Shown here: piece by piece, positions 1-64,000 of the stretch | Layout of the letters: every line of letters begins with the position of its first letter | Numbering within the stretch: position 1 is the stretch's first letter | From: Roseovarius sp. | GTDB taxonomy: Bacteria > Pseudomonadota > Alphaproteobacteria > Rhodobacterales > Rhodobacteraceae | Length of the DNA stretch: 64,000 nucleotides | Direction: 5' to 3' | NCBI GenBank assembly: GCA_014359765.1 | Contig: JACIYT010000005.1 | Coordinates: forward strand, 1 to 64,000 | The notes under the pieces: model-generated | Told to the model about the DNA's origin: nothing | Seen by the model: the letters and a program-made list of their open reading frames with translations, nothing else | The model's database searches: none | Program-made: the position numbers and the translations under genes

Positions 1-60
1 GCGCGTCGTCGGGGCCGCGGCCTCCGTAGCGCCTGTCATCTCGTTCGTTCTGTCAGTCAT
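1..60 (-). CDS. 5' end of an unidentified gene, cut by the window edge
   Basis: An ATG on the minus strand at 60 opens 20 codons that run off the left edge (MTDRTNEMTGATEAAAPTTR). A GGGAG Shine-Dalgarno lies about 7 bases upstream of the ATG. The stretch is too short to identify. It reads away from dusA, so the 60-500 interval would hold its promoter. Confidence 0.5.
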   Translation of the reverse strand, partial: MTDRTNEMTGATEAAAPTTR

Positions 61-206
61 GTTCTACTCCCGTTCCTGTCGGAAATAGCGCTCGCGACTG
101 TCTCAGAAAACCGTGCCCAAACCCAGCATCGGTGCAAAGGTCCTCGTCGATGCGCATGCATGGGTCTCCTCATCGGCGGGGTCCCAGGCCAGGGCACAAA
201 TTCAGA

Positions 207-399
207 ATAGCCCTGTCGGGGCGGTTTCCCCGGGGCGCGCATATCGGCTATATGAAGGTCAACCAGCTCACCAAAAGTGTGCAGGCGCGCCCATTGCCGG
301 GCGTCGTCACGGCGCAGGAACGTCTCGTGCAGCAAGGCGGCCCTTCCGTCTGACCTGGACCGGGCAAGCACCGGAGGGAAGCCTGGTGATCGAGGCCAT
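207..399 (-). pseudogene. Decayed N-terminal fragment of a tyrosine-type integrase
   Basis: From the ATG at 399 the minus strand reads MASITRLPSGACPVQVRRKG, the typical opening of alphaproteobacterial phage integrases (MASI.KLPSG.W..QVR.KG). The frame stops at about 307. The next part of the family pattern continues in another frame (HETFLRRDDARQWA, then TFGELVDLHIADM..GKPPR). I infer a one-base frameshift near 325-335 and a loss of about 25 codons between QWA and TFGEL. No catalytic domain follows. The rest of the 61-501 interval shows no gene I can support. Confidence 0.6.
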
Positions 400-501
400 T
401 TTCGTGCGCACCATGTGGGCAATGAGACGTCGAAACGGGGGATATTCGGGGCTATCAGGGCGTAGTCTGGCGTGGGCGCCATTCAAGCGAACGGGTTGAA
501 G

Positions 502-1500
502 ATGCAGAAAATGGCCGAAAAGCACTCACATAGGCTATCGGTGGCGCCGATGATGGACTGGACCGACAGGCATTGCCGGTATCTGCATCGCCTGCTCAGC
601 CGCCACACGCTCCTTTATACGGAGATGGTCACGGCGCCTGCGCTGGTGCGGGGTGGGGCGCTGCATCTGCTCGAGCACAGCCCCGAGGAGCATCCCGTGG
701 CGCTGCAACTGGGCGGGTCGGACCCTGATGAGCTGGCGCAGGCGGCGCGGCTGGGGGCGGCCGCGGGCTATGGCGAGATCAACCTCAATTGTGGTTGTCC
801 CTCGGACCGGGTGCAGTCGGGCACATTCGGGGCGGTGCTGATGCGCGATCCGGGGCTGGTGGCGCAATGTGTGGGCGCGATGCGGGCGGCGGTCGATGTC
901 GATGTGACGGTGAAATGCCGCATCGGTGTCGATGAGCAGGATCCCGAGGAGGTGCTGCCGGAGTTCCTGGCGCATATCGTGGCGGCGGGGGTCACGCACG
1001 TCATCATCCACGCGCGCAAGGCATGGCTTCAGGGGCTCAGCCCCAGGGACAACCGCGAGATACCGCCGCTCGATCACGATCTGGTGCTGCGGATGAAGGG
1101 GCTCTTTCCCAATCTGCAGATCTCGATCAATGGCGGCATTACTTCGCTCGATCAGGCCGAGGCGCTGCTCGCCGCGGGGCTCGACGGGGTGATGGTGGGG
1201 CGCGCGGCCTACCATCGGCCTGCCGACATCCTGTGCGCCGCCGACCGGCGGATCCATGGCGCGCCGGGGCCGGACAGCACGCCCGAGGGCGCGGTGCGCG
1301 CCATGCTGCCCTATATCGAGGCGCATCTGGCGGCCGGCGGGCGGCTCCATCAGGTCACGCGGCACATGCTGGACCTCTTCGCGGGGCGCCCCGGGGCGCG
1401 TGGCTGGCGGCGGGTGCTCTCGGAAGGGGCGGTGCGCCCCGGCGCGGGGCCGGAGCTTGTCGAGGCGGCGCTGGCCGGGCTGGGCGCGCCCGCGGCCTGA
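502..1500 (+). CDS. dusA: tRNA-dihydrouridine(20/20a) synthase DusA
   Basis: FMN-dependent enzyme that uses NADPH to reduce uridine to dihydrouridine in the tRNA D-loop; cytosolic. The N-terminus carries the DusA signature SVAPMMDWTDRHCR followed by LLYTEMVTAPA. The catalytic cysteine lies in NLNCGCPSDRVQSG. Next come the substrate/FMN segment HARKAWLQGLSP and the phosphate-binding parts SINGGI and MVGRAAYHRP. The length of 332 residues fits the DusA subfamily. The start at 502 is chosen so the protein begins just before the conserved core; ATG 511 or 472 is also possible, and no start has a strong Shine-Dalgarno. The gene stands alone, convergent with the lipoprotein gene. Confidence 0.93.
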   Translation: MQKMAEKHSHRLSVAPMMDWTDRHCRYLHRLLSRHTLLYTEMVTAPALVRGGALHLLEHSPEEHPVALQLGGSDPDELAQAARLGAAAGYGEINLNCGCPSDRVQSGTFGAVLMRDPGLVAQCVGAMRAAVDVDVTVKCRIGVDEQDPEEVLPEFLAHIVAAGVTHVIIHARKAWLQGLSPRDNREIPPLDHDLVLRMKGLFPNLQISINGGITSLDQAEALLAAGLDGVMVGRAAYHRPADILCAADRRIHGAPGPDSTPEGAVRAMLPYIEAHLAAGGRLHQVTRHMLDLFAGRPGARGWRRVLSEGAVRPGAGPELVEAALAGLGAPAA

Positions 1501-1521
1501 GCGCGGCCGCGGGATGCGGCG

Positions 1522-1974
1522 TCAGGGGGTGACGACCTGCCAGCCGCCGCCCGGAAGGCGGCGCGCGCAGCTCGTGGGGCCGAGCGGCGGCTGCGCGCTG
1601 TCGGGATCGGGCGCCGGGGTATCGGGCGCGCAGGCGGGCAGGCGCACCGGGCGAAACCCGGCCTCGGCCATGCATTGATCGACCACGCGCGCGCGCAATT
1701 CGGCATTGGCGTCGTAGCTCTCGGTGCGGCCCGGCTCGATCAGCACGAAGCCGCGGTGATAATGGCCATACGGCCCGTGGTAATAATGCGGCATGTAGCG
1801 CGGCGGAATATAGGTGGTGCGGATGTCGCGCGGCACCTCGCGCAGCGCCGCCACCTCGCAGCTCGTGCGCAGCGCCGTGACCTGCCCGGGCGCCGCGCCC
1901 GCCTTGTGATAGAGGGGCGGGGGCGCGCAGGCGGCGAGCGCCGCAAGGCACACAAGGGGCGCGAGGCGTTTCAT
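1522..1974 (-). CDS. Small predicted lipoprotein of unknown function
   Basis: 150 residues. The N-terminus MKRLAPLVCLAALAAC is a lipoprotein signal peptide ending in a LAAC lipobox, so the mature protein should be acylated at Cys16. The middle is rich in Tyr, His and Pro (YIPPRYMPHYYHGPYGHYHRG), which could bind metal or be structural. The C-terminal half has three cysteines (QCMAE, PACAP, TSCARR). I do not recognise a family. It is convergent with dusA and divergent from trkA, with about 95 bases between its start and the TrkA start. Confidence 0.7.
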   Translation of the reverse strand: MKRLAPLVCLAALAACAPPPLYHKAGAAPGQVTALRTSCEVAALREVPRDIRTTYIPPRYMPHYYHGPYGHYHRGFVLIEPGRTESYDANAELRARVVDQCMAEAGFRPVRLPACAPDTPAPDPDSAQPPLGPTSCARRLPGGGWQVVTP

Positions 1975-2071
1975 GGGCGCATCATATCAGGGCGCGTGGC
2001 CGGGGACAAAGCGATTGACCGGTTTCGGGGCTTCTGTCATGCAGCGGCGAGGTCAGGACGAGGCAATCGGC

Positions 2072-3451
2072 ATGAAGGTCATCATCTGCGGGGCCGGTCA
2101 GGTGGGCTGGCAGATCGCGCGCCATCTCTCGGGCGAGATGAACGATGTGACGGTCGTGGACAGCAATCCCGACCTGGTGCGCCGCGCGACGGATACGCTC
2201 GATGTGCAGGGGGTCATCGGCTTTGCCTCCTATCCCGATGTTCTCGATCAGGCGGGCGCGCGCGATGCCGAGATGATCATCGCCGCCACCTATTCCGACG
2301 AGGTGAACATGGTCACCTGCCAGGTGGCGCATTCGGTCTTCGGCATCAGGCGCAAGATCGCGCGGCTGCGCAGCCAGACCTATCTCGATCCGGCCTATGC
2401 CGATCTCTACCGGCGCGATCACATGCCGATCGACGTGATGATCAGCCCCGAGCGCGAGGTGGCGCAGGCGGCGCTGCGGCGGCTCTCGGTGCCGGCGGCC
2501 TTCGACGCGGAGCTGTTCATGGATGGCGCGGCGCAGCTCCTGGGGCTGCGGCTCGATGCGGATTGCCCGGTGCTCAACACGCCGCTGCGCCAGCTCAGCG
2601 ATCTCTTCTCGACGTTGCGGGTGGTGGTGCTCGCGGTGCGGCGCGAGGGGCGGCTGTTTGCCCCGGAGCCGAGCGATCAGCTCTTCGAGGGGGATGATGC
2701 CTATCTGTTTGCGCCCGTCGAGGATGTGGCGCGCACGCTCGAGGTGTTCGGCAAGTCGCAGAAGAAGCAGGAGCGCGCGGTCATCATCGGCGGCGGCAAT
2801 ATCGGGCTGAGCGTGGCGCAATCGCTCGAACAGGGGCAGGGCGGGCGCGTCCGCGCCAAGGTCATCGAGATCAACCGCGCCCGCGCCGAGCGCGCCGCCG
2901 ATGCGCTCGAGCGGACCATCGTGCTCAACGGTGACGGGCTCAATGCGGCGATTCTCGCCGAGGCGGGGATCGCGCAGGCCGATGCGGTTCTCGCGGTGAC
3001 CGATGACGACAAGACCAACATGCTCGCCGCCGTGCGCGCCAAGTCCGAGGGCTGTCCCTTTGCCATCGCGCTGGTCAACGATCCGACGCTGGTGCCGCTG
3101 CTCGAGCCGCTGGGGATCGACGCCTATATCAACCCGCGCGCGACCACCGTCAGTTCCATCCTGCGCCACATCCGGCACGGGCGGGTGCGCGGTGTCTATT
3201 CGATCGGCGATGCCGAGGGCGAGGTGCTGGAGGCCGAGGTTCTCTCGACCTCCTCGATCGCCGGGGCGGCGCTGCGCGATATCGACTTTCCCGAGGGGGT
3301 GCTGGTCGGCGGGGTGCGCAGGGGCGCGCAGATCCACAAGCCCTCGGGCGGGCTGCGGATCGAGGCGGGCGACGTGGTGGTGATCTTTGCGCTGGCGGCG
3401 GATGTGGCGGCGGTCGAGCGGCTGTTGCAGGTCTCGGTCGAATATTTCTGA
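2072..3451 (+). CDS. trkA: Trk potassium uptake system NAD-binding regulatory protein TrkA
   Basis: Cytosolic gating subunit of the Trk K+ transporter. Two tandem RCK units are visible: an N-terminal Rossmann domain opening MKVIICGAGQVGWQIA (GxGxxG) and a second one near residue 235 (AVIIGGGNIGLSVA). Each is followed by a TrkA-C domain. The 459-residue length is normal. ATG 2072 is preferred because it begins the Rossmann strand directly and has a GAGG about 8 bases upstream; the frame is open back to 1973. TrkH follows after 4 bases, so the two are surely co-transcribed. Elsewhere in this order trkA often follows ntrX; here dusA and a lipoprotein gene lie upstream. Confidence 0.95.
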   Translation: MKVIICGAGQVGWQIARHLSGEMNDVTVVDSNPDLVRRATDTLDVQGVIGFASYPDVLDQAGARDAEMIIAATYSDEVNMVTCQVAHSVFGIRRKIARLRSQTYLDPAYADLYRRDHMPIDVMISPEREVAQAALRRLSVPAAFDAELFMDGAAQLLGLRLDADCPVLNTPLRQLSDLFSTLRVVVLAVRREGRLFAPEPSDQLFEGDDAYLFAPVEDVARTLEVFGKSQKKQERAVIIGGGNIGLSVAQSLEQGQGGRVRAKVIEINRARAERAADALERTIVLNGDGLNAAILAEAGIAQADAVLAVTDDDKTNMLAAVRAKSEGCPFAIALVNDPTLVPLLEPLGIDAYINPRATTVSSILRHIRHGRVRGVYSIGDAEGEVLEAEVLSTSSIAGAALRDIDFPEGVLVGGVRRGAQIHKPSGGLRIEAGDVVVIFALAADVAAVERLLQVSVEYF

Positions 3452-3455
3452 CGCC

Positions 3456-4979
3456 ATGGCTGCGCGGATCCTCCGATTTCCCCTGATCCTGATCGTCGCG
3501 GGGCTGGCGGCGGCGATGATGTTCCTGCCCGCCATCGACGCGGCGATGCGGGGCAACAGCCAGGTCGGGCGGGCGTTCTTCTATTGCGGGGGGCTGGGGC
3601 TGGCGGCGGTGGTCTGCCTGGGGCTGGCGATCGCGAACCGGGTGGCCTCGCGCGCGCCGAGCGATGTGCGCAACCTCGCCTCGCTGCTGCTCGCCTATCT
3701 GATTCTGCCGTTCTTTCTGGCGCTGCCGTTCTACCTCGGGGTGCGCAACACGACCTTTCTCAATGCCTGGCTGGAGATGGTTTCGAGCCTGACCACCACC
3801 GGCGCGAGCATGTTCGACACGCCGGGCCGGATCAAGGAGAGCCTGCATCTGTGGCGGGCCCTGGTGGGGTGGGGCGGCGGGCTGCTGATCTGGATTTCGG
3901 CCTCGGCGGTGCTGGCACCGATGAGCCTCGGAGGGTTCGAGGTGACGGCCCGCGCCGAGCCGGGGCAGGATGGTGCGGCGCCGGGCCGGTTTGCGCGCGC
4001 GCGCCCGGAGCGGCGGCTGGCGATCGCCACGCGCACCCTCGCGCCGGTCTATGCCGGGCTGACGCTGGTGCTGTGGATCGCGCTCATGATGGCGGGCGAG
4101 CGGTCCTTCGTGGCGCTGATCCATGCCATGTCCACCCTCGCGACCAGCGGGATTTCCGCGACAGGCGGGTTCCACAACGGCGCGGCGGGGTTCTGGGGCG
4201 AGGCGGCGGTGTTCGTCTTCTTCATCTTCGCGCTGTCGCGGCTCACCTTTTCGTCGGACACGGTGGCGACGACGCGGCCGGGGCTCGTGAACGATCCCGA
4301 ATTCCGGCTCGGGCTGCTGATCGCGGCGGTGGTGCCGCTGATCCTGTTTCTGCGCCACTGGATCGGCGTGATCGACCTCGACGGCGGGGCGAGCCCGGGG
4401 GAGGCGCTGCACGCGCTGTGGGGGGCGGTGTTCACGGTGCTCTCCTTCCTTTCGACCACCGGCTTCGAGAGCGCGGACTGGCAGTCGGCGCGCGCCTGGT
4501 CGGGGCTTGGCACGCCGGGGCTGATCCTCATCGGGCTGGTGATGGTCGGCGGCGGGGTGGCGACGACCGCGGGCGGGGTCAAGCTCCTGCGGGTGTTCGC
4601 GCTCTACCTTCATGCGCGACGCGAGATCGAGCGGCTGGTGCATCCCTCCTCGGTCGGGCGGGCGTCGGCCGGGGGGGGGCGCATCCGGCGGCAGGGGGCC
4701 TATGTGGCGTGGATCTTCTTCATGCTCTTCGCGCTCTCGCTGTGTGCGCTGACGGTGGCGCTGTCGCTGGCGGGGCTCAATTTCGAGACCGCGCTCATCG
4801 TCGCGCTCTCGGGGTTGTCATCCACCGGGCCGCTCATCCTGAGCGCCGCCGAAGTGCCGATCCGTCTCGTCGAACTGGGGCCGGGGGCCAAGATCATCTA
4901 TGGCGGGGCGATGGTGCTGGGCCGGGTCGAGACGCTGGCGATCCTCGCATTGCTGAGCCCGGCGGCCTGGCGCGTGTGA
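3456..4979 (+). CDS. trkH: Trk potassium transporter membrane subunit TrkH
   Basis: Polytopic K+ channel-like subunit, 507 residues, inner membrane. It shows repeated hydrophobic spans and the four pore-loop regions of the Trk/Ktr/HKT fold, seen as SLTTTGASMFDTPG, STLATSGISATGG, SFLSTTGFESADW and SGLSSTGPLIL, each carrying the selectivity-filter glycine. The start at 3456 is 4 bases after the trkA stop and gives a normal TrkH N-terminus. It acts with TrkA, which lies directly upstream. Confidence 0.94.
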   Translation: MAARILRFPLILIVAGLAAAMMFLPAIDAAMRGNSQVGRAFFYCGGLGLAAVVCLGLAIANRVASRAPSDVRNLASLLLAYLILPFFLALPFYLGVRNTTFLNAWLEMVSSLTTTGASMFDTPGRIKESLHLWRALVGWGGGLLIWISASAVLAPMSLGGFEVTARAEPGQDGAAPGRFARARPERRLAIATRTLAPVYAGLTLVLWIALMMAGERSFVALIHAMSTLATSGISATGGFHNGAAGFWGEAAVFVFFIFALSRLTFSSDTVATTRPGLVNDPEFRLGLLIAAVVPLILFLRHWIGVIDLDGGASPGEALHALWGAVFTVLSFLSTTGFESADWQSARAWSGLGTPGLILIGLVMVGGGVATTAGGVKLLRVFALYLHARREIERLVHPSSVGRASAGGGRIRRQGAYVAWIFFMLFALSLCALTVALSLAGLNFETALIVALSGLSSTGPLILSAAEVPIRLVELGPGAKIIYGGAMVLGRVETLAILALLSPAAWRV

Positions 4980-5090
4980 GGGCGCCCGAATTTCGGGCTG
5001 GAAACCCGCCCCATTGCGCGACATACTCCCCCCGATGAACGAATTCCGCGCCGACAGGCGGCGCGTGCAAGAACAAGGGCAGGGGGCGCA

Positions 5091-5330
5091 ATGGCTTCGG
5101 ATCGTCAGAATTTGCAGGACGCTTTTCTCAACCACGTGCGCAAGGCCAAGATCCCGGTCACGATCTTCCTGATCAACGGGGTCAAGTTGCAGGGCGTCAT
5201 CACATGGTTCGACAATTTCTGCATCCTCTTGCGCCGCGACGGGCAATCGCAGCTTGTCTACAAGCATGCGGTCTCGACGATCATGCCGTCGCAGCCGATC
5301 TCGCTCTATGAGGGTGACGGCGAGAATTGA
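5091..5330 (+). CDS. hfq: RNA chaperone Hfq
   Basis: 79-residue Sm-like hexameric RNA chaperone that pairs small RNAs with mRNAs. It has the Sm1 region ([20 protein letters not shown]) with the proximal-face Q8 equivalent (QNLQD), and the Sm2 region ending [12 protein letters not shown], whose YKHA matches the canonical Y/FKHAIST motif. There is almost no C-terminal tail, as usual in alphaproteobacteria. A 111-base gap after trkH suggests its own promoter. Its stop overlaps the start of hflX. Confidence 0.97.
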
Positions 5331-6604
5331 GAGAACACGCGCGCCCGATCACGCGGGCCTTTGTCATTCATCCCGAAATTGCCGGGGCCGAGCGGGGCCG
5401 CGATCCCGGCCTTGCGCTGGAAGAGGCGGTATCGCTGGCGCGCGCGCTGCCCGATCTGGAGGTGGTGGGGGCCGAGCATGTCCGCCTGCGCAAGCCCGAT
5501 GCCGGCCGGCTCTTTGGCAAGGGCAAGCAGGAAGAGCTGCGCGCGGCGATCGCGGCGGCCGAGGCCGAGCTGGTGCTGGTCGATGGGCCGCTCAGCCCGG
5601 TGCAGCAGCGCAATCTCGAAAAGCTCTGGGATGTGAAGATCCTCGACCGGACGGGCCTCATCCTGGAGATCTTCAGCGACCGGGCGGCGACGCGCGAGGG
5701 GGTGTTGCAGGTGGAGATGGCCGCCCTCTCCTATCAGCGCACGCGGCTGGTGCGGGCCTGGACCCATCTGGAGCGGCAGCGCGGCGGGCTCGGTTTCGTG
5801 GGCGGCCCCGGCGAGACGCAGATCGAGGCCGACCGGCGCGCCATCGACGAACAGCTCGTGCGGCTGCGCCGGCAACTCGACAAGGTGGCGCGCACGCGCA
5901 GCCTGCACCGCGCCGCGCGCGCCAGGGTGCCGTTTCCGGTGGTGGCGCTGGTGGGCTACACCAACGCGGGCAAATCGACGCTCTTCAACCGGCTGACCGG
6001 GGCCGATGTGATGGCCCGGGACATGCTCTTTGCCACGCTCGATCCGACGATGCGGCGCGTGGCCCTGCCCGAAGGCGGGCCCGAGGTGATCCTGTCGGAT
6101 ACGGTGGGGTTCATCAGCGACCTGCCGACCGAGCTGGTGGCGGCGTTTCGCGCCACGCTCGAGGAGGTGCTTTCCGCCGATCTCATCGTGCATGTGCGCG
6201 ACATCTCGCATCCCGAAACGGAGGCACAGGCCGCCGATGTCGCGGCGATTCTCGACAGTCTCGGGGTGGGCGCGGAGGTGCCGCGCCTCGAGGTCTGGAA
6301 CAAGATCGACCGGCTCGATGACGAGCGGCGCGCGGCGCTTCTGACGCAGGCGGCGCGGCGCGAGGGGGTGCTCGCCCTGTCGGCGGTGACGGGCGAGGGG
6401 CTGGGCGCGCTGGTGGCAGCGATCGGGAACACGCTTTCGGAGGTCACGCATGTGAGCGAGCTTCACCTGGGCTTTGACGAGGGGCGCAAGCGCGCCTGGC
6501 TCTTCGAGAAGGATCTCGTGGAAGAAGAGCGCCAGGGCGAGGACGGCTTTGATCTCACCGTGCGCTGGAGCGCGCGCGACGAGGCGCGGTTTCGTGCGCT
6601 CTGA
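5327..6604 (+). CDS. hflX: Ribosome-associated GTPase HflX
   Basis: 425 residues. HflX splits stalled or stressed 70S ribosomes. An N-terminal HflX domain with the glycine-rich [15 protein letters not shown] is followed by a GTPase domain: G1 [10 protein letters not shown]3 [11 protein letters not shown]4 NKID. The best start is TTG at 5327, overlapping the hfq TGA by 4 bases and giving an N-terminus of the usual length. A later in-frame ATG would remove part of the HflX domain. The overlap implies translational coupling with hfq, the classic pair. Confidence 0.93.
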
Positions 6605-6710
6605 GAGAGGGGGGCGGACGGAAAATGCGCAAATGCCGCGTGCGGTGCTTGACGGGGGCGCGGGGGGCGCTTAGAAGCGCGACACGCCCGAGGGATCGGG
6701 CGGGCAGCGA

Positions 6711-6787
6711 GCGGTTGTAGCTCAGTTGGTTAGAGTACCGGCCTGTCACGCCGGGGGTCGCGGGTTCGAGCCCCGTCAACCGCGCCA
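6711..6787 (+). tRNA. tRNA-Asp (GTC), first copy
   Basis: A 77-base cloverleaf. Acceptor GCGGTTG pairs with CAACCGC, the D-loop is AGCTCAGTTGGTTAGA, the anticodon loop CCTGTCACG carries GTC, the T-loop is GGTTCGAGCCC, and CCA is encoded. It is identical to the copy that starts 111 bases downstream. Confidence 0.97.
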
Positions 6788-6821
6788 CCGCTGCCCCGAT
6801 CCGGTCCTCCCGTCGCGTTGC

Positions 6822-6898
6822 GCGGTTGTAGCTCAGTTGGTTAGAGTACCGGCCTGTCACGCCGGGGGTCGCGGGTTCGAGCCCCGTCAACCGCGCCA
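6822..6898 (+). tRNA. tRNA-Asp (GTC), second copy
   Basis: Base-for-base identical to the copy at 6711 over all 77 positions including the encoded CCA, with the same GTC anticodon. The 34-base spacer between them is not repeated. Recent duplication or gene conversion is likely, and they could be one transcript. Confidence 0.97.
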
Positions 6899-6946
6899 TT
6901 TCCTCCCCGGATTTCCTGCCGCGCGGCGCCGGTCGGGTCACGCCGC

Positions 6947-7384
6947 TCAGATCACCAGAACCGGCACTTCGGAGAGGCCCGTCACCTTGTGCGATACGCT
7001 GCCCAGAAGGTAGCCCTCCATCGAGCCCATGCCGCGGCTGCCGATCACGATCAGGTCGTTTTCGTGATCCCTGGCGAATTTGACGATGGTGCGCGCCGTG
7101 GGGCCGGATTTGACGAAGGCGCGGACCTGGGTGAAACCCGCCGCGAGGGCGTGCTTCTTGGCGTAATCGGCCACTTCCCTGGCATGGGCCGACATGACGT
7201 CGTCAAGATTGCCCGGATCGGAGGGCCGCACCATCGACAGCGACGCCTCGAGCATCGAGTGATGGCGATAGACCGTCAGGATGGTCAGCGTCCCGCCGGT
7301 GAGGCGGGCCAGTTCGATCGCCGCATCGAGCGCCCTTTTCGCATTGGGCGAGCCGTCGAAAGGCACGAGAATCGATTGGAACAT
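6947..7384 (-). CDS. Universal stress protein of the TRAP transporter operon (TeaD-like)
   Basis: 145-residue UspA-family protein. The C-terminus has the ATP-binding pattern G-2x-G-9x-G-S (GSRGMGSMEGYLLGSVS), and the N-terminal strand is FQSILVPFDGSPNAKRA. It is the last gene of the dctPQM-type operon, 17 bases downstream of the large permease. A UspA protein at the end of a TRAP operon is the arrangement of teaABCD of Halomonas, where TeaD binds ATP and modulates ectoine transport. The same regulatory role is inferred here. Confidence 0.88.
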   Translation of the reverse strand: MFQSILVPFDGSPNAKRALDAAIELARLTGGTLTILTVYRHHSMLEASLSMVRPSDPGNLDDVMSAHAREVADYAKKHALAAGFTQVRAFVKSGPTARTIVKFARDHENDLIVIGSRGMGSMEGYLLGSVSHKVTGLSEVPVLVI

Positions 7385-7401
7385 GAGTGTCCTCCCCGGG
7401 G

Positions 7402-8685
7402 TTATCTGAAGGCCAGATCGCGCAGGAAGAGGGCGATCTGCGGGAAGTAGATCAGCGCCACGGCGACCGAAAGCAGGATGAAGATGAAGGGAGGCGTGCC
7501 GCGAATGACCTCCCAGTAGGGCCGCTTGAAGACGGCGATGGCGGTGAAGATGTCACAGCCAAAGGGCGGCGTGGCCGAGCCGATGGCGACCTGCAGCGTG
7601 ATGATCGTGCCCACCAGAACCGGATCGAGCCCGACGGCGTTCACCACCGGCGCGAAGATCGGGACCATGACGAGGATCACCACGATGGGATCGACGAACA
7701 TGCAGCCGATGAAGAACGCGATGGAGATGACGAAGAGCACCCCGACCTGCCCCATCTGGTCGATCCCGATGGCGCCGAGGATTTCCTGCGGGATCTGGGC
7801 AAAGGAAATCACCCAGGAAAATGCCGCGCCGACGCCCACGAGGATGAACACTACCGCGGTGATCAGCCCGGTGGATTTCGCCGTGTCATAGACCCCCGCC
7901 AGGTCGAGCGAGCGGAATACCAGCACCTCGAGGATGAGCGCGTAGAGCACGCAGGCCGCCGCTGCCTCGGTGGGGGAGAAGATGCCGCCATAGATGCCGC
8001 CGATGATGATCGCCGGGAACCCGAGCGGCCAGAGCGCCTGACGAAGCGCGCGGGCGCGGTCGGGCCAGCTGGTTTTCGCCTCGGTGGGGACATTGTTGCG
8101 CACCGCGTAGATCCAGGAATAGATCGAGAAGAGCAGCAGGATCAGCAGCCCCGGCCCGATCCCCGCGATGAAGAGTTCGGCAATCGAGGTGTTGGACACG
8201 ACGCCATAGATGATCATCCCGATGGAGGGCGGGATCAGGAAGGCGATGTCGGAGGAGTTCACGATCAGCGCAAGGATGAAGCTGTCGTTATATCCGGCCT
8301 TCTGCATCCGCGGCCGCAGAGGGGAGCCGATCGCCACCACCGTGGCCTGCGTGGAGCCCGAGACCGCGCCGAACATCGTGCAGGCCGCCGCGGTCGAGAC
8401 CGCGAGGCCGCCCTTGAGATGGCCCACGAAGGCCATCACCAGGTCGATGAGCCGCCCCGCCGATTGCCCGCGCGTCATGATGTCGGCGGCAAAGATGAAC
8501 ATCGGCACGGCGATGAGAGAGGCGGGGCGGATGCCCGCCATGATCTGCTGGATCATCGTCTCGAGCTGACCGAAACCGCCGAAAAGCGTGTAGAAGCCCA
8601 CAAAGGCCCCCACGATCAGCGGGATCATCATTGGAAAGCCCAGAAGCAGCAGGACGATCATGATCGAGAAAATCGTTGCGGCCAT
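7402..8685 (-). CDS. TRAP transporter large permease (DctM/TeaC-type)
   Basis: 427 residues with about 12 hydrophobic segments, which is the usual DctM size. This is the ion-coupled translocating subunit of a tripartite ATP-independent periplasmic transporter. Typical family stretches include GFPMMIPLIVGAFVG near the N-terminus, SGSTQATVVAIGSPL, and FIGCMFVDPIVVILVMVPIF near residue 310. The ATG at 8685 is 3 bases after the small permease stop, so the two are co-translated. Confidence 0.93.
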   Translation of the reverse strand: MAATIFSIMIVLLLLGFPMMIPLIVGAFVGFYTLFGGFGQLETMIQQIMAGIRPASLIAVPMFIFAADIMTRGQSAGRLIDLVMAFVGHLKGGLAVSTAAACTMFGAVSGSTQATVVAIGSPLRPRMQKAGYNDSFILALIVNSSDIAFLIPPSIGMIIYGVVSNTSIAELFIAGIGPGLLILLLFSIYSWIYAVRNNVPTEAKTSWPDRARALRQALWPLGFPAIIIGGIYGGIFSPTEAAAACVLYALILEVLVFRSLDLAGVYDTAKSTGLITAVVFILVGVGAAFSWVISFAQIPQEILGAIGIDQMGQVGVLFVISIAFFIGCMFVDPIVVILVMVPIFAPVVNAVGLDPVLVGTIITLQVAIGSATPPFGCDIFTAIAVFKRPYWEVIRGTPPFIFILLSVAVALIYFPQIALFLRDLAFR

Positions 8686-8688
8686 GGC

Positions 8689-9315
8689 TCAGACCTCCAT
8701 TTCGTCGTCTTCATATCCCTCAAGCACGGCAGTCGAGAGGTAGATATCCCGCGACAGGATGTTCTTGATGGCCGTGAGCAGGTATTGCAGCCCGGTCATG
8801 AAGAAGCCCACCGGCACCCAGACAAGGGTGACCCAGACCGGGATCTGAAGCGACGGCAGGACGCGCCCGCGCCCGGCCTGCGTCAGGATATACTGGAAAG
8901 AGTAATAGCACAGCCCGAGCATGAACGCCGCCGTGACCAGCGCGATCACGATCATCATGTATTTGCGCATCCTGGGGGGCATTGCGTCGTAGATTGCCGA
9001 CATGCGGATATGGCGGCCCTGCCGGGCGGCATAGCTGATGCCGGCGAAGGTGATCAGGATGATCAGGATGCGGTTGAGCTCTTCGGAAAAGAAGATGCTG
9101 TTCTGAAAGACGAACCGGCCCACCACATTGGCGACGGTATTGGCGGCCATCAGGAGCACACCGGCGGCAAGCATCACGGCCTCGATGCGGGCGATCAGCG
9201 TGTCGAGTGTTCCGAGAAATCCGGGCAGGGTGGAAACATAGGCGTCCCGAGCGGGCGTGTTTCGTGCATTCTGTTGCGGCGGTGATGCTCGGTCCGGTTC
9301 CGGCTTGTCGTTCAC
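8689..9315 (-). CDS. TRAP transporter small permease (DctQ/TeaB-type)
   Basis: 208 residues with four predicted membrane segments (for example [21 protein letters not shown] and [20 protein letters not shown]). It has the DctQ-type pattern [17 protein letters not shown] in the second segment and an acidic C-terminus. It partners the large permease immediately downstream and the binding protein upstream. An in-frame ATG further inside could be used; 9315 keeps a hydrophilic N-terminal tail of about 30 residues. Confidence 0.87.
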
Positions 9316-9413
9316 GGCTGACCCTTCCCTTGAAAATCATCGGTCGAAAATCATCGGTCGATTCCGGGTGCGGGGGCGGCGGGATATGTGCCGCCCCCGA
9401 TCTGGTGCCGGCG

Positions 9414-10433
9414 TTACTCGGTCACGGCCGCGAGGTCGGCCTTCATCTGTTCGAGGATCGCCTTGCCGCTGTCGCCGGTCATCTCGATGAACCGGGCTTC
9501 GACCTTCGCGCCGGCCTCGATGAACGGCTGACGCTGTTCTTCGGTCAGCACGTTGATCTGGATTTCGGGCTTGGCCGCCTTGATCTTTGCGATGCTCTCC
9601 TCGTGGAGGCCCTTCTGGTAGTCGATGATATGATCGAAGGCCACGTCGATGGCGTTCTGCACGACCTGTTTCTCTTCGTCCGAGAGCCCGTCATGAAAAT
9701 CCTTGTTGGCCATCACGGCGGTGGTGAAATTGCTGTGGCCAAGGCAGGTGATGACGTTGGACACCTCGTACATCTTGGCGGACCAGTTCCAGAACATCGG
9801 GTTTTCCTGGCCCTGGATGATGCCGGTCTGGAGCGCGCCATAGACCTCGCCCCATGGCAGCGGCGTGGGGGTGGCCCCGAAGGCGCGGTAGCTTTCGACC
9901 AGCAGCGGATTGGTCATCACGCGCACCTTGACCTCGTTGAGGTCGGCCGGTTCGGTCACCGGCTTTTGCGTGGTCACGCAGACCTCGCCTTCGGGGAACA
10001 TGGTCAGCAGCTCGAGCCCCTGTTCGGCATAGAGCTTCGGGAACATCTCGTTGACCGCCTTCGAGGTGCGGAAGAACTCGCCAAGCGCCTCGGTATCCTG
10101 CGGCAGAAGATAGGGGACGAAGAACACCTGCGCCTCGGGGATGAGCGAGCCGGTGAAGCCCGGGCTCTGATCGACGAATTGCAGGATGCCGGCCTGTGCC
10201 TGTTCCATCGTATCGGCGGATTCCCCGAGCGTGCCATAGGGGAAGAGCTGCACCGTGTGATCGGTATTGGCCTCGACCTCGGCCTTGAACTTCTGGGCAA
10301 AGACGCCCTGCACGTCGTCAAGCGCCTCCTCGAAGGCGTAGCGCCATGTATCGGCGGTCGCGGCGGTCGCGCCGAGGGCCAGAATGCTGGTGGCGGCAAG
10401 CGCCGCAAAGCTGCGTCTGACGAATGTGGTCAT
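9414..10433 (-). CDS. TRAP transporter substrate-binding protein (DctP family, TeaA-like)
   Basis: 339 residues. The signal peptide MTTFVRRSFAALAATSILAL..ATA precedes the mature part starting near DTWRYAFEE. DctP features include the central PWGEVYGALQTGIIQGQENP, which contains the ligand-contacting region, and the MTNPLL strand. From memory, ILQFVDQSPGFTGSLIP, MFPKLYAE.GLELL and FGATPTPLPWGEVYG closely resemble TeaA, the ectoine/hydroxyectoine binding protein of Halomonas; together with the terminal UspA gene this suggests compatible-solute uptake. The start at 10433 has an AGGGAG Shine-Dalgarno; upstream in-frame codons would ruin the signal peptide. No ectoine catabolic gene lies nearby, so the substrate is inferred. 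Confidence 0.9.
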   Translation of the reverse strand: MTTFVRRSFAALAATSILALGATAATADTWRYAFEEALDDVQGVFAQKFKAEVEANTDHTVQLFPYGTLGESADTMEQAQAGILQFVDQSPGFTGSLIPEAQVFFVPYLLPQDTEALGEFFRTSKAVNEMFPKLYAEQGLELLTMFPEGEVCVTTQKPVTEPADLNEVKVRVMTNPLLVESYRAFGATPTPLPWGEVYGALQTGIIQGQENPMFWNWSAKMYEVSNVITCLGHSNFTTAVMANKDFHDGLSDEEKQVVQNAIDVAFDHIIDYQKGLHEESIAKIKAAKPEIQINVLTEEQRQPFIEAGAKVEARFIEMTGDSGKAILEQMKADLAAVTE

Positions 10434-10583
10434 GGGTATCTCCCTCTGGTCAATGATCCCTGCAAGCGTGTCGCGAACTGACCCGTATGTCAAATCGCGC
10501 GTGGCATGAGGTATTGAAAATATGGGATCATGCCGGGCTGGGGGCCTGCCCGGCATGTCGTTTCCTGCACATTCCTGTGCGTT

Positions 10584-11441
10584 TCAGCCGAGCGCCTCGC
10601 GCAGCGCGGCGCAGGTGTCCGACGGGTTGGTATCGGGAAAGAAATGCCCGCCAGAGATCGCCCTGGCCTCGATATGGTGGCATTTCGGGACCCAGGTGGC
10701 GGGCACGTCGTAATGTCTGGCCATGGCGCCGGAGGCCCCGTAGAGGATCAGCGTGGGGCACGCGATCCGCGCGCCTGCATCGGCGCTGTCATCGGCCATG
10801 TCGAGCGCGAGCGTGGCGCGATAATCGTTGCACATGCCGCGAATCGTGTCGGGATCGCGCCAGGCGGCGCGATACTGCGCCAGTTGGCCTGCGTCGAAAT
10901 CCGACAGTTGCGCGCCGCCCCAGCCGAGCAGGCAGGACTGGAAATAGCTGTCGGGGTCTGCGGCGATCATGCGGTCGGGGAAGGGCGCGGGCTGGGCGAG
11001 GAAGAACCAGTGGTAATAGGCGCGCGCCACCTGCCAGCGCAGGTCCGACAGCAGTGTGTGGGTGGGGATGATGTCGAGGAGCGCGAGGCGCGTCACGCGG
11101 TCGGGGGCATCGAGGGCGAGGCGGTGCGCCACCCGGGCGCCCCGGTCATGGCCGACAAGATCAAAGGCTGCGTGGCCGAGATGGTCCATCAGCGTGCAGA
11201 TTTCCCGGGCCATGGCGCGAAAGCTGTAGGCGGCAAGGTCCTGTGGCTTGTCCGAGGCGCCATAGCCGGGCAGGTCGGGGCAGATCACGGTGTGGGTCCG
11301 GGCCAGCGCGGGGGCGATATGCGCCCACATGGCACGGGTCTGCGGAAAGCCGTGCAGCAGCAGAAGCGGCGGACCCTCGCCGCCGGTGCTATAGGCGAGG
11401 GGGCCGGTGGTGTGATCGGTGAATCCGGGGATCATGGGCAT
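10584..11441 (-). CDS. Alpha/beta hydrolase, haloacetate (fluoroacetate) dehalogenase-like
   Basis: 285 residues, alpha/beta-hydrolase fold with oxyanion-region HGFPQ. The nucleophile elbow is GHDRGAR, so the nucleophile is Asp rather than Ser. The fluoroacetate dehalogenase set appears complete: the Asp and two arginines in HDRGAR, the halide-pocket His-Trp (YYHWFFLAQP), a Tyr in MCNDYRA, and the base His in GGHFFPD. These match the roles known for the Rhodopseudomonas enzyme; related epoxide hydrolases also use Asp but lack this HW pair. Substrate is inferred. It is a single gene downstream of the M20 peptidase on the same strand. Confidence 0.85.
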   Translation of the reverse strand: MPMIPGFTDHTTGPLAYSTGGEGPPLLLLHGFPQTRAMWAHIAPALARTHTVICPDLPGYGASDKPQDLAAYSFRAMAREICTLMDHLGHAAFDLVGHDRGARVAHRLALDAPDRVTRLALLDIIPTHTLLSDLRWQVARAYYHWFFLAQPAPFPDRMIAADPDSYFQSCLLGWGGAQLSDFDAGQLAQYRAAWRDPDTIRGMCNDYRATLALDMADDSADAGARIACPTLILYGASGAMARHYDVPATWVPKCHHIEARAISGGHFFPDTNPSDTCAALREALG

Positions 11442-11489
11442 CTCAGTGGGCTGTGTGGCCGGGCGGGGGATATTGGAGAGGGGGCTGCG

Positions 11490-12881
11490 TTATCCAGGGG
11501 TCTTTGATCCCGCCAGCGCGTCCAGCACCCGCGCCCAGCTTCGGATGCCCTTGTGGAAGCTCTCGACATTGTATTTCTCGTTGGGTGAGTGGATCGCGTC
11601 ATCCTCCTGCGCAAAGCCGATCAGCATCGCATCCAGCCCGAGGATTTCCTTGAAGAACCCGGCGATGGGGATCGAGCCGCCCATGCCGACAAATACCGCC
11701 TCGCGTCCCCATTCGTCGGAAAGCGCGCGGCGCGCGGCCTCGAATTCGGGGCGATTGGTGTTCATCACGGCGGCGGGCGAGCCGTCAAGGTTCTGATCCC
11801 AGGCGATCTTTGCGTCCGGCGACAGCCGGTCCTCGACATGTTTGCGGATACGCGCGCGCAGCTTGTCAGGGTCCATGTCGCCCACCAGCCGGCAGGTGAA
11901 CTTGCAATGCGCCTGGCTCGGGATCACCGTCTTGGTGCCCGCGCCCTGATAGCCGCCCCAGAGGCCGTTGATTTCCAGCGTCGGCCGCGCCCATTGCTGC
12001 ACCAGCGTGGAATAGCCCGCCTCGCCATGGGCCTGCGTCATGCCCACGGAGGAGAGGTATTCGTGCTCGTCAAAGCCGCAGTTTTCCCATTGGCGCAGGA
12101 GATCCTCGGGCACCTCGTGCACGCCCTCGTAAAACCCCTCGACGGCGACGCGGCCGGTCTCGTCATGGAAAGAGGCGATGAGGCGGGCGATCTCGCGCAA
12201 GGGGTTGAGCGCGGGGCCGCCGTAATGGCCGGAATGCAGGTCGATGGTCGGGCCGGTAATGGTGAATTCGTCCTTGAGCATCCCGCGCAGTTGCGAGGCG
12301 ATGGAGGGGACGCCGGGGGCGACCATCGAGGTATCGCAGATGAGCGCCAGATCGGCGGTGAGTTCGGCGGCGTTCGCCTTCATGAAGGGGATGAGCGAGG
12401 GCGAGCCCGATTCCTCCTCGCCCTCGAAGAAGAAGGTGATCCGGCAGGGCAGGGCGCCATGCACCGATTTCCACGCGCGGCAGGCCTCGATGAAGGTCAT
12501 CAGCTGGCCCTTGTCGTCGGAGGCGCCGCGCGCGCGGATCACCTGCCCGTGGGGTGTGTCCTGAATCTCGGGCGCGAAAGGATCGGTGTGCCACAGATCG
12601 AGCGGATCGACCGGCTGCACGTCGTAATGGCCATAGAAGAGCAGGTGCGGCCCCTCTCCCTCGACATGGCCCACGACCATCGGGCGGCCCGGCGTGGCGC
12701 GCTTTTCCGCCTTCGCGCCAAGGCTCTGGAGGTCGGCCACGAGCCAGTCGGCGGCGGCCTCGCAATCGGCGGCATGGGCCGGGTCGGTGGAGATCGACGG
12801 GATGCGCAAGAGCCCCATGAGCCGGTCGAGCGCCTGAGGCAAGCTGTCGTCGATACGGGAGAGCGTGGCGGGAAGAGACAT
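11490..12881 (-). CDS. M20 family metallo-dipeptidase
   Basis: 463 residues. Cytosolic zinc peptidase of the M20 (CNDP/PepV-like) family. Metal-ligand motifs: FYGHYDVQPVDP (His and Asp), GASDDKGQ (bridging Asp), FFFEGEEESGSP (catalytic and metal Glu), LALICDTSM, and a late LIGFAQEDDAIHSPNEKY (His ligand). The central dimerisation domain begins near the DLHSGHYGGP motif. The start at 12881 fits the family N-terminus (about 20 residues before the LLRIPSIS strand). It lies 48 bases upstream of the dehalogenase-like gene, possibly co-transcribed. Confidence 0.92.
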   Translation of the reverse strand: MSLPATLSRIDDSLPQALDRLMGLLRIPSISTDPAHAADCEAAADWLVADLQSLGAKAEKRATPGRPMVVGHVEGEGPHLLFYGHYDVQPVDPLDLWHTDPFAPEIQDTPHGQVIRARGASDDKGQLMTFIEACRAWKSVHGALPCRITFFFEGEEESGSPSLIPFMKANAAELTADLALICDTSMVAPGVPSIASQLRGMLKDEFTITGPTIDLHSGHYGGPALNPLREIARLIASFHDETGRVAVEGFYEGVHEVPEDLLRQWENCGFDEHEYLSSVGMTQAHGEAGYSTLVQQWARPTLEINGLWGGYQGAGTKTVIPSQAHCKFTCRLVGDMDPDKLRARIRKHVEDRLSPDAKIAWDQNLDGSPAAVMNTNRPEFEAARRALSDEWGREAVFVGMGGSIPIAGFFKEILGLDAMLIGFAQEDDAIHSPNEKYNVESFHKGIRSWARVLDALAGSKTPG

Positions 12882-12948
12882 GACTGGCCTTTGCGCTTGG
12901 GGTATGGTTTGAATGAGGGTATCAGGCGCGGTGATGCTGTCCAGTCGC

Positions 12949-12962
12949 TTGACCGAGGTCAA
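12949..12962. promoter_or_regulatory. FNR/FnrL-type box upstream of hemA
   Basis: TTGACCGAGGTCAA is a dyad TTGAC-N4-GTCAA, a close variant of the FNR consensus TTGAT-N4-ATCAA. It lies between the divergent M20 peptidase and hemA genes, about 130 bases before the HemA start. Known biology: hemA of Rhodobacter is controlled by FnrL. Operation here is inferred. Confidence 0.55.
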
Positions 12963-13093
12963 GGCAGGGGGGGCGGCAATTTGTAATCTGGCGTCACGCG
13001 GCGGGCGCAATAGGGTGACGCCACGAATAAAAAAGGGTGGCCGGAGGTGCCACAGCGCCGGGTATGCCCGCGCCAAGGGGAAGGAAGACGTCA

Positions 13094-14323
13094 GTGAACT
13101 ACGCGGCAAGGCTCGATCAGGCCCTCAATCGTCTGCATGAGGAGGGGCGTTATCGCACCTTCATCGACATCGCGCGCGTGCGCGGCAATTTTCCCCACGC
13201 GCTCTGGCGCAAGCCCGACGGCACCGAGCAGCCGATCACCGTCTGGTGCGGCAACGATTACCTCGGCATGGGCCAGCATCCCGAGGTGCTCGCGGCGATG
13301 CACGAGGCGATCGACGCCACCGGCGCAGGATCGGGCGGCACGCGCAACATCTCCGGCACCACGATCTGGCACAAGGCGCTGGAAACCGAGCTTGCCGATC
13401 TGCATGGCAAGGAGGCGGCGCTGCTGTTCACCTCGGCCTATATCGCCAATGATGCGACGCTCTCGACCCTGCCCAGGCTCTTTCCGGGGCTGATCATCTA
13501 TTCGGACGAACTGAACCATGCCAGCATGATCGAGGGTGTGCGGCGCAATGGCGGGGCCAAGCGCATTTTCCGCCATAACGACGTGGATCACCTGCGCGAA
13601 TTGCTCGCCGCCGACGAGCCGGGCGCGCCCAGGCTCATCGCCTTCGAGAGCGTCTATTCGATGGATGGCGATTTCGGACCCATCGAGGCGATCTGCGATC
13701 TGGCCGACGAATTCGGCGCGCTGACCTATATCGACGAGGTGCATGCCGTCGGCATGTATGGCGCGCGCGGCGCGGGGATTTGTGAGCGCGACCGGCTGAT
13801 GCACCGCATCGACATCATCAACGGCACATTGGCCAAGGCCTATGGCGTGATGGGCGGCTATATCGCGGCGAGCGCGAAGATGTGTGACGCGGTGCGGTCC
13901 TACGCGCCGGGCTTCATCTTCTCGACCTCGCTTGCGCCGGCGCTCGCGGCGGGGGCCGCGGCCTCGGTGGCGTTCCTCAAGACCGCCCGGGGCGCGGAGC
14001 TGCGCGAGAAGCACCAGACGCAGGCGAAGATCCTCAAGACCCGGCTCAAGGGGCTGGGCCTGCCGCTCATCGACCATGGCAGTCATATCGTCCCGGTGAT
14101 CGTGGGCGATCCGGTCCACACCAAGAAGTTGAGCGACATGCTGCTGGAGCGCTATGGCATCTACGTGCAGCCGATCAATTTCCCGACCGTGCCACGCGGC
14201 ACCGAGCGGCTGCGTTTCACCCCGTCGCCGGTGCACGGGCCCGACGAAATGGACCGGCTGGTGCAGGCGATGGACGCGCTCTGGTCACATTGCGCGCTGA
14301 ACCGCTCGGAACTGGCGGGATAA
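13094..14323 (+). CDS. hemA: 5-aminolevulinate synthase (C4/Shemin pathway)
   Basis: 409 residues. PLP enzyme condensing glycine with succinyl-CoA to 5-aminolevulinate, the first step of tetrapyrrole synthesis in alphaproteobacteria. Features: [18 protein letters not shown] near the N-terminus, [14 protein letters not shown], the glycine loop [17 protein letters not shown], and the PLP lysine in [14 protein letters not shown]. The start is GTG at 13094, preceded by AAGGAAGA; the open frame continues upstream to 13037 but those residues do not match the family. It could feed heme for CtaD and corrinoids. Confidence 0.96.
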
Positions 14324-14439
14324 CGCCGGCGCAGGTGCAATCGTGCTTGCCGTGTGTTAGACTCTCATGAAGAAAAACGGAGGGCGCGAATCACGAATTC
14401 GCGACCGTTCAGGGGGACATGTGAGAGGCACCTGAGAGC

Positions 14440-15648
14440 ATGATCGGCCGGTGGAAAGCACCCGAGGCGGAGATCGAGGAGGTCGATATCCGCGGCTTTG
14501 ACGCATATGAATTGCGCCTCGGCGACCTCATGCGCGGCGAGCGGGCGACGCTCGGGAAATCCCTGCTCGATGTCGAGCGCGATCTGCGCATCAAGGCGAG
14601 TTACATTGCCGCGATCGAGAACGCGGACCCGTCGGTATTTGACACTCCCGGCTTCATTCCCGGTTATGTGCGGTCCTATGCGCGCTATCTGGGCATGGAC
14701 CCGGACCAGGCCTTTGCCTCCTTTTGCGCCGAATCGGGTTTTTCCATCGCGCACGGCATGTCGCAACAGGCCTCGTCGCGTGACAGGCAGGAGCGGGCCG
14801 CGGCCGCGCGGGCGCGGATCGAGGATCCGGTGCTCGGGGGGAGCACGCCCTTTCTGCCGGCCTCCGAGGGGATCCTGTCGCGGATCGAGCCGGCGGCGGT
14901 TGGCTCGGCGCTGGTGCTGATCGCGCTGATCGGGGGCATCGGCTATGGCGGCTGGAGCGTGCTGCGGCAAGTGCAGCAGGTGCAACTGGCGCCGGTGGAG
15001 AACACGCCGGTGGTGCTTGCCGATATCGACCCGCTGAGCAGCGCGGCAGGCGGGGTGGCGGGCAGCGAGGCGGCGGGAATGTTCAAGCCGCCGCAGGAGG
15101 ATCGGCTGAGCCGCCTCTACCGGCCTCGCGCGCTCGATGTGCCGGTGATGGTCGCGCGCGACGCCCCGATCGCGATGCTCGATCCGCGCGAGGTGGGCAC
15201 GCTCAGCCCCGCCACGCCGCTGACCGATCGCGAAAGCGCCATCGCGCTGGCACTGCGCGAGGCGCAGGATGAGGACGTGCCCGCCGCGGCGCCGCGCGTG
15301 GTCGCCGAGGAGCGCCCCGGCGTCCAGCTCGTCGCGGTGCGTCCGGCCTGGGTGCGGGTGAGCGGGGCCGGCGGCTCGGTGCTGTTCGAGGGGATCCTGA
15401 ATGCGGGTGATACCTATGACGTGCCCGCCACCGAGGAGCCGCCCGTCGCGCGCGTGGGCGAATCGGGGGCGGTCTATTTCCGCGTGAACGGTGAGCATCA
15501 TGGCCCGGTGGGGCAGCGTGGCGCCGTCACCTCGAACGTGGTGCTGTCGGCCGACGAGGTGACGACGCGCTTTGCCGTGGCCGATCCGGGGGCCGACCGC
15601 GACCTCCAGCGTCACGTGGCGGAGGTTTTGCAGGTGGCGCAGGACTGA
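14440..15648 (+). CDS. RodZ-like HTH/transmembrane protein
   Basis: 402 residues. An N-terminal Cro/RodZ-type helix-turn-helix domain (about residues 25-110: LGDLMRGERATLGKSLLDVE, then YIAAIENAD and the RodZ hallmark PGFIPGYVRSYARYLGMDPD). One transmembrane segment follows near 150-170 (VGSALVLIALIGGIGYGGW). A variable periplasmic linker leads to a C-terminal DUF4115-type beta domain (RPAWVRVSGAGGSVLFEGIL). This is the architecture of RodZ, which anchors the MreB cytoskeleton. Alphaproteobacteria often carry such a protein just before ispG, as here (82 bases). Confidence 0.85.
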   Translation: MIGRWKAPEAEIEEVDIRGFDAYELRLGDLMRGERATLGKSLLDVERDLRIKASYIAAIENADPSVFDTPGFIPGYVRSYARYLGMDPDQAFASFCAESGFSIAHGMSQQASSRDRQERAAAARARIEDPVLGGSTPFLPASEGILSRIEPAAVGSALVLIALIGGIGYGGWSVLRQVQQVQLAPVENTPVVLADIDPLSSAAGGVAGSEAAGMFKPPQEDRLSRLYRPRALDVPVMVARDAPIAMLDPREVGTLSPATPLTDRESAIALALREAQDEDVPAAAPRVVAEERPGVQLVAVRPAWVRVSGAGGSVLFEGILNAGDTYDVPATEEPPVARVGESGAVYFRVNGEHHGPVGQRGAVTSNVVLSADEVTTRFAVADPGADRDLQRHVAEVLQVAQD

Positions 15649-15730
15649 GCGCGATTGCTGCGCGGGGCATGGCGCGCTATCTCTGGCGTGAAGAATCCCA
15701 GTGAGAATCCCAGTCGAGCGGGGCCGAGCC

Positions 15731-16876
15731 ATGTCGCATAATCCGATCCGCCCGTGGCGCGATATCGCGCGCCGCAAGTCGCGTCAGATCATGGTGGGGC
15801 CGGTCCCCGTGGGGGGCGGCGCGCCGATCAGCGTGCAGACCATGACCAACACCCCCACCACCGATGTGGCCGCGACCGTGGCGCAGGTGCAGGCCGCCGC
15901 CGAGGCGGGGGCCGATATCGTGCGGGTCTCGGTGCCGGACGAAGCCTCCGCGCGCGCGCTGCGCGAGATCGTGCGCGAGAGCCCGGTGCCGATTGTGGCG
16001 GATATTCATTTTCATTACCGTCGCGGCATCGAGGCGGCGGAGGCGGGGGCGGCCTGTCTGCGAATCAATCCCGGAAATATCGGGAGTCCCGAACGGGTGC
16101 GCGAGGTGATCGCGGCGGCGCGCGATCACGGCTGTTCGATGCGGATCGGGGTAAATGCCGGAAGTCTCGAAAAACATCTCCTCGAGAAATACGGCGAGCC
16201 CTGCCCCGAGGCGATGGTCGAATCCGGCCTTGGTCATATCCGGATTCTCGAAGAGAATGATTTCCACGAATTCAAGATCAGCGTAAAGGCTTCGGACGTG
16301 TTTCTCGCCGCGGCCGCATATCAGCAACTGGCCGATGCGACCGACGCGCCCATTCATCTCGGCATCACCGAGGCGGGCGGTCTGACGAGCGGCACGATCA
16401 AGAGCGCGATCGGGTTGGGCAATCTGCTGTGGTCGGGGATCGGCGACACGATCCGGGTGAGTCTCTCGGCCGATCCGGTCGAGGAGGTGAAGGTCGGCAA
16501 CGAGATCCTCAAGGCGCTCGGACTGCGGCATCGGGGCGTGAACATCATTTCCTGCCCGAGCTGCGCGCGGCAGGGTTTCGACGTGATCCGCACGGTGGAG
16601 ATCCTCGAGGCGCGGCTTGCGCATATCAGGACGCCGATGAGCCTCTCGATCATCGGCTGCGTGGTCAACGGCCCCGGCGAGGCGCTGATGACCGATGTGG
16701 GCTTTACCGGCGGGGGCGCGGGGGCGGGCATGGTCTATCTGGCCGGCAGGCAGAGTCACCGGCTCGATAACGACCGGATGATCGCGCATATCGTCGAACT
16801 GGTGGAGGCCCGCGCCGCCGAGATCGAGGCGCAGGGCGCGAAAGCGGCGCAAATGGAAACGGCGGTGCAAGATTAG
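15731..16876 (+). CDS. ispG: 4-hydroxy-3-methylbut-2-en-1-yl diphosphate synthase (IspG)
   Basis: 381 residues. [4Fe-4S] enzyme of the MEP isoprenoid pathway converting MEcPP to HMBPP. TIM-barrel part: [52 protein letters not shown]. Cluster cysteines lie in [12 protein letters not shown] and [11 protein letters not shown], with the cluster glutamate in NGPGEA. ATG 15731 is chosen because [20 protein letters not shown] matches the family N-terminus. Dxr at 51 kb and UppS at 50 kb belong to the same overall flow toward undecaprenyl phosphate. Confidence 0.96.
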
Positions 16877-16972
16877 GCCACGGTAGCGGCGGGATAGTCT
16901 CGCTGCGGGCGGAGTAAAATCCTGCCACTTTTCCCTTCTTGCAGCGGCAGGGAGGGTGGGGAGATCTATACC

Positions 16973-17293
16973 GTGGAACTTTACAAGAAGGTTCGCTTGG
17001 CGTGTGCCTAGGGCATGAGCAAGCGCGCAGCAGCGAAGCATTTCAACATTTCGCGCGGGACGGTTGAGAAGATGTTGGCCTTTTCGGTGCCGCCTGGTTA
17101 CCGCGGGACAAGCCGATCAGGCGGCCGAAGCTGGACGGGTTCACCGAGTTCATTGACGCCTGGCTTGAGGCCGACAAGACCGTGCATCGCAAGCAGCGTC
17201 ATACGGCCAAGCGGATATGGGAACGGCTTCAGGCTGAGCATGGCTTCACCGGCGGCTATACGATCGTCAAGGATTACGTGCGTGAGCATGAGC
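16973..17293 (+). pseudogene. Remnant of an IS21-family IstA transposase
   Basis: From GTG 16973 the frame reads VELYKKVRLACA, a stop, then GMSKRAAAKHFNISRGTVEK, the IstA helix-turn-helix. After PPGYR the reading moves to another frame (DKPIRRPKLDGF...FIDAWLEADKTVHRKQRHTAKR, then WERLQAEHGFTGGYTIVKDY, then VREHERR). I infer one missing base near 17102 and an internal stop near 17009. The remnant ends around 17293; the DDE domain and istB are absent. It fills the otherwise empty gap between ispG and the next gene, in which I see nothing else. Confidence 0.8.
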
Positions 17294-17368
17294 GGCGGAC
17301 GTTCTGCGCACGTCCCCGCGCATCGCCGGGCCGCCCCCCGGCCCGTCGCTGCGCGCCCCGAAGCTGCC

Positions 17369-17737
17369 TCAGAAATGCGCCCTGGGCTCGTCCGGCTTGC
17401 CCGCCGCCACCGCCAGCAGCCCGGCCAGCGCCGTCATGCCGATGGGAAACATCGTGAACACGCCGAAACCGAAGGCATAATACATCAGCCCCGCCGCTAC
17501 CAGCATCAACACCCCGCCCCAGAGCGCGCGCATCCTTGCCATGGCCCCTCCCGCGATGGCCAGAAGCGGCGCGAGAAAGCTCGCCGTGCGGATGAGCGCC
17601 GGATCGTTGACCTGCTGCAACAGGCCCTCGACCTCACCGAAACGGTTGACCACCTCGGTATAGCCGTAGCTGAAAAACCCCACGATCACCGCCAGACACC
17701 CGCCGATCACCCCCAGAACCATCGCCGCGCTGCGCAT
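17369..17737 (-). CDS. Small conserved inner-membrane protein
   Basis: 122 residues with four hydrophobic segments (AMVLGVIGGCLAVIVGFFSY, FLAPLLAIAGGAMA, ALWGGVLMLVAAGLMYYAF, FPIGMTALAGLLAVAAG) and a short soluble stretch after the first (VNRFGEVEGLLQQV). The ATG at 17737 is one base after the stop of the ArsC-like gene, so the two form a unit. I do not recognise a named family. The IS21 remnant ends about 75 bases beyond its 3' end. Confidence 0.72.
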   Translation of the reverse strand: MRSAAMVLGVIGGCLAVIVGFFSYGYTEVVNRFGEVEGLLQQVNDPALIRTASFLAPLLAIAGGAMARMRALWGGVLMLVAAGLMYYAFGFGVFTMFPIGMTALAGLLAVAAGKPDEPRAHF

Positions 17738-17738
17738 C

Positions 17739-18059
17739 TCAGACCTCGCCCAGCAGGGCCGCCTGCACATCCTTGCCCCAGCCGAGCCAGAGCCGCGTGC
17801 CGTCGTCGATCAGGGGCCGCTTCATCACCGCAGGATACGCGGCAATGAGCGCGAGCGGATCGCGCGCCCTCTCCGCCTCGCTCAGGCCGCGCCAGGTGGC
17901 CGATTGCCGGTTCACCAGCGCGGCACCGAACCGCTCATGCGCGGCGCGTGCCACATCTTCGGGCAGACCCTCGGCGCGGATATCGCGAAATTCGGCATGA
18001 CCAAGTGATTTCAGCGCCTTGCGGCAGGTGTCGCAGGTTTTCAACCCATACAGGATCAT
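17739..18059 (-). CDS. ArsC/Spx-family thioredoxin-fold protein (YffB-like)
   Basis: 106 residues. The N-terminal YGLKTCDTCRKAL is the redox CxxC of the Spx/ArsC/YffB family, followed by FRDIRAEGLP and the C-terminal KRPLIDDG, the family RPL motif that contacts the substrate anion in ArsC. The short length and the DIR segment fit YffB better than true glutaredoxin-dependent arsenate reductase. No arsenic genes are nearby. Function is therefore inferred as thiol redox only. Confidence 0.82.
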   Translation of the reverse strand: MILYGLKTCDTCRKALKSLGHAEFRDIRAEGLPEDVARAAHERFGAALVNRQSATWRGLSEAERARDPLALIAAYPAVMKRPLIDDGTRLWLGWGKDVQAALLGEV

Positions 18060-18223
18060 CCGTTCCCTCCCGTTTCGGCCCCCCTCTTACCGCGCCGCGC
18101 CCGGACGGTCACGGAGTTTCGCTTGATTTTTACATGGACAGTGCAATCATCGCGCCATGGGTCGCGGTTGCGGCGCATATGGCCCGGCATAATTCCGGGG
18201 ACGCGAAGACGAAGGAGAACGGA

Positions 18224-18430
18224 ATGCCGACAGGCACCGTGAAATGGTTCAACACCACCAAGGGTTACGGCTTTATCGCGCCCGATGACGGCGGAAAGGA
18301 CGTGTTCGTGCATATCTCGGCGGTCGAGCGCTCGGGCCTCACCGGCCTCGCCGACAACCAGAAGATCGGCTACGAGCTCAGGGATGGCCGCGACGGGCGG
18401 CAGATGGCCTCGGATCTCAAGCTGCTCTGA
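18224..18430 (+). CDS. Cold-shock protein (CspA family)
   Basis: 68-residue single CSD. It begins MPTGTVKWFNTTKGYGFIAP and has RNP1 (KGYGFIAP) and RNP2 (DVFVHIS), which bind single-stranded RNA or DNA. The start at 18224 has AAGGAG about 8 bases upstream; the frame is open far upstream but those residues are not family-like. The roughly 160 bases before it may carry a structured leader as in other csp genes, but I could not define one. Confidence 0.94.
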   Translation: MPTGTVKWFNTTKGYGFIAPDDGGKDVFVHISAVERSGLTGLADNQKIGYELRDGRDGRQMASDLKLL

Positions 18431-18505
18431 ACCGACGGGCCGGGACGGCGGGCGCGGCGCGCCCCCGCTCCCGGCAGCGGCGAGCCCCTGTGCTGCCCGC
18501 GTCCC

Positions 18506-19516
18506 TCAGGGCCGCGCGGCGAAGCGCACCGCCTGCCACATCGTGCGCGCGGCGCGCGTCTCGGCCACGTCATGCACACGCAGGATCTGCACGCCCTGCG
18601 CCATGGCCATGACGGCCACCGCGAGCGATCCCGCCACCCGGTCCGCGGCCCGCGGCGTGTCCGTCAGATCGCCGATGAACCGCTTGCGCGACGCGCCAAG
18701 CAGGATCGGGCAGCCCAGCGAATGAAACAGCGACAGGTTCTGCAACAGCCGCAGGTTGTGCGCGGTCGTCTTGCCAAAGCCGATGCCGGGATCGACGGCG
18801 ATGCGCGCGCGCGCGATGCCGAGCGCCTCGAGCGCGGCCACCCGCGCCGCCAGCCAGTCATGGACATCGAACAGCACATCCGCGTAGCGCGGATCGTTCT
18901 GCATCGTCTCGGGTGTGCCCTGCGCGTGCATCACGCAGACCGGCAGCGCGTATTCGGCGGCAAGGGGGGCAAGGTCGGGATCATGGGTGAAACCTGCCAC
19001 GTCGTTGATCAGCGTCGCCCCCGCCCGCACCGCTTCGCGCGCCACCGGCGCCTTGCGGGTGTCGATCGAGATGGGCAGCCCGGTGGCGGCGTGGATGGCG
19101 GCGATCACCGGCGCGGTGCGGGCGATCTCCTTGTCCTCGGGGACCGTCCGGGCGCCCGGGCGGGTCGATTCGCCGCCCACGTCGATGATCTCGGCGCCGC
19201 TCGCGGCCATGGCGCGGGCATGGGCCAGCGCCTGCGCCGGATCGACATGCTGCCCGCCGTCGGAAAAGCTGTCGGGAGTGACGTTGAGGATGCCCATGAT
19301 CCGCGGCGCGCCCATGTCGAGCCCGGCAAGCGGGGCGCGCGGCGCGGTGAGCGGTGCGAGCGCCTCGGGCGGCACCTCCGAGACAGGCAGCAGGCGCGGC
19401 GGCGCATCGCGCGACAGCACCTCCACCCGGTCGAACCAGCACCACCCGCCGGCGAGCGGCAGGGCATCGCCGCTGCGCGCGGCATCAACGCGGGGGATCG
19501 GCCGGTAATAGTGCAT
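18506..19516 (-). CDS. folP: Dihydropteroate synthase
   Basis: 336 residues, about 60 longer than E. coli FolP because of an N-terminal extension. It condenses p-aminobenzoate with dihydropterin pyrophosphate. Motifs: MGILNVTPDSFSDGG, EIIDVGGESTRPGA, PISIDTRKAPVA, LINDVAGF, VCVMHAQGTPETMQ, IAVDPGIGFGKT, LLGASRKRFIG. ATG 19516 shares one base with the stop of folB (TGATG), so the two are translationally coupled. Confidence 0.95.
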   Translation of the reverse strand: MHYYRPIPRVDAARSGDALPLAGGWCWFDRVEVLSRDAPPRLLPVSEVPPEALAPLTAPRAPLAGLDMGAPRIMGILNVTPDSFSDGGQHVDPAQALAHARAMAASGAEIIDVGGESTRPGARTVPEDKEIARTAPVIAAIHAATGLPISIDTRKAPVAREAVRAGATLINDVAGFTHDPDLAPLAAEYALPVCVMHAQGTPETMQNDPRYADVLFDVHDWLAARVAALEALGIARARIAVDPGIGFGKTTAHNLRLLQNLSLFHSLGCPILLGASRKRFIGDLTDTPRAADRVAGSLAVAVMAMAQGVQILRVHDVAETRAARTMWQAVRFAARP

Positions 19517-20442
19517 CACAGCCCCGCGCGCGCGATGTCCTGCACGATCACCGGCACGGCGCAGGTGGCGGGCGGGGATGTGCCGATCAGGAGAAGGTCC
19601 GACGCCTCGACATGCCCCGCGAACCACGCGGCGAGATCGACCGGGTTCCCGGCACCGGCGGGCGGCCCGTCCACCGCGTCGAGCACGATCTTGGAGGGGG
19701 CCCAGACGCTGATCTGGCCATGGCGCATCGCCCAGTCGAGCTCGGTCCGGGTGGCCACCACCACGCAGCGCGCATCGCGCGCGGCCAGCACCCAGGCATT
19801 CTGCTCGAGCGCGAGCAGATCCACCCGGCGCTGCGTCATCCGGTGCCCGGTGCGGGGGGCGGGCGTGTCGGGATGGCCCACGCAGAGGATCACGGGCTCG
19901 GCGCGCGCCTCGAGCTGGTCGAGCCAGCGCGAGAGATTGCCCGAGGCGATGGCGGGATTGGTCAGGAAGACCACATGCGGATGCGGCGCGGTATCGGGCA
20001 GCGGCGTGGCGCGGGTCGCCAGATCGGCCACCGAGCGGACGATCTCGACGCCAAGCGCGCCGGGCCCCCGGTCCAGCTTTTCGATGCGCACGAAACAGCG
20101 CACGGCCTGCGGCTCGCGCAGGATACGCCCGGCGATGCGCTCGGCCAGGGTCTCGAGCAGGTTCAGCCGCTCCTCGGCCAGCGCGGCGGCGATGGCCTCG
20201 GTCACCCGGTCATAGGACAGGATGCGGTCCACGTCGTCCGAGAGCGGCGCCTCGGGCGGGCGCACCTCGACGACAATGTTGAAACAGACCCGTTGCGTGG
20301 TGCCGCGCTCGGCCTGAAAGGCGCCGATCTCCACCGCGACGACATGATCGCGCAGGGAAATGCGATCGAGCGGCCCATCGGGCGCGGTGGCACGGGCGCG
20401 GGCGGCGGGATGCGCGAAGGCGAGGCGGATTTCGTGACTCAT
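19516..20442 (-). CDS. folB: Dihydroneopterin aldolase with a long C-terminal extension
   Basis: 308 residues. About residues 22-130 are the FolB domain (DRISLRDHVVAVEIGAFQAE, LSYDRVTEAI, NLLETLAERIA, VRIEKLD), making 6-hydroxymethyl-dihydropterin for FolP directly downstream. FolB is normally near 120 residues. Here about 170 extra residues follow (from HVVFLTNPAIASGNLSRWL to VIVQDIARAGL); they look globular, but I recognise no domain. The stop overlaps folP by one base. Confidence 0.88.
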   Translation of the reverse strand: MSHEIRLAFAHPAARARATAPDGPLDRISLRDHVVAVEIGAFQAERGTTQRVCFNIVVEVRPPEAPLSDDVDRILSYDRVTEAIAAALAEERLNLLETLAERIAGRILREPQAVRCFVRIEKLDRGPGALGVEIVRSVADLATRATPLPDTAPHPHVVFLTNPAIASGNLSRWLDQLEARAEPVILCVGHPDTPAPRTGHRMTQRRVDLLALEQNAWVLAARDARCVVVATRTELDWAMRHGQISVWAPSKIVLDAVDGPPAGAGNPVDLAAWFAGHVEASDLLLIGTSPPATCAVPVIVQDIARAGL

Positions 20443-20532
20443 CGTGGCGGTCCTGACCGGGGGCTGCGCGCATGGCTAGCACGGGACGGGCAGGGTGGGA
20501 AACCGCGAAAGCGACCGGGGGACGATGCGAAA

Positions 20533-20556
20533 GGCCCCGGACGGATGTCCGGGGCC
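20533..20556 (-). terminator. Rho-independent terminator after ctaD
   Basis: A perfect 9-bp stem (GGCCCCGGA / TCCGGGGCC) with a short loop, lying about 25 bases downstream of the ctaD stop on the minus strand. It is followed on that strand by TTTCG, so the T-tract is weak. It separates ctaD from folB. Confidence 0.7.
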
Positions 20557-20581
20557 CCTTGTCATTCCTGTCTGCCCGGGC

Positions 20582-22252
20582 TCAGTGCGCGGGCTGCTTG
20601 TCCCAGTCCTCGCGCTTGGGGAGCGTCTCGAAGGTGTGCTCCGGCGGCGGCGAGGGCAGGGTCCATTCCAGCGTGTCGGCATATTCGTTCCACGGGTTGG
20701 GCCGCGTCTCGCGCGCGCCGCGCAGGAGCGCGTGGATCACCACCCCGAAGAAGAACACGAAGCTCGCAAAGGAGATGAACGCACCCACCGACGACCACCA
20801 GTTCCAGGTGGCAAAGGCCTCCGGGTAGTCGATATAGCGGCGCGGCATGCCCTGACGCCCGAGAAAGTGCTGCGGGAAGAAGGTCAGGTTGGCGCCGATG
20901 AACATGGCCCAGAAATGCAGCTTGCCGGCCCATTCGGGGATCTGCCGCCCGGTCATCTTGGGGAAGTAGAAATAGATCCCCGCGAAGATGGCGAACACGG
21001 CCCCAAGGCTCATCACGTAGTGGAAATGCGCCACGACATAATAGGTGTCGTGATAGGCGCGGTCCACGGCGGCCTGGCTGAGCACGATGCCGGTCACACC
21101 GCCCACGGTGAAGAGGAACAGGAACCCGAAGGCCCAGAGCATCGGCGTGCGGAACTCGATCGAGCCGCCCCACATGGTGGCGATCCAGCTGAACACCTTC
21201 ACCCCCGTGGGCACCGCGATCACCATCGTGGCCAGCATGAAATAGCTCTGCTGGCTGAGGCTCATGCCCACGGTATACATGTGGTGCGCCCAGACGATGA
21301 AGCCGAGGAAGCCGATGGCGATCATCGCCCAGACCATCGGCAGATAGCCGAAGACCGGCTTGCGCGAGAAGGTGGCGATCACATGAGAGATGATGCCAAA
21401 GCCGGGCAGGATGATGATATACACCTCCGGGTGGCCGAAGAACCACAGGATGTGCTGGTAGAGGACCGGATCGCCGCCGCCCGCCGGATCAAAGAAGGTG
21501 GTGCCGAAATTGCGGTCCGTCAGCAGCATGGTGATGGCACCGGCCAGCACCGGCAGCGCCAGCAGGATGAGCCATGCCGTGACGAAGATCGACCACGAGA
21601 AGAGCGGCACCTTGAACAGCGTCATGCCCGGCGCGCGCATGTTGAGGAAGGTGGTGATCATGTTGATCGCGCCGAGGATCGAGCTTGCCCCCGACACATG
21701 GACGGCAAAGATCGCCAGATCCATCGACATCCCGCCCTCATTGGTCGAGAGCGGCGGATAGAGCACCCAGCCCACGCCAGAGCCGAGTTGGCCATTGCCG
21801 CCCGGCGCCAGAAGCGAGGCCACGCCCAGCGAGGTGCCCGCGACATAGAGCCAGAACGACAGGTTGTTCATCCGCGGGAACGCCATGTCCGGCGCGCCGA
21901 TCTGGAGCGGCATGAAATAGTTGCCGAAACCGCCGAAGAGCGCAGGAATGACCACGAAGAACATCATCAGCACCCCGTGATAGGTGATCATGACGTTCCA
22001 CAGGTGCCCGTTGGGGGTGCAGGTGGCCTCGGAGGCAATGAACCGCGCGCCTTCCATGCACATGTATTGCACGCCCGGCTCCATCAGTTCGAGCCGCATG
22101 TAAACGGTGAACATGACCGAGATGAGACCGACGAGCGCCGAGGCGATCAGGTAGAGGATGCCGATATCCTTGTGGTTCGTGGACATGAACCAGCGGGTGA
22201 AGAACCCGCGCTGATCTTCGTGTTCGTGGCCGTGAATGGCTGCGTCTGCCAT
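20582..22252 (-). CDS. ctaD: Cytochrome c oxidase subunit I, aa3 type
   Basis: 556 residues with about 12 membrane spans; catalytic subunit with heme a, heme a3 and CuB. Visible ligands: [11 protein letters not shown] (low-spin heme His), [15 protein letters not shown] (CuB His and cross-linked Tyr), WAHHMYTVG (two CuB His), [14 protein letters not shown] (heme His pair). D-channel: [16 protein letters not shown]-channel: [10 protein letters not shown]. It closely resembles Paracoccus/Rhodobacter CtaD. It stands alone with an FNR box upstream and a terminator downstream; the other subunits are outside the window. Confidence 0.97.
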
Positions 22253-22357
22253 TGGATGCCTCCTGATGGTGGTGTCGCGGGGCGCGCGGACGCGAGTCTC
22301 ACACCCCTGTGATAATGCGGTTCTAGAAGGTCATGCGCATCGCGGCAATGCGCGAAT

Positions 22358-22371
22358 TTGATGCAGATCAA
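22358..22371. promoter_or_regulatory. FNR/FnrL box upstream of ctaD
   Basis: TTGATGCAGATCAA is an exact match to the FNR consensus TTGAT-N4-ATCAA. It lies 106 bases upstream of the ctaD ATG, between it and the tRNA-Thr gene. It implies oxygen-dependent control of the aa3 oxidase, probably repression under low oxygen. The sign of control is inference. Confidence 0.7.
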
Positions 22372-22498
22372 GGAATCTTGTCGCAACCCCCCCTGCGCGC
22401 GGCGAGAATGTCCGGTCTTCGGCGTATGGCCATATGGCCAATCGGGGGCTTGCCTGCCGACAGGAGCCGGGAGAACACGGTCCTGAAGCGGGAGAAGA

Positions 22499-22574
22499 TG
22501 GTGCCGCGTGAGGGGATCGAACCCCCGACCTTCGCTTTACAAGAGCGCTGCTCTACCAGCTGAGCTAACGCGGC
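22499..22574 (-). tRNA. tRNA-Thr (TGT)
   Basis: A 76-base cloverleaf on the minus strand including encoded CCA. Acceptor GCCGCGT pairs with ACGCGGC, the D-arm is TAGCTCAGCTGGTAGAGCA, the anticodon loop CTTGTAA carries TGT, and the T-arm loop is TTCGATC. One mismatch sits at the top of the anticodon stem. It reads toward ctaD. Confidence 0.95.
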
Positions 22575-22702
22575 ACGTCGCCCCTGCTGATTAGGGCCAA
22601 TCGCGGGCGTGGGCAAGCGGGCAGGCCCGACGATTGCGGTTTTCCTTCGCCGCAAAGCGCCTATAGTGCCGCGAGTTCACTTGAGGGAGGCTTGTCACGG
22701 GC

Positions 22703-23578
22703 ATGGAGGTCGTCATTCACGCAGGCGCACATGCGACCGACGGGGACAGGCTCGTGGGCTGCCTGCGGGCGAATGCGCCGATGCTGGGCGCGCGGGGCAT
22801 CTGCGTCCCGCCGCCCGAGAGCTATCGCCGCCTGATCCGCGACCTGTTCCAGAGCGCGCGGACCATCGCCCTGCCCGACGATGCCCGCGCCCGGGTTCTC
22901 GCAGCGAGCGGGGCCAGCGCGCAGACGGCGCGGCTGGTGCTCTCCAATCACGGGTTCTTCGGCACGCCCAAGATGACCGTGGGCAGCGGCCGCTTCTACG
23001 CCGCCGCCGAGATGCGGCTGGCGGAGTTTCACAAGATGTTCGCGGGCGACCGGATCGCGCTTTTCCTCGGGCTGCGCAACCCGGCGGCCTTCCTGCCGGC
23101 GATGCTGCCCGATACGCCCTTTCGGACCCTGCCCGAATTCCTGCGCGGCGACGATCCGATGGCGCTGCGATGGTCGGAGACCGTCGCGCGGCTGCGCGCG
23201 GCCTTTCCCGGGATGGGGCTCACGGTGTGGTGCAACGAGGATACGCCGCTGATCTGGGGCACGATCCTGCGCGAAATGGCGGGCGTGCCCGAGGACGTGC
23301 CACTCGAGGGCGAATTCGCGCTGCTCGACGAGATCATGACGCCGGCCGGTCTCGACCGCTTTCACGCCTTCATCGAGAGCCGTCCGGGGCTGAGCGAGGC
23401 GCATAAACGCCGCGCGGTGGCGGCCTTTCTCGACAAGTTCGCCGATCCGGCGGCGATGGAGGAGGAAATCGCCGTGCCCGGATGGGACGCGGCGCTGGTC
23501 GAACGGCTGGGCGCGCTCTATGACGCCGATGTGGCGATCATCGCGGGCATGGAGGGGGTTACCTTTCTCGCGCCGTGA
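22703..23578 (+). CDS. Hypothetical protein, 291 residues
   Basis: A soluble protein with no signal peptide or membrane segment. It begins MEVVIHAGAHATDGDRLVGC and then LRANAPMLGARGICVPPPESYRRL, a layout that recalls the N-terminal strand-loop-helix of sulfotransferase-like proteins, although a clear P-loop is missing. Other conserved-looking stretches are LVLSNHGFFGTP, ALFLGLRNPAAFLPA and LTVWCNEDTPLIWG. I do not assign a function. It stands alone between tRNA-Thr and the convergent helicase gene. Confidence 0.75.
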   Translation: MEVVIHAGAHATDGDRLVGCLRANAPMLGARGICVPPPESYRRLIRDLFQSARTIALPDDARARVLAASGASAQTARLVLSNHGFFGTPKMTVGSGRFYAAAEMRLAEFHKMFAGDRIALFLGLRNPAAFLPAMLPDTPFRTLPEFLRGDDPMALRWSETVARLRAAFPGMGLTVWCNEDTPLIWGTILREMAGVPEDVPLEGEFALLDEIMTPAGLDRFHAFIESRPGLSEAHKRRAVAAFLDKFADPAAMEEEIAVPGWDAALVERLGALYDADVAIIAGMEGVTFLAP

Positions 23579-23650
23579 CCTTGCGCCGTCTCTTATCGTG
23601 ACGGGGCGGCGCGCTCTTGCGTCCCGGCCCCTGCCTGCCGCAAGCGGCCT

Positions 23651-26500
23651 TCAGTCGCCGGTCTTCAGCCCCATCAGCGCCGCGGCAAAGGGATTGTCGG
23701 GGTCGATCTGGTCCTTCTTCTCGGGCCGTGCCGAAAAGGATTTGGGGCGCTCCTCGCGGGGCTTGCCCCGGGTCGGTTTTCCCTTGCCCGGCTTGTTGCC
23801 CTGTGGCCGCTCGCCGCGCCTGGCGTGATCGTCGCGCGCCGCGCGCCTGGGCCGCGCGCCGCGCCCGCGCGGCGCCCAGGTGAAGGTGTAGAACACCTCG
23901 ATCTCCGGGGCGGCCACCTCGGGCGTCTCGCCGGGGGGGATTTCCTGCTCCGGGGCGGCGTCGATCGCGGGTGCGACCTCGGTCTCGGCGCGGGGCTCTT
24001 CGACGATCGGGGCAGCCCCGGCATCGGGGATCGCCTCGGCGGCGCCTCGGGCGGTTTCCGGGGCCGCCTCTGCCGCTGCCGCCGCATCGGCGGGGGCCTC
24101 GGCGATGGCCTGATCGACCGGCTTGACCTTGGCGCGCTCGCCCCGCTCGGCGCGATAGCCCAGCCCCTGCATGAGCCCCGCGAACTGCTCCAGCGTCATG
24201 CCGGTGATCGACAGCATGTCCGGCGTCGCCTCGAATCCGCCGCGCGTATCGGCACCGCGCAGCATGTCCGCCAACCGCTCCAGCATGTCGATGCGAATCG
24301 CCCGCTCGCCTGCCGCGCGATACCCCGCCATGGTGAAATACCCCTTCGGCGCGCCGGTCTGCGCAGGCACGGTCACAAGGCCCGGCGGCGGGGCCTCGGG
24401 GAACTCGGCCAGACCCTGCGCCAGCGACCACAGCACCAGCCGCAGCCGCGTCGGCGCGGGCTTGAGCAGAAGCGGCAGGAACACCGTGAACTGGCCAAAG
24501 CGCACGCCGTGCTTGCGCAACGCCCCGCGCGCCTCCTGATCGAGCGCCTTGACCTCCTCGGCCACCTCGCCGCGCGGGATGATCCCCAGACCCTCGACCA
24601 GCCGGAAGCCGAAGCCGCGCGCCATGCCGGTCAGCGTCTCGTCGCGGCTGATCGCGGTCAGCGGCTCGAAGAGCGTGGCGATCTTGCGGTCGATGAAATG
24701 TTGCAACCGGCGCTGCACCCTGGCGGCCACGTCCGGCCCCGCCTCGTCATCGACGAATGCCACGGCCTGCGGCTTCATCGGGTCGGTCCCGGCGATGAGC
24801 TTGCCTACCGCGTCGGTGCCCCACATGAGGCCGCCCTGTTCGGTAAAGTCGATCTCGGTATCGGGCGCATTGTAGAAGCGATCCGCCTTGAGATGGAAAT
24901 GCGGTGCCAGCGCGGCAAGGCTCGCCTGCTCCAGCGTGCGCGCCTCCTGCCCGGCAGCGGCCTTGTCACGGATAAAGCGGAACCCCTCGAGACGGCCCAC
25001 GAATTCGCCCTCGACGCTGACCGCGCCCTGATCGTTCACTTCGGCCACCATGGCCTCCTTCTGCTTGAGCCGGCGCAGCAGCACGGATGTGCGCCGGTCC
25101 ACAAATCGCTGGGTCAGCGCCCCATGCAGCGCGTCCGACAGGCGGTCTTCTACAGCGCGCGTCGCCTCGCGCCAATGGGTTTCGTCATCGACCCAGCCCT
25201 TGCGCTGCGCGACATAGGTCCAGGTGCGGATATGCGCGAGGCGTTTCGACAGCGTGTCGATATCGCCCTCGGTCCGGTCGATGCGCCGCACCTGCGCGGC
25301 CAGCCAGTCATCGGGCACGCGGCCATGCTCGTGCAGGTCGCAGAAAATGCGCTCCAGCAGGCTTGCATGTTCGGTGGGGCTGATGCCGCGGAAATCGGGG
25401 ATGCGGCAGACATCCCACAAGAGCCGCACCGAGGGCGCGTCGGTGGCGCGCGCGCGCACCTCGCCCACCTCGGCAAGGGTTTTCAGCGCGGCAAGGTCAT
25501 CGGCCTCCCGCGCCCGCGCCAACAGCTCATGCTCGGGCCGCGCCTCGAGCGAGGCAATCAGCGCCTGCGGCGAACCGAAGGCCAGCCGTGCATTGCGCCA
25601 TTCAAGGCGGCGGACGGGCGCGAAGCGGTGATCGGTAATCGCCTGCGCCAGTTCCGGCTCCAGCTCCGGGGCCTCGCCGGTCACGCCAAAAGTGCCGTCG
25701 CGCATCCCGCGCCCCGCGCGCCCCGCGATCTGGCCCAGCTCATGCGGGAAGAGCGGGCGCATCCGGCGCCCGTCGAATTTCGTCAGCGACGAGAAGGCCA
25801 CATGGTCGATATCGAGATTGAGCCCCATGCCGATGGCATCGGTCGCCACCAGGTAATCCACATCGCCGTTCTGATAGAGCGCCACCTGCGCGTTGCGGGT
25901 GCGGGGGCTGAGCGCGCCCATGACCACCGCCGCGCCGCCCTTTTGCCGCCTTATCAACTCGGCGATGGCATAGACGTTCTCGACCGAGAACCCCACGATG
26001 GCGCTGCGCGCGGGCATCCGCGAGATCTTGCGCGGGCCGGCATAGGCAAGCTGCGACATGCGTTCGCGGCCCAGGAATTCCACCCCCGGCACAAGTGCGG
26101 CGATGGTGGGCCGCATCGTGTGGCTTCCCAGAAACTGCGTCTCGCGCAGGCCCCGCATCCGCAGCAGCCGGTCGGTAAAGACATGCCCCCGCTCGGGATC
26201 GGCGCAGAGCTGGATCTCGTCGATGGCGACGAAATCCGCGCCCATCCCCTCGGGCATCGCCTCCACCGTGCAGACCCAGTATTGCGCGCGAGCCGGCACG
26301 ATGCGCTCCTCTCCGGTGACGAGCGCCACCACCGACGGCCCGCGCGCGGCCACGATCCGGTCATAGACCTCCCGCGCCAGAAGGCGCAGCGGCAACCCGA
26401 TGATCCCGGTCCGGTAGCCCAGCATCCGCTCGATGGCGTAATGGGTCTTGCCGGTATTGGTCGGGCCCAGAACCGCGAGGGTTCTCGACTTCTCGGACAT
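23651..26500 (-). CDS. SUV3-like DExH RNA/DNA helicase
   Basis: 949 residues. Walker A GPTNTGKTH at the N-terminus, motif II DEIQ (VAIDEIQLCADPERGH), motif III LGSHTMRP, motif V ATDAIGMGLNLDIDHV and motif VI IAGRAGRGMRDG match the SUV3/mitochondrial-degradosome helicase subgroup. A SUV3-type C-terminal helical region follows. The last 160 or so residues are low complexity: first Ala/Glu/Pro rich, then Arg/Lys/Gly rich (GKGKPTRGKPREE), ending NPFAAALMGLKTGD. The basic tail suggests nucleic-acid binding. An RNA turnover role is inferred. Confidence 0.9.
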   Translation of the reverse strand: MSEKSRTLAVLGPTNTGKTHYAIERMLGYRTGIIGLPLRLLAREVYDRIVAARGPSVVALVTGEERIVPARAQYWVCTVEAMPEGMGADFVAIDEIQLCADPERGHVFTDRLLRMRGLRETQFLGSHTMRPTIAALVPGVEFLGRERMSQLAYAGPRKISRMPARSAIVGFSVENVYAIAELIRRQKGGAAVVMGALSPRTRNAQVALYQNGDVDYLVATDAIGMGLNLDIDHVAFSSLTKFDGRRMRPLFPHELGQIAGRAGRGMRDGTFGVTGEAPELEPELAQAITDHRFAPVRRLEWRNARLAFGSPQALIASLEARPEHELLARAREADDLAALKTLAEVGEVRARATDAPSVRLLWDVCRIPDFRGISPTEHASLLERIFCDLHEHGRVPDDWLAAQVRRIDRTEGDIDTLSKRLAHIRTWTYVAQRKGWVDDETHWREATRAVEDRLSDALHGALTQRFVDRRTSVLLRRLKQKEAMVAEVNDQGAVSVEGEFVGRLEGFRFIRDKAAAGQEARTLEQASLAALAPHFHLKADRFYNAPDTEIDFTEQGGLMWGTDAVGKLIAGTDPMKPQAVAFVDDEAGPDVAARVQRRLQHFIDRKIATLFEPLTAISRDETLTGMARGFGFRLVEGLGIIPRGEVAEEVKALDQEARGALRKHGVRFGQFTVFLPLLLKPAPTRLRLVLWSLAQGLAEFPEAPPPGLVTVPAQTGAPKGYFTMAGYRAAGERAIRIDMLERLADMLRGADTRGGFEATPDMLSITGMTLEQFAGLMQGLGYRAERGERAKVKPVDQAIAEAPADAAAAAEAAPETARGAAEAIPDAGAAPIVEEPRAETEVAPAIDAAPEQEIPPGETPEVAAPEIEVFYTFTWAPRGRGARPRRAARDDHARRGERPQGNKPGKGKPTRGKPREERPKSFSARPEKKDQIDPDNPFAAALMGLKTGD

Positions 26501-26530
26501 CGGCCGCGTTCCTCTTGATTGCCGCTCCGC

Positions 26531-27091
26531 TCAGAGCGTGGCGCCGCCCAGCTTGCGCGCCACCCGCTCCAGCGCCGTGCCTATCTCCGGGTGATGGGGA
26601 TGTATAGCCCGGGCGCGCAGCAGCACGCCCTGCGCGAGATCGGGGCGGCCCGTCTCCTCGAAGAGAATGCCCAGCCCGTAGATCGCGTTGAAATGGCGCG
26701 GCTCATGCACGAGCACATGGGCGATGTCATCGAGCGCCAGCCCGAACCGCCCCTGACGAAAGAACGCGACCGAGCGCAGATGCCAGGCCTCGGCGAAATC
26801 CGGCGCATGGTCGATGGCCGCGCTCAGATGGTCGATGGCCATGGCGAGATCCCCCGCCTCGAGCGCATCCTCGCCCCGGCGCAGCAGCAGATCCATGGAG
26901 GCCGAGCCCGAGCGCGTCCATTCCAGCTCGATCTCGGCGGCGATGCGGCGCGCGTCGGCGGGGGCGGCATCGGCAAGCTGCGTGAAAAGCGTGTCGAGCC
27001 GCGTCTCCTGCGCCGCCGCCGGTAAGGAAAACGTGACTATCGCGGCACCTGCCGCGACGATACGGTTGAGATATCGGATACGCGCTCCCAT
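26531..27091 (-). CDS. Secreted tetratricopeptide-repeat protein
   Basis: 186 residues. A signal peptide (MGARIRYLNRIVAAGAAIVT..LPAAAQ) precedes a TPR array of about three repeats, seen as LLLRRGEDALEAGDLAMAID, APDFAEAWHLRSVAFFRQGR and EPRHFNAIYGLGILFEETGR. It is a periplasmic scaffold protein of unknown partner. The start at 27091 is the only one giving a signal peptide. It is 30 bases downstream of the helicase start on the same strand and divergent from the SCP2 gene. Confidence 0.85.
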   Translation of the reverse strand: MGARIRYLNRIVAAGAAIVTFSLPAAAQETRLDTLFTQLADAAPADARRIAAEIELEWTRSGSASMDLLLRRGEDALEAGDLAMAIDHLSAAIDHAPDFAEAWHLRSVAFFRQGRFGLALDDIAHVLVHEPRHFNAIYGLGILFEETGRPDLAQGVLLRARAIHPHHPEIGTALERVARKLGGATL

Positions 27092-27161
27092 AACGTCCGA
27101 GTGTAGCGCGGATTGGCGGGATGCAAACCCCCCGCCATCGCAAACGTGAAAGGACGACGAC

Positions 27162-27452
27162 ATGAGCGACGTGATTGCAGCCGCCGTGAAGGCGCTCAAC
27201 GAGAAGATGGGCGAGGACGGCTTTGACGGGTCGGCGAAATTCGTGATCGAGGGCGCGGGCAGCATCGTGCTCGACGCCTCCGGCGCGCGTGCCGCCGAGG
27301 ACGAGACCGACGTGACCCTCACCGCCGATGCCGATACGTTCGAGGCGATTCTCTCGGGCGATCTCGATCCGACGGCGGCCTTCATGTCGGGGCGCCTCTC
27401 GGTCGATGGCGACATGGGGATGGCGATGAAACTGGGCGGCGTTCTGGCCTGA
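27162..27452 (+). CDS. SCP2 sterol-binding domain protein
   Basis: 96 residues, a single SCP-2 domain. It has the strand pattern KFVIEGAGSIVLDASG, the central VTLTADADTFEAILSGDLDPTAAFMSGRLSVDGDMGMAMKL (family motif G.......G.GD...A..L) and a hydrophobic end. It probably binds lipid or acyl-CoA in the cytosol. Its stop overlaps the ATG of the lysophospholipase by one base, so the two are co-translated, which suggests a shared lipid role. Confidence 0.9.
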   Translation: MSDVIAAAVKALNEKMGEDGFDGSAKFVIEGAGSIVLDASGARAAEDETDVTLTADADTFEAILSGDLDPTAAFMSGRLSVDGDMGMAMKLGGVLA

Positions 27453-28420
27453 TGGAGCAGGCGCCGCTCTTCTCCGAGGTGGCGGACGGCCCCGGCGACG
27501 GGGCCGCGTTCTGGATGCGAACCTCGGACGGGGTGCGCATCCGCGTGGGTCTCTGGCAGGCCGAGGGCGCGCGCGGCACGGTGCTGCTCTTTCCGGGGCG
27601 CACCGAATATGTCGAGAAATACGGCCGCGCCGCCCGGTATTTTGCCGATGCGGGCCTTGCCACGCTGGTCATCGACTGGCGCGGGCAGGGGCTGGCCGAC
27701 CGGCTCGGCGATGATCCGATGTCGGGCCATGTGGGGCGGTTCACCGATTATCAGCGCGACGTGGCGGCGATGGTGGCGGCGGCGGGCGCGCTCGAGCTGC
27801 CGCGCCCCTGGCATCTGCTCGCGCATTCGATGGGCGGCTGCATCGGGTTGCGCGCGGTGATGGAGGGACTCGACGTGGCGCGCGTGGTCTTTTCCGCGCC
27901 GATGTGGGGGATCCGGATGAGCGCGATGCTGCGCCCCGTCGCCTGGTCGCTGGGCTGGGGGATGCGGCATCTGGGGTTCGGGCATCTCTACGCCCCGAGC
28001 ACGGCGGCCGAGCATTATGTGCTGACCGAGCCCTTCGAGACCAACAAGCTCACCAATGACCGCGAGACCTGGGATTACATGGCGCGCCAGATCCGGGCGC
28101 ATCCCGAGCTTGGCATCGGCGGGCCGAGCCTTCAGTGGCTGCACGAGGCGCTGGTCGAGATGCGCACCCTCGCGCGCCGCCCTGCGCCGGGACTGCCCTG
28201 CCTCACGATCCTGGGCAGCGACGAAGAGATCGTCGATCCGCGCCGCATCCATGACCGCATGGCGCATTGGCCCGGCGGCCGGCTCGAGATCATCCCCGGC
28301 GGGCGGCACGAGACGCTGATGGACACGCCCGCGATGCAGGCGCGGGTCTTCGGGATGATCTGCGATTTCCTCGCGGGCGCGGGCGCCGAGACGGGCGCGG
28401 GCCGCGCGGCGGCGTCCTGA
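27452..28420 (+). CDS. Alpha/beta hydrolase, lysophospholipase (PldB-like)
   Basis: 322 residues. Family motifs: LFPGRTEYVEKYGRAARYFA, VIDWRGQGLADR, the nucleophile elbow LLAHSMGGCIGLRA (Ser), the acid in LGSDEEIVDP, and the His in PGGRHETLMD. This is the PldB/monoacylglycerol-lipase group. Co-translated with the SCP2 protein. The last 20 residues are Ala/Gly rich and probably disordered. Confidence 0.9.
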   Translation: MEQAPLFSEVADGPGDGAAFWMRTSDGVRIRVGLWQAEGARGTVLLFPGRTEYVEKYGRAARYFADAGLATLVIDWRGQGLADRLGDDPMSGHVGRFTDYQRDVAAMVAAAGALELPRPWHLLAHSMGGCIGLRAVMEGLDVARVVFSAPMWGIRMSAMLRPVAWSLGWGMRHLGFGHLYAPSTAAEHYVLTEPFETNKLTNDRETWDYMARQIRAHPELGIGGPSLQWLHEALVEMRTLARRPAPGLPCLTILGSDEEIVDPRRIHDRMAHWPGGRLEIIPGGRHETLMDTPAMQARVFGMICDFLAGAGAETGAGRAAAS

Positions 28421-28447
28421 GCGGGGCGGCGCGCGCTGCCGCCGCGC

Positions 28448-29278
28448 CTACCCCTCTGCCATGACCCGCGCCCGCTGTTCGCCCAGCCCGGTGATGCGCA
28501 GCACCATCTCGTCGCCCGCCACGAGGAAGCGCGGCGGCGTCTGCCCCATGCCGACACCCGGCGGCGTGCCGGTGGCGATGATATCCCCGGGCTCGAGCGT
28601 CATGAGGGTGCTGAGATAGGCTATGATCTCGGCCACCCCGAAGACCATCCGCGCGGTATTGCCGCGCTGCATGGTCTCGCCGTTGACCTCGGTCACCAGA
28701 TCGAGCGCCTGCACATCGCCCAGCGCCTCGGGTGTGACCAGCCAGGGCCCCACCGGCGCGAAGCTGTCGCAGCTCTTGCCCTTGGTCCACTGGCCCGAGC
28801 CCTCGATCTGGAGCGCCCGCTCGGAGACATCGTTGACGATCGTGTAGCCTGCCACATGGCCGGGCGCGTCGGCCACGCTCACATGTTTCGCGCGCCGCCC
28901 GATGACGACGCCCAGCTCCACCTCCCAATCGCCCTTGCGCGACCCGCGCGGCAGGATCACCGGATCGTTCGGCCCGTTGAGCGCGCTCACCGCCTTGAGA
29001 AACACCAGCGGCTCGGCGGGGGGCGTGGCACCGATCTCGGCGGCGTGGTCGCTGTAATTGAGGCCGATGCCGATGATCTTGCCGATCCCGGCCACCGGCA
29101 CGCCAAGGCGTGGCGCCCCCTCCACCAGCGGCAGCGTCTCGGGATCGAGGCGCGGCAGCGCTCCCAGAACCTCACCCGCCAGATCGGGCACCACGCCCGA
29201 CAGATCCCTCAGCCGCCCCTCGTCATCGAGCACCGCCGGCCGTTCCTGACCGCGCGCGCCATATCTCGCAAATCGCAT
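28448..29278 (-). CDS. Fumarylacetoacetate hydrolase family protein
   Basis: 276 residues. FAH-fold enzyme that hydrolyses or isomerises 2-oxo acid substrates with a divalent metal. Motifs: GIGLNYSDHAAEIG, FLKAVSALNGPNDP, GDWEVELGVVIG (metal Glu-x-Glu), GYTIVNDVSERALQ, WTKGKSCDSFAPVGPWLV and IIATGTPPGVGMG. The start at 29278 has GGAGGGA 7-8 bases upstream. It is divergent from pepF. The substrate cannot be read from sequence. Confidence 0.92.
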   Translation of the reverse strand: MRFARYGARGQERPAVLDDEGRLRDLSGVVPDLAGEVLGALPRLDPETLPLVEGAPRLGVPVAGIGKIIGIGLNYSDHAAEIGATPPAEPLVFLKAVSALNGPNDPVILPRGSRKGDWEVELGVVIGRRAKHVSVADAPGHVAGYTIVNDVSERALQIEGSGQWTKGKSCDSFAPVGPWLVTPEALGDVQALDLVTEVNGETMQRGNTARMVFGVAEIIAYLSTLMTLEPGDIIATGTPPGVGMGQTPPRFLVAGDEMVLRITGLGEQRARVMAEG

Positions 29279-29453
29279 CGCCTGTCCCTCCCTCTGCGCT
29301 TGTGGCACCATACCTGCCGCGGCGCCCGGCACAAGGACCGCATGGAGCGCAAGGAGCGCAGGGGCGATGCGGGGTTGAGACCCGCCGCGCCCCCGCCTAT
29401 GTCTGGCCGGTATCATCCGATCAATCACCCGATCAAAAGCATGAGGCCCGCGC

Positions 29454-31274
29454 ATGATCATCCGCCCCCTTGCCGTCCAGGACGCCAACGCCCCCGCGGG
29501 GACCAGGGATCTCGGCCCGCTGCCGGAATGGGATCTGCGCGATCTCTATTCGGCCCCCGACGCCCCCGAACTGGCGCGCGATCTCGACTGGCTGCGCGAC
29601 GCCTGCGCGCGCTTTGCCGCCGATTACGAGGGCAAGCTGGCGTCGCTCGACGCCGCGGGCCTGCTCGAATGCCTGCGCCGCGACGAGGCGATCAGCCGCA
29701 CGGCGGGGCGGATCATGTCCTATGCGGGGCTGCGCTATTACCAGCAGACCACCGATGGCGCGCGCGCCAAGTTCCTCTCCGACTGTCAGGAGAAGGTGAC
29801 GGATTTCACCACGCCGCTCGTCTTCTTCTCGCTGGAGCTGAACCGGCTGGACGAGGGCGCGCTCGAGGCGATGTATGCCGAGAATGCGGATCTCGCGCGC
29901 TACGCCCCGGTGCTGCGCCGCATTCGCGCGATGAAGCCCTATCAGCTCTCCGACGAGCTTGAGAAATTCCTGCACGATATGGGCGTGGTGGGCGACGCCT
30001 GGGAGCGGCTTTTCGATGAGACGATCGCCGGGCTCTCCTTCACCGTGGATGGCGAGGAGTTGACCATCGAGGGCACGCTCAACCTGCTCACCGACCATGA
30101 CCGCGACAGGCGCGAGGCCGCCGCGCGCGAACTGGCCCGCGTCTTTGGCGAGAATATCCGCATCTTTGCCCGCGTTCACAACACCCAGGCCAAGGAAAAG
30201 GAGGTGCTCGACCGCTGGCGCAAGATGCCCACGCCACAGACCGCGCGCCACCTCTCCAACGATGTCGAACCCGAGGTGGTCGAGGCGCTGCGCAATGCGG
30301 TTGTCGCCGCCTATCCGCGCCTCTCGCACCGCTATTACGAGTTGAAGCGCAAATGGCTCGGCCTCGAGCGGATGCAGGTCTGGGACCGCAACGCGCCCCT
30401 GCCGATGGAGGACACCCGCCTCATCGGCTGGGACGAGGCACGCGAGACGGTGATCGCCGCCTATGCCGGTTTTGCGCCCGAAATGGCCGATCTGGCAGCA
30501 CCCTTTTTCGACAAGGGCTGGATCGACGCGGGCGTGAAGCCGGGCAAGGCGCCCGGCGCCTTTGCCCATCCCACCGTGACCGACGCGCACCCTTACGTGA
30601 TGCTCAACTATCTGGGCAAGCCGCGCGACGTGATGACGCTCGCGCATGAGCTGGGCCATGGCGTGCATCAGCGCCTTGCCGCGCCGCAGGGCGAATTGCT
30701 GGCCTCAACGCCGCTGACACTGGCCGAAACGGCAAGTGTCTTTGGCGAGATGCTGACCTTTCGCCGCCTGCTTGCGAATGCCGGGACCCAGGCCGAGCGC
30801 AAGGTGCTGCTGGCGGGCAAGGTCGAGGACATGATCAACACCGTGGTGCGCCAGATCGCGTTCTACGATTTCGAGTGCAAGCTGCACGCCGCGCGCCGCG
30901 AGGGGGAACTCACGCCAGAGGATATCAACGCGCTCTGGATGTCGGTGCAGGCCGAGAGCCTCGGGCCGGCGTTTGACTTCATGGAAGGGTATGAGACCTT
31001 CTGGGCCTATATCCCGCATTTCGTCCACTCGCCCTTCTACGTCTATGCCTATGCCTTTGGCGATGGCCTCGTGAACGCGCTCTATGCCGCCTACGAGGCC
31101 GCGCCCGAGGGGTTCGAGGCGAAATATTTCGACATGCTGCGCGCGGGCGGCTCCAAACACCACAAGGAGCTTCTCGCCCCCTTCGGCCTCGACGCCTCGG
31201 ACCCGGCCTTCTGGGACAAGGGGCTCGCGATGATCGAGGGCATGATCGACGAGCTGGAGGCGATGGAAGGCTGA
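29454..31274 (+). CDS. pepF: M3 family oligoendopeptidase F
   Basis: 606 residues, the usual length. Cytosolic zinc oligopeptidase with the HExxH site in MTLAHELGHGVHQ near residue 400 and the third-ligand Glu in the segment ASTPLTLAETASVFGEM. Its N-terminal PepF/M3 domain starts LPEWDLRDLYSAPDAPEL. The ATG at 29454 is adopted; no other start fits. It is convergent with the patatin gene. Confidence 0.93.
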   Translation: MIIRPLAVQDANAPAGTRDLGPLPEWDLRDLYSAPDAPELARDLDWLRDACARFAADYEGKLASLDAAGLLECLRRDEAISRTAGRIMSYAGLRYYQQTTDGARAKFLSDCQEKVTDFTTPLVFFSLELNRLDEGALEAMYAENADLARYAPVLRRIRAMKPYQLSDELEKFLHDMGVVGDAWERLFDETIAGLSFTVDGEELTIEGTLNLLTDHDRDRREAAARELARVFGENIRIFARVHNTQAKEKEVLDRWRKMPTPQTARHLSNDVEPEVVEALRNAVVAAYPRLSHRYYELKRKWLGLERMQVWDRNAPLPMEDTRLIGWDEARETVIAAYAGFAPEMADLAAPFFDKGWIDAGVKPGKAPGAFAHPTVTDAHPYVMLNYLGKPRDVMTLAHELGHGVHQRLAAPQGELLASTPLTLAETASVFGEMLTFRRLLANAGTQAERKVLLAGKVEDMINTVVRQIAFYDFECKLHAARREGELTPEDINALWMSVQAESLGPAFDFMEGYETFWAYIPHFVHSPFYVYAYAFGDGLVNALYAAYEAAPEGFEAKYFDMLRAGGSKHHKELLAPFGLDASDPAFWDKGLAMIEGMIDELEAMEG

Positions 31275-31332
31275 GGGAAATGGCGGGCCGGGACCAGCGG
31301 CGCATGGGACCTGCGGCGCATGGGATCGGGGA

Positions 31333-32376
31333 TCAGCCCTGTTGCGTGGTCCCGTCGCCCTGGAACATGGCGCGCAGATCGACGGTGCTCGCTTCGCCGA
31401 TCCGGTCATGGCAGCAATCGAGCCAGCGGGCAGCGGTCTCGCGCCCGATATCGCGCAGCCGGGTGAGAAACGCCCATTCCACGTTCATCTTGGAGGAGGC
31501 GCCCATCGGCTTGAGCGCGGCCTCGTTCTCGATCAGGTGGATCTTGACGGGGCGGAAATGCTCGGCCGAGAGCTTGCCCTCATGGAGCAGCCGGTTCACG
31601 AAATCGATGGCGCGGAATTCCCGCAGCAGGCTCGCGTTGAAGGCAATCTCGTTCAGCCGGTTCTGGATTTCCTGCGCCGAGCGCGGCACACCCTTGCGCT
31701 CGATCGGGTTGATCTGGACCACCACGATGTCGTCGGTGCCGGTCTTGCCATAGAGCGGAAAGAGCGCCGGATTGCCCATGTAGCCGCCATCCCAATAGGG
31801 CACGCCGTCGATCTCCACCGCCTTGTAGACATGCGGCAGGCAGGCCGAGGCCATGACCATGTCGATGGTCAGTTCCTCGCGCGAAAATACCCGCACCCGC
31901 CCCGTCTCGACATTGGTGGCCGAGACGAAGAGCTCGAAGGCGGTGCAGCGGCGCACCATCTCGAAATCGATCGTCTCCGCCACCAGGTCGCGCAGCGGAT
32001 TGATGTTGAGCGGGTTGAGCTGGTAGGGCGAGGCCATGCCGGTCAGCGCGTTCATGAAATGGTAGAACGGATTGTTCTCCAGCCCCCAGTTGCCGGTGAT
32101 CCGGTCAATGGGGGTGCGCCGGAGCGGCGTGTGGCGGACGCTGTGGCTCATCGCGCGCCAGAAATTGTCGAGCGCCGCGCGCGCGCCCTCCGGGCCGCCG
32201 CGCGTCATGCCATCGGCGAGCGCCACCGCGTTCATCGCCCCCGCCGATGTCCCCGAAATCCCCGCAATCCGGAGCCGCCCGTCCTCGAGAAGGTAATCGA
32301 GCACCCCCCAGGTGAAGGCGCCATGCGCGCCGCCGCCTTGCAGCGCGAGATTGACGGGTTTCTGCGTGGGGGCCAT
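31333..32376 (-). CDS. Patatin-like phospholipase
   Basis: 347 residues. Ser-Asp dyad hydrolase: oxyanion GGGAHGAF, nucleophile GTSAGAMN (GxSxG), and Asp in the DGG motif YWDGGYMGNP. It begins PVNLALQGGGAHGAF. ATG 32376 is preferred over 32403 because AAGGAG lies 8 bases before it. The protein is cytosolic or membrane-peripheral, and the acyl substrate is unknown. It is followed by pepF in convergent orientation. Confidence 0.9.
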   Translation of the reverse strand: MAPTQKPVNLALQGGGAHGAFTWGVLDYLLEDGRLRIAGISGTSAGAMNAVALADGMTRGGPEGARAALDNFWRAMSHSVRHTPLRRTPIDRITGNWGLENNPFYHFMNALTGMASPYQLNPLNINPLRDLVAETIDFEMVRRCTAFELFVSATNVETGRVRVFSREELTIDMVMASACLPHVYKAVEIDGVPYWDGGYMGNPALFPLYGKTGTDDIVVVQINPIERKGVPRSAQEIQNRLNEIAFNASLLREFRAIDFVNRLLHEGKLSAEHFRPVKIHLIENEAALKPMGASSKMNVEWAFLTRLRDIGRETAARWLDCCHDRIGEASTVDLRAMFQGDGTTQQG

Positions 32377-32454
32377 GGGGCGCGCTCCTTGCTGCGATGC
32401 CACCCGCCCGGATTAGCGCGAAACGCGCATCGGGTGTAGTTCGGATCGCGACGG

Positions 32455-33216
32455 TCAGCGGGAAAACGCCACCGGCAGGGCAAAGCGGTGGCGATCTCCG
32501 GGCAGGCCATCGGGCTTGGCGGGCAGGCGCGCACGGCGCACCGCATCGAGCGCCGCCGCATCGAGCCGGGCATCGCCCGACGAGCGTGCGACCGTCACCG
32601 ACAGGAGCCGCCCGTCGCCGCCCATGTCGAGCAGGAGATGCGCGGTGCCTTGCGCGCGGGTGCCTGACGGATAGCGTTTCTGCCGCTCGATCCGCGCCCG
32701 GATCGCCCCGCCCCACTGACCCATGAGGCCGGCGTTCCGGGCATCGTCGCGCCGTGCCGGGGCCTGCGCCTCGGCGCGGCCCGCCGAGGGCCCGGTCCTG
32801 TCCCCAAGCGCGCTCTGCGCGGGGCGCGGCGCGGGGGCGGGGGCGCGCGGGGGCGCGGCGAGACGTCGGTCGATTTGCGGCGGCGCGGACGGGCGCGGGG
32901 CCTCGGGCGGCGCTTCGGGGGGGGGCGAGAGGGCGGGCGCGCCATCGGTGGCGGGCCGGGCCGGCGGCGGGGCCTCGGGCGCGGTCAGGGGCTGCGGTGG
33001 CGCGGGGGCACTGGCCTCGACCGCGACCGGGCGCTCCCAGGCGGCGATGAGCGCGGTCATCTGCGGGCTGGCGGCGCTCATCGTCGCCATGTGGCGGCCG
33101 CCATCCCCGCCGCCGCCGCCGCCCGCGCCCGCGTCCTGGGACGCGGCGGACCAGATGCCGGCATGAACCGCCGCCGCCAGCGCCACGAAGCCCGCGAATT
33201 CCAGCCCCCGGATCAT
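32455..33216 (-). CDS. tonB: TonB energy transducer of the cobalamin operon
   Basis: 253 residues. One N-terminal anchor (LEFAGFVALAAAVHAGIW), a Gly-rich spacer, a long Pro/Ala-rich region of about 90 residues spanning the periplasm, and a C-terminal TonB domain (RIERQKRYPSGTRAQGTAHL, then SSGDARLDAAALDAVRRA). It is the last gene of the btuB operon, overlapping the preceding exbD stop by 4 bases. A dedicated role in powering BtuB is inferred from context. Confidence 0.9.
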   Translation of the reverse strand: MIRGLEFAGFVALAAAVHAGIWSAASQDAGAGGGGGGDGGRHMATMSAASPQMTALIAAWERPVAVEASAPAPPQPLTAPEAPPPARPATDGAPALSPPPEAPPEAPRPSAPPQIDRRLAAPPRAPAPAPRPAQSALGDRTGPSAGRAEAQAPARRDDARNAGLMGQWGGAIRARIERQKRYPSGTRAQGTAHLLLDMGGDGRLLSVTVARSSGDARLDAAALDAVRRARLPAKPDGLPGDRHRFALPVAFSR

Positions 33217-33599
33217 CGCGGCGCCGTCACGATCTCGACCGCGGCCACCCCGCGCGCGGCGAGTTCTTGCAGGAGCCGGGCCAGCACCCGCGCCTCGAGC
33301 GCGGCATCGGCGCGGATCCGGAGCGGTCCGTCGGGGCTGGCGCGCGCGGCGAGCAAGGCGAACACCTCATCGTCCCGCGCGGCGTTGAACGCGAGCCGCC
33401 CGGCGGCGTCGATATGGAGCGTGTCGGCGGGGGCGGCGCGCCCGGTTGCGGCGCTTTCGGGGAGGGATACCTCCAGCGGTGCGGGCGGCGCGATCCGCGC
33501 GCTCATCAGGAAGAAGATCAGCAGCAGGAACACCACGTTGATCATTGGCACGATCGGCTCGGGCGGGCGGCGGCGGCGGGGCGGGGCGCGGAACTCCAT
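33213..33599 (-). CDS. exbD: ExbD-family protein, second copy
   Basis: 128 residues. A short cytoplasmic N-terminus leads into the single transmembrane helix IVPMINVVFLLLIFFLMSA. The proton-path aspartate usually found in this helix (PMIDVVF) is replaced by Asn here (PMINVVF), which is notable. The periplasmic domain follows. It lies between the first exbD (4-base gap) and tonB (4-base overlap). ExbD works as a dimer, so the two copies may form a heterodimer with one active Asp. Confidence 0.88.
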   Translation of the reverse strand: MEFRAPPRRRRPPEPIVPMINVVFLLLIFFLMSARIAPPAPLEVSLPESAATGRAAPADTLHIDAAGRLAFNAARDDEVFALLAARASPDGPLRIRADAALEARVLARLLQELAARGVAAVEIVTAPR

Positions 33600-33603
33600 C
33601 GGG

Positions 33604-33981
33604 CTACTCCACCACCACGAGGCGGCCGATCCCGGCGGCGGCGAGCGCATCGCGCACCGCGATCAGCCGTTGCAGGCTCACACCCTCGGCGGGGCGCAGC
33701 ACGACGACATCCTCCGCGCTCCCGATCAGCGGGGCGAGCGCCTCGGGCAGCGCCTCGAGCGTGACCGCCCGCCCGTTGAGCGCGAGCCCCCCGGGCGCGA
33801 TGCTCACAAGGCGCGGCGGGCCGTCATAGGTAGCCGCGCCGCCGCCGGTCGCCATGGGCAGATAGGCCTCCGGCCCGAAGCGCGCGGCAAGCATGAAGAA
33901 GACCAGCAGCAGGAACACCACGTCGATCATCGGCGTGAGGCTCGGGCGGCGGCTGTGACGCGGGGGGCCGAATGTCATCAT
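33604..33981 (-). CDS. exbD: ExbD-family protein, first copy
   Basis: 125 residues. Transmembrane helix with the proton-binding Asp intact (LTPMIDVVFLLLVFFMLAA), then a periplasmic beta domain. Its start overlaps the end of exbB by 4 bases. It is the proton-channel partner in the ExbB-ExbD motor. The difference from the second copy at the key residue suggests divided roles. Confidence 0.9.
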   Translation of the reverse strand: MMTFGPPRHSRRPSLTPMIDVVFLLLVFFMLAARFGPEAYLPMATGGGAATYDGPPRLVSIAPGGLALNGRAVTLEALPEALAPLIGSAEDVVVLRPAEGVSLQRLIAVRDALAAAGIGRLVVVE

Positions 33982-34622
33982 GGCGCGGCCTGTCCGCCCG
34001 GGGCGGTAAAGATGCGGGTGGCGGCGTCCTCCATGTCGGCCTGCACGCGGTCGGCCACGCTCTCGAACCAGGTGAGCGCGGCGGAGGCGGGGATCGCCAC
34101 CGCCATGCCGGCGGCGGTGGTCAGCAGCGCCTCCCAGATGCCGCCCGCGAGCACGGAAGGGTCGGCGCCCGAGCCGCTCGACTGCAATGCCTGAAAGGCC
34201 GCGATCATGCCGAGCACCGTGCCCAGAAGCCCGATCAGCGGCGCGATGGTCGCGATCAGTTCGAGCGCGCGCAGCCCGCCGCGCGCCTCGGCCAGCAATG
34301 CGCGGGCAATGCGGGTGGTCTCCTCGCGCGCCGCGGCCTCGGACCAGCGCGGCGCCTCATGCGCGGCCATCGCCGCAAGCGCGAGCCGCGCGCGCAAGGA
34401 CCGGCGCGGGCGCAGCAGCGCCATCGCCTCGGCGCGCTGCCCGTGCTGCCACAGCCCCACCGCGCGCTCGGTGACGGCGCCCGACCACGCGCCGGTGCGA
34501 AGAAGGCGCCACAGCTTCCACAGGATCAGCGCGAGGGTGAGCACCGAGAGCGCGGCAATCACCCAGAGCGCCGGGCCGCCCCGATCGAGAAAGCCGATGA
34601 GGGTGAGGGTGGTCTCATCCAT
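33978..34622 (-). CDS. exbB: ExbB/TolQ/MotA-family proton channel protein
   Basis: 214 residues, three transmembrane segments: ALWVIAALSVLTLALILWKL, a second near residue 125 (ELIATIAPLIGLLGTVLGMI) and a third near 170 (WEALLTTAAGMAVAIPASAAL). The APLIGLLGTVLGMI and TTAAGMAVAIPA stretches are family hallmarks. It forms the pentameric stator around the ExbD helices. Its start overlaps the cbiZ end by 8 bases. Confidence 0.92.
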   Translation of the reverse strand: MDETTLTLIGFLDRGGPALWVIAALSVLTLALILWKLWRLLRTGAWSGAVTERAVGLWQHGQRAEAMALLRPRRSLRARLALAAMAAHEAPRWSEAAAREETTRIARALLAEARGGLRALELIATIAPLIGLLGTVLGMIAAFQALQSSGSGADPSVLAGGIWEALLTTAAGMAVAIPASAALTWFESVADRVQADMEDAATRIFTAPGGQAAP

Positions 34623-35277
34623 GGGGCGCCTCCCGTGCCGCGTCGCTCCTTTGCCACAGCGCGATGCCGCGCGTCATCGCGTCGAGAACAGCGCGCCCCA
34701 GGGCCTCGCCCGGGGCAGTGTGCAGCCCGGCATGGCGGGCCGTGCCCGCGGGCGCGGCGACGGCGATGCAATCGGTGCCGGTGCCGGTGACGGGCCCGGT
34801 CGGCAGCCGCAGCCCGGAGGCGAGCAACGCGGCGGTGCGCGCCTCGGCGACGATGCTCAGCGCCTCGATCCGCGCGCCCTCGCTCAGCCCTTCGGAGAGG
34901 GTGACGGCGATGTTGATCGTGCCCCAGGCGCGCGGCGCGGCGGGCAGGCGGGTGCCGACCGATTCGGCGTTGGAGAGGCCCACGGTCGCGATCGCGCGGG
35001 CGCGGATACCGGCAACCTCGGCCACCGCCTCGCAGGCGCGCGAGAGATCGCAGGAGGTGAGGAAGCAGACCGCATCCGTCGCCCCGCGCGCCGCCAGCTG
35101 CGCGTCGAGCCAGGCCGCCGCGTCGAGATCCTCGGGCAGATCGGCATTGCGCACCTCGCGCCACAGGATGCGCCGCGCGCGCACGAGGCCGGGCCGGTTC
35201 AGCGCCCAGCTCAGCACCGGCATTTCGGCGCCCAGATCGAGGCAGAGCCAGGGCGCATCGTGGCAAAGCGCATTCAT
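34615..35277 (-). CDS. cbiZ: Adenosylcobinamide amidohydrolase CbiZ
   Basis: 220 residues. CbiZ cleaves the amide bond that links aminopropanol to adenosylcobyric acid, letting cells remodel imported pseudocobalamins or cobinamide. Family pattern: CFLTSCDLSRACEA, ATVGLSNAESVG, WGTINIAVTLSEGLSEGA, TGTGTDCIAVA, HAGLHTAPGEALGRAV. The start at 35277 overlaps the btuD stop by 4 bases (ATGA). Its place inside an importer operon implies remodelling of incoming corrinoids. No other corrinoid assembly gene is in the window. Confidence 0.9.
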   Translation of the reverse strand: MNALCHDAPWLCLDLGAEMPVLSWALNRPGLVRARRILWREVRNADLPEDLDAAAWLDAQLAARGATDAVCFLTSCDLSRACEAVAEVAGIRARAIATVGLSNAESVGTRLPAAPRAWGTINIAVTLSEGLSEGARIEALSIVAEARTAALLASGLRLPTGPVTGTGTDCIAVAAPAGTARHAGLHTAPGEALGRAVLDAMTRGIALWQRSDAAREAPHG

Positions 35278-36032
35278 CGGATCACCTCGAGCGGCTGGAA
35301 CACCGGGCCTTGCGGCGTGCGGGCGTAATGAGCGGTGACGTGAAAGACACGGGCGAGGTTTTCGGGAGTCAGCACCGTCTCGGGCGGCCCGTCGGCCGCG
35401 ATCCGGCCCTCGGCAAGTAGCACCAGCCGCGTGCAATGGCGTGCGGCGAGGCCCAGATCGTGCAGCGAGGCGATGACCGCATGGCCCGCGCCCGCGCGTC
35501 GGGCAAGGATCTCCATCGTGGCAATCTGGTTCGCGGGGTCGAGGCCCGCGATTGGCTCGTCGGCCATCAGAAGGGGGGTGTCCTGCGCCAGCGCGCGGGC
35601 GATGAGCGCCATCGCCTGCTCGCCCCCCGACAGGCGCGTCGCGATGCGCTCACGCAATGGCTCGAGCCCCATGGTGGCGAGCGCCTCGTCGATCAGCGCG
35701 CGGTCCTGCGCGCCCGGCCCCTGCCAGGGCCCGCGGTAGGGCGTGCGCCCGAGCGCCACCAGCGTCTCGACGCTGACCGGCCAGGCGATATCGCGCGCCT
35801 GCGGCATCCAGGCGGCGGCGCGCCCGCGCGCCTCGGGCGACAGCGCGGCGAGGCTGCTTCGCCCGCTATGCGGCACGAGCCCGAGCGCCGCGCGCATCAA
35901 GGTGGTCTTGCCGGCGCCGTTGGGGCCGATCAGCCCCACGAACTCGCCCGCCCCCACCGCGAGCGAGACGCCGGCAAGCACCGTGCGCCCGCGCAGCCGC
36001 ACCGCGAGATCGTCGATCGCCAGAAGCGTCAT
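35274..36032 (-). CDS. btuD: Cobalamin ABC transporter ATPase BtuD
   Basis: 252 residues. ABC ATPase of the FecCD/BtuCD class: Walker A GPNGAGKTT, Q-loop MPQARDI, signature LSGGEQA, Walker B LLMADEPIAGLD, switch His ASLHDLGLA. The start at 36032 overlaps the btuC stop by 4 bases; a frame open far upstream is not family-like. It powers uptake through BtuC. Confidence 0.94.
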   Translation of the reverse strand: MTLLAIDDLAVRLRGRTVLAGVSLAVGAGEFVGLIGPNGAGKTTLMRAALGLVPHSGRSSLAALSPEARGRAAAWMPQARDIAWPVSVETLVALGRTPYRGPWQGPGAQDRALIDEALATMGLEPLRERIATRLSGGEQAMALIARALAQDTPLLMADEPIAGLDPANQIATMEILARRAGAGHAVIASLHDLGLAARHCTRLVLLAEGRIAADGPPETVLTPENLARVFHVTAHYARTPQGPVFQPLEVIR

Positions 36033-37012
36033 GCCTGCGCCCCCCGCGTCTTGTAGATGAGATGGAGAAAGAGCGGCGCACCGACCAGCGCGGTGAGCAC
36101 GCCGAGCTTCAGGTCGCGCTCGGGCAGGATCAGCCGCACGGCGATATCGGCCGCCAGAAGCATCGCCGCCCCGCCCAGGGCCGCCGCCCACAAGAGCCGC
36201 GAGGGCCGCGCGCCGACCAGAGGGCGCAGCAGATGCGGCACGACAAGGCCCACGAAACCAATCGCGCCCGCCACCGCGACACCCGCCCCCACCAGCGCCG
36301 CCGTGCCCAGAACGAGGGTCAGTCGCAGCCGTGCAAGCCGCAGCCCCATGGCGGCGGCGGCATCCTCGCCCAGCGTCAGCGCATCGAGCCCGCGCCCCAG
36401 GCTCAACAGCGCCGCCGCCCCTGCCAGCATCAAGGGCAGCGCCAGCCAGACATGGCTCATCGAGCGGTCGGCGAGCGAGCCCATCATCCAGAACACGATT
36501 TCCGAGGCGGCATAGGGATTGGGCGAGAGGTTGAGCACCAGCGATGTGAGCGCGCCGGCCAGCGCCGAAATGGCGATCCCCGCCAGGATGAGCGTGATCG
36601 CGCCGCCGCGCGGCCCGGCGAGCATCAAGATGAGCAGCACCCCCGTCCCCGCCCCCGCAAGCGCCGCGAAAGGCAAGGCGAGAGGGAATGCCGCGGCAAG
36701 CCCCGTATGGATCGCCAGCACCGCGCCAAGCGCGGCGCTGCCCGAGACCCCGATCAGCCCCGGCTCGGCCAGCGGGTTGCGCAGATAGCCCTGCATCGCC
36801 GCCCCCGCAAGGCCGAGCGCGCCCCCGATCATCACCGCAAGAAGCGCGCGCGGCAGGCGGATCTCGCGCATCACGAGCGGCACCGGCCCTTCGCCGCCGG
36901 TGACGAGCGCGACCAGCCCATCGCGCGCGCCGATATCCGCCGGGCCGATGACCAGCGAGGCGACCGCGAGAGCCGCGACAAGCGCGATGAGAAGGGGCGC
37001 GAGCGGCTTCAT
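36029..37012 (-). CDS. btuC: Cobalamin ABC transporter permease BtuC
   Basis: 327 residues, about 10 transmembrane helices, FecCD family. Typical runs: LPRALLAVMIGGALGLAGAA, MQGYLRNPLAEPGLIGVSGS, GIAISALAGALTSLVLNLSP, GAIGFVGLVVPHLLRPLVG. It forms a dimeric channel with BtuD. It overlaps btuF and btuD by 4 bases at each end. Confidence 0.94.
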   Translation of the reverse strand: MKPLAPLLIALVAALAVASLVIGPADIGARDGLVALVTGGEGPVPLVMREIRLPRALLAVMIGGALGLAGAAMQGYLRNPLAEPGLIGVSGSAALGAVLAIHTGLAAAFPLALPFAALAGAGTGVLLILMLAGPRGGAITLILAGIAISALAGALTSLVLNLSPNPYAASEIVFWMMGSLADRSMSHVWLALPLMLAGAAALLSLGRGLDALTLGEDAAAAMGLRLARLRLTLVLGTAALVGAGVAVAGAIGFVGLVVPHLLRPLVGARPSRLLWAAALGGAAMLLAADIAVRLILPERDLKLGVLTALVGAPLFLHLIYKTRGAQA

Positions 37013-37848
37013 TGCAGCGCCTCCCGCGCGGCGGCGAGTGTGGCGACCGCTCCCAGGACATGCGGCGTGCCGCAGATCCAGTCGGGCGAGGTGATGCGCA
37101 GCCCCGCGGTGGCGGCGGCGAGCCGCCCGAGCGCGGGATGCGCCATCACCGCCTCCGAGCGCGACGCACCGGGCAGCGGCGCGGCGCGGATCAGGAGGTC
37201 GGGCGCTTCCATCACCAGCCGCTCCAGCGCCAGCGTGCCGCCGCCGCGCTGGCCGAGATCGCGCGCCACATTGCCGAAGCCGCCCGCGCGCAGGATGTCA
37301 TCGGCCAGCGTGTCGGCCCCCAGCGTGTAGCCATTGGGATGGTAGAGCGCCGCGCGGCCCGCGGGCGCGGGTGCTGCGAGCGCCGCGAGACGCGCGTCGA
37401 AATCCGCGACGAGCGCCGCGCCCTCCGCCTCGCGCCCCAGCACGCGGGCCATCTGCGCGATGCGCGCGCGCGTATCGGCGAGCGAATTGGCGGTATCGAA
37501 CAGCTCCACCCGAATCCCGATCCGGCGCAGCATGTCCACCGTCGCGCGCGAGGAATAACGCCCCGCAAGCACCAGGTCGGGGGCGAGCAGATGGATTTCC
37601 TCTGCCCGGCCCTGATTGGCGGGAAAGGCGCGCGCCGCCTCGGCCATGGCGGAACTGTGCGGATCGCCGGCCAGCCGCGAGACCGACACAAGCTGACCGG
37701 GCGCGGCGAGCATCATCGCCAGCTGATCGGTGCACAGGTTGATCGACACGACCCGTTTCGGGGCCGGATCGGCCATGGCGGCGGTGCCCGCGATCACGAG
37801 CCCCGCCCCGAGCGATATGAGCCTAGAAAGACGCACGCAGCCCCGCAT
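37009..37848 (-). CDS. btuF: Periplasmic cobalamin-binding protein BtuF
   Basis: 279 residues. Signal peptide (LSRLISLGAGLVIAGTAAMA) followed by a class III binding-protein fold: RVVSINLCTDQLAMMLA, the segment LLAPDLVLAG, and a C-terminal domain starting ADTLADDILRAGGFGNVARD. Its start overlaps the end of btuB by 26 bases, an unusually long overlap that ties the two genes together. It delivers corrinoid to BtuCD. Confidence 0.9.
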   Translation of the reverse strand: MRGCVRLSRLISLGAGLVIAGTAAMADPAPKRVVSINLCTDQLAMMLAAPGQLVSVSRLAGDPHSSAMAEAARAFPANQGRAEEIHLLAPDLVLAGRYSSRATVDMLRRIGIRVELFDTANSLADTRARIAQMARVLGREAEGAALVADFDARLAALAAPAPAGRAALYHPNGYTLGADTLADDILRAGGFGNVARDLGQRGGGTLALERLVMEAPDLLIRAAPLPGASRSEAVMAHPALGRLAAATAGLRITSPDWICGTPHVLGAVATLAAAREALQ

Positions 37849-39634
37849 AGGCCGCCCGGCCCGAGGTGTTGAAGCCGCCCGCCGTCTCGTAATCCTCGTC
37901 CATCAGGTTCTCCACCCGCACGAAGAGATCGACCCTGTCGGTCAGCGCGTAGCGCGCGCTGGCGTGAAACAGCGTGTAATCGCCGACCTTGTTCATCGCG
38001 GGTGCAAAGGGCGAGGGCTCCACATCCGCGACATGCTGCAACGTGAACTGCGCATCGAGCCGCGGCGTGATCTGCGCAGCCAGCCCGAGCGCGAAGTCGT
38101 GGCGCGGCACGCGGGCTGCGCGCGCGCCGTTCTGCTCGGCATCGGTATAGGTATAGGCGGCATCGAGCGTGAGATGCGCGTTGATCGGCACCCGCGCCGA
38201 CAGCTCGATCCCCTGGCCCTCGAAATCGCCGGTCTCGAAACAGCCAAATCCCGAGGGGCAGCGCGTCGAATTGCCGTCGAAGAAGATCTGGTTGTCGATC
38301 TCGGTATGAAACAGCGTGGCCCGCAGGAAGCCGTCGCCCTCGAGCCGCTTCTCCAGGCCGATTTCGTAGCTTGTCGAGGTCTCGGGCTGGAAGGTGGGAT
38401 CGCCGAAGAACGGGTCGAGCTGCACCAGCGTCGGCGCGCGGAACCCGTCGGAGGCCGAGGCGCGCAGGATCAGGTCTTCGCGCATCCGCCAGGCGAGGGC
38501 CGCGCGCGCCGAGATCTCGGAGGAAAATTCCGAATGGTCGTCGTTGCGCACCGAGAAGGCCAGATCGAGCGTGTCGGTGGGCGCGATCAGCAATTCCGCC
38601 TGCACGCCGACGATGTCGATTTTCTGGTTGAGGTCCTTTTCCTCGGTGTAATCGGTGCCGAAATTGAGCGTCCAGATCCCGCCCGGATCATAGCTGCCGC
38701 GATATTCGGCGCGCTGGCGCTCGCCCTTGAACGGGTCGGTGACGCCGTTGGAATGGCTGGTGCGGTCGCTCTCGAACCAGCTCAGCGCGAGCTCGTGGCC
38801 GACCGCGCCGGTTTGCAGCTCGACAAAGCCGCGCAGGCCGGTGGCCTCGATCTTGTTGACCTCGTCGAAGGGGGGCGCGCCATCGCCGCCGAATTCGTCG
38901 AATTCGGCGCGGCTGTCGATATGGAGCGCCGAGAGACCGGCGGCGAGGGTATCGGTGATCTGCTGGCGGAAGTAGAGATTGGCGCGCGTCGCCTCATAGC
39001 CGTCATCCTCGGTGCCGAAGGCCGAGGCGGAAAAGCCGTCGGTCTCGGTGCGGCTGATGCTGAAGGCCAGATCGGTGCGCGCGCTGCGCGCGGTGAGGCC
39101 GAGCACGCCGCGCCGTGTGTCGAAGCTGCCGGCCTCCACCTCGGCAAAGCCGTGCACGCCGTCCTCGGTGGGCCGCAGGCTCTGGATGTTGATGACGCCG
39201 CCGACGGCATTCTGCCCGAAGCGCGCCGATTGCGAGCCCTTGAGCACCTCGATCCGGCCAAGCCCCGCATTGGTCAGCCCCCCGAAATCGAAGCCGCCGC
39301 CGCTGCTGGCCGGGTCGGTCACGTCGATGCCGTCGATGAAAACCGGCACATAGGCGCCGCCAAGGCCGCGGATGCGCACCGTCGAGGTGGTGCCGAGCGG
39401 GCCATTGGCCGACGCGCTGATCCCCGGCTGAAAGGTCAGGAAATCGCCCAGGCGCGCGCGCGGCGCGGCCTGCACCTCTTCGGCGGGGATGACCTCGACC
39501 GTGGCGCCGCTGCGCCCGAGCGCGGTCGCGGTCTGGTTGGCGGTCACGGTGATGGCGTCGAGCTCGAACGCCTCTTGCGCCAGTGCGGGGGCGGTGGCGA
39601 GGGCGCAGAGCGCGCAGGTTGCGAGATGTCTCAT
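37823..39634 (-). CDS. btuB: TonB-dependent outer-membrane cobalamin receptor BtuB
   Basis: 603 residues. Signal peptide (MRHLATCALCALATAPALA), a TonB box (LDAITVTAN), a plug domain (GDFLTFQPGISASANGP, VRIRGLGGAYVPVFIDGIDV, IEVLKGSQSARFGQNAVGGV), a 22-strand barrel and a C-terminal aromatic residue (AYAGLRASF). Assigned as BtuB because a B12 riboswitch precedes it and btuFCD follow. The start at 39634 is the one with a signal peptide. Confidence 0.93.
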   Translation of the reverse strand: MRHLATCALCALATAPALAQEAFELDAITVTANQTATALGRSGATVEVIPAEEVQAAPRARLGDFLTFQPGISASANGPLGTTSTVRIRGLGGAYVPVFIDGIDVTDPASSGGGFDFGGLTNAGLGRIEVLKGSQSARFGQNAVGGVINIQSLRPTEDGVHGFAEVEAGSFDTRRGVLGLTARSARTDLAFSISRTETDGFSASAFGTEDDGYEATRANLYFRQQITDTLAAGLSALHIDSRAEFDEFGGDGAPPFDEVNKIEATGLRGFVELQTGAVGHELALSWFESDRTSHSNGVTDPFKGERQRAEYRGSYDPGGIWTLNFGTDYTEEKDLNQKIDIVGVQAELLIAPTDTLDLAFSVRNDDHSEFSSEISARAALAWRMREDLILRASASDGFRAPTLVQLDPFFGDPTFQPETSTSYEIGLEKRLEGDGFLRATLFHTEIDNQIFFDGNSTRCPSGFGCFETGDFEGQGIELSARVPINAHLTLDAAYTYTDAEQNGARAARVPRHDFALGLAAQITPRLDAQFTLQHVADVEPSPFAPAMNKVGDYTLFHASARYALTDRVDLFVRVENLMDEDYETAGGFNTSGRAAYAGLRASF

Positions 39635-39750
39635 CGTTTCTTCTGTCCTTCCGATGCCGTCATGCGGCCTCGTTTCCGATTTGAAAGGTCGTTGGAAAGG
39701 ACATCCCCTCCCGCAGACGGTGAAAGCGTCACCACTACGGAAAAGACCGT

Positions 39751-39778
39751 TATCCATGGCGCGCCCCGCGCCCGGATA
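39751..39778 (-). promoter_or_regulatory. Hairpin between riboswitch and btuB (candidate expression platform)
   Basis: The minus strand can fold TATCC..GGATA around an inner GGCGCG/CGCGCC stem, followed by ACGGTCTTTTCC. It sits just after the riboswitch and about 115 bases before the btuB ATG, so it could be a conditional terminator. The T-tract is modest, and the regulatory reading is inference. Confidence 0.4.
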
Positions 39779-39790
39779 GGGTGATCACTT

Positions 39791-39962
39791 CGGCAGGTCT
39801 CCTGACTTGCGGGTCACCGCTCGACCGGGCCTTCCCACGCCTGCTGGCGCAGTGGCATGTGCCGGTCTCGCTCGCCGCCTACAGTTGCGGGGGCAGTCAC
39901 GGAATTGATCCGAAAGGACGGATCGCACCGTATTCCCTTTTCACCGGAAACCGAGATTTCCG
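39791..39962 (-). ncRNA. Cobalamin (B12) riboswitch controlling the btu operon
   Basis: Read on the minus strand, the conserved blocks appear in order: GGGAATACGGTGCGATCC, CCCCGCAACTGTAGGCG, GCCACTG, GGGAAGG, and the B12 box GTCAGGAGACCTGCC. These are the hallmarks of the adenosylcobalamin aptamer. It ends about 157 bases before btuB. High intracellular B12 should shut down the operon. Boundaries are approximate. The rest of the 39635-40082 gap holds nothing I can call. Confidence 0.93.
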
Positions 39963-40082
39963 GACCGAAGCGGCCCCGAGATACGCCCCGACCGGGATTC
40001 GCGCAAGCGAAAATCGCGCTTGCCGCCTCGTGCGCGCGCGCGTTATCGCGGGTCGGCGGCGGAACGGGGCGGGGCGGCAGGC

Positions 40083-40754
40083 ATGGCATGGGCGGAATAT
40101 CTGGGCGCGCTGGCGGTGTTTTTCCTCAGCCACCGCCTGCCGCTGCGGCCCGGCGTGAAAGCGGCGCTGGTGGCGCGGCTGGGGCCGCGCGGCTTTGGCC
40201 TCGGGTATTCGGTGCTCTCGCTTTGCGTGCTGGGCTGGGTGATCGCGGCGGCGGGGCGCGCGCCGCATGTGCCGCTCTGGGGCTGGGCGGACTGGCAGGT
40301 GTGGGGGACGCTGGCGGGGATGCTGGGGGCCTGCCTGATCGCGGCGCTGGCCATCGGTCGGCCCAACCCGTTTTCCTTCGGCGGGCGCGAGGGGGCGGGC
40401 TATGATCCCGCGCGCCCCGGCCTCATCCGTTACACACGCCACCCGCTTCTTCTGGCGCTCGGGCTCTGGGCGGGGGCGCATCTGCTGCCCAATGGCGACC
40501 TGGCGCATGTCGGGCTGTTCGGCCTGTTCGCGGGGTTCGCGCTTCTGGGGGGGCGTCTCGTGGATCGGCGGCGCAAGGCCGCGCTCGGGGCGGTATGGGT
40601 GCGGCTCGACGAAGCGCGCCGTGTCACGCCGCTCTGGCCACCGCGCCCGGCCTCTGTGCGGGGTGCGGCGGGGCGGCTGGGGGTCGGGCTTGTGGTCCAT
40701 GCCGTGCTTCTGGTCGTGCATCCGCTGGTGGTCGGAGTCTCACCGCTTCCCTGA
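40083..40754 (+). CDS. NnrU-family membrane protein
   Basis: 223 residues with about six hydrophobic spans. The NnrU pattern includes FFLSHRLPLRPGVKAALVARLGPRGF near the N-terminus, PLWGWADWQVW and IRYTRHPLLLALGLWAGAHL, the shared NnrU/isoprenylcysteine-methyltransferase-like RHP motif. In Rhodobacter nnrU is linked to nitric oxide metabolism, but no denitrification gene is nearby. The ATG at 40083 is family-consistent. It is divergent from the btu operon. Confidence 0.85.
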   Translation: MAWAEYLGALAVFFLSHRLPLRPGVKAALVARLGPRGFGLGYSVLSLCVLGWVIAAAGRAPHVPLWGWADWQVWGTLAGMLGACLIAALAIGRPNPFSFGGREGAGYDPARPGLIRYTRHPLLLALGLWAGAHLLPNGDLAHVGLFGLFAGFALLGGRLVDRRRKAALGAVWVRLDEARRVTPLWPPRPASVRGAAGRLGVGLVVHAVLLVVHPLVVGVSPLP

Positions 40755-40829
40755 CTGCGAGCATGAGGGCCCCTTGACCCCGTGTGCGCCACTCGCCAAG
40801 AACCGGGGCGACAGGGACGGAGGAAGACC

Positions 40830-42626
40830 ATGGTGCGCAAGGCCGAGAACGGGGCTGATCTGCTCGATCGGGAAAAATCGCGGCGCGTCGGTGCGCTGGC
40901 CGAGCTGTGGCCGTTCCTGCGCCCCTACCGGTTGCTGCTGGCCGCCGCGATCGCCGCGCTGGTGCTGACCGCCGCCGTCGCGCTCATGCTGCCGATGGCG
41001 GTGCGCCGCGTGGTGGACAATTTCAGCGTCGAGGATGGCGCGCTTCTGGATCAGTATTTCGGCGCGGCGCTGATCATCGCGGCGCTGCTCGCGCTGGGCA
41101 CGGGGGCGCGGTATCTGCTGGTCACGCGGCTGGGCGAGCGGGTGGTGGCCGATATCCGCAAGGCGGTGTTCGACCGGGTGATCGGCATGAGCCCGGCCTT
41201 CTTCGAGCGGCTGATGACCGGCGAGGTGCTGAGCCGGATCACCACCGACACGACGCTCATCCTGTCGGTGATCGGCTCGTCCATCTCGATCGCGCTGCGC
41301 AACCTGCTGCTGCTCGTGGGGGGGCTGGTGCTGATGCTGCTGACCTCGGCCAAGCTGACCGGCCTCGTGCTCCTGATCGTGCCGCTGGTGATCGTGCCGA
41401 TCCTGGTGCTGGGGCGGCGGATGCGGGTGCTGAGCCGGGAAAACCAGGACTGGATCGCGCAAAGCGCGGGCAATGCGTCGGAGGCGCTCCTGTCGGTGCA
41501 GACGGTGCAGGCCTTTACCCATGAGGGGGCGAGCCGGGCGCAATTCGCCGATGTCACCGAAAAGAGCCATGACGCCGCGCGCCGCCGTGTCCATACCCGT
41601 GCGCTGATGACGGTGATCGTGATTTTCCTCGTCTTTACCGGCATCGTCGGCGTGCTCTGGGTCGGGGCGCGCGATGTGCGCGCGGGGGGCATGAGCGCGG
41701 GCAGCCTCGTGCAGTTCGTGATCTATTCGGTGATGGTGGCCGGCGCGGTCGGGGCGCTGTCGGAGATCTGGGGCGAGTTGCAGCGCGCGGCGGGCGCGAC
41801 CGAGCGGCTGGTGGAGCTGTTGCGCGCCGAGGATCCGGTGACGGATCCCGCCCGCCCCGTGCCGGTGCCGCACCCGGTGCGCGGCGAGATCGGCTTCGAG
41901 GGGGTTCGCTTTGCCTATCCGGCGCGGCCCGGGACGCCGGCGCTCGACGATTTCTCGCTCAGCATCCGCCCTGGCGAGACGGTGGCGCTTGTCGGCCCCT
42001 CGGGCGCGGGCAAGACCAGCGTGATCCAGCTCATCGAGCGGTTCTACGATCCCGATGCGGGGGCGATCACGCTCGACGGCGTGGCGCTGCGGGACATGGC
42101 GCGGCACGAGTTCCGCCGCGAGATGGCGCTGGTGCCGCAGGATCCGGTGATCTTTGCCACATCGGTGCGCGAGAATATCCGTTTTGGCCGGCTCGACGCC
42201 ACGGAGGCCGAGATCGAGGCGGCGGCGCGCGCGGCCCATGCGCATGACTTCATCGCCGCGCTGCCGCAGGGCTATGACACATTCGTGGGTGAGCGGGGCG
42301 TCATGCTCTCGGGCGGGCAGAAACAGCGCATCGCCATTGCCCGGGCGATCCTGCGCGATGCGGCAGTGCTGCTTCTGGATGAGGCGACATCGGCGCTCGA
42401 TGCCGAGAGCGAGCGTGCGGTGCAGCGCGCGGTCGAGGCGATGGCGCGCACCCGCACCACGATCATCGTGGCGCACCGGCTCGCCACGGTGAAAAAGGCC
42501 GACCGCATCGTGGTGATGGACCGGGGCCGGATCGTGGCGCAGGGCACGCATGAGAGCCTCGTCGCCGAGAATGGCCTCTATGCCCGGCTGGCGCGGCTGC
42601 AATTCACCGATGGCGAGGCGGCCTGA
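40830..42626 (+). CDS. ABC exporter, fused permease and ATPase
   Basis: 598 residues. N-terminal six-helix type I exporter domain (about residues 30-320) and C-terminal ATPase: Walker [11 protein letters not shown]-loop VPQDPVIF, signature [16 protein letters not shown], Walker [14 protein letters not shown]-loop [12 protein letters not shown]. It has the MsbA/LmrA-like half-transporter layout and works as a homodimer. The start at 40830 has GGAGGAAG just upstream. The substrate cannot be read. Confidence 0.92.
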
Positions 42627-42723
42627 CAGAGCCCCTGGCGTGCCGTCCGCGCGCGGCCATTCGCCCCTTGTCGGCGGCGGGCAATTTTGGGATACCCTGT
42701 CTGACAGCCCGAGGAGAACGCCC

Positions 42724-43035
42724 ATGTCCGCGCGCATCTACCGACCCGCCCGCACCGCCACCCAGTCCGGCACCGCCAGGACGAAGCACTGGGTCCTCGA
42801 ATTCGTGCCCGACCGGGCGCGCGAGGTCGATCCGCTGATGGGCTGGACCTCGGCCACCGACACGCAGGCGCAGGTGCGGCTGCGCTTCTCGAGCAAGGAG
42901 GCGGCGCTCGAATATGCGCGCGATCATGGCATTGACGCCGTGGTGCAGGAGCCCAAGCCCCGCAAGCCCAATATCCGCCCCGGCGGCTATGGCGAGAATT
43001 TCGCCACCTCGCGGCGCCAGGTCTGGACCCACTGA
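42724..43035 (+). CDS. NDUFS4-like accessory subunit of respiratory complex I
   Basis: 103 residues. ETC complex I subunit conserved region: [44 protein letters not shown] and [13 protein letters not shown], then a basic Pro-rich end ([16 protein letters not shown]). This matches the alphaproteobacterial homologue of mitochondrial NDUFS4 (18 kDa). It lies alone, away from nuo genes, as usual for this subunit in Rhodobacterales. Confidence 0.9.
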
Positions 43036-43077
43036 GCACCGGCTGAGCGACCTTCGAGCGCGCCCGCGCCGGGGCGT

Positions 43078-44202
<1,125 letters not shown>

Positions 44203-44204
44203 GG

Positions 44205-44330
44205 TCAGTCCTTGATCAGGGGTTTGGCCGGATGGCCGAGGACGGTGACGCCCGCAGGCATGTCGCGGGTGACGACCGCGCCCATGCTGACGATCGCGCC
44301 GGCGCCGAGGATATCCACCAATCGTTTCAT
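44205..44330 (-). pseudogene. Deletion scar: PglD-like acetyltransferase C-terminus fused to a short foreign start
   Basis: A 41-codon frame. Residues from about 9 onward (GAGAIVSMGAVVTRDMPAGV, then TVLGHPAKPL) are the C-terminal end of a hexapeptide-repeat sugar O/N-acyltransferase of the PglD/NeuD kind. The first eight residues, MKRLVDIL, instead resemble the start of a sugar-phosphate transferase (PglC-like, MKRLFDI..). An in-frame deletion joining the first gene to the end of the second would give this. It has no full catalytic site. Confidence 0.65.
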
Positions 44331-44450
44331 GAAAACCCGCTGAATGCTGCGTGCGTGCCAAAAGGAAATCGTGAACCTCTGTGCCCGATCCTGGCGCCCG
44401 GTTCAACCTGCCGCGCATGGCCATGTCGGCAATCCCTGAAAGGAGCGTGC

Positions 44451-44714
44451 ATGAATCCCTTTGCCAATCGTATCGGTTCGCTGTCCGGCCCGGCCACCGA
44501 CGCCCTGCCGGTGACGCCCAGCGACACGACCGATCTGCCCCATGTCGCCATGGCCCTCTATGTCGAGACCGGCGGCACGATCTGCATCGACACGGTCAGG
44601 GGCGAAAATCGCAGCCTGGTGATTGCCGATTTCGCCATATTGCCCGTCGGCGTGCGCCGCGTGCGCGCGACCGGCACGACCGCAGGCGGCATCCACGCGC
44701 TGGTTCTGGCCTGA
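44451..44714 (+). CDS. Spike-base-like protein of the GTA head-spike family (Rcc01079-like)
   Basis: 87 residues. The pattern NPFANRIGSLSGPATDALPV, TPSDTTDLP, ALYVETGG, FAILPVGVRRVRATGTTA and GIHAL closely follows the small spike-base protein family known from the gene transfer agent of Rhodobacter capsulatus (Rcc01079). In that system it helps seat fibres that bind capsule. The start at 44451 has AAAGGAG 6 bases upstream. No spike fibre gene or other GTA gene is next to it. Assigned from memory of the family. Confidence 0.68.
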   Translation: MNPFANRIGSLSGPATDALPVTPSDTTDLPHVAMALYVETGGTICIDTVRGENRSLVIADFAILPVGVRRVRATGTTAGGIHALVLA

Positions 44715-44818
44715 GGATCGCGCCCGGTCCCCGGGTGACATCGGGGCAGGCCGGTCAGCGCGCCGCGCCTCGATTCCGCGCGTCCGGACCCGGAGCTGAA
44801 CGCGCGCGCGCGCGGGGG

Positions 44819-44899
44819 CATTCACAACGCCATGCGCAGCGCAGCCCGCTGCATCCTGTGCGCCGTCGTCATCGGGCAACATCCGTCAGATGTCGAATA
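44819..44899. repeat. Single-ended copy of the repeat found at 55247
   Basis: The reverse complement of this stretch matches 55247-55328 at roughly 80% over about 80 bases, including the exact run TTCGACATCTGACGGATG and the run CACAGGATGCAGCGGGCTGC. It abuts the stop codon of the DsbA-like gene. The 44715-44818 part of the gap shows nothing I can call. Confidence 0.65.
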
Positions 44900-45550
44900 T
44901 CAGGATCCGGTGCTGCGCTGTTGCAGGGCGGTGATCTCGTCGATCACTTGCAGCCATAGCTCGGGTGGCTGACAGCCGGGCAGGGCGTGCTGGCCCGCGA
45001 CGATGAAGGTGGGCACGCCGGTGATGCCCATCTTGCGGAACCGGGCGTCGCGCTCGGCGATCTCGTCGCGGTCGGCGTCGGAGGCGAGAAGGCGGCGGAT
45101 CAGCGCCGCGTCGAGCGACAGGCTGTCGGCGATATCGGCCAGCACCTCGTGATCGCCGATATCGCGCCCCTCCTCGAAATAGGCCCGGAAAAGCGCCATG
45201 GCCATGCGGTCCTGGCATTCCTCGACCTCGGCCCAGTGCAGCAGGCGATGCGCATCGAGCGTGTTGGGCACGCGCGGGATGGCGGCAAAGTCGATCTCGA
45301 GCCCCGCCGCCCTCGCGCGTTCGAGCACCGGCGCATAGGCGCGCGCGGCCTCCTCGCGCCCGCCGAACTTGGCCTCCAGATACTGTTTCCGGTCCATGCC
45401 ACCCTCGGGCATGTCCGGGTTGAGCTGGAAAGGCTGCCAATGGATCTCGAACGGATGGTCTGGCCGTTCGGCCAGCGCCTGATCGAGCAGCGTCCTGCCG
45501 ATATAGCACCAGGGGCAGATCGGATCGGAGATGATGTCAAGCCGGACCAT
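44900..45550 (-). CDS. DsbA-family oxidoreductase (FrnE-like)
   Basis: 216 residues. Thioredoxin-fold protein with CPWCYIG (CxxC) at the N-terminus, a helical insert, and the cis-Pro segment MGITGVPTFIVAGQHALPG. No signal peptide, so cytosolic, as for FrnE. The start at 45550 overlaps the acyl-CoA synthetase stop by 14 bases, so the two are coupled. The redox partner is unknown. Confidence 0.88.
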   Translation of the reverse strand: MVRLDIISDPICPWCYIGRTLLDQALAERPDHPFEIHWQPFQLNPDMPEGGMDRKQYLEAKFGGREEAARAYAPVLERARAAGLEIDFAAIPRVPNTLDAHRLLHWAEVEECQDRMAMALFRAYFEEGRDIGDHEVLADIADSLSLDAALIRRLLASDADRDEIAERDARFRKMGITGVPTFIVAGQHALPGCQPPELWLQVIDEITALQQRSTGS

Positions 45551-47087
45551 TGAGGGCCTCATAGATGGGCCGTAAGGCGCGGCGCAGGAGCTTTCCGTTG
45601 GGTCCCGTCGGCAGGTTCTCGACGTGAAAGAACCCGCGCGGGCATTTGTAGGATGCGAGCCGCGCCCGGGCGTGGGCATCGAGCACCGCCGGATCGAGCG
45701 GCGCAGGCGCGGTATAGAAGGCCATGATGAGGGAGGCATCCTCCTTCACCCGGATATCGGTGACGGCGACCTGCGTCACGCCGGGGCAGGTGGCCAGCAC
45801 CGCCTCCACCTCGAGCGGCGAGACGCGATAGCCACCGGCGTTCATCATGTCGTCGGCGCGGCCCAGGTAGGTGATCGCGCCATCCTCGGCCATGGCGCCC
45901 AGATCGCCGGTCAGGAACCACTCGCCGTCGAATTTCGCCGCCGTCGCCTCGGGCGCGCCCATATAGCCCAGCATCAGCCCCGGATCGGAGCGATGCACGG
46001 CGATGGTGCCCTCTTTGCCGATGGCCACCGGGCCCTGTGGCCCGAGGATCGCCACGCGCCGCCCCGTCTGCGGATAGCCGAGCGTCCCGGGAGGGGCGGG
46101 ATGCGCGGGGCTGCCGGAGATGAAGGTGGAACATTCCGACATGCCATAGGCCTCGTGGATGGCGGTGCCGGTGGCCGCGTGCCAATGGTCGCGGATCCCC
46201 TCGGACAGCTTTTCGCCCGCGGCCAGACCGTGGCGCAGGCAGGGCAGGAAGAGCGCGCCGTCATTCTTCAGCATCTTGCGGTAAACGCCCGGCGCGGCGG
46301 CAAAGATCGTGGCGTCGTGACGTTTGAGAAGCAGCGGTAGCTGTTCCGCGGTGACCTCGGGCGCGGGGATGAGCGCGGTCGCCCCCACGGTCCAGGGATC
46401 CATCAGCCCGGTCCCGAGCGTATAGGTCCAGTTGAACGCCCCGGCATGGCAAAGGCGGTCATCCGCGCGCAGGCCATACCAGCCGTCATGCATCATCCGC
46501 CGCGCCCAGATCGCGCGATGGGCGTGCATCACCGCGCGCGGTGTGCCCGAGGTGCCGGAGGTATAGACGATATAGGCCAGCCGGTCGGGATCGCCCATGT
46601 GGTAATCCGCAGGGGGCAGGGCGCGCATCGCCTCCAGCGCGGCCTCGTCGAGCACCGGGATATCGGTCTCGGGGCAGGCGATGCCCGCGCCGCGCAGGAT
46701 CAGCCGGGGCGTGGTGGTCTCGATGATGCCCGCCACCTCGGGCGCGGTGAGCTGGCTCGAGGTCGGGATCGGCACCAGCCCCGCCGCGATCGCGCCCAGA
46801 TAGGCGACGGGGAATTCCACGGTGTTGCCCAGCCGCATCAGAACCCGCTCGCCGGGCGTCAGCCCTCGCGCCAGAAGCCCCGTTGCCGTGCCGCGCACGG
46901 CGGCCTCCAGCCGGGCATAGCTCCACCGCTCCGCGCCCGAAAGCCGCAGCACTGCAAGCGCCACCTTGTCGGGTCGCTCGCCCGCGCGCGCCAGCACATG
47001 CGCCGCCATGTTGAAGGGCGCGGGGCAGGGCGGCGGCGGGCCCTGGTCGAAGATCGAAAGCGAGGTCGTGGTCATGGTCATCGTCAT
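45537..47087 (-). CDS. Acyl/aryl-CoA synthetase (AMP-binding family)
   Basis: 516 residues. ANL superfamily adenylating enzyme: A3 P-loop YIVYTSGTSGTPRAVMHAH, A5 HEAYGMSECSTF, A7 FLTGDLGAMAEDG, A8 GRADDMMNAGGYRVSPLEVE, A10 lysine GPNGKLLRR. It resembles the benzoate-CoA-ligase-like group, but the substrate is not clear. The start at 47087 adds a Met/Thr-rich leader (MTMTMTTTSLS); internal ATG codons just inside it are alternative starts. Co-translated with the DsbA-like gene. Confidence 0.9.
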   Translation of the reverse strand: MTMTMTTTSLSIFDQGPPPPCPAPFNMAAHVLARAGERPDKVALAVLRLSGAERWSYARLEAAVRGTATGLLARGLTPGERVLMRLGNTVEFPVAYLGAIAAGLVPIPTSSQLTAPEVAGIIETTTPRLILRGAGIACPETDIPVLDEAALEAMRALPPADYHMGDPDRLAYIVYTSGTSGTPRAVMHAHRAIWARRMMHDGWYGLRADDRLCHAGAFNWTYTLGTGLMDPWTVGATALIPAPEVTAEQLPLLLKRHDATIFAAAPGVYRKMLKNDGALFLPCLRHGLAAGEKLSEGIRDHWHAATGTAIHEAYGMSECSTFISGSPAHPAPPGTLGYPQTGRRVAILGPQGPVAIGKEGTIAVHRSDPGLMLGYMGAPEATAAKFDGEWFLTGDLGAMAEDGAITYLGRADDMMNAGGYRVSPLEVEAVLATCPGVTQVAVTDIRVKEDASLIMAFYTAPAPLDPAVLDAHARARLASYKCPRGFFHVENLPTGPNGKLLRRALRPIYEALNGPA

Positions 47088-47195
47088 GGGAGAGGCTTAG
47101 ACACAGGCGCCCCCGGTGACAAGCGGTTTACGGAGAGGCTTGGCATCGTTTGCCGATGGCGGGCAATCCGGCGCGCGCTGCGATGGGTCGCCGCC

Positions 47196-48071
47196 TCAGG
47201 CCGCCGGGACCACGCGCCAGCCCTTCATCCGGGCGCGGAACCATGTGCGCTGGCGCTTGGCGTATTGGCGGGTGGCGGTAATCGCGGCGGCGCGCGCCTC
47301 GGGCAGGGTCATCTCGCCGCGCAGATGCGCGATGAGTTCCGGCGCGCCGATAGCCTGGGCCGCGGGGCGCGCGGCGTCCCAGCCCGCCAGGTTGGCGCGC
47401 GCCTCATCGAGCGCGCCGCCCGCGAGCATCGCGTCAAAGCGGCGCGCGATCCGCGGATCGAGCCAGTCCTTCGGCGCATCCACCAGAAGCGGCGTCACCG
47501 CCTCGAGCGGCAACAGCGGCGCCGGCGTCGCGTCCTGCCATGCCGCAAGCCCGCGCCCGGTGGCGGCCTGCACCTCCCAGGCGCGCTGCACCCGGCGCGG
47601 ATTGGCGGTGTCGATGCGCGCGCGCGTCGCCGGATCGAGCGCGTCCAGAAGCGCGCCAAGGCCCTGTTCGGCCAGCAGGCGTTCGGCCTCGGCGCGGATC
47701 TCGGGCGGGGTCTCGGGGATTTCGGCCAGCCCCTCGGTGAGCGCGGAAAAATAGAGCCCGGTGCCCCCCACGATCACCGGCCGCGCGCCCGTCTCCAGCA
47801 GCGCGCGCAGCTCGCGCAGCCAGTGGCCGACGGAATAATCCTGATCGGGGCCGACATGACCATAGAGCCGGTGAGGCAGCGCCGCCTCGTCGCCGGGCGT
47901 GGGCCGTGCCGAGAGCACGCGCCAGTTGGCATAGACCTGAAGCGCATCGGCATTGACGATCACGCCGCCCTGCGCGCGCACGATCTGCATGGCCAGCGCC
48001 GATTTGCCGCTGGCCGTCGGGCCTGCGATGAGCACGGGGCGGGCGGGGTCGATGTCGGTAAGCGGGCGCAT
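47196..48071 (-). CDS. miaA: tRNA dimethylallyltransferase
   Basis: 291 residues. Adds the isopentenyl group to A37 of tRNAs reading UNN codons, using DMAPP. P-loop [14 protein letters not shown], then [14 protein letters not shown], the [16 protein letters not shown] loop, VGGTGLYF, and [11 protein letters not shown]. It is divergent from pyrH. DMAPP comes from the MEP pathway served by IspG and Dxr in this window. Confidence 0.94.
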
Positions 48072-48188
48072 GGGCGCGAACTAGCCCAAAACCCCGCCGA
48101 TGGCGAGGGGCGCGCGTCTTTCTGCGATTGCACATGAGCGCGGTTTGCGACATCTTGCGCGCGATCAGCAACAGGGCGGAGACGACGC

Positions 48189-48920
48189 ATGACCCAGAGC
48201 GATACCCATGAGCCGAGGTTCCGCCGCGTGATGCTCAAGATTTCCGGCGAGGCGCTGATGGGCGACCAGGGCTATGGGCTCCACCCGCCCACGGTCGAGC
48301 GGATCGCGCAGGAGGTCAAGTCCGTCCACGATCTCGGCGTCGAGATCTGCATGGTGATCGGCGGCGGCAACATCTTTCGCGGCCTTCAGGGAAGCGCGCA
48401 GGGGATGGAGCGGACCACCGCCGATTACATGGGGATGCTCGCCACGGTGATGAACGCGCTGGCCATGCAGTCCGCGCTCGAACGGATCGGGGTCTATTGC
48501 CGGGTGATCACCGCCATTCGCATGGACGAGGTGGCCGAGCCCTATATCCGCCGCCGCGCGGTGCGCCATCTGGAGAAAAAGCGCGTCTGCATCTTCGCCG
48601 CGGGCACCGGCAATCCCTATTTCACCACCGACACGGCGGCGACCTTGCGCGCGAATGAAATGGCGTGCGAGGCGATCTTCAAGGGAACCAAGGTGGACGG
48701 CGTCTATGACAAGGATCCCGTCAGGCACGCCGATGCGAAACGCTATGCGCGCGTGTCCTATGACGAGGTGCTCGCGCAGCATCTGGGCGTGATGGATGCC
48801 TCGGCGATCGCGCTCGCGCGCGACAACAACCTGCCGATCATCGTCTTTTCGCTCGATGAGCCGGGCGGGTTCCGCGGGGTCCTCGCCGGCGACGGCACCT
48901 ATACAACGGTGCATGGCTGA
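48189..48920 (+). CDS. pyrH: UMP kinase
   Basis: 243 residues. Bacterial hexameric UMP kinase: [70 protein letters not shown]. First gene of the conserved pyrH-frr-uppS-cdsA-dxr-rseP cluster. A GGAG sequence lies about 9 bases before the ATG. Confidence 0.96.
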
Positions 48921-48969
48921 GGTTAAAGAGGGGCGGCAAGCCTCGCTCAGGAAGGACACGGGGAAAGAC

Positions 48970-49533
48970 ATGGCCGACGATTTCGAAATCGACACGGATG
49001 ATCTCGAGCGCCGGATGACCGGCGCCATGAACGCGCTCAAGACCGAATTCGCCTCGCTCAGGACGGGCCGCGCCTCGGCGGCGATGCTCGAGCCGGTGAT
49101 GGTCGATGCCTATGGCAGCCCGACGCCGATCAACCAGGTCGGCACCGTCAACGTCCCCGAGCCGCGCATGGTCACCATCAATGTCTGGGACAAGAGCCTC
49201 GTCGGCAAGGTCGAGAAGGCGATCCGCGAGAGCGGGCTGGGCATCAACCCGCAGCTCAACGGCACGATCATCATGCTGCCCATCCCCGAGCTCAACGAGG
49301 AGCGCCGCAAGGAACTGACCAGGGTCGCCTCGCAATATGCCGAACACGCCCGCGTGGCCGTGCGCAACGTGCGCCGCGACGGCATGGACCAGATCCGCAA
49401 GGCCAGGGCCGACGGCATGTCCGAGGATGACCAGAAACTCTGGGAAAACGAGGTTCAGGCGCTCACCGATCGCTACATCAAGCTGATCGACGAGGCGCTC
49501 GAGCACAAGCAGGCGGAGATCATGCAGGTCTGA
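48970..49533 (+). CDS. frr: Ribosome recycling factor
   Basis: 187 residues. Splits post-termination ribosomes with EF-G. Domain II and the three-helix bundle are visible: [58 protein letters not shown] and [14 protein letters not shown]. The start at 48970 gives the usual length plus one extra residue or so; the frame stays open upstream across the end of pyrH. Its TGA shares a base with the uppS ATG. Confidence 0.96.
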
Positions 49534-50276
49534 TGCCGGAGGGGTCGCCCATGGCGAGCAAGGAGGCCGGGACGGCCGGGCCGCGCCATGTGGCGATCAT
49601 CATGGACGGCAACGGGCGCTGGGCGCAGATGCGCGGGCGCCCGCGGCTCTTTGGCCATCACGCGGGCGCGCGGCGCGTGCGCGAGATCGTCGAGGCCTGC
49701 CCTGCCCTCGGGGTCCGGTATCTGACCATCTTCGCCTTCTCGACCGAGAACTGGAAACGCACCCAGACCGAGGTGGCCGGGCTGATGAGCCTCTTTCGCC
49801 GCTACATCATGAAGGAAATGCAGGAATTCGTGCGCGAGGATGTGCGCGTGCGCTTCATCGGCGATCGCTACCGGCTGGAGCCGCGACTGCGCGCGCTGAT
49901 GGAGGAAACCGAGGCGATGACGGCGCATTGCGCGCGCCTGCATCTCACCATCGCGATCAATTACGGCGGACGCGACGAGGTGGCGCGTGCCACGCGGCGG
50001 CTGGCGCGCGATGTGGCCGAGGGGCGGCTCGATCCCGAGACGGTGGACGAGCAGACCCTGCCGCGCTATCTCGACACGCGCGTTCTGCCCGATCCCGATC
50101 TGGTGATCCGCACCTCCGGCGAGGCGCGCATCTCGAATTTCCTGCTCTGGCAATCGGCCTATTCGGAATACGAGTTCATCGACACGCTCTGGCCCGATTT
50201 CACCCGCGAGATTTTCGCCGAGGTGCTGTCGCATTTCGGCACCCGGGACCGGCGCTTTGGCGCGGTGGGCGCATGA
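49533..50276 (+). CDS. uppS: Undecaprenyl diphosphate synthase
   Basis: 247 residues. Cis-prenyltransferase for the lipid carrier of cell-wall synthesis. Motifs: HVAIIMDGNGRWAQMRGRPR, GHHAGARRVREIV, FAFSTENWKR, LTIAINYGGRDEV, PDLVIRTSGEARISNFLLWQ. ATG 49533 overlaps the frr stop (ATGCCGGAGG); an internal ATG at 49551 is an alternative. Coupled at both ends. Confidence 0.95.
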   Translation: MPEGSPMASKEAGTAGPRHVAIIMDGNGRWAQMRGRPRLFGHHAGARRVREIVEACPALGVRYLTIFAFSTENWKRTQTEVAGLMSLFRRYIMKEMQEFVREDVRVRFIGDRYRLEPRLRALMEETEAMTAHCARLHLTIAINYGGRDEVARATRRLARDVAEGRLDPETVDEQTLPRYLDTRVLPDPDLVIRTSGEARISNFLLWQSAYSEYEFIDTLWPDFTREIFAEVLSHFGTRDRRFGAVGA

Positions 50277-51052
50277 GCGCGGCGGCGCGATGGGGCGATC
50301 TCGGGCCGCGCCTGGCCTCGGGCGTGGCGATGGCTGCGGTGGGGCTGGGCGCGATCTGGGCGGGCGGTCCGGTCTTCGCGGCGCTGGTGGTGCTTCTGTC
50401 GGGGCTGCTGATGTGGGAGGCGGCGCGCCTCTTCGGGGCGACGGATGCCTGGCGCGCGGGGGTCGTGGGCGCGGCGGCGGTGGCGCTGGGGCTGTGGCTG
50501 CCGGGGATCTTCGTGCTGCCGCTGCTGGCGGCGGCGGTGCTGGTGGCGGCGGGCAGTATCGCGCGCGCGCGCGGACCCTTCGCGGCGCTGGCGCTCTGGG
50601 CGCTCACCGGGGCCTGGGTGATGGGGGTGCTGCGCGCCGAGGCGGGGCTGATCTGGGTGCTGTGGCTGGTGGCCATTGTCGTGGTCTCCGACGTGGCGGG
50701 CTATTTCGCCGGGCGGATGCTGGGCGGGCCGAAATTCTGGCCGCGCATCAGCCCGAAAAAGACCTGGTCGGGCACGGTGGCGGGCTGGATCGGGGCGGCG
50801 ATCGTCGGCGCGCTCCTTGCCGGGCCGACCGGGGCGGGGGCGCTTCTGGTGCCGCTGTCGGTGCTGGTGGGCTTTGCCGGGCAGATGGGCGACATCGCCG
50901 AAAGCGCGGCCAAGCGGATGCAGGGGGTCAAGGACAGCTCGAACCTCATCCCCGGCCATGGCGGGGTGCTCGACCGGTTCGACGCGATGCTGGGCGCGGC
51001 GCTGATGGCGGGGCTCCTGCGCGCGCTCGGTGTCCTGCCGGGGGTGGCATGA
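50273..51052 (+). CDS. cdsA: Phosphatidate cytidylyltransferase
   Basis: 259 residues, about seven hydrophobic segments. It makes CDP-diacylglycerol. The C-terminal signature is clear: SDVAGYFAGRMLGGPKFWPR, ISPKKTWSGTVAG, then KDSSNLIPGHGGVLDRFDAM. Its ATG overlaps the uppS stop by 4 bases and its stop overlaps the dxr ATG by 4. Confidence 0.94.
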   Translation: MSAAARWGDLGPRLASGVAMAAVGLGAIWAGGPVFAALVVLLSGLLMWEAARLFGATDAWRAGVVGAAAVALGLWLPGIFVLPLLAAAVLVAAGSIARARGPFAALALWALTGAWVMGVLRAEAGLIWVLWLVAIVVVSDVAGYFAGRMLGGPKFWPRISPKKTWSGTVAGWIGAAIVGALLAGPTGAGALLVPLSVLVGFAGQMGDIAESAAKRMQGVKDSSNLIPGHGGVLDRFDAMLGAALMAGLLRALGVLPGVA

Positions 51053-52224
51053 GGCGGGTCTCGATCCTCGGCGCGACCGGCTCGATCGGGCAGAGCACCA
51101 TCGACCTCATCGCGCGCGCACCCGGGGAATATCGCGTGGTGGCGCTGACCGGCGGGCAGAACATCGCGCGGCTGGCGGCGGATGCGCGCGCGCTCGGGGC
51201 GGAGATTGCCGTGACCGCCGACGAGGCGCGCCTGGCCGATCTGCGCGCGGCCCTCGCAGGCTCGGGCGTCGCGGCGGCGGCGGGGCGCGCGGCGCTGATC
51301 GAGGCGGCGGCGCGGCCGGCCGATTGGGTCATGTCGGCCATTGTCGGCGCTGCGGGGCTCGCGCCGGGGCTTGCCGCGCTTGAGGCAGGGGCGACCCTGG
51401 CGCTGGCCAACAAGGAATCGCTGGTGAGTGCCGGGCCGCTGGTCATGGCCACGGCCGCGCGCCACGGCGCGCGGATCCTGCCGGTGGACAGCGAGCATTC
51501 GGCGATCTTTCAGGCGCTCGCCGGTCATGACGCGAGCGCCGCGACGCGGGTCATCATCACCGCCTCGGGCGGGGCGTTCCGCGACTGGCCGCTGGAGCGG
51601 CTGGCGGGCGCCACCGTGGCCGAGGCATCAAACCACCCCAACTGGGACATGGGCCAGCGGATCACCATCGATTCGGCCTCGATGTTCAACAAGGCGCTGG
51701 AGATGATCGAGGCGCGCGAATTCTTCGGCTTCGCGCCCGAGACCATCGAGGTGCTCATTCATCCGCAATCGCTGGTTCATGCGCTGGTGGGCTTTGCCGA
51801 TGGGGGCCTCATCGCCCATGTCGGCCCGCCCGACATGCGCCATGCGATCGGCTATGCGCTCCACTGGCCCGAGCGACGCGCGCTGCCGGTGGAGGCGCTC
51901 GATCTGGCCAGCGCCGGGGCGCTCGAATTTCGTGCGCCCTGCGAGACGCGCTATCCGGCGCTGCGGCTGGCGCGCATGGTCATGGCCGAAGGCGGGCTGG
52001 CGGGCGCGATCTTCAACGCCGCCAAGGAGCGCGCGCTCGATCATTTCATCGCCGGGCGGCTCGGGTTCATGGACATGGCGCCGCTGGTGGAGGAGGTGCT
52101 GGAGGCGCTCCTGGCCCTCCCCGAGGCGCGGGGCGGCACACTGACCCTTGATCGCGTGGCCCATATGGACCATCTGGCAAGGCAATGCGCCGACGAGGCG
52201 GCACGCCGCAAGCAACAGGGATAG
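51049..52224 (+). CDS. dxr: 1-deoxy-D-xylulose 5-phosphate reductoisomerase
   Basis: 391 residues. Second step of the MEP pathway, NADPH and metal dependent. It begins RRVSILGATGSIGQSTIDLI (GxTGSIG), then LANKESLVSAGPLV, PVDSEHSAIFQAL, SGGAFRD, ASNHPNWDMGQRITIDSASM and NKALEMIEA. It pairs with IspG at 16 kb. The start overlaps cdsA by 4 bases. Confidence 0.96.
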   Translation: MRRVSILGATGSIGQSTIDLIARAPGEYRVVALTGGQNIARLAADARALGAEIAVTADEARLADLRAALAGSGVAAAAGRAALIEAAARPADWVMSAIVGAAGLAPGLAALEAGATLALANKESLVSAGPLVMATAARHGARILPVDSEHSAIFQALAGHDASAATRVIITASGGAFRDWPLERLAGATVAEASNHPNWDMGQRITIDSASMFNKALEMIEAREFFGFAPETIEVLIHPQSLVHALVGFADGGLIAHVGPPDMRHAIGYALHWPERRALPVEALDLASAGALEFRAPCETRYPALRLARMVMAEGGLAGAIFNAAKERALDHFIAGRLGFMDMAPLVEEVLEALLALPEARGGTLTLDRVAHMDHLARQCADEAARRKQQG

Positions 52225-52227
52225 ACC

Positions 52228-53574
52228 GTGGACATCACCAGCCTCCTGCCGCAATTCGGCAGTCTCTTCATGACGCTTGCCGCTTTCGTGGTGGCCCTCT
52301 CGGTGATCGTGGCGGTGCATGAATTCGGCCATTACATCGTCGGGCGCTGGTCGGGGATCAAGGCAGAGGTGTTCTCGCTCGGCTTCGGGCCGGTGCTGAT
52401 GTCGCGGGTGGACCGGCATGGCACGCGCTGGCAGGTGGCGGCGCTGCCCTTCGGGGGCTATGTGAAATTCCTGGGCGATGCGGATGCGGCGAGCGGGCGG
52501 GACGGGGCGGCCATGGCCACCATGTCGCCCGAGCGGCGGCGTCAGACCATGCACGGCGCGCCGCTCTGGGCGCGCGCGGTCACGGTGGCGGCTGGGCCGG
52601 TGTTCAACTTTGCCCTGTCGATCGTGATCTTCACGGCGGTGATGATGGGCAGCGGCCGGGTCGCCGAGCCGCTGAGCGTGGGTGCCCTCGCCCCGCTGCC
52701 GGTGGAGGGCGTGACGCTGCGTCCCGGTGATGAGATCGTGACCGTCGCGGGCCTGCCCGTCCCGGACCGCGCGCGCGCGGAGGATTTCACTGCCTTCCTC
52801 GAGGCGCTGCCCGCGCAGCCATTGCTCGATTACGAGGTGCGGCGCGAGGGGCGGCTGGTGACGGCGCGCGGGCCGCAGATCATGCCGCCGCTGGTGGGCG
52901 GGGTCTCGCCGCAATCGGCGGCCTTCGATGCGGGGCTGCGGGCGGGGGATGTGATCCTCGCGGTGAATGCCGCGCCGGTCCATGCCTTTCACGAGCTGCG
53001 CGCGATCGTCGAGGGCTCTGACGGGGCGCCGCTTGCGCTGACGGTGTGGCGGGGGGGCGAGGTGCTCGCGCTGACGCTGGTGCCGCGCCGCATCGACGAG
53101 CCGCAGCCCGGCGGCGGCTTTCGCAGCGAGTGGCGCATCGGCGTGGCGGGGGCGATGGCCTTCGAGCCCGCGACCGAGCCCCTCGGGCCGCTCGAGGCGA
53201 TCGGGCGGGCGGTGGCGCAGACCGGCGCGATCATCGGGAATTCGCTCTCGGGACTCTACCACATGGTCACCGGTGCGATCAGCACCTGCAACATGTCCGG
53301 CCCCATCGGCATCGCCGAGGTCTCGGGCGCGATGGCAAGCCAGGGCGCGCAGAGCTTCATCTGGTTCATCGCCGTGCTCTCGACCGCGGTCGGGCTGATC
53401 AATCTCTTTCCGGTGCCGGTGCTCGACGGCGGGCATCTGGTGTTCTATGCCTATGAGGCGGTGGCGGGCCGCCCTCCGAGCGAGGGTGCGCTGCGGGTGC
53501 TGATGGCGGTGGGGCTCGCGCTGATCCTGTCGCTGATGGCCTTCGCGGTGTTCAACGATATCTTCTGCCCCTGA
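52228..53574 (+). CDS. rseP: Site-2 intramembrane zinc metalloprotease RseP
   Basis: 448 residues. N-terminal membrane helix with HExxH in IVAVHEFGHYIVGR, a PDZ region (DEIVTVAGLPVPD and AAFDAGLRAGDVILAVNAAPV), and the C-terminal LINLFPVPVLDGGHLVFYAYE, where the NxxPxxxxDG motif supplies the third zinc ligand. The GTG start at 52228 is 4 bases after the dxr stop. It cleaves membrane-bound anti-sigma factors or signal remnants. bamA, which usually follows, is not here. Confidence 0.94.
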   Translation: MDITSLLPQFGSLFMTLAAFVVALSVIVAVHEFGHYIVGRWSGIKAEVFSLGFGPVLMSRVDRHGTRWQVAALPFGGYVKFLGDADAASGRDGAAMATMSPERRRQTMHGAPLWARAVTVAAGPVFNFALSIVIFTAVMMGSGRVAEPLSVGALAPLPVEGVTLRPGDEIVTVAGLPVPDRARAEDFTAFLEALPAQPLLDYEVRREGRLVTARGPQIMPPLVGGVSPQSAAFDAGLRAGDVILAVNAAPVHAFHELRAIVEGSDGAPLALTVWRGGEVLALTLVPRRIDEPQPGGGFRSEWRIGVAGAMAFEPATEPLGPLEAIGRAVAQTGAIIGNSLSGLYHMVTGAISTCNMSGPIGIAEVSGAMASQGAQSFIWFIAVLSTAVGLINLFPVPVLDGGHLVFYAYEAVAGRPPSEGALRVLMAVGLALILSLMAFAVFNDIFCP

Positions 53575-53765
53575 TCGGCGCGCCCGGGATCGCCGACACG
53601 CTCCCGGTGGACGCCCCGGAGCGGCCCGTGCGGCCCCGGTCTGTGGCGCGATTTTCGACTCGACATGTGCCCTGCTTGCCCTGACCATCGCGAGAGCGGG
53701 CAGGGCGCGTGCGCGGCCGATCCATCAATGCGGGGAAATGCAGGGAAATGCAGGGAGGAGCGGCC

Positions 53766-55196
53766 ATGACTGCCAACAGGGAGCCGACATTTCGCGAAAG
53801 CGTCGATCTGATGTTCAACCGCGCGGTGGCGCTGATGGATCTGTCGCCGGGGCTCGAGGAAAAGATCCGCGTGTGCAACGCCACCTACACGGTGCGTTTC
53901 GGCGTGCGGTTGCGCGGGCAGATCCAGACCTTTACCGGCTACCGCAGCGTTCATTCCGAACATATGGAGCCGGTCAAGGGCGGGATCCGCTACGCCATGG
54001 CGGTCAATCAGGACGAGGTGGAGGCGCTCGCCGCGCTGATGACCTACAAATGCGCCCTGGTCGAGGTGCCGTTCGGCGGATCCAAGGGGGGCTTGCGCAT
54101 CGACCCGCGCGAATGGGAGGAGCACGAGCTCGAACAGATCACGCGCCGCTTTGCCTATGAGCTGATCAAGCGCGACCTGATCCACCCGGCCCAGAACGTG
54201 CCCGCCCCCGACATGGGCACCGGCGAGCGCGAGATGGCCTGGATCGCCGACCAGTACAAGCGCATGGCCACCACCGATATCAACTATCGCGCCTGCGTGA
54301 CCGGCAAGCCGGTGAATGGCGGCGGCATCCAGGGCCGGACCGAGGCCACCGGGCGCGGCGTGCAATACGCGCTCCAGGAATTTTTCCGTCACCCCGGGGA
54401 TATCGCGGCGGCGGGCCTCTCGGGCACGCTCGAGGGCAAGCGCGTCGTGGTGCAGGGCCTCGGCAATGTGGGCTATCACGCGGCGAAATTCCTGTCGGAG
54501 GAGGATGGCTGCAAGATCATCGCGATCGTCGAGCGCGACGGTGCGCTGATCTCCGACGAGGGGCTTGAGGTGGAGGCGGTGCGGGGCTGGATCGCGCGCC
54601 ATGGCGGGGTCAGCGGCTATCCCGAGGGGACATATGTCAGCGACGGCGCGAAGGTGCTGGAGGCGGATTGCGACATCCTGATCCCGGCCGCGCTCGAAGG
54701 GGTGATCCATCTGGGCAATGCCGCCCGGATCCGGGCGCCGCTGATCATCGAGGCGGCGAACGGGCCGGTCACGGCGGGCGCCGACGAGATCCTGCGCCAG
54801 AAGGGGACGGTGATCATTCCCGACATGTATGCGAACGCCGGCGGCGTGACGGTATCCTATTTCGAATGGGTCAAGAATCTCAGCCATATCCGATTCGGTC
54901 GTATCGGCCGGCGGCAGGAGGAGGCGCGCCACCAGCTGATCGTGAACGAGCTGGAGCGGCTCTCGGCCGATCGCGGCCTGGGCTGGACCCTGTCGCCGGG
55001 CTTCAAGGAGAAATACCTGCGCGGCGCGGGCGAGCTGGAGCTGGTGCGCTCGGGGCTCGACGACACGATGCGCACGGCCTACCAGTCCATGCGCGAGATC
55101 TGGCACGGGCGCGAGGATGTCACCGACCTGCGCACCGCCGCCTACATGGTGGCCATCTCGCGCGTCGCCGCGAGCTATCGCGCCATGGGACTGTGA
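53766..55196 (+). CDS. NAD(P)-dependent glutamate dehydrogenase
   Basis: 476 residues. Oxidative deamination of glutamate or its reverse. Motifs: the glutamate-binding lysine in MEPVKGGIRYA, catalytic Lys region YKCALVEVPFGGSKGGLRID, VPAPDMGTGEREMAWI, the Rossmann motif VVVQGLGNVGYHAAK, and IIEAANGPVTAGADEILRQK. The subunit is the small hexameric type (about 450-480). The start at 53766 has GGAGG about 8 bases before it. About 190 bases separate it from rseP. Confidence 0.94.
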   Translation: MTANREPTFRESVDLMFNRAVALMDLSPGLEEKIRVCNATYTVRFGVRLRGQIQTFTGYRSVHSEHMEPVKGGIRYAMAVNQDEVEALAALMTYKCALVEVPFGGSKGGLRIDPREWEEHELEQITRRFAYELIKRDLIHPAQNVPAPDMGTGEREMAWIADQYKRMATTDINYRACVTGKPVNGGGIQGRTEATGRGVQYALQEFFRHPGDIAAAGLSGTLEGKRVVVQGLGNVGYHAAKFLSEEDGCKIIAIVERDGALISDEGLEVEAVRGWIARHGGVSGYPEGTYVSDGAKVLEADCDILIPAALEGVIHLGNAARIRAPLIIEAANGPVTAGADEILRQKGTVIIPDMYANAGGVTVSYFEWVKNLSHIRFGRIGRRQEEARHQLIVNELERLSADRGLGWTLSPGFKEKYLRGAGELELVRSGLDDTMRTAYQSMREIWHGREDVTDLRTAAYMVAISRVAASYRAMGL

Positions 55197-55246
55197 GCGG
55201 CGTGCCGCCCGCGGGGGGGGCTGACAGCGCGGCCGCTTTCGCCTAT

Positions 55247-55596
55247 TGTTCGACATCTGACGGATGGTGCCCAATGAAGGTGTCGCACAGGATGCAGCGG
55301 GCTGCGGTGCATGAGGCGCTTCGGAATGGTCCTGGGCGGGCGTTCAGGTCTTGCTCCAGATGCGCGGAGTCAAGGCGCGGCACGCGCCGCCGCGCAGCGC
55401 CCGACCGCCCCCCGGTCGGGCGCTCTTGGAGCGTTAACGCGCGCTCGATCGTTGCAGTATCTGGCACCATAAAGCGAGGACCTCGCGCGTTCTTGCGCCC
55501 ACCCGCGGTCGGGCGCAGCGCGGCGTGCCGAGTGGCAGCGCGCGGCCACGACAGGCGAACGTGCAGAAGCATGCACCTTGTGTCAGGTGTCGAACA
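55247..55596. mobile_element. 350-bp element with 15-bp terminal inverted repeats (MITE-like or IS remnant)
   Basis: It opens TGTTCGACATCTGAC and closes GTCAGGTGTCGAACA, which is the inverse with one mismatch. The left part recurs at 44819. The inside holds a perfect 10-bp hairpin (GCGCCCGACC / GGTCGGGCGC at 55397-55423) and no gene I accept; a minus-strand frame ending AARCILCDTFIGHHPSDVE is shared in outline with the other copy (AARCILCAVVIGQHPSDVE), so the left end may encode the tail of a lost transposase. No clear target duplication is seen. It fills most of the gap 55197-55629. Confidence 0.6.
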
Positions 55597-55629
55597 TTAG
55601 ATTACGCCGACCCGAGCTGGAGGCCCGTC

Positions 55630-55917
55630 ATGCGCCCTTTCGTCATCTTCCTTCTGTCGCTCCTGCCCGTGGCCGCCGCGGCGCAGAACCCGATCTGCGC
55701 GCCGACCGGCGAGATCGTCGCCGCCGCCGTCGAGGCCCGCAAGGCGGGGCAGGGGGCCGAGGCGGCCAAGGCGGGGATTGCCGCGGGCCTCGACAGCAAG
55801 AAGGCCGGTTATGCGCCGGCGGTCCCGCATATCGTGGACTGGGTCTATACCTTGTCCGAGGCCGATCTGCAAAAGGACGTGGCCGGCTCGTGGATCATGC
55901 AATGCGAGGCCCGGTGA
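55630..55917 (+). CDS. Small secreted protein of unknown function
   Basis: 95 residues. A signal peptide (MRPFVIFLLSLLPVAAAAQ) precedes a mature part of about 76 residues with two cysteines (NPICAPTG near its start and WIMQCEAR at the end), which could form a disulfide. A repeated Ala/Lys stretch and AVPHIVDWVYTLSEADL lie between them. The GGAGG Shine-Dalgarno about 10 bases upstream supports the ATG at 55630. I recognise no family. dnaG follows after 40 bases. Confidence 0.75.
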   Translation: MRPFVIFLLSLLPVAAAAQNPICAPTGEIVAAAVEARKAGQGAEAAKAGIAAGLDSKKAGYAPAVPHIVDWVYTLSEADLQKDVAGSWIMQCEAR

Positions 55918-55957
55918 GCCACTGGACAGGGCGGCGCGCGGCGCCGATATACGGGCC

Positions 55958-57904
55958 ATGAGCCTGCCCGCCGGATTCCTCGACGAATTGCAATCGCGCC
56001 TGTCGCTGTCGCAGGTGGTGGGCCGCAAGGTCCTGTGGGACAATCGCAAATCCAACCCGGCCAGGGGCGATATGTGGGCACCTTGCCCGTTCCATCAGGA
56101 AAAGACCGCCTCCTTTCACGTCGATGACCGCAAGGGGTTCTATTACTGTTTTGGCTGTCACGCCAAGGGCGATGCCATTTCCTTTGTGCGCGCGACCGAG
56201 AACGTGGATTTCATCGAGGCGGTGCGCATCCTCGCCGCCGAGGCGGGCATGGCCATGCCCGAGCGCGACCCGCAGGCACAGAAAAGAGCCGACCGGCGCG
56301 AGCAACTGACCGAGGTGATGGAGCAGGCGGTGCGCTTCTTCGGGTTGCAGCTGCGCAGCGGTGCGGGGGAGGCGGCGCGCGACTATCTCACGCGGCGCGG
56401 CCTCGGCGAGGAGATGCGCGCGCGTTTCGAGCTGGGTTTTGCTCCCGGGGGCTGGCGCGCGCTCTGGGATCACCTGACGGGAAAGGGTGTCGCGCCCGGG
56501 ATGATCCTCGCCTGCGGGCTCGCGCGCGAGAGCACGAAGGGCGGCCAGCCCTATGACGTGTTCCGGGGTCGCATCATGTTCCCGATCCGCGACGCGCGCG
56601 GGCGTTGCATTGCCTTTGGCGGGCGGGCGATGGATCCGGGCGATGGTGCGAAATACCTCAACTCGCCCGAGACCGAGCTTTTCGACAAGTCGCGCACCCT
56701 CTACAATCTCGGCCCCGCGCGCGAGGCGGCAGGCAAGGGCCAGCCGCTGATCGTGGCCGAGGGCTACATGGATGTGATCGCGCTGGTGGCGAAGGGATTC
56801 GAGGCGGCGGTGGCGCCGCTCGGCACCGCCGTAACCGAGCATCAGCTGCAACGCATGTGGCGGATGGCCGATGAGCCGCTGATGGCGCTCGACGGCGACC
56901 GCGCCGGATTCAATGCTGCGCTGCGGGTGGTCGATCTGGCGCTGCCGCTGCTCGAGGCGGGCAAATCGCTGCGCTTCGTGCTGATGCCCGAGGGGCAGGA
57001 TCCTGACGATCTGTTGCGCGCGGGCGGTGCCCCGGCGATGCAGGCGCTGATCGACACGGCGCTGCCCATGGTAGAGCTTTTGTGGCGGCGCGAGACCGAG
57101 GGCCGCCGTTTCGACAGCCCCGAGCGCAAGGCGGCGCTGGAACGCGCCTGCCGCGAGGCGACCGCGCGCATCCGCGACGCCACGGTGCGCGGATTCTACG
57201 AGCGCGCGCTCAAGGACCTGCGCTGGCAGCTGTTCAATCCGCGTCGCGGTGCGCCTGCGGCCGGTGCGCGCAAGGGCCGCTGGCCGCCCCCCGAGAGCGC
57301 GCGCCCGGGCACGAAATCCTCGCTTCTGGTGGCCGCCGATGCCGCCGAGGCCATGCGCCTGCGCGAGGCGGTGATCCTTGCCGCGCTCCTGTCCTGCCCG
57401 GATCAGGTCGCGGCCTTCGAGCCGCAGATCGAGCGCATGGCATGTGCCGATCCCGAACACGCGGCGCTGCGCGATGCGATCCTGCGCCACGCCCATGCCG
57501 GGGCCGGGACGCTGCGCGCGCGCATCACCGGGGAAATCGGCGAGGACCCCCTTGAAAAGCTGATGCGCCTGCCCCACGTCGCAATCTCGCCGCCGGTGCG
57601 TCACCCGGGCGATGCCGAGCGCGCGGCGCTGACGCTGGGTGAGGAATTCGCCAAGCTGACGGCCATCCAGGGCGCCGAGGCGGAGCTGCGCGAGGCGATG
57701 GAGGATATCGAGGCGCGCGCCGACGAGACGGTGACATGGCGGCTGCGGCAGGCGGCGGAGGCGCGCAACCGCGCGATCCGCAGCCAGCAGGAGGACCGGA
57801 CGGAATACGAGGTGTCGGAAAATGGCGCACGGCTCAATCGCGAGGAACGGGCGGAATTTGCTGCCCTGCTCGAGAGGCTGGGCATGGGCAAGCCGACACG
57901 CTGA
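55958..57904 (+). CDS. dnaG: DNA primase
   Basis: 648 residues. N-terminal zinc-binding domain CPFHQEKTASFHVDDRKGFY with CFGCHAKGD (C..H..C..C), then the catalytic core with GGRAMDPGDGAKYLNSPET, the TOPRIM part IVAEGYMDVIAL and MALDGDRAG. A DnaB-binding C-terminal domain follows. The start at 55958 begins MSLPAGFLDELQSRLSLSQV as in relatives. rpoD follows on the same strand, the usual primase-sigma pairing. Confidence 0.95.
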   Translation: MSLPAGFLDELQSRLSLSQVVGRKVLWDNRKSNPARGDMWAPCPFHQEKTASFHVDDRKGFYYCFGCHAKGDAISFVRATENVDFIEAVRILAAEAGMAMPERDPQAQKRADRREQLTEVMEQAVRFFGLQLRSGAGEAARDYLTRRGLGEEMRARFELGFAPGGWRALWDHLTGKGVAPGMILACGLARESTKGGQPYDVFRGRIMFPIRDARGRCIAFGGRAMDPGDGAKYLNSPETELFDKSRTLYNLGPAREAAGKGQPLIVAEGYMDVIALVAKGFEAAVAPLGTAVTEHQLQRMWRMADEPLMALDGDRAGFNAALRVVDLALPLLEAGKSLRFVLMPEGQDPDDLLRAGGAPAMQALIDTALPMVELLWRRETEGRRFDSPERKAALERACREATARIRDATVRGFYERALKDLRWQLFNPRRGAPAAGARKGRWPPPESARPGTKSSLLVAADAAEAMRLREAVILAALLSCPDQVAAFEPQIERMACADPEHAALRDAILRHAHAGAGTLRARITGEIGEDPLEKLMRLPHVAISPPVRHPGDAERAALTLGEEFAKLTAIQGAEAELREAMEDIEARADETVTWRLRQAAEARNRAIRSQQEDRTEYEVSENGARLNREERAEFAALLERLGMGKPTR

Positions 57905-58022
57905 GGAAGTTTCGTGAGGAACACAAGGGAAAATCCGGGTAGATGGGTGTGCGAATCAGCTGATCGCGCTATTGATTCGCGCTAACCGAATCGCCCCGCC
58001 CGCAACTGCCAAGGAGATGCGC

Positions 58023-60008
<1,986 letters not shown>

Positions 60009-60048
60009 AGGTGGGTAGTTTGTGAGTGACCTCCAGCGAGGATGAATC

Positions 60049-60450
60049 ATGGACCTGATTTCCCGACTCGATCACCAGCGTGGCCTGTCACTGACCGCTC
60101 GTGAATGCCTGCGCGCGCTTGAGGGTGAGTTCGCGGTGCAAGGGTTCGATATGACCATCCGAAAGCGTGGTCACTTTGGCGACGTGTTGCGTTGGAGCCG
60201 GGACGGAAAGCCTTGGTTCGATGCCCTTCCAGCTCAGCATTGGGTGCTGTTCTATCTGCACAAGGTCGCATCGCGCGCGCACGGGCTCGACTATTCGACG
60301 ATATGCGGGCAGCTTCCCCATGCGGTTGAGCGCCGCGACCTCGTCGTGAAAGTCCGCCTCCATGACAGGGGCCAAGCGCTTGTCATGGCGGCGCTAAGCA
60401 ATGACGCCGTGGCCGGGAGTCGTCGTAGGGCACCCGTGCGTTATTCTTGA
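60049..60450 (+). CDS. Hypothetical protein, 133 residues
   Basis: ATG 60049 has GCGAGGA about 9 bases upstream. The sequence is protein-like: MDLISRLDHQRGLSLTAREC, then LRALEGEFAVQGFDMTIRKR, GHFGDVLRWSRDGKPWFDAL and PAQHWVLFYLHKVASRAHGL. Its third-codon positions are less G/C rich than those of neighbouring rpoD, which suggests foreign origin. The end, after ALSNDAV, turns Arg-rich. I recognise no family; a spurious frame is possible. Confidence 0.45.
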   Translation: MDLISRLDHQRGLSLTARECLRALEGEFAVQGFDMTIRKRGHFGDVLRWSRDGKPWFDALPAQHWVLFYLHKVASRAHGLDYSTICGQLPHAVERRDLVVKVRLHDRGQALVMAALSNDAVAGSRRRAPVRYS

Positions 60451-60456
60451 TTTCCC

Positions 60457-60472
60457 GTACGCGATCACGTAC
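60457..60472. promoter_or_regulatory. Palindromic operator upstream of yefM-yoeB
   Basis: GTACGCGATCACGTAC is a 16-base dyad with one mismatched pair, ending 9 bases before the antitoxin ATG. YefM-type antitoxins autoregulate by binding palindromes with a TGTACA-like core, and ACGTACAT here fits that. Inferred operator. Confidence 0.55.
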
Positions 60473-60481
60473 ATTGACCCC

Positions 60482-60754
60482 ATGAAACACACAACCTCTA
60501 CCGATCTGCGCAAGAGCCTCTCGGCCATGATGGACCGGGTGAACGAGGATCACGAGCCGGTCCTTGTCACCCGTGCCAAGGGCAAGCCGGTGGTGATGAT
60601 CTCGCTCGAGGATTACCACGCGATGGACGAGACCGCCTATCTGCTGGCCACACCGGCCAACAGGGCGGCGCTGATGGCGGCGATCACCTCCACCGATCCG
60701 TCGCGGATGGTCGAGGTCTCGATCGATGACCTGCGGGCGCTGGAGGGAGAGTGA
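60482..60754 (+). CDS. yefM: YefM/Phd-family antitoxin
   Basis: 90 residues. N-terminal DNA-binding/dimerisation half (STDLRKSLSAMMDRVNEDHE, PVLVTRAKGKPVVMISLEDY) and a C-terminal half that wraps the toxin (MDETAYLLATPANRAALMAA). This is the standard YefM layout. Its stop overlaps the toxin start by 4 bases (GTGA). It neutralises YoeB and represses the operon. Confidence 0.93.
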   Translation: MKHTTSTDLRKSLSAMMDRVNEDHEPVLVTRAKGKPVVMISLEDYHAMDETAYLLATPANRAALMAAITSTDPSRMVEVSIDDLRALEGE

Positions 60755-61005
60755 GGCTGGCGTTCCACGCGGAGGCATGGGCGCAATACCTGCATTGGCA
60801 GCAGACGGACAAGGCGACCTTGCGAAAGATCAACAGGCTGATCGAGGAATGCCTGCGCCATCCGTTCGAGGGCACGGGCAAGCCCGAGGCCCTGCGCGGC
60901 GACCTGTCCGGCTTCTGGTCGCGCCGCATCGACCGCGAGCATCGGCTGGTCTATCGCGTGGTGAACGATGCCCTGGAAATCGTGCAATGCCGCTATCATT
61001 ACTAG
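60751..61005 (+). CDS. yoeB: YoeB ribosome-dependent mRNA interferase toxin
   Basis: 84 residues, the usual length. RelE/YoeB fold with GKPEALRGDLSGFWSRRID, EHRLVYRVV and the C-terminal CRYHY that carries the catalytic His-Tyr. The Glu and Arg catalytic positions appear conserved in the KPE..L and EHRLVYR parts. The GTG start at 60751 overlaps the yefM stop. It looks intact. Confidence 0.93.
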   Translation: MRLAFHAEAWAQYLHWQQTDKATLRKINRLIEECLRHPFEGTGKPEALRGDLSGFWSRRIDREHRLVYRVVNDALEIVQCRYHY

Positions 61006-61063
61006 TCACCCGGAACCAAATTTGCCATCATTGAAATGAGGCGAACTTTTTGGGGGGTATGGC

Positions 61064-61223
61064 ATGCGGGGGCGGGCATCTGTTGCGATTGCACTCAGCG
61101 ATGAGGAGCGCGGTTTTCTGGAAGCGCAGTTGCGCAGGCACAAGGCGGCGCGGTCACTGTCCGACAGGTGCCGGATCGTGTTGAGGTGCGCTGACGGTCT
61201 GACCAGCAAAGAGATCGCCACCG
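61064..61223 (+). pseudogene. Truncated IS630-family transposase (N-terminal fragment)
   Basis: From ATG 61064 the frame reads MRGRASVAIALSDEERGFLE, then AQLRRHKAARSLSDRCRIVL and CADGLTSKEIATE, the helix-turn-helix start of an IS630-type transposase. After 61223 the sequence is IS5-family, not IS630. The DDE part is lost. The junction shares AAATC with the joined element, so a short-homology deletion is likely. Confidence 0.75.
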
Positions 61224-61655
61224 AAATCAAGCCATTGGGCGCTCGCGCGGCGGATTGACCACCAAGATCGTTGCTTTGGTCGACGCGCTCGGGAACCTGG
61301 CCAACTTCGTTCTCCTGCCCGGTCAGGCTCACGACATGAAGGGCGTCGAACCGCTCATTGATGGCGTTGCCTTCGATGCTCTCTTGGCCGACAAGGCGTT
61401 CGATGCCGATTGGCTTCTCACAGAACTCGATGCGCGCGGTGCCACCGCGATCATCCCACCGAAAGCGAACCGCAAGTTCCTGCGCGATTACGATAAACAC
61501 GCCTATAAGTGGCGGCACTCGATCGAGAATTTCTTCGCAAAGATCAAAGAATTCAGAGCCATAGCGACCCGCTACGAAAAGACAGCGTCCAGCTACGCCG
61601 CCAACTGGCATCTCGCGGCTGGCATCATCGCTTCACGATGAATGTCCACAGGCCC
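61224..61655 (+). mobile_element. 3' half of an IS5-family element, lacking its left end
   Basis: Bases 61224-61286 are identical to 63938-64000 of the other copy. The frame from 61255 reads LTTKIVALVDALGNLANFVL, then LPGQAHDMKGVEPLIDGVAF, LLADKAFDADWLL and KWRHSIENFFAKIKEFRAIA, the catalytic DDE end (D and E visible) of an IS5 transposase. It ends TGAATGTCCACAGGCCC at 61639-61655, the exact reverse of the left end at 63529. The 5' half and orfA are missing, so it cannot move by itself. Nothing else is seen up to 61774. Confidence 0.88.
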
Positions 61656-61774
61656 TAATTACCTTTGTAAATTCCGCAGGTTAGGAGGATTTCGGGTGCC
61701 AAACGTCGGCTTCGTGTCGCACGGAGAAGGCGCAAACCGTTGGGAACGAACGGAAATCCTTTTTGCTGCGGCGG

Positions 61775-62329
61775 TCATTGCCGCTCCGGAGGCCACGGGC
61801 CCGGCGCACAGGGGCGCTCGAACCACGCCCGGTCGCGGAGGGCATCGTTGTCGACGTTTCGCCATGCACAAGGCGGCAAGAAAGGTGGGCGCCCGTCGTC
61901 GAGCTGGAGGCCGGGGCCGACCCAGCCGGTAAAGTATCCGTTGCAGCCCCCGCCGGGTCTGCTGAGGCCGCTGATGTCCATCGCATCAGAGTAGTCCACC
62001 GGCAGCCTGCTGTCGGTCCCGGCGTCGTAGAGGCCGCTGAACACGCGGTCGTATGACTGCACGAAAACGTAGCGGTCGTTGAAGCAGACGAATTCCACAT
62101 CGCGCGCCAGCCGGGTCGGGCCGTTCGCCGCGAACAGATCCCAGCGGCCGTGGCGGTTCCAGTCGAACTCACGGCTCAACTGCATCCCATTTGGCAGGGT
62201 CACGGACTCCTGGGGGCTCATCGCCCACCGTGCACCGGCGACCAATGCCCAGAGGAGGAGGAGCCCGGCCAGACCGAGCAGCGCGTATCGGGCAAGCGCG
62301 CCCGGGAGGGATCGCGGCCGAGACGTCAC
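61775..62329 (-). CDS. Single-span membrane protein, candidate immunity protein for the MuF-domain protein
   Basis: 184 residues. One transmembrane segment near the N-terminus (ALLGLAGLLLLWALVAGARW), then an extracytoplasmic domain with four cysteines (FVCFN, GGGCNG, PPCAWRN, ERPCAPG) that could pair into two disulfides. Its ATG overlaps the stop of the MuF-domain gene by 4 bases, so expression is coupled. I recognise no named family. Toxin-then-immunity order, coupling and membrane anchoring fit an immunity role, which is inference only. Confidence 0.6.
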   Translation of the reverse strand: MTSRPRSLPGALARYALLGLAGLLLLWALVAGARWAMSPQESVTLPNGMQLSREFDWNRHGRWDLFAANGPTRLARDVEFVCFNDRYVFVQSYDRVFSGLYDAGTDSRLPVDYSDAMDISGLSRPGGGCNGYFTGWVGPGLQLDDGRPPFLPPCAWRNVDNDALRDRAWFERPCAPGPWPPERQ

Positions 62330-63111
62330 CGCCCACCGACCCCGCCGTACTCGCTCCTCCCGGCGTCCTTCATCACCTCGGCGGAGAAACGGGCCGTCCA
62401 GTTGCCGGTGATCGGATACGGCGTGCCGCCGGCCTCGACGCCGATATCGAGCGGGTCCTCGAAAATGTCGGTGAACTCGAACGTGGTCTCGCCGGTGATC
62501 CGAAGCATCGCGCCACGGTCGTCGACGCGACCGGCCAAGCGTCCGCGAACCACACCATCACCATGCGAGAATGCGACATCGCCGAAATCATACGGAGCGC
62601 CGAAGTCGTAGCTGAGCGCGCCCGCGCCAGACGCGCGCGCTGCATCCGCGATCTGGTCCGCGAGGCGGCGGAACGCGCCCTCGGTCTCATCGCCATAGGC
62701 GTATTGCTCGGCAATCTCTCGCAGGTGTCCGATCTCCAGCAGGGTCACCGCGCGCCCGCCGCCACTATAGTAGTGGCGAACGAAATCGCGATTGTTCCAC
62801 CGATCATAGCTCGACGCGAGGCTCGTGGCGACCTCGTGAAATCCGAACTCGGTCTTGCCAGCGACGAAGGGGACCGCTTTACAGCGGCAGTTGTAATCCT
62901 CGCCAGGATGCCCGGTGGCGGGCGGATCGGACCACGAGAACACGCGGCCGTCGTTCATCCGATGCGACCGGCGCACGCGCTCGTCGCGCCGGGTGCGCCA
63001 GACATATTGATCCGTGATCCCAGCCTGTTTCAGCGACAGGCGGATCGGCGTTCCCCGGCGAAGGTATTCAGCGAAGGCCGTCCGGTAGGCCTCGGTGTAG
63101 GTGATGGTCAT
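62326..63111 (-). CDS. MuF (phage head morphogenesis)-domain protein, candidate polymorphic toxin
   Basis: 261 residues. Residues about 22-83 carry the C-terminal signature of phage Mu F-like minor head proteins: YVWRTRRDERVRRSHRMNDG, VFSWSDPPATGHPGEDYNCR, then CKAVPF. The remaining 175 or so residues (FHEVATSLASSYDRWNNRDF; FTDIFEDPLDIGVEAGGTPY; ITGNWTARFSA) match no structural domain I know. A MuF domain followed by a variable C-terminal domain is the pattern of phage-borne MuF polymorphic toxins. The N-terminus is short, so it may be a remnant. The start at 63111 has only a weak AGAGG. No other head genes are nearby. Confidence 0.65.
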   Translation of the reverse strand: MTITYTEAYRTAFAEYLRRGTPIRLSLKQAGITDQYVWRTRRDERVRRSHRMNDGRVFSWSDPPATGHPGEDYNCRCKAVPFVAGKTEFGFHEVATSLASSYDRWNNRDFVRHYYSGGGRAVTLLEIGHLREIAEQYAYGDETEGAFRRLADQIADAARASGAGALSYDFGAPYDFGDVAFSHGDGVVRGRLAGRVDDRGAMLRITGETTFEFTDIFEDPLDIGVEAGGTPYPITGNWTARFSAEVMKDAGRSEYGGVGGR

Positions 63112-63190
63112 GATGGAGGGCCTCTGCGGTCGGCCGCACGATCATCGACGATTTGACTAAAGATCGCGTTAACCGCCCGCGCGATGCCGG

Positions 63191-63528
63191 TCACCCCAGC
63201 AGCTTGGCCTCGACCTCGGCCATGGCGCTCTGGTGGTCGGGCGACGGGAACAGGTGGCCGTAGCGCTCCATGGTCATCTGGATCGAGGAATGGCCCGCGA
63301 AGGTCATGATCTCCTTGATCGAGAAGCCCTGCTCGATCCAGAGCGACACGGCGAAGTGGCGCAGGTCGTGCCAGCGCAGTTTCGCGCCGACCTCCTCCTG
63401 CAGTTTCCGGAACTGGGACTGCGTGTTGGTGTGCTGGAGGATCCCGCCCCGCGGCGCGGGGAACACCAGCCCGAGATCGCTTTTCGGGCAGCGGAGTTTC
63501 CAGCGGCGCAGGACGTTCAGCACCATTA
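63191..63528 (-). pseudogene. C-terminal part of a tyrosine recombinase (phage integrase), cut by an IS5-family insertion
   Basis: The minus strand reads LNVLRRWKLRCPKSDLGLVF, PAPRGG, then LRWHDLRHFAVSLWIEQGFS and IKEIMTFAGHSSIQMTMERY, and ends AKLLG. The HxxR (HDLR), the following His and the catalytic Tyr are intact. The 5' part is lost where the IS left end starts at 63529; it should continue past the other side of the IS, outside the window. It reads toward the MuF gene. Confidence 0.85.
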
Positions 63529-64000
63529 GGGCCTGTGGACATTCAGGATTCCCAAGCTGGCTGAAGTCTGATTCAAGCTTCCAAAATGGAGGTTTGAATG
63601 AACGAAGAGCGGTTTGTGTTGACAGATGAGGTCTGGGTCCGTCTTGCGCCACACTTGCCTGGCAAGCAGGGCGATGCAGGTGCGACGGGCAAGGATAATC
63701 GTCTGTTTCTGGAAGCAGTTCCATGGCGTGTGCGGACTGGGTTACCGTGGCGCGACCTGCCTGCTGATTTCGGCAACTGGAACAGCGTGTTCCGACGGTT
63801 TCGCAGATGGGCTGAGAGTGGCGTATTCGAGCGAATTTTCAAGGAAAGCAGCGGCCCTCCCGATTTCGAATACGCAATGATCGACGGCACGATTGTTCAG
63901 GCTCACCAGAAGGCGAGCGGCGCAAAAGGGGGGCTCAAAATCAAGCCATTGGGCGCTCGCGCGGCGGATTGACCACCAAGATCGTTGCTTTGGTCGACGC
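63529..64000 (+). mobile_element. IS5-family insertion sequence, left end to window edge
   Basis: The left terminal repeat is GGGCCTGTGGACATTCA (63529-63545), the inverse of the right end at 61639-61655. It carries orfA at 63598 and the start of the catalytic frame. It runs off the right edge. It has interrupted the integrase gene. TTA precedes it, which fits a T-N-A type target, but the duplication cannot be checked. Confidence 0.9.
63598..63972 (+). CDS. IS5-family transposase, first frame (orfA)
   Basis: 124 residues. It begins MNEERFVLTDEVWVRLAPHL, continues FLEAVPWRVRTGLPWRDLPADFG in the family DUF4096-like region, and contains the first catalytic Asp in YAMIDGTIVQAHQ. The frame ends KPLGARAAD, while GRSRGGLTTKIVALVDA continues in the +1 frame. 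The run AAAAGGGGGG just before it is a likely programmed frameshift site producing the full transposase. The second frame is cut by the window edge. Confidence 0.88.
   Translation: MNEERFVLTDEVWVRLAPHLPGKQGDAGATGKDNRLFLEAVPWRVRTGLPWRDLPADFGNWNSVFRRFRRWAESGVFERIFKESSGPPDFEYAMIDGTIVQAHQKASGAKGGLKIKPLGARAAD

What the first reader, a model, noticed from the sequence alone, without database searches (positions are those of the whole stretch)
61775..63111. Candidate MuF polymorphic toxin with a coupled membrane immunity protein
Sequence: a 261-residue protein carries the MuF minor-head signature (DERVRRSH...PP..GHPGEDYNCRC) followed by about 175 residues of unrecognised sequence, and a 184-residue single-span protein with four cysteines overlaps its stop by 4 bases. 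Known: temperate phages encode MuF-domain polymorphic toxins with variable C-terminal domains. Inference: the pair is a toxin and its immunity protein left as cargo beside an integrase, with no other head genes, so it may have been retained by selection. The membrane location of the partner would suggest that the toxin acts in the periplasm or at the membrane.
Basis: partly seen in the sequence, partly recalled or inferred. Interest (0 to 1): 0.78.

Follow-up and report, generated by a model that had tools for sequence, protein, structure and literature searches.

The report
Prophage toxin–immunity pair aimed at envelope
A leftover scrap of a bacterial virus in this genome carries an intact two-gene set that looks like a weapon against rival bacteria plus its membrane-bound antidote, and the weapon half probably attacks the cell envelope.

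Summary
Window 62326-63111 (-) encodes 261 aa: residues 26-79 match only the C-terminal half of MuF (PF04233 positions 56-111 of 112), followed by about 160 residues without a Pfam, NCBIfam or PADLOC family. A 184-aa one-span protein (61775-62329) overlaps its stop by 4 bases. The C-terminal domain (CTD) has no match in 50,697 phage records at E<=10. It recurs, mostly in Rhodobacteraceae-type genomes. In 32 of 45 CTD frames the next gene is the same partner family, 22 times with exactly 4 bases of overlap; partner hits occur in 10 of 12 CTD-positive and 0 of 19 CTD-negative family genomes. In 10 of the 45 the pair follows an integrase; the window keeps only that end (1.9 kb), bracketed by two copies of one IS. 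Best reading: an envelope-acting toxin with a periplasmic, membrane-anchored immunity protein. Fold and profile comparisons point weakly to colicin M (lipid II hydrolase), but its catalytic motif is absent (0 of 71 frames), so it is not filed as one. Toxicity is untested. New variant of a known kind: a half-MuF polymorphic-toxin-like pair whose two families are unassigned.

The parts
62326..63111 (-). Half-MuF + CTD protein, 261 aa, candidate toxin
62875..63036 (-). C-terminal half of the MuF domain (residues 26-79; PF04233 positions 56-111 of 112)
   Evidence: one search shows the same truncated match (from position 50-58 on) in 7 of 7 viral records
62347..62814 (-). CTD (about residues 100-255), candidate toxin domain; conserved HY-x2-G-x-G, [DE]-x-[FYW]-x-D-[PV] (here D215, F217, D219, P220) and GGTPY-x-I motifs
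61775..62329 (-). Partner, 184 aa, candidate immunity protein, N-terminal membrane anchor, four cysteines
62231..62287 (-). Predicted membrane span of the partner (residues 15-33)
   Evidence: Kyte-Doolittle
62326..62329 (-). 4-base overlap of stop and GTG start, exact in 22 of 32 partner-positive loci
63191..63526 (-). C-terminal fragment of the prophage tyrosine integrase, cut by the IS
61660..63526 (.). Whole prophage remnant: the integrase-proximal end of a prophage
   Evidence: DNA homology to related loci ends on the left at 61660-61713 in 8 of 9 and on the right at 63526 in 6 of 9 (the other three stop earlier)

Best explanation
This is a prophage-borne polymorphic-toxin module: half a MuF domain as carrier, a CTD as toxin, and a coupled immunity protein. 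The toxin most likely damages the cell envelope from the periplasmic side, probably through a colicin-M-like fold acting on a lipid-linked cell-wall precursor such as lipid II. The partner is an inner-membrane-anchored protein with its main domain, and probably a disulfide, in the periplasm, and it blocks the toxin there. Step by step: conserved two-gene module, shown; CTD unlike phage head proteins, shown at sequence level; toxin and immunity roles, inferred (about 0.8); periplasmic site, inferred from partner topology (about 0.7); colicin-M-like fold, weakly supported (about 0.5); lipid II as substrate, inferred (about 0.35). Release is presumably with phage lysis, and the half-MuF may tether the toxin to a virion; both are guesses.
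Confidence: 0.58

Rival explanations
1. Toxin-immunity pair as above, but the CTD is an unrelated envelope toxin (for example a pore former or lipid-binding protein), and the likeness to colicin M is a common beta-sheet arrangement.
For: Low Z and low pLDDT; colicin M catalytic motif in 0 of 71 frames; pore-forming proteins appear among the weak rows; a membrane-anchored partner fits a membrane target.
Against: Colicin-M rows lead both lists and cover 96-136 residues, against 74-94 for the methyltransferase and capping-protein rows (some lower unrelated rows, such as 8bnz and 9jdi, also cover over 100). Two of three colicin M sequences beat all 298 decoys.
Confidence: 0.22
2. Phage structural or injection protein with a small membrane partner, for example a superinfection-exclusion factor that acts at the envelope of the lysogen and is not a toxin.
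For: Genes beside the integrase are often lysogenic-conversion genes (recalled); MuF is a capsid-associated domain; in L069 and L070 the gene follows DUF6441, and in L069 also Phage_attach.
Against: The free-standing CTD and the PG_binding fusion, and metabolic neighbours without phage genes directly upstream (L017, L021), fit a mobile toxin cassette. The partner is more diverged from the window copy than the toxin in L009 and L010 (80.4 and 81.5% against 92.3 and 89.5%), though equal in L011 (90.8% both).
Confidence: 0.12
3. A decaying remnant with no function in this genome.
For: The prophage is reduced to about 1.9 kb between two IS copies; a second degraded fragment of the gene lies on contig C1.
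Against: Both ORFs are intact; dN/dS of the toxin to six relatives is 0.14-0.20, like that among relatives (0.13-0.19, 5 pairs), while the integrase fragment is higher (0.20-0.37 against 0.04-0.16, 4 pairs). The partner is slightly raised (0.21-0.37 against 0.23-0.29).
Confidence: 0.2

Closest known systems
MuF polymorphic toxins (Jamet et al. 2017, PMC5576092; Apk2, PMC12226406; Bxa, PMC11699363; passages read)
   Same: MuF-derived N-terminus, C-terminal extension, coupled small downstream gene, temperate-phage context
   Different: Only the C-terminal half of MuF; gene often beside the integrase and not behind the portal; partner is a 184-aa membrane protein; predicted envelope target, while these passages name nuclease, metallopeptidase, ADP-ribosyltransferase, RelA-like/alarmone and deaminase domains. 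PMC5576092 leaves many proteobacterial C-terminal extensions unassigned (its Ct_MAD was not compared here)
MuF-linked Lipocone toxins (PMC12419801, passages read)
   Same: Polymorphic toxins with MuF among their delivery domains, from a superfamily tied to lipid and cell-wall targets; the same paper describes a Colicin M-like toxin with a membrane-anchored BamE-like immunity protein
   Different: The passages join MuF to Lipocone domains and the Colicin M-like domain to a Cystatin-like N-terminus, not MuF to a Colicin M-like domain; no sequence comparison was made here
Colicin M family (colicin M, pectocins M1/M2, syringacin M, PaeM) with Cmi-type immunity (PMC8469651, PMC5821083; passages read)
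   Same: Order of HY-x2-G-x-G, D-x-aromatic and G-x-P-Y-x-I type blocks (L080, L081); best structural rows; Cmi is a membrane-anchored periplasmic protein with two cysteines
   Different: No DxYD(x5)HR, no PF14859 match, no receptor or translocation domains seen, carried by a half-MuF on a prophage
DUF3289/DUF943 T6SS effector-immunity pair, a proposed colicin M homologue (PMC11148199, PMC12135965; passages read)
   Same: Toxin acting in the periplasm; immunity gene next to it
   Different: No profile similarity to this CTD above decoys (scores at most 16.3); T6SS, not phage

Membership tests
MuF polymorphic toxins | N-terminal MuF domain | tested here: not met
   PF04233 matches only profile positions 56-111 of 112, and from position 50-58 on in 7 of 7 viral records. 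A half domain, not the full one.
MuF polymorphic toxins | C-terminal extension that is not structural | tested here: met
   No match of the CTD in 50,697 phage records at E<=10; 0 of 339 records match 80% of the whole protein, and in the 30 listed the match ends by residue 87 (309 not seen)
MuF polymorphic toxins | Small coupled downstream gene | tested here: met
   32 of 45 CTD frames; 10 of 12 against 0 of 19 genomes. At 184 aa it is above the <150 aa used by PMC5576092.
MuF polymorphic toxins | Gene in the head or packaging module behind the portal | tested here: not met
   Beside the integrase in 10 of 45 frames, the window included; portal and half-MuF about 10 kb apart in G1207 and G1208. 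Exceptions: L069 lies behind Phage_attach and DUF6441, L070 behind DUF6441.
Colicin M (PF14859) | Pfam profile match | tested here: not met
   E up to 1; 13 members, E up to 10
Colicin M (PF14859) | Catalytic DxYD(x5)HR | tested here: not met
   0 of 71 CTD frames with a relaxed pattern; [DE]x[FYW]xD[PV] in 65 of 71 (redundant loci and fragments included)
Colicin M (PF14859) | Colicin M fold | tested here: inconclusive
Colicin M (PF14859) | Lipid II hydrolysis | not testable with these tools
   needs an enzyme assay
DUF3289 (PF11692) | Profile or sequence match | tested here: inconclusive
   No Pfam hit; hhalign scores at most 16.3, within decoys; but DUF3289 against colicin M also fails in this test, so it is insensitive

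The most novel reading that the evidence does not exclude
A family of temperate phages of Alphaproteobacteria carries, at the integrase end, a half-MuF toxin that destroys lipid-linked cell-wall precursors in the periplasm, using a colicin-M-like fold with a different active site (D-x-F-x-D-P in place of DxYD(x5)HR), and a new class of anchored immunity protein protects the lysogen. It would be a first MuF-linked toxin of colicin M type and a link between phage-carried toxins and bacteriocins. (MuF-linked Lipocone toxins with lipid targets are already proposed in PMC12419801, so an envelope target as such would not be the first; interest lowered from 0.75 for that.)
Probability: 0.32. Interest if true: 0.7.

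Novelty: new variant of a known kind. Interest (0 to 1): 0.54.

Why it matters
How MuF toxins travel and whom they hit is open. A version with half the carrier domain, often placed with the lysogeny genes and apparently aimed at the envelope, separates the trafficking question from capsid assembly and gives a small pair that can be tested directly. Neither the toxin domain nor the partner matches a family in Pfam, NCBIfam (partner: window copy only) or PADLOC (window copies only).

Tried and rejected
Ordinary minor head protein: rejected. The CTD has no phage match, and the phage matches of the whole protein that were listed cover only the MuF part (30 of 339 records seen).

DUF3289 as closest family: considered after PMC11148199; not supported by profile comparison.

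Partner as a Tsi3 relative: PDB profile hit at E 0.74 only, taken as chance. PDB sequence searches with the toxin and the CTD profile gave nothing under E 0.5, with the partner nothing under 0.7. BFVD structures: no match at E<=0.001. PADLOC: none. phrog_31798: 2 of 279 genomes, one the window itself and one on another part of the profile, so its architecture stays unknown. tblastn of the L041 CTD in phages gave one hit at E 5, of the L047 CTD in plasmids none.

PF14859 in 299 genomes of the phylum found nothing, with no control ringing; repeated in 198 genomes around G934 it found 4. Three were used; L083 was dropped as a short piece (39 profile positions).

The regular expression was written after seeing both families; its specificity (47 of 71 CTD frames; 2 strict or 3 loose of 4,756 other frames, all of them the colicin M homologues) is descriptive, not a test.

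Papers: MuF with colicin M gave one paper; the passages seen join MuF to Lipocone toxins, not to its Colicin M-like toxin. Searches listed no paper that, from title, start of abstract and the passages read, describes a MuF protein with a colicin-M-like domain. Most subscription journals are missing and no bioRxiv preprints are held.

Full report
Observation. The two ORFs are as described: 261 aa at 62326-63111 (-) and 184 aa at 61775-62329 (-), overlapping by 4 bases. PF04233 and TIGR01641 match residues 26-79 and 26-82 above their cut-offs, but only the C-terminal half of each profile. The remaining part matches no Pfam or NCBIfam family, singly or over 13 relatives (one Pfam match of one member at E 0.027 is taken as chance), and PADLOC matches neither protein. 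PHROGs gives many head families over the MuF half and one family of unknown function over the CTD.

Is the CTD a head protein? tblastn of the CTD against 50,697 phage records gave no match at E<=10. The whole protein matches 339 phage records, none over 80% of its length; in the 30 listed the match ends by residue 87. In the plasmid collection the CTD matches a Xenorhabdus ORF without MuF and a Roseobacter plasmid, and a third record at E 9.

Relatives. Three IMG/VR contigs carry the gene at 88-92% identity. A genome-contig scan gave 14 loci, 12 with Rhodobacterales-type record titles (taxonomy read from titles). Whole-genome searches found the CTD in 12 of 295 genomes of the same family, 6 of 385 of the class and 5 of 398 of the phylum; each count includes the window's own genome. 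In the phylum set three matches are weak (E 3.1e-7 to 1.5e-4). Further viral scans gave L066-L071, of which L066 repeats L032; one scan confirmed nothing; the third found L071 again and eight contigs where the shared part is only MuF, in full-length MuF proteins with another C-terminus or none.

The partner. In 45 CTD frames, non-redundant over an 80-residue stretch and fragments included, an ORF matching the partner profile at E<=1e-5 starts next to the CTD stop in 32. Two more match weakly (E 1.8e-4 and 0.019), seven have only an unscored ORF and four have none within 160 bases. Fifteen of the 32 were rows of the profile; 17 were not, two of them copies or near-copies of rows. Exactly 4 bases of overlap occur in 22 of the 32. 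In 36 genomes searched with the partner profile, 10 of 12 CTD-positive family genomes hit, each next to the CTD, against 0 of 19 CTD-negative ones; of 5 CTD-positive class genomes only G347 hit, weakly and 1.3 and 3 kb beyond its CTD. The two family genomes missed (G005, G053) have partner-like ORFs by the local profile (E 5.8e-6 and 1.8e-4). Two CTDs of the phylum search (L047, L048) are followed by unrelated short ORFs that look like lipoproteins by eye. The partner has an Arg-rich N-terminus, then one hydrophobic span, then a soluble domain with two cysteines conserved in at least 90% of rows; by the positive-inside rule (recalled) the soluble domain is periplasmic.

Position. In 10 of the 45 frames, the window included, the toxin starts about 80-100 bases behind an integrase of the L001 type. 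In G1207 and G1208 (24 and 22 kb, possibly fragments) the half-MuF is the only PF04233 match, and the portal lies about 10 kb away, with a GpA-type terminase in L001. L069 lies behind Phage_attach and DUF6441 and L070 behind DUF6441, so a head-tail position also exists; in L067 a different integrase lies upstream on the other strand. L017 and L021 sit beside metabolic genes; for L014 and L015 the upstream ORFs look like host genes by eye. In the window, DNA homology to related loci ends on the left at 61660-61713 in 8 of 9 and on the right at 63526 in 6 of 9. The flanks are two direct copies of one IS: a 435-base left piece (61224-61658), 99.8% identical to part of the right copy, which starts at 63526 and ends near 64372. 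No match to the L001 terminase or integrase lies in the next 19 kb, and no PF05136 portal and no other PF04233 match in the genome.

Selection. dN/dS of the toxin against six relatives is 0.14-0.20 (two more are saturated), and 0.13-0.19 in five pairs of relatives; for the partner 0.21-0.37 (eight) against 0.23-0.29; for the integrase fragment 0.20-0.37 (five) against 0.04-0.16 (four pairs). This fits constraint on the toxin gene and decay of the integrase, but substitutions before the decay are included, so it is weak.

Sequence comparison with colicin M. Four PF14859 matches were found and three used. hhalign of the CTD profile with their alignment scores 22.4 locally (1 of 300 column shuffles reaches it) and 22.7 globally (0 of 300, maximum 10.9). 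Single sequences, local: L080 26.9, L081 26.2, L082 14.2, against a maximum of 22.8 in 298 decoy ORFs; global: L081 19.3 (decoy maximum 13.4), L082 9.6, L080 3.2. The local signal of the alignment lies on DFVxHYxxGxGR. hhalign's own probabilities are low (0.07-19%). The published catalytic motif DxYD(x5)HR (PMC8469651, passages) is in none of 71 CTD frames even when relaxed; a different acidic motif, [DE]x[FYW]xD[PV], is in 65 of 71 and in 16 of 4,756 other frames. PMC5821083 (passages) reports ColM domains with deviating motifs, one with presumed loss of activity, so the substitution does not settle function.

Literature. The passages of PMC5576092, PMC12226406, PMC11699363 and PMC3482391 place MuF toxins in the head or packaging module. 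PMC12419801 (passages) names MuF among the delivery domains of Lipocone toxins, so an envelope or lipid target has been proposed for MuF-linked toxins before; interest was lowered slightly for this. All papers named were seen as passages only.

Conclusion. A conserved two-gene toxin-immunity-like module, moved by prophages and also found in small remnants, with an envelope-side partner. It works like a MuF polymorphic toxin and perhaps like colicin M, but it fails a tested defining feature of each and is therefore filed as a new variant.

Noticed in passing
window 61224-61658 and 63526-64000 (right copy ends near contig 64372): Two direct copies of one IS (DDE/DUF4096 type) bracket the prophage remnant; the left one is truncated and joined to a different transposase-like start (ORF 61064-61258, by eye).
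   Followed up: partly
window 60428-61005 (+): YefM/YoeB-type toxin-antitoxin pair (PF02604, PF06769) next to the IS and the remnant, downstream of an rpoD-like sigma factor gene (by eye).
   Followed up: no
L005 (G000 contig C1, 117784-117957): A second, degraded fragment of the same half-MuF/CTD gene elsewhere in the same genome, 71% identical over residues 57-114.
   Followed up: partly
L019 2467-7106: Two toxin genes and three partner-like matches in a row: tandem modules with an extra immunity-like gene. L020 has two partner-like matches behind one toxin, and G347 two further ones beyond its CTD.
   Followed up: no
L043 1489-2493 (-): PG_binding_1 + half-MuF + CTD in one protein, with no partner ORF found downstream.
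   Followed up: partly
L047 and L048: CTDs outside the class of the window, followed by short ORFs with a cysteine after a hydrophobic start, perhaps lipoprotein immunity proteins unrelated to the partner.
   Followed up: no
L072-L078: Full-length MuF proteins with a different C-terminal domain, ART-like by eye only, followed by a 93-aa ORF.
   Followed up: no
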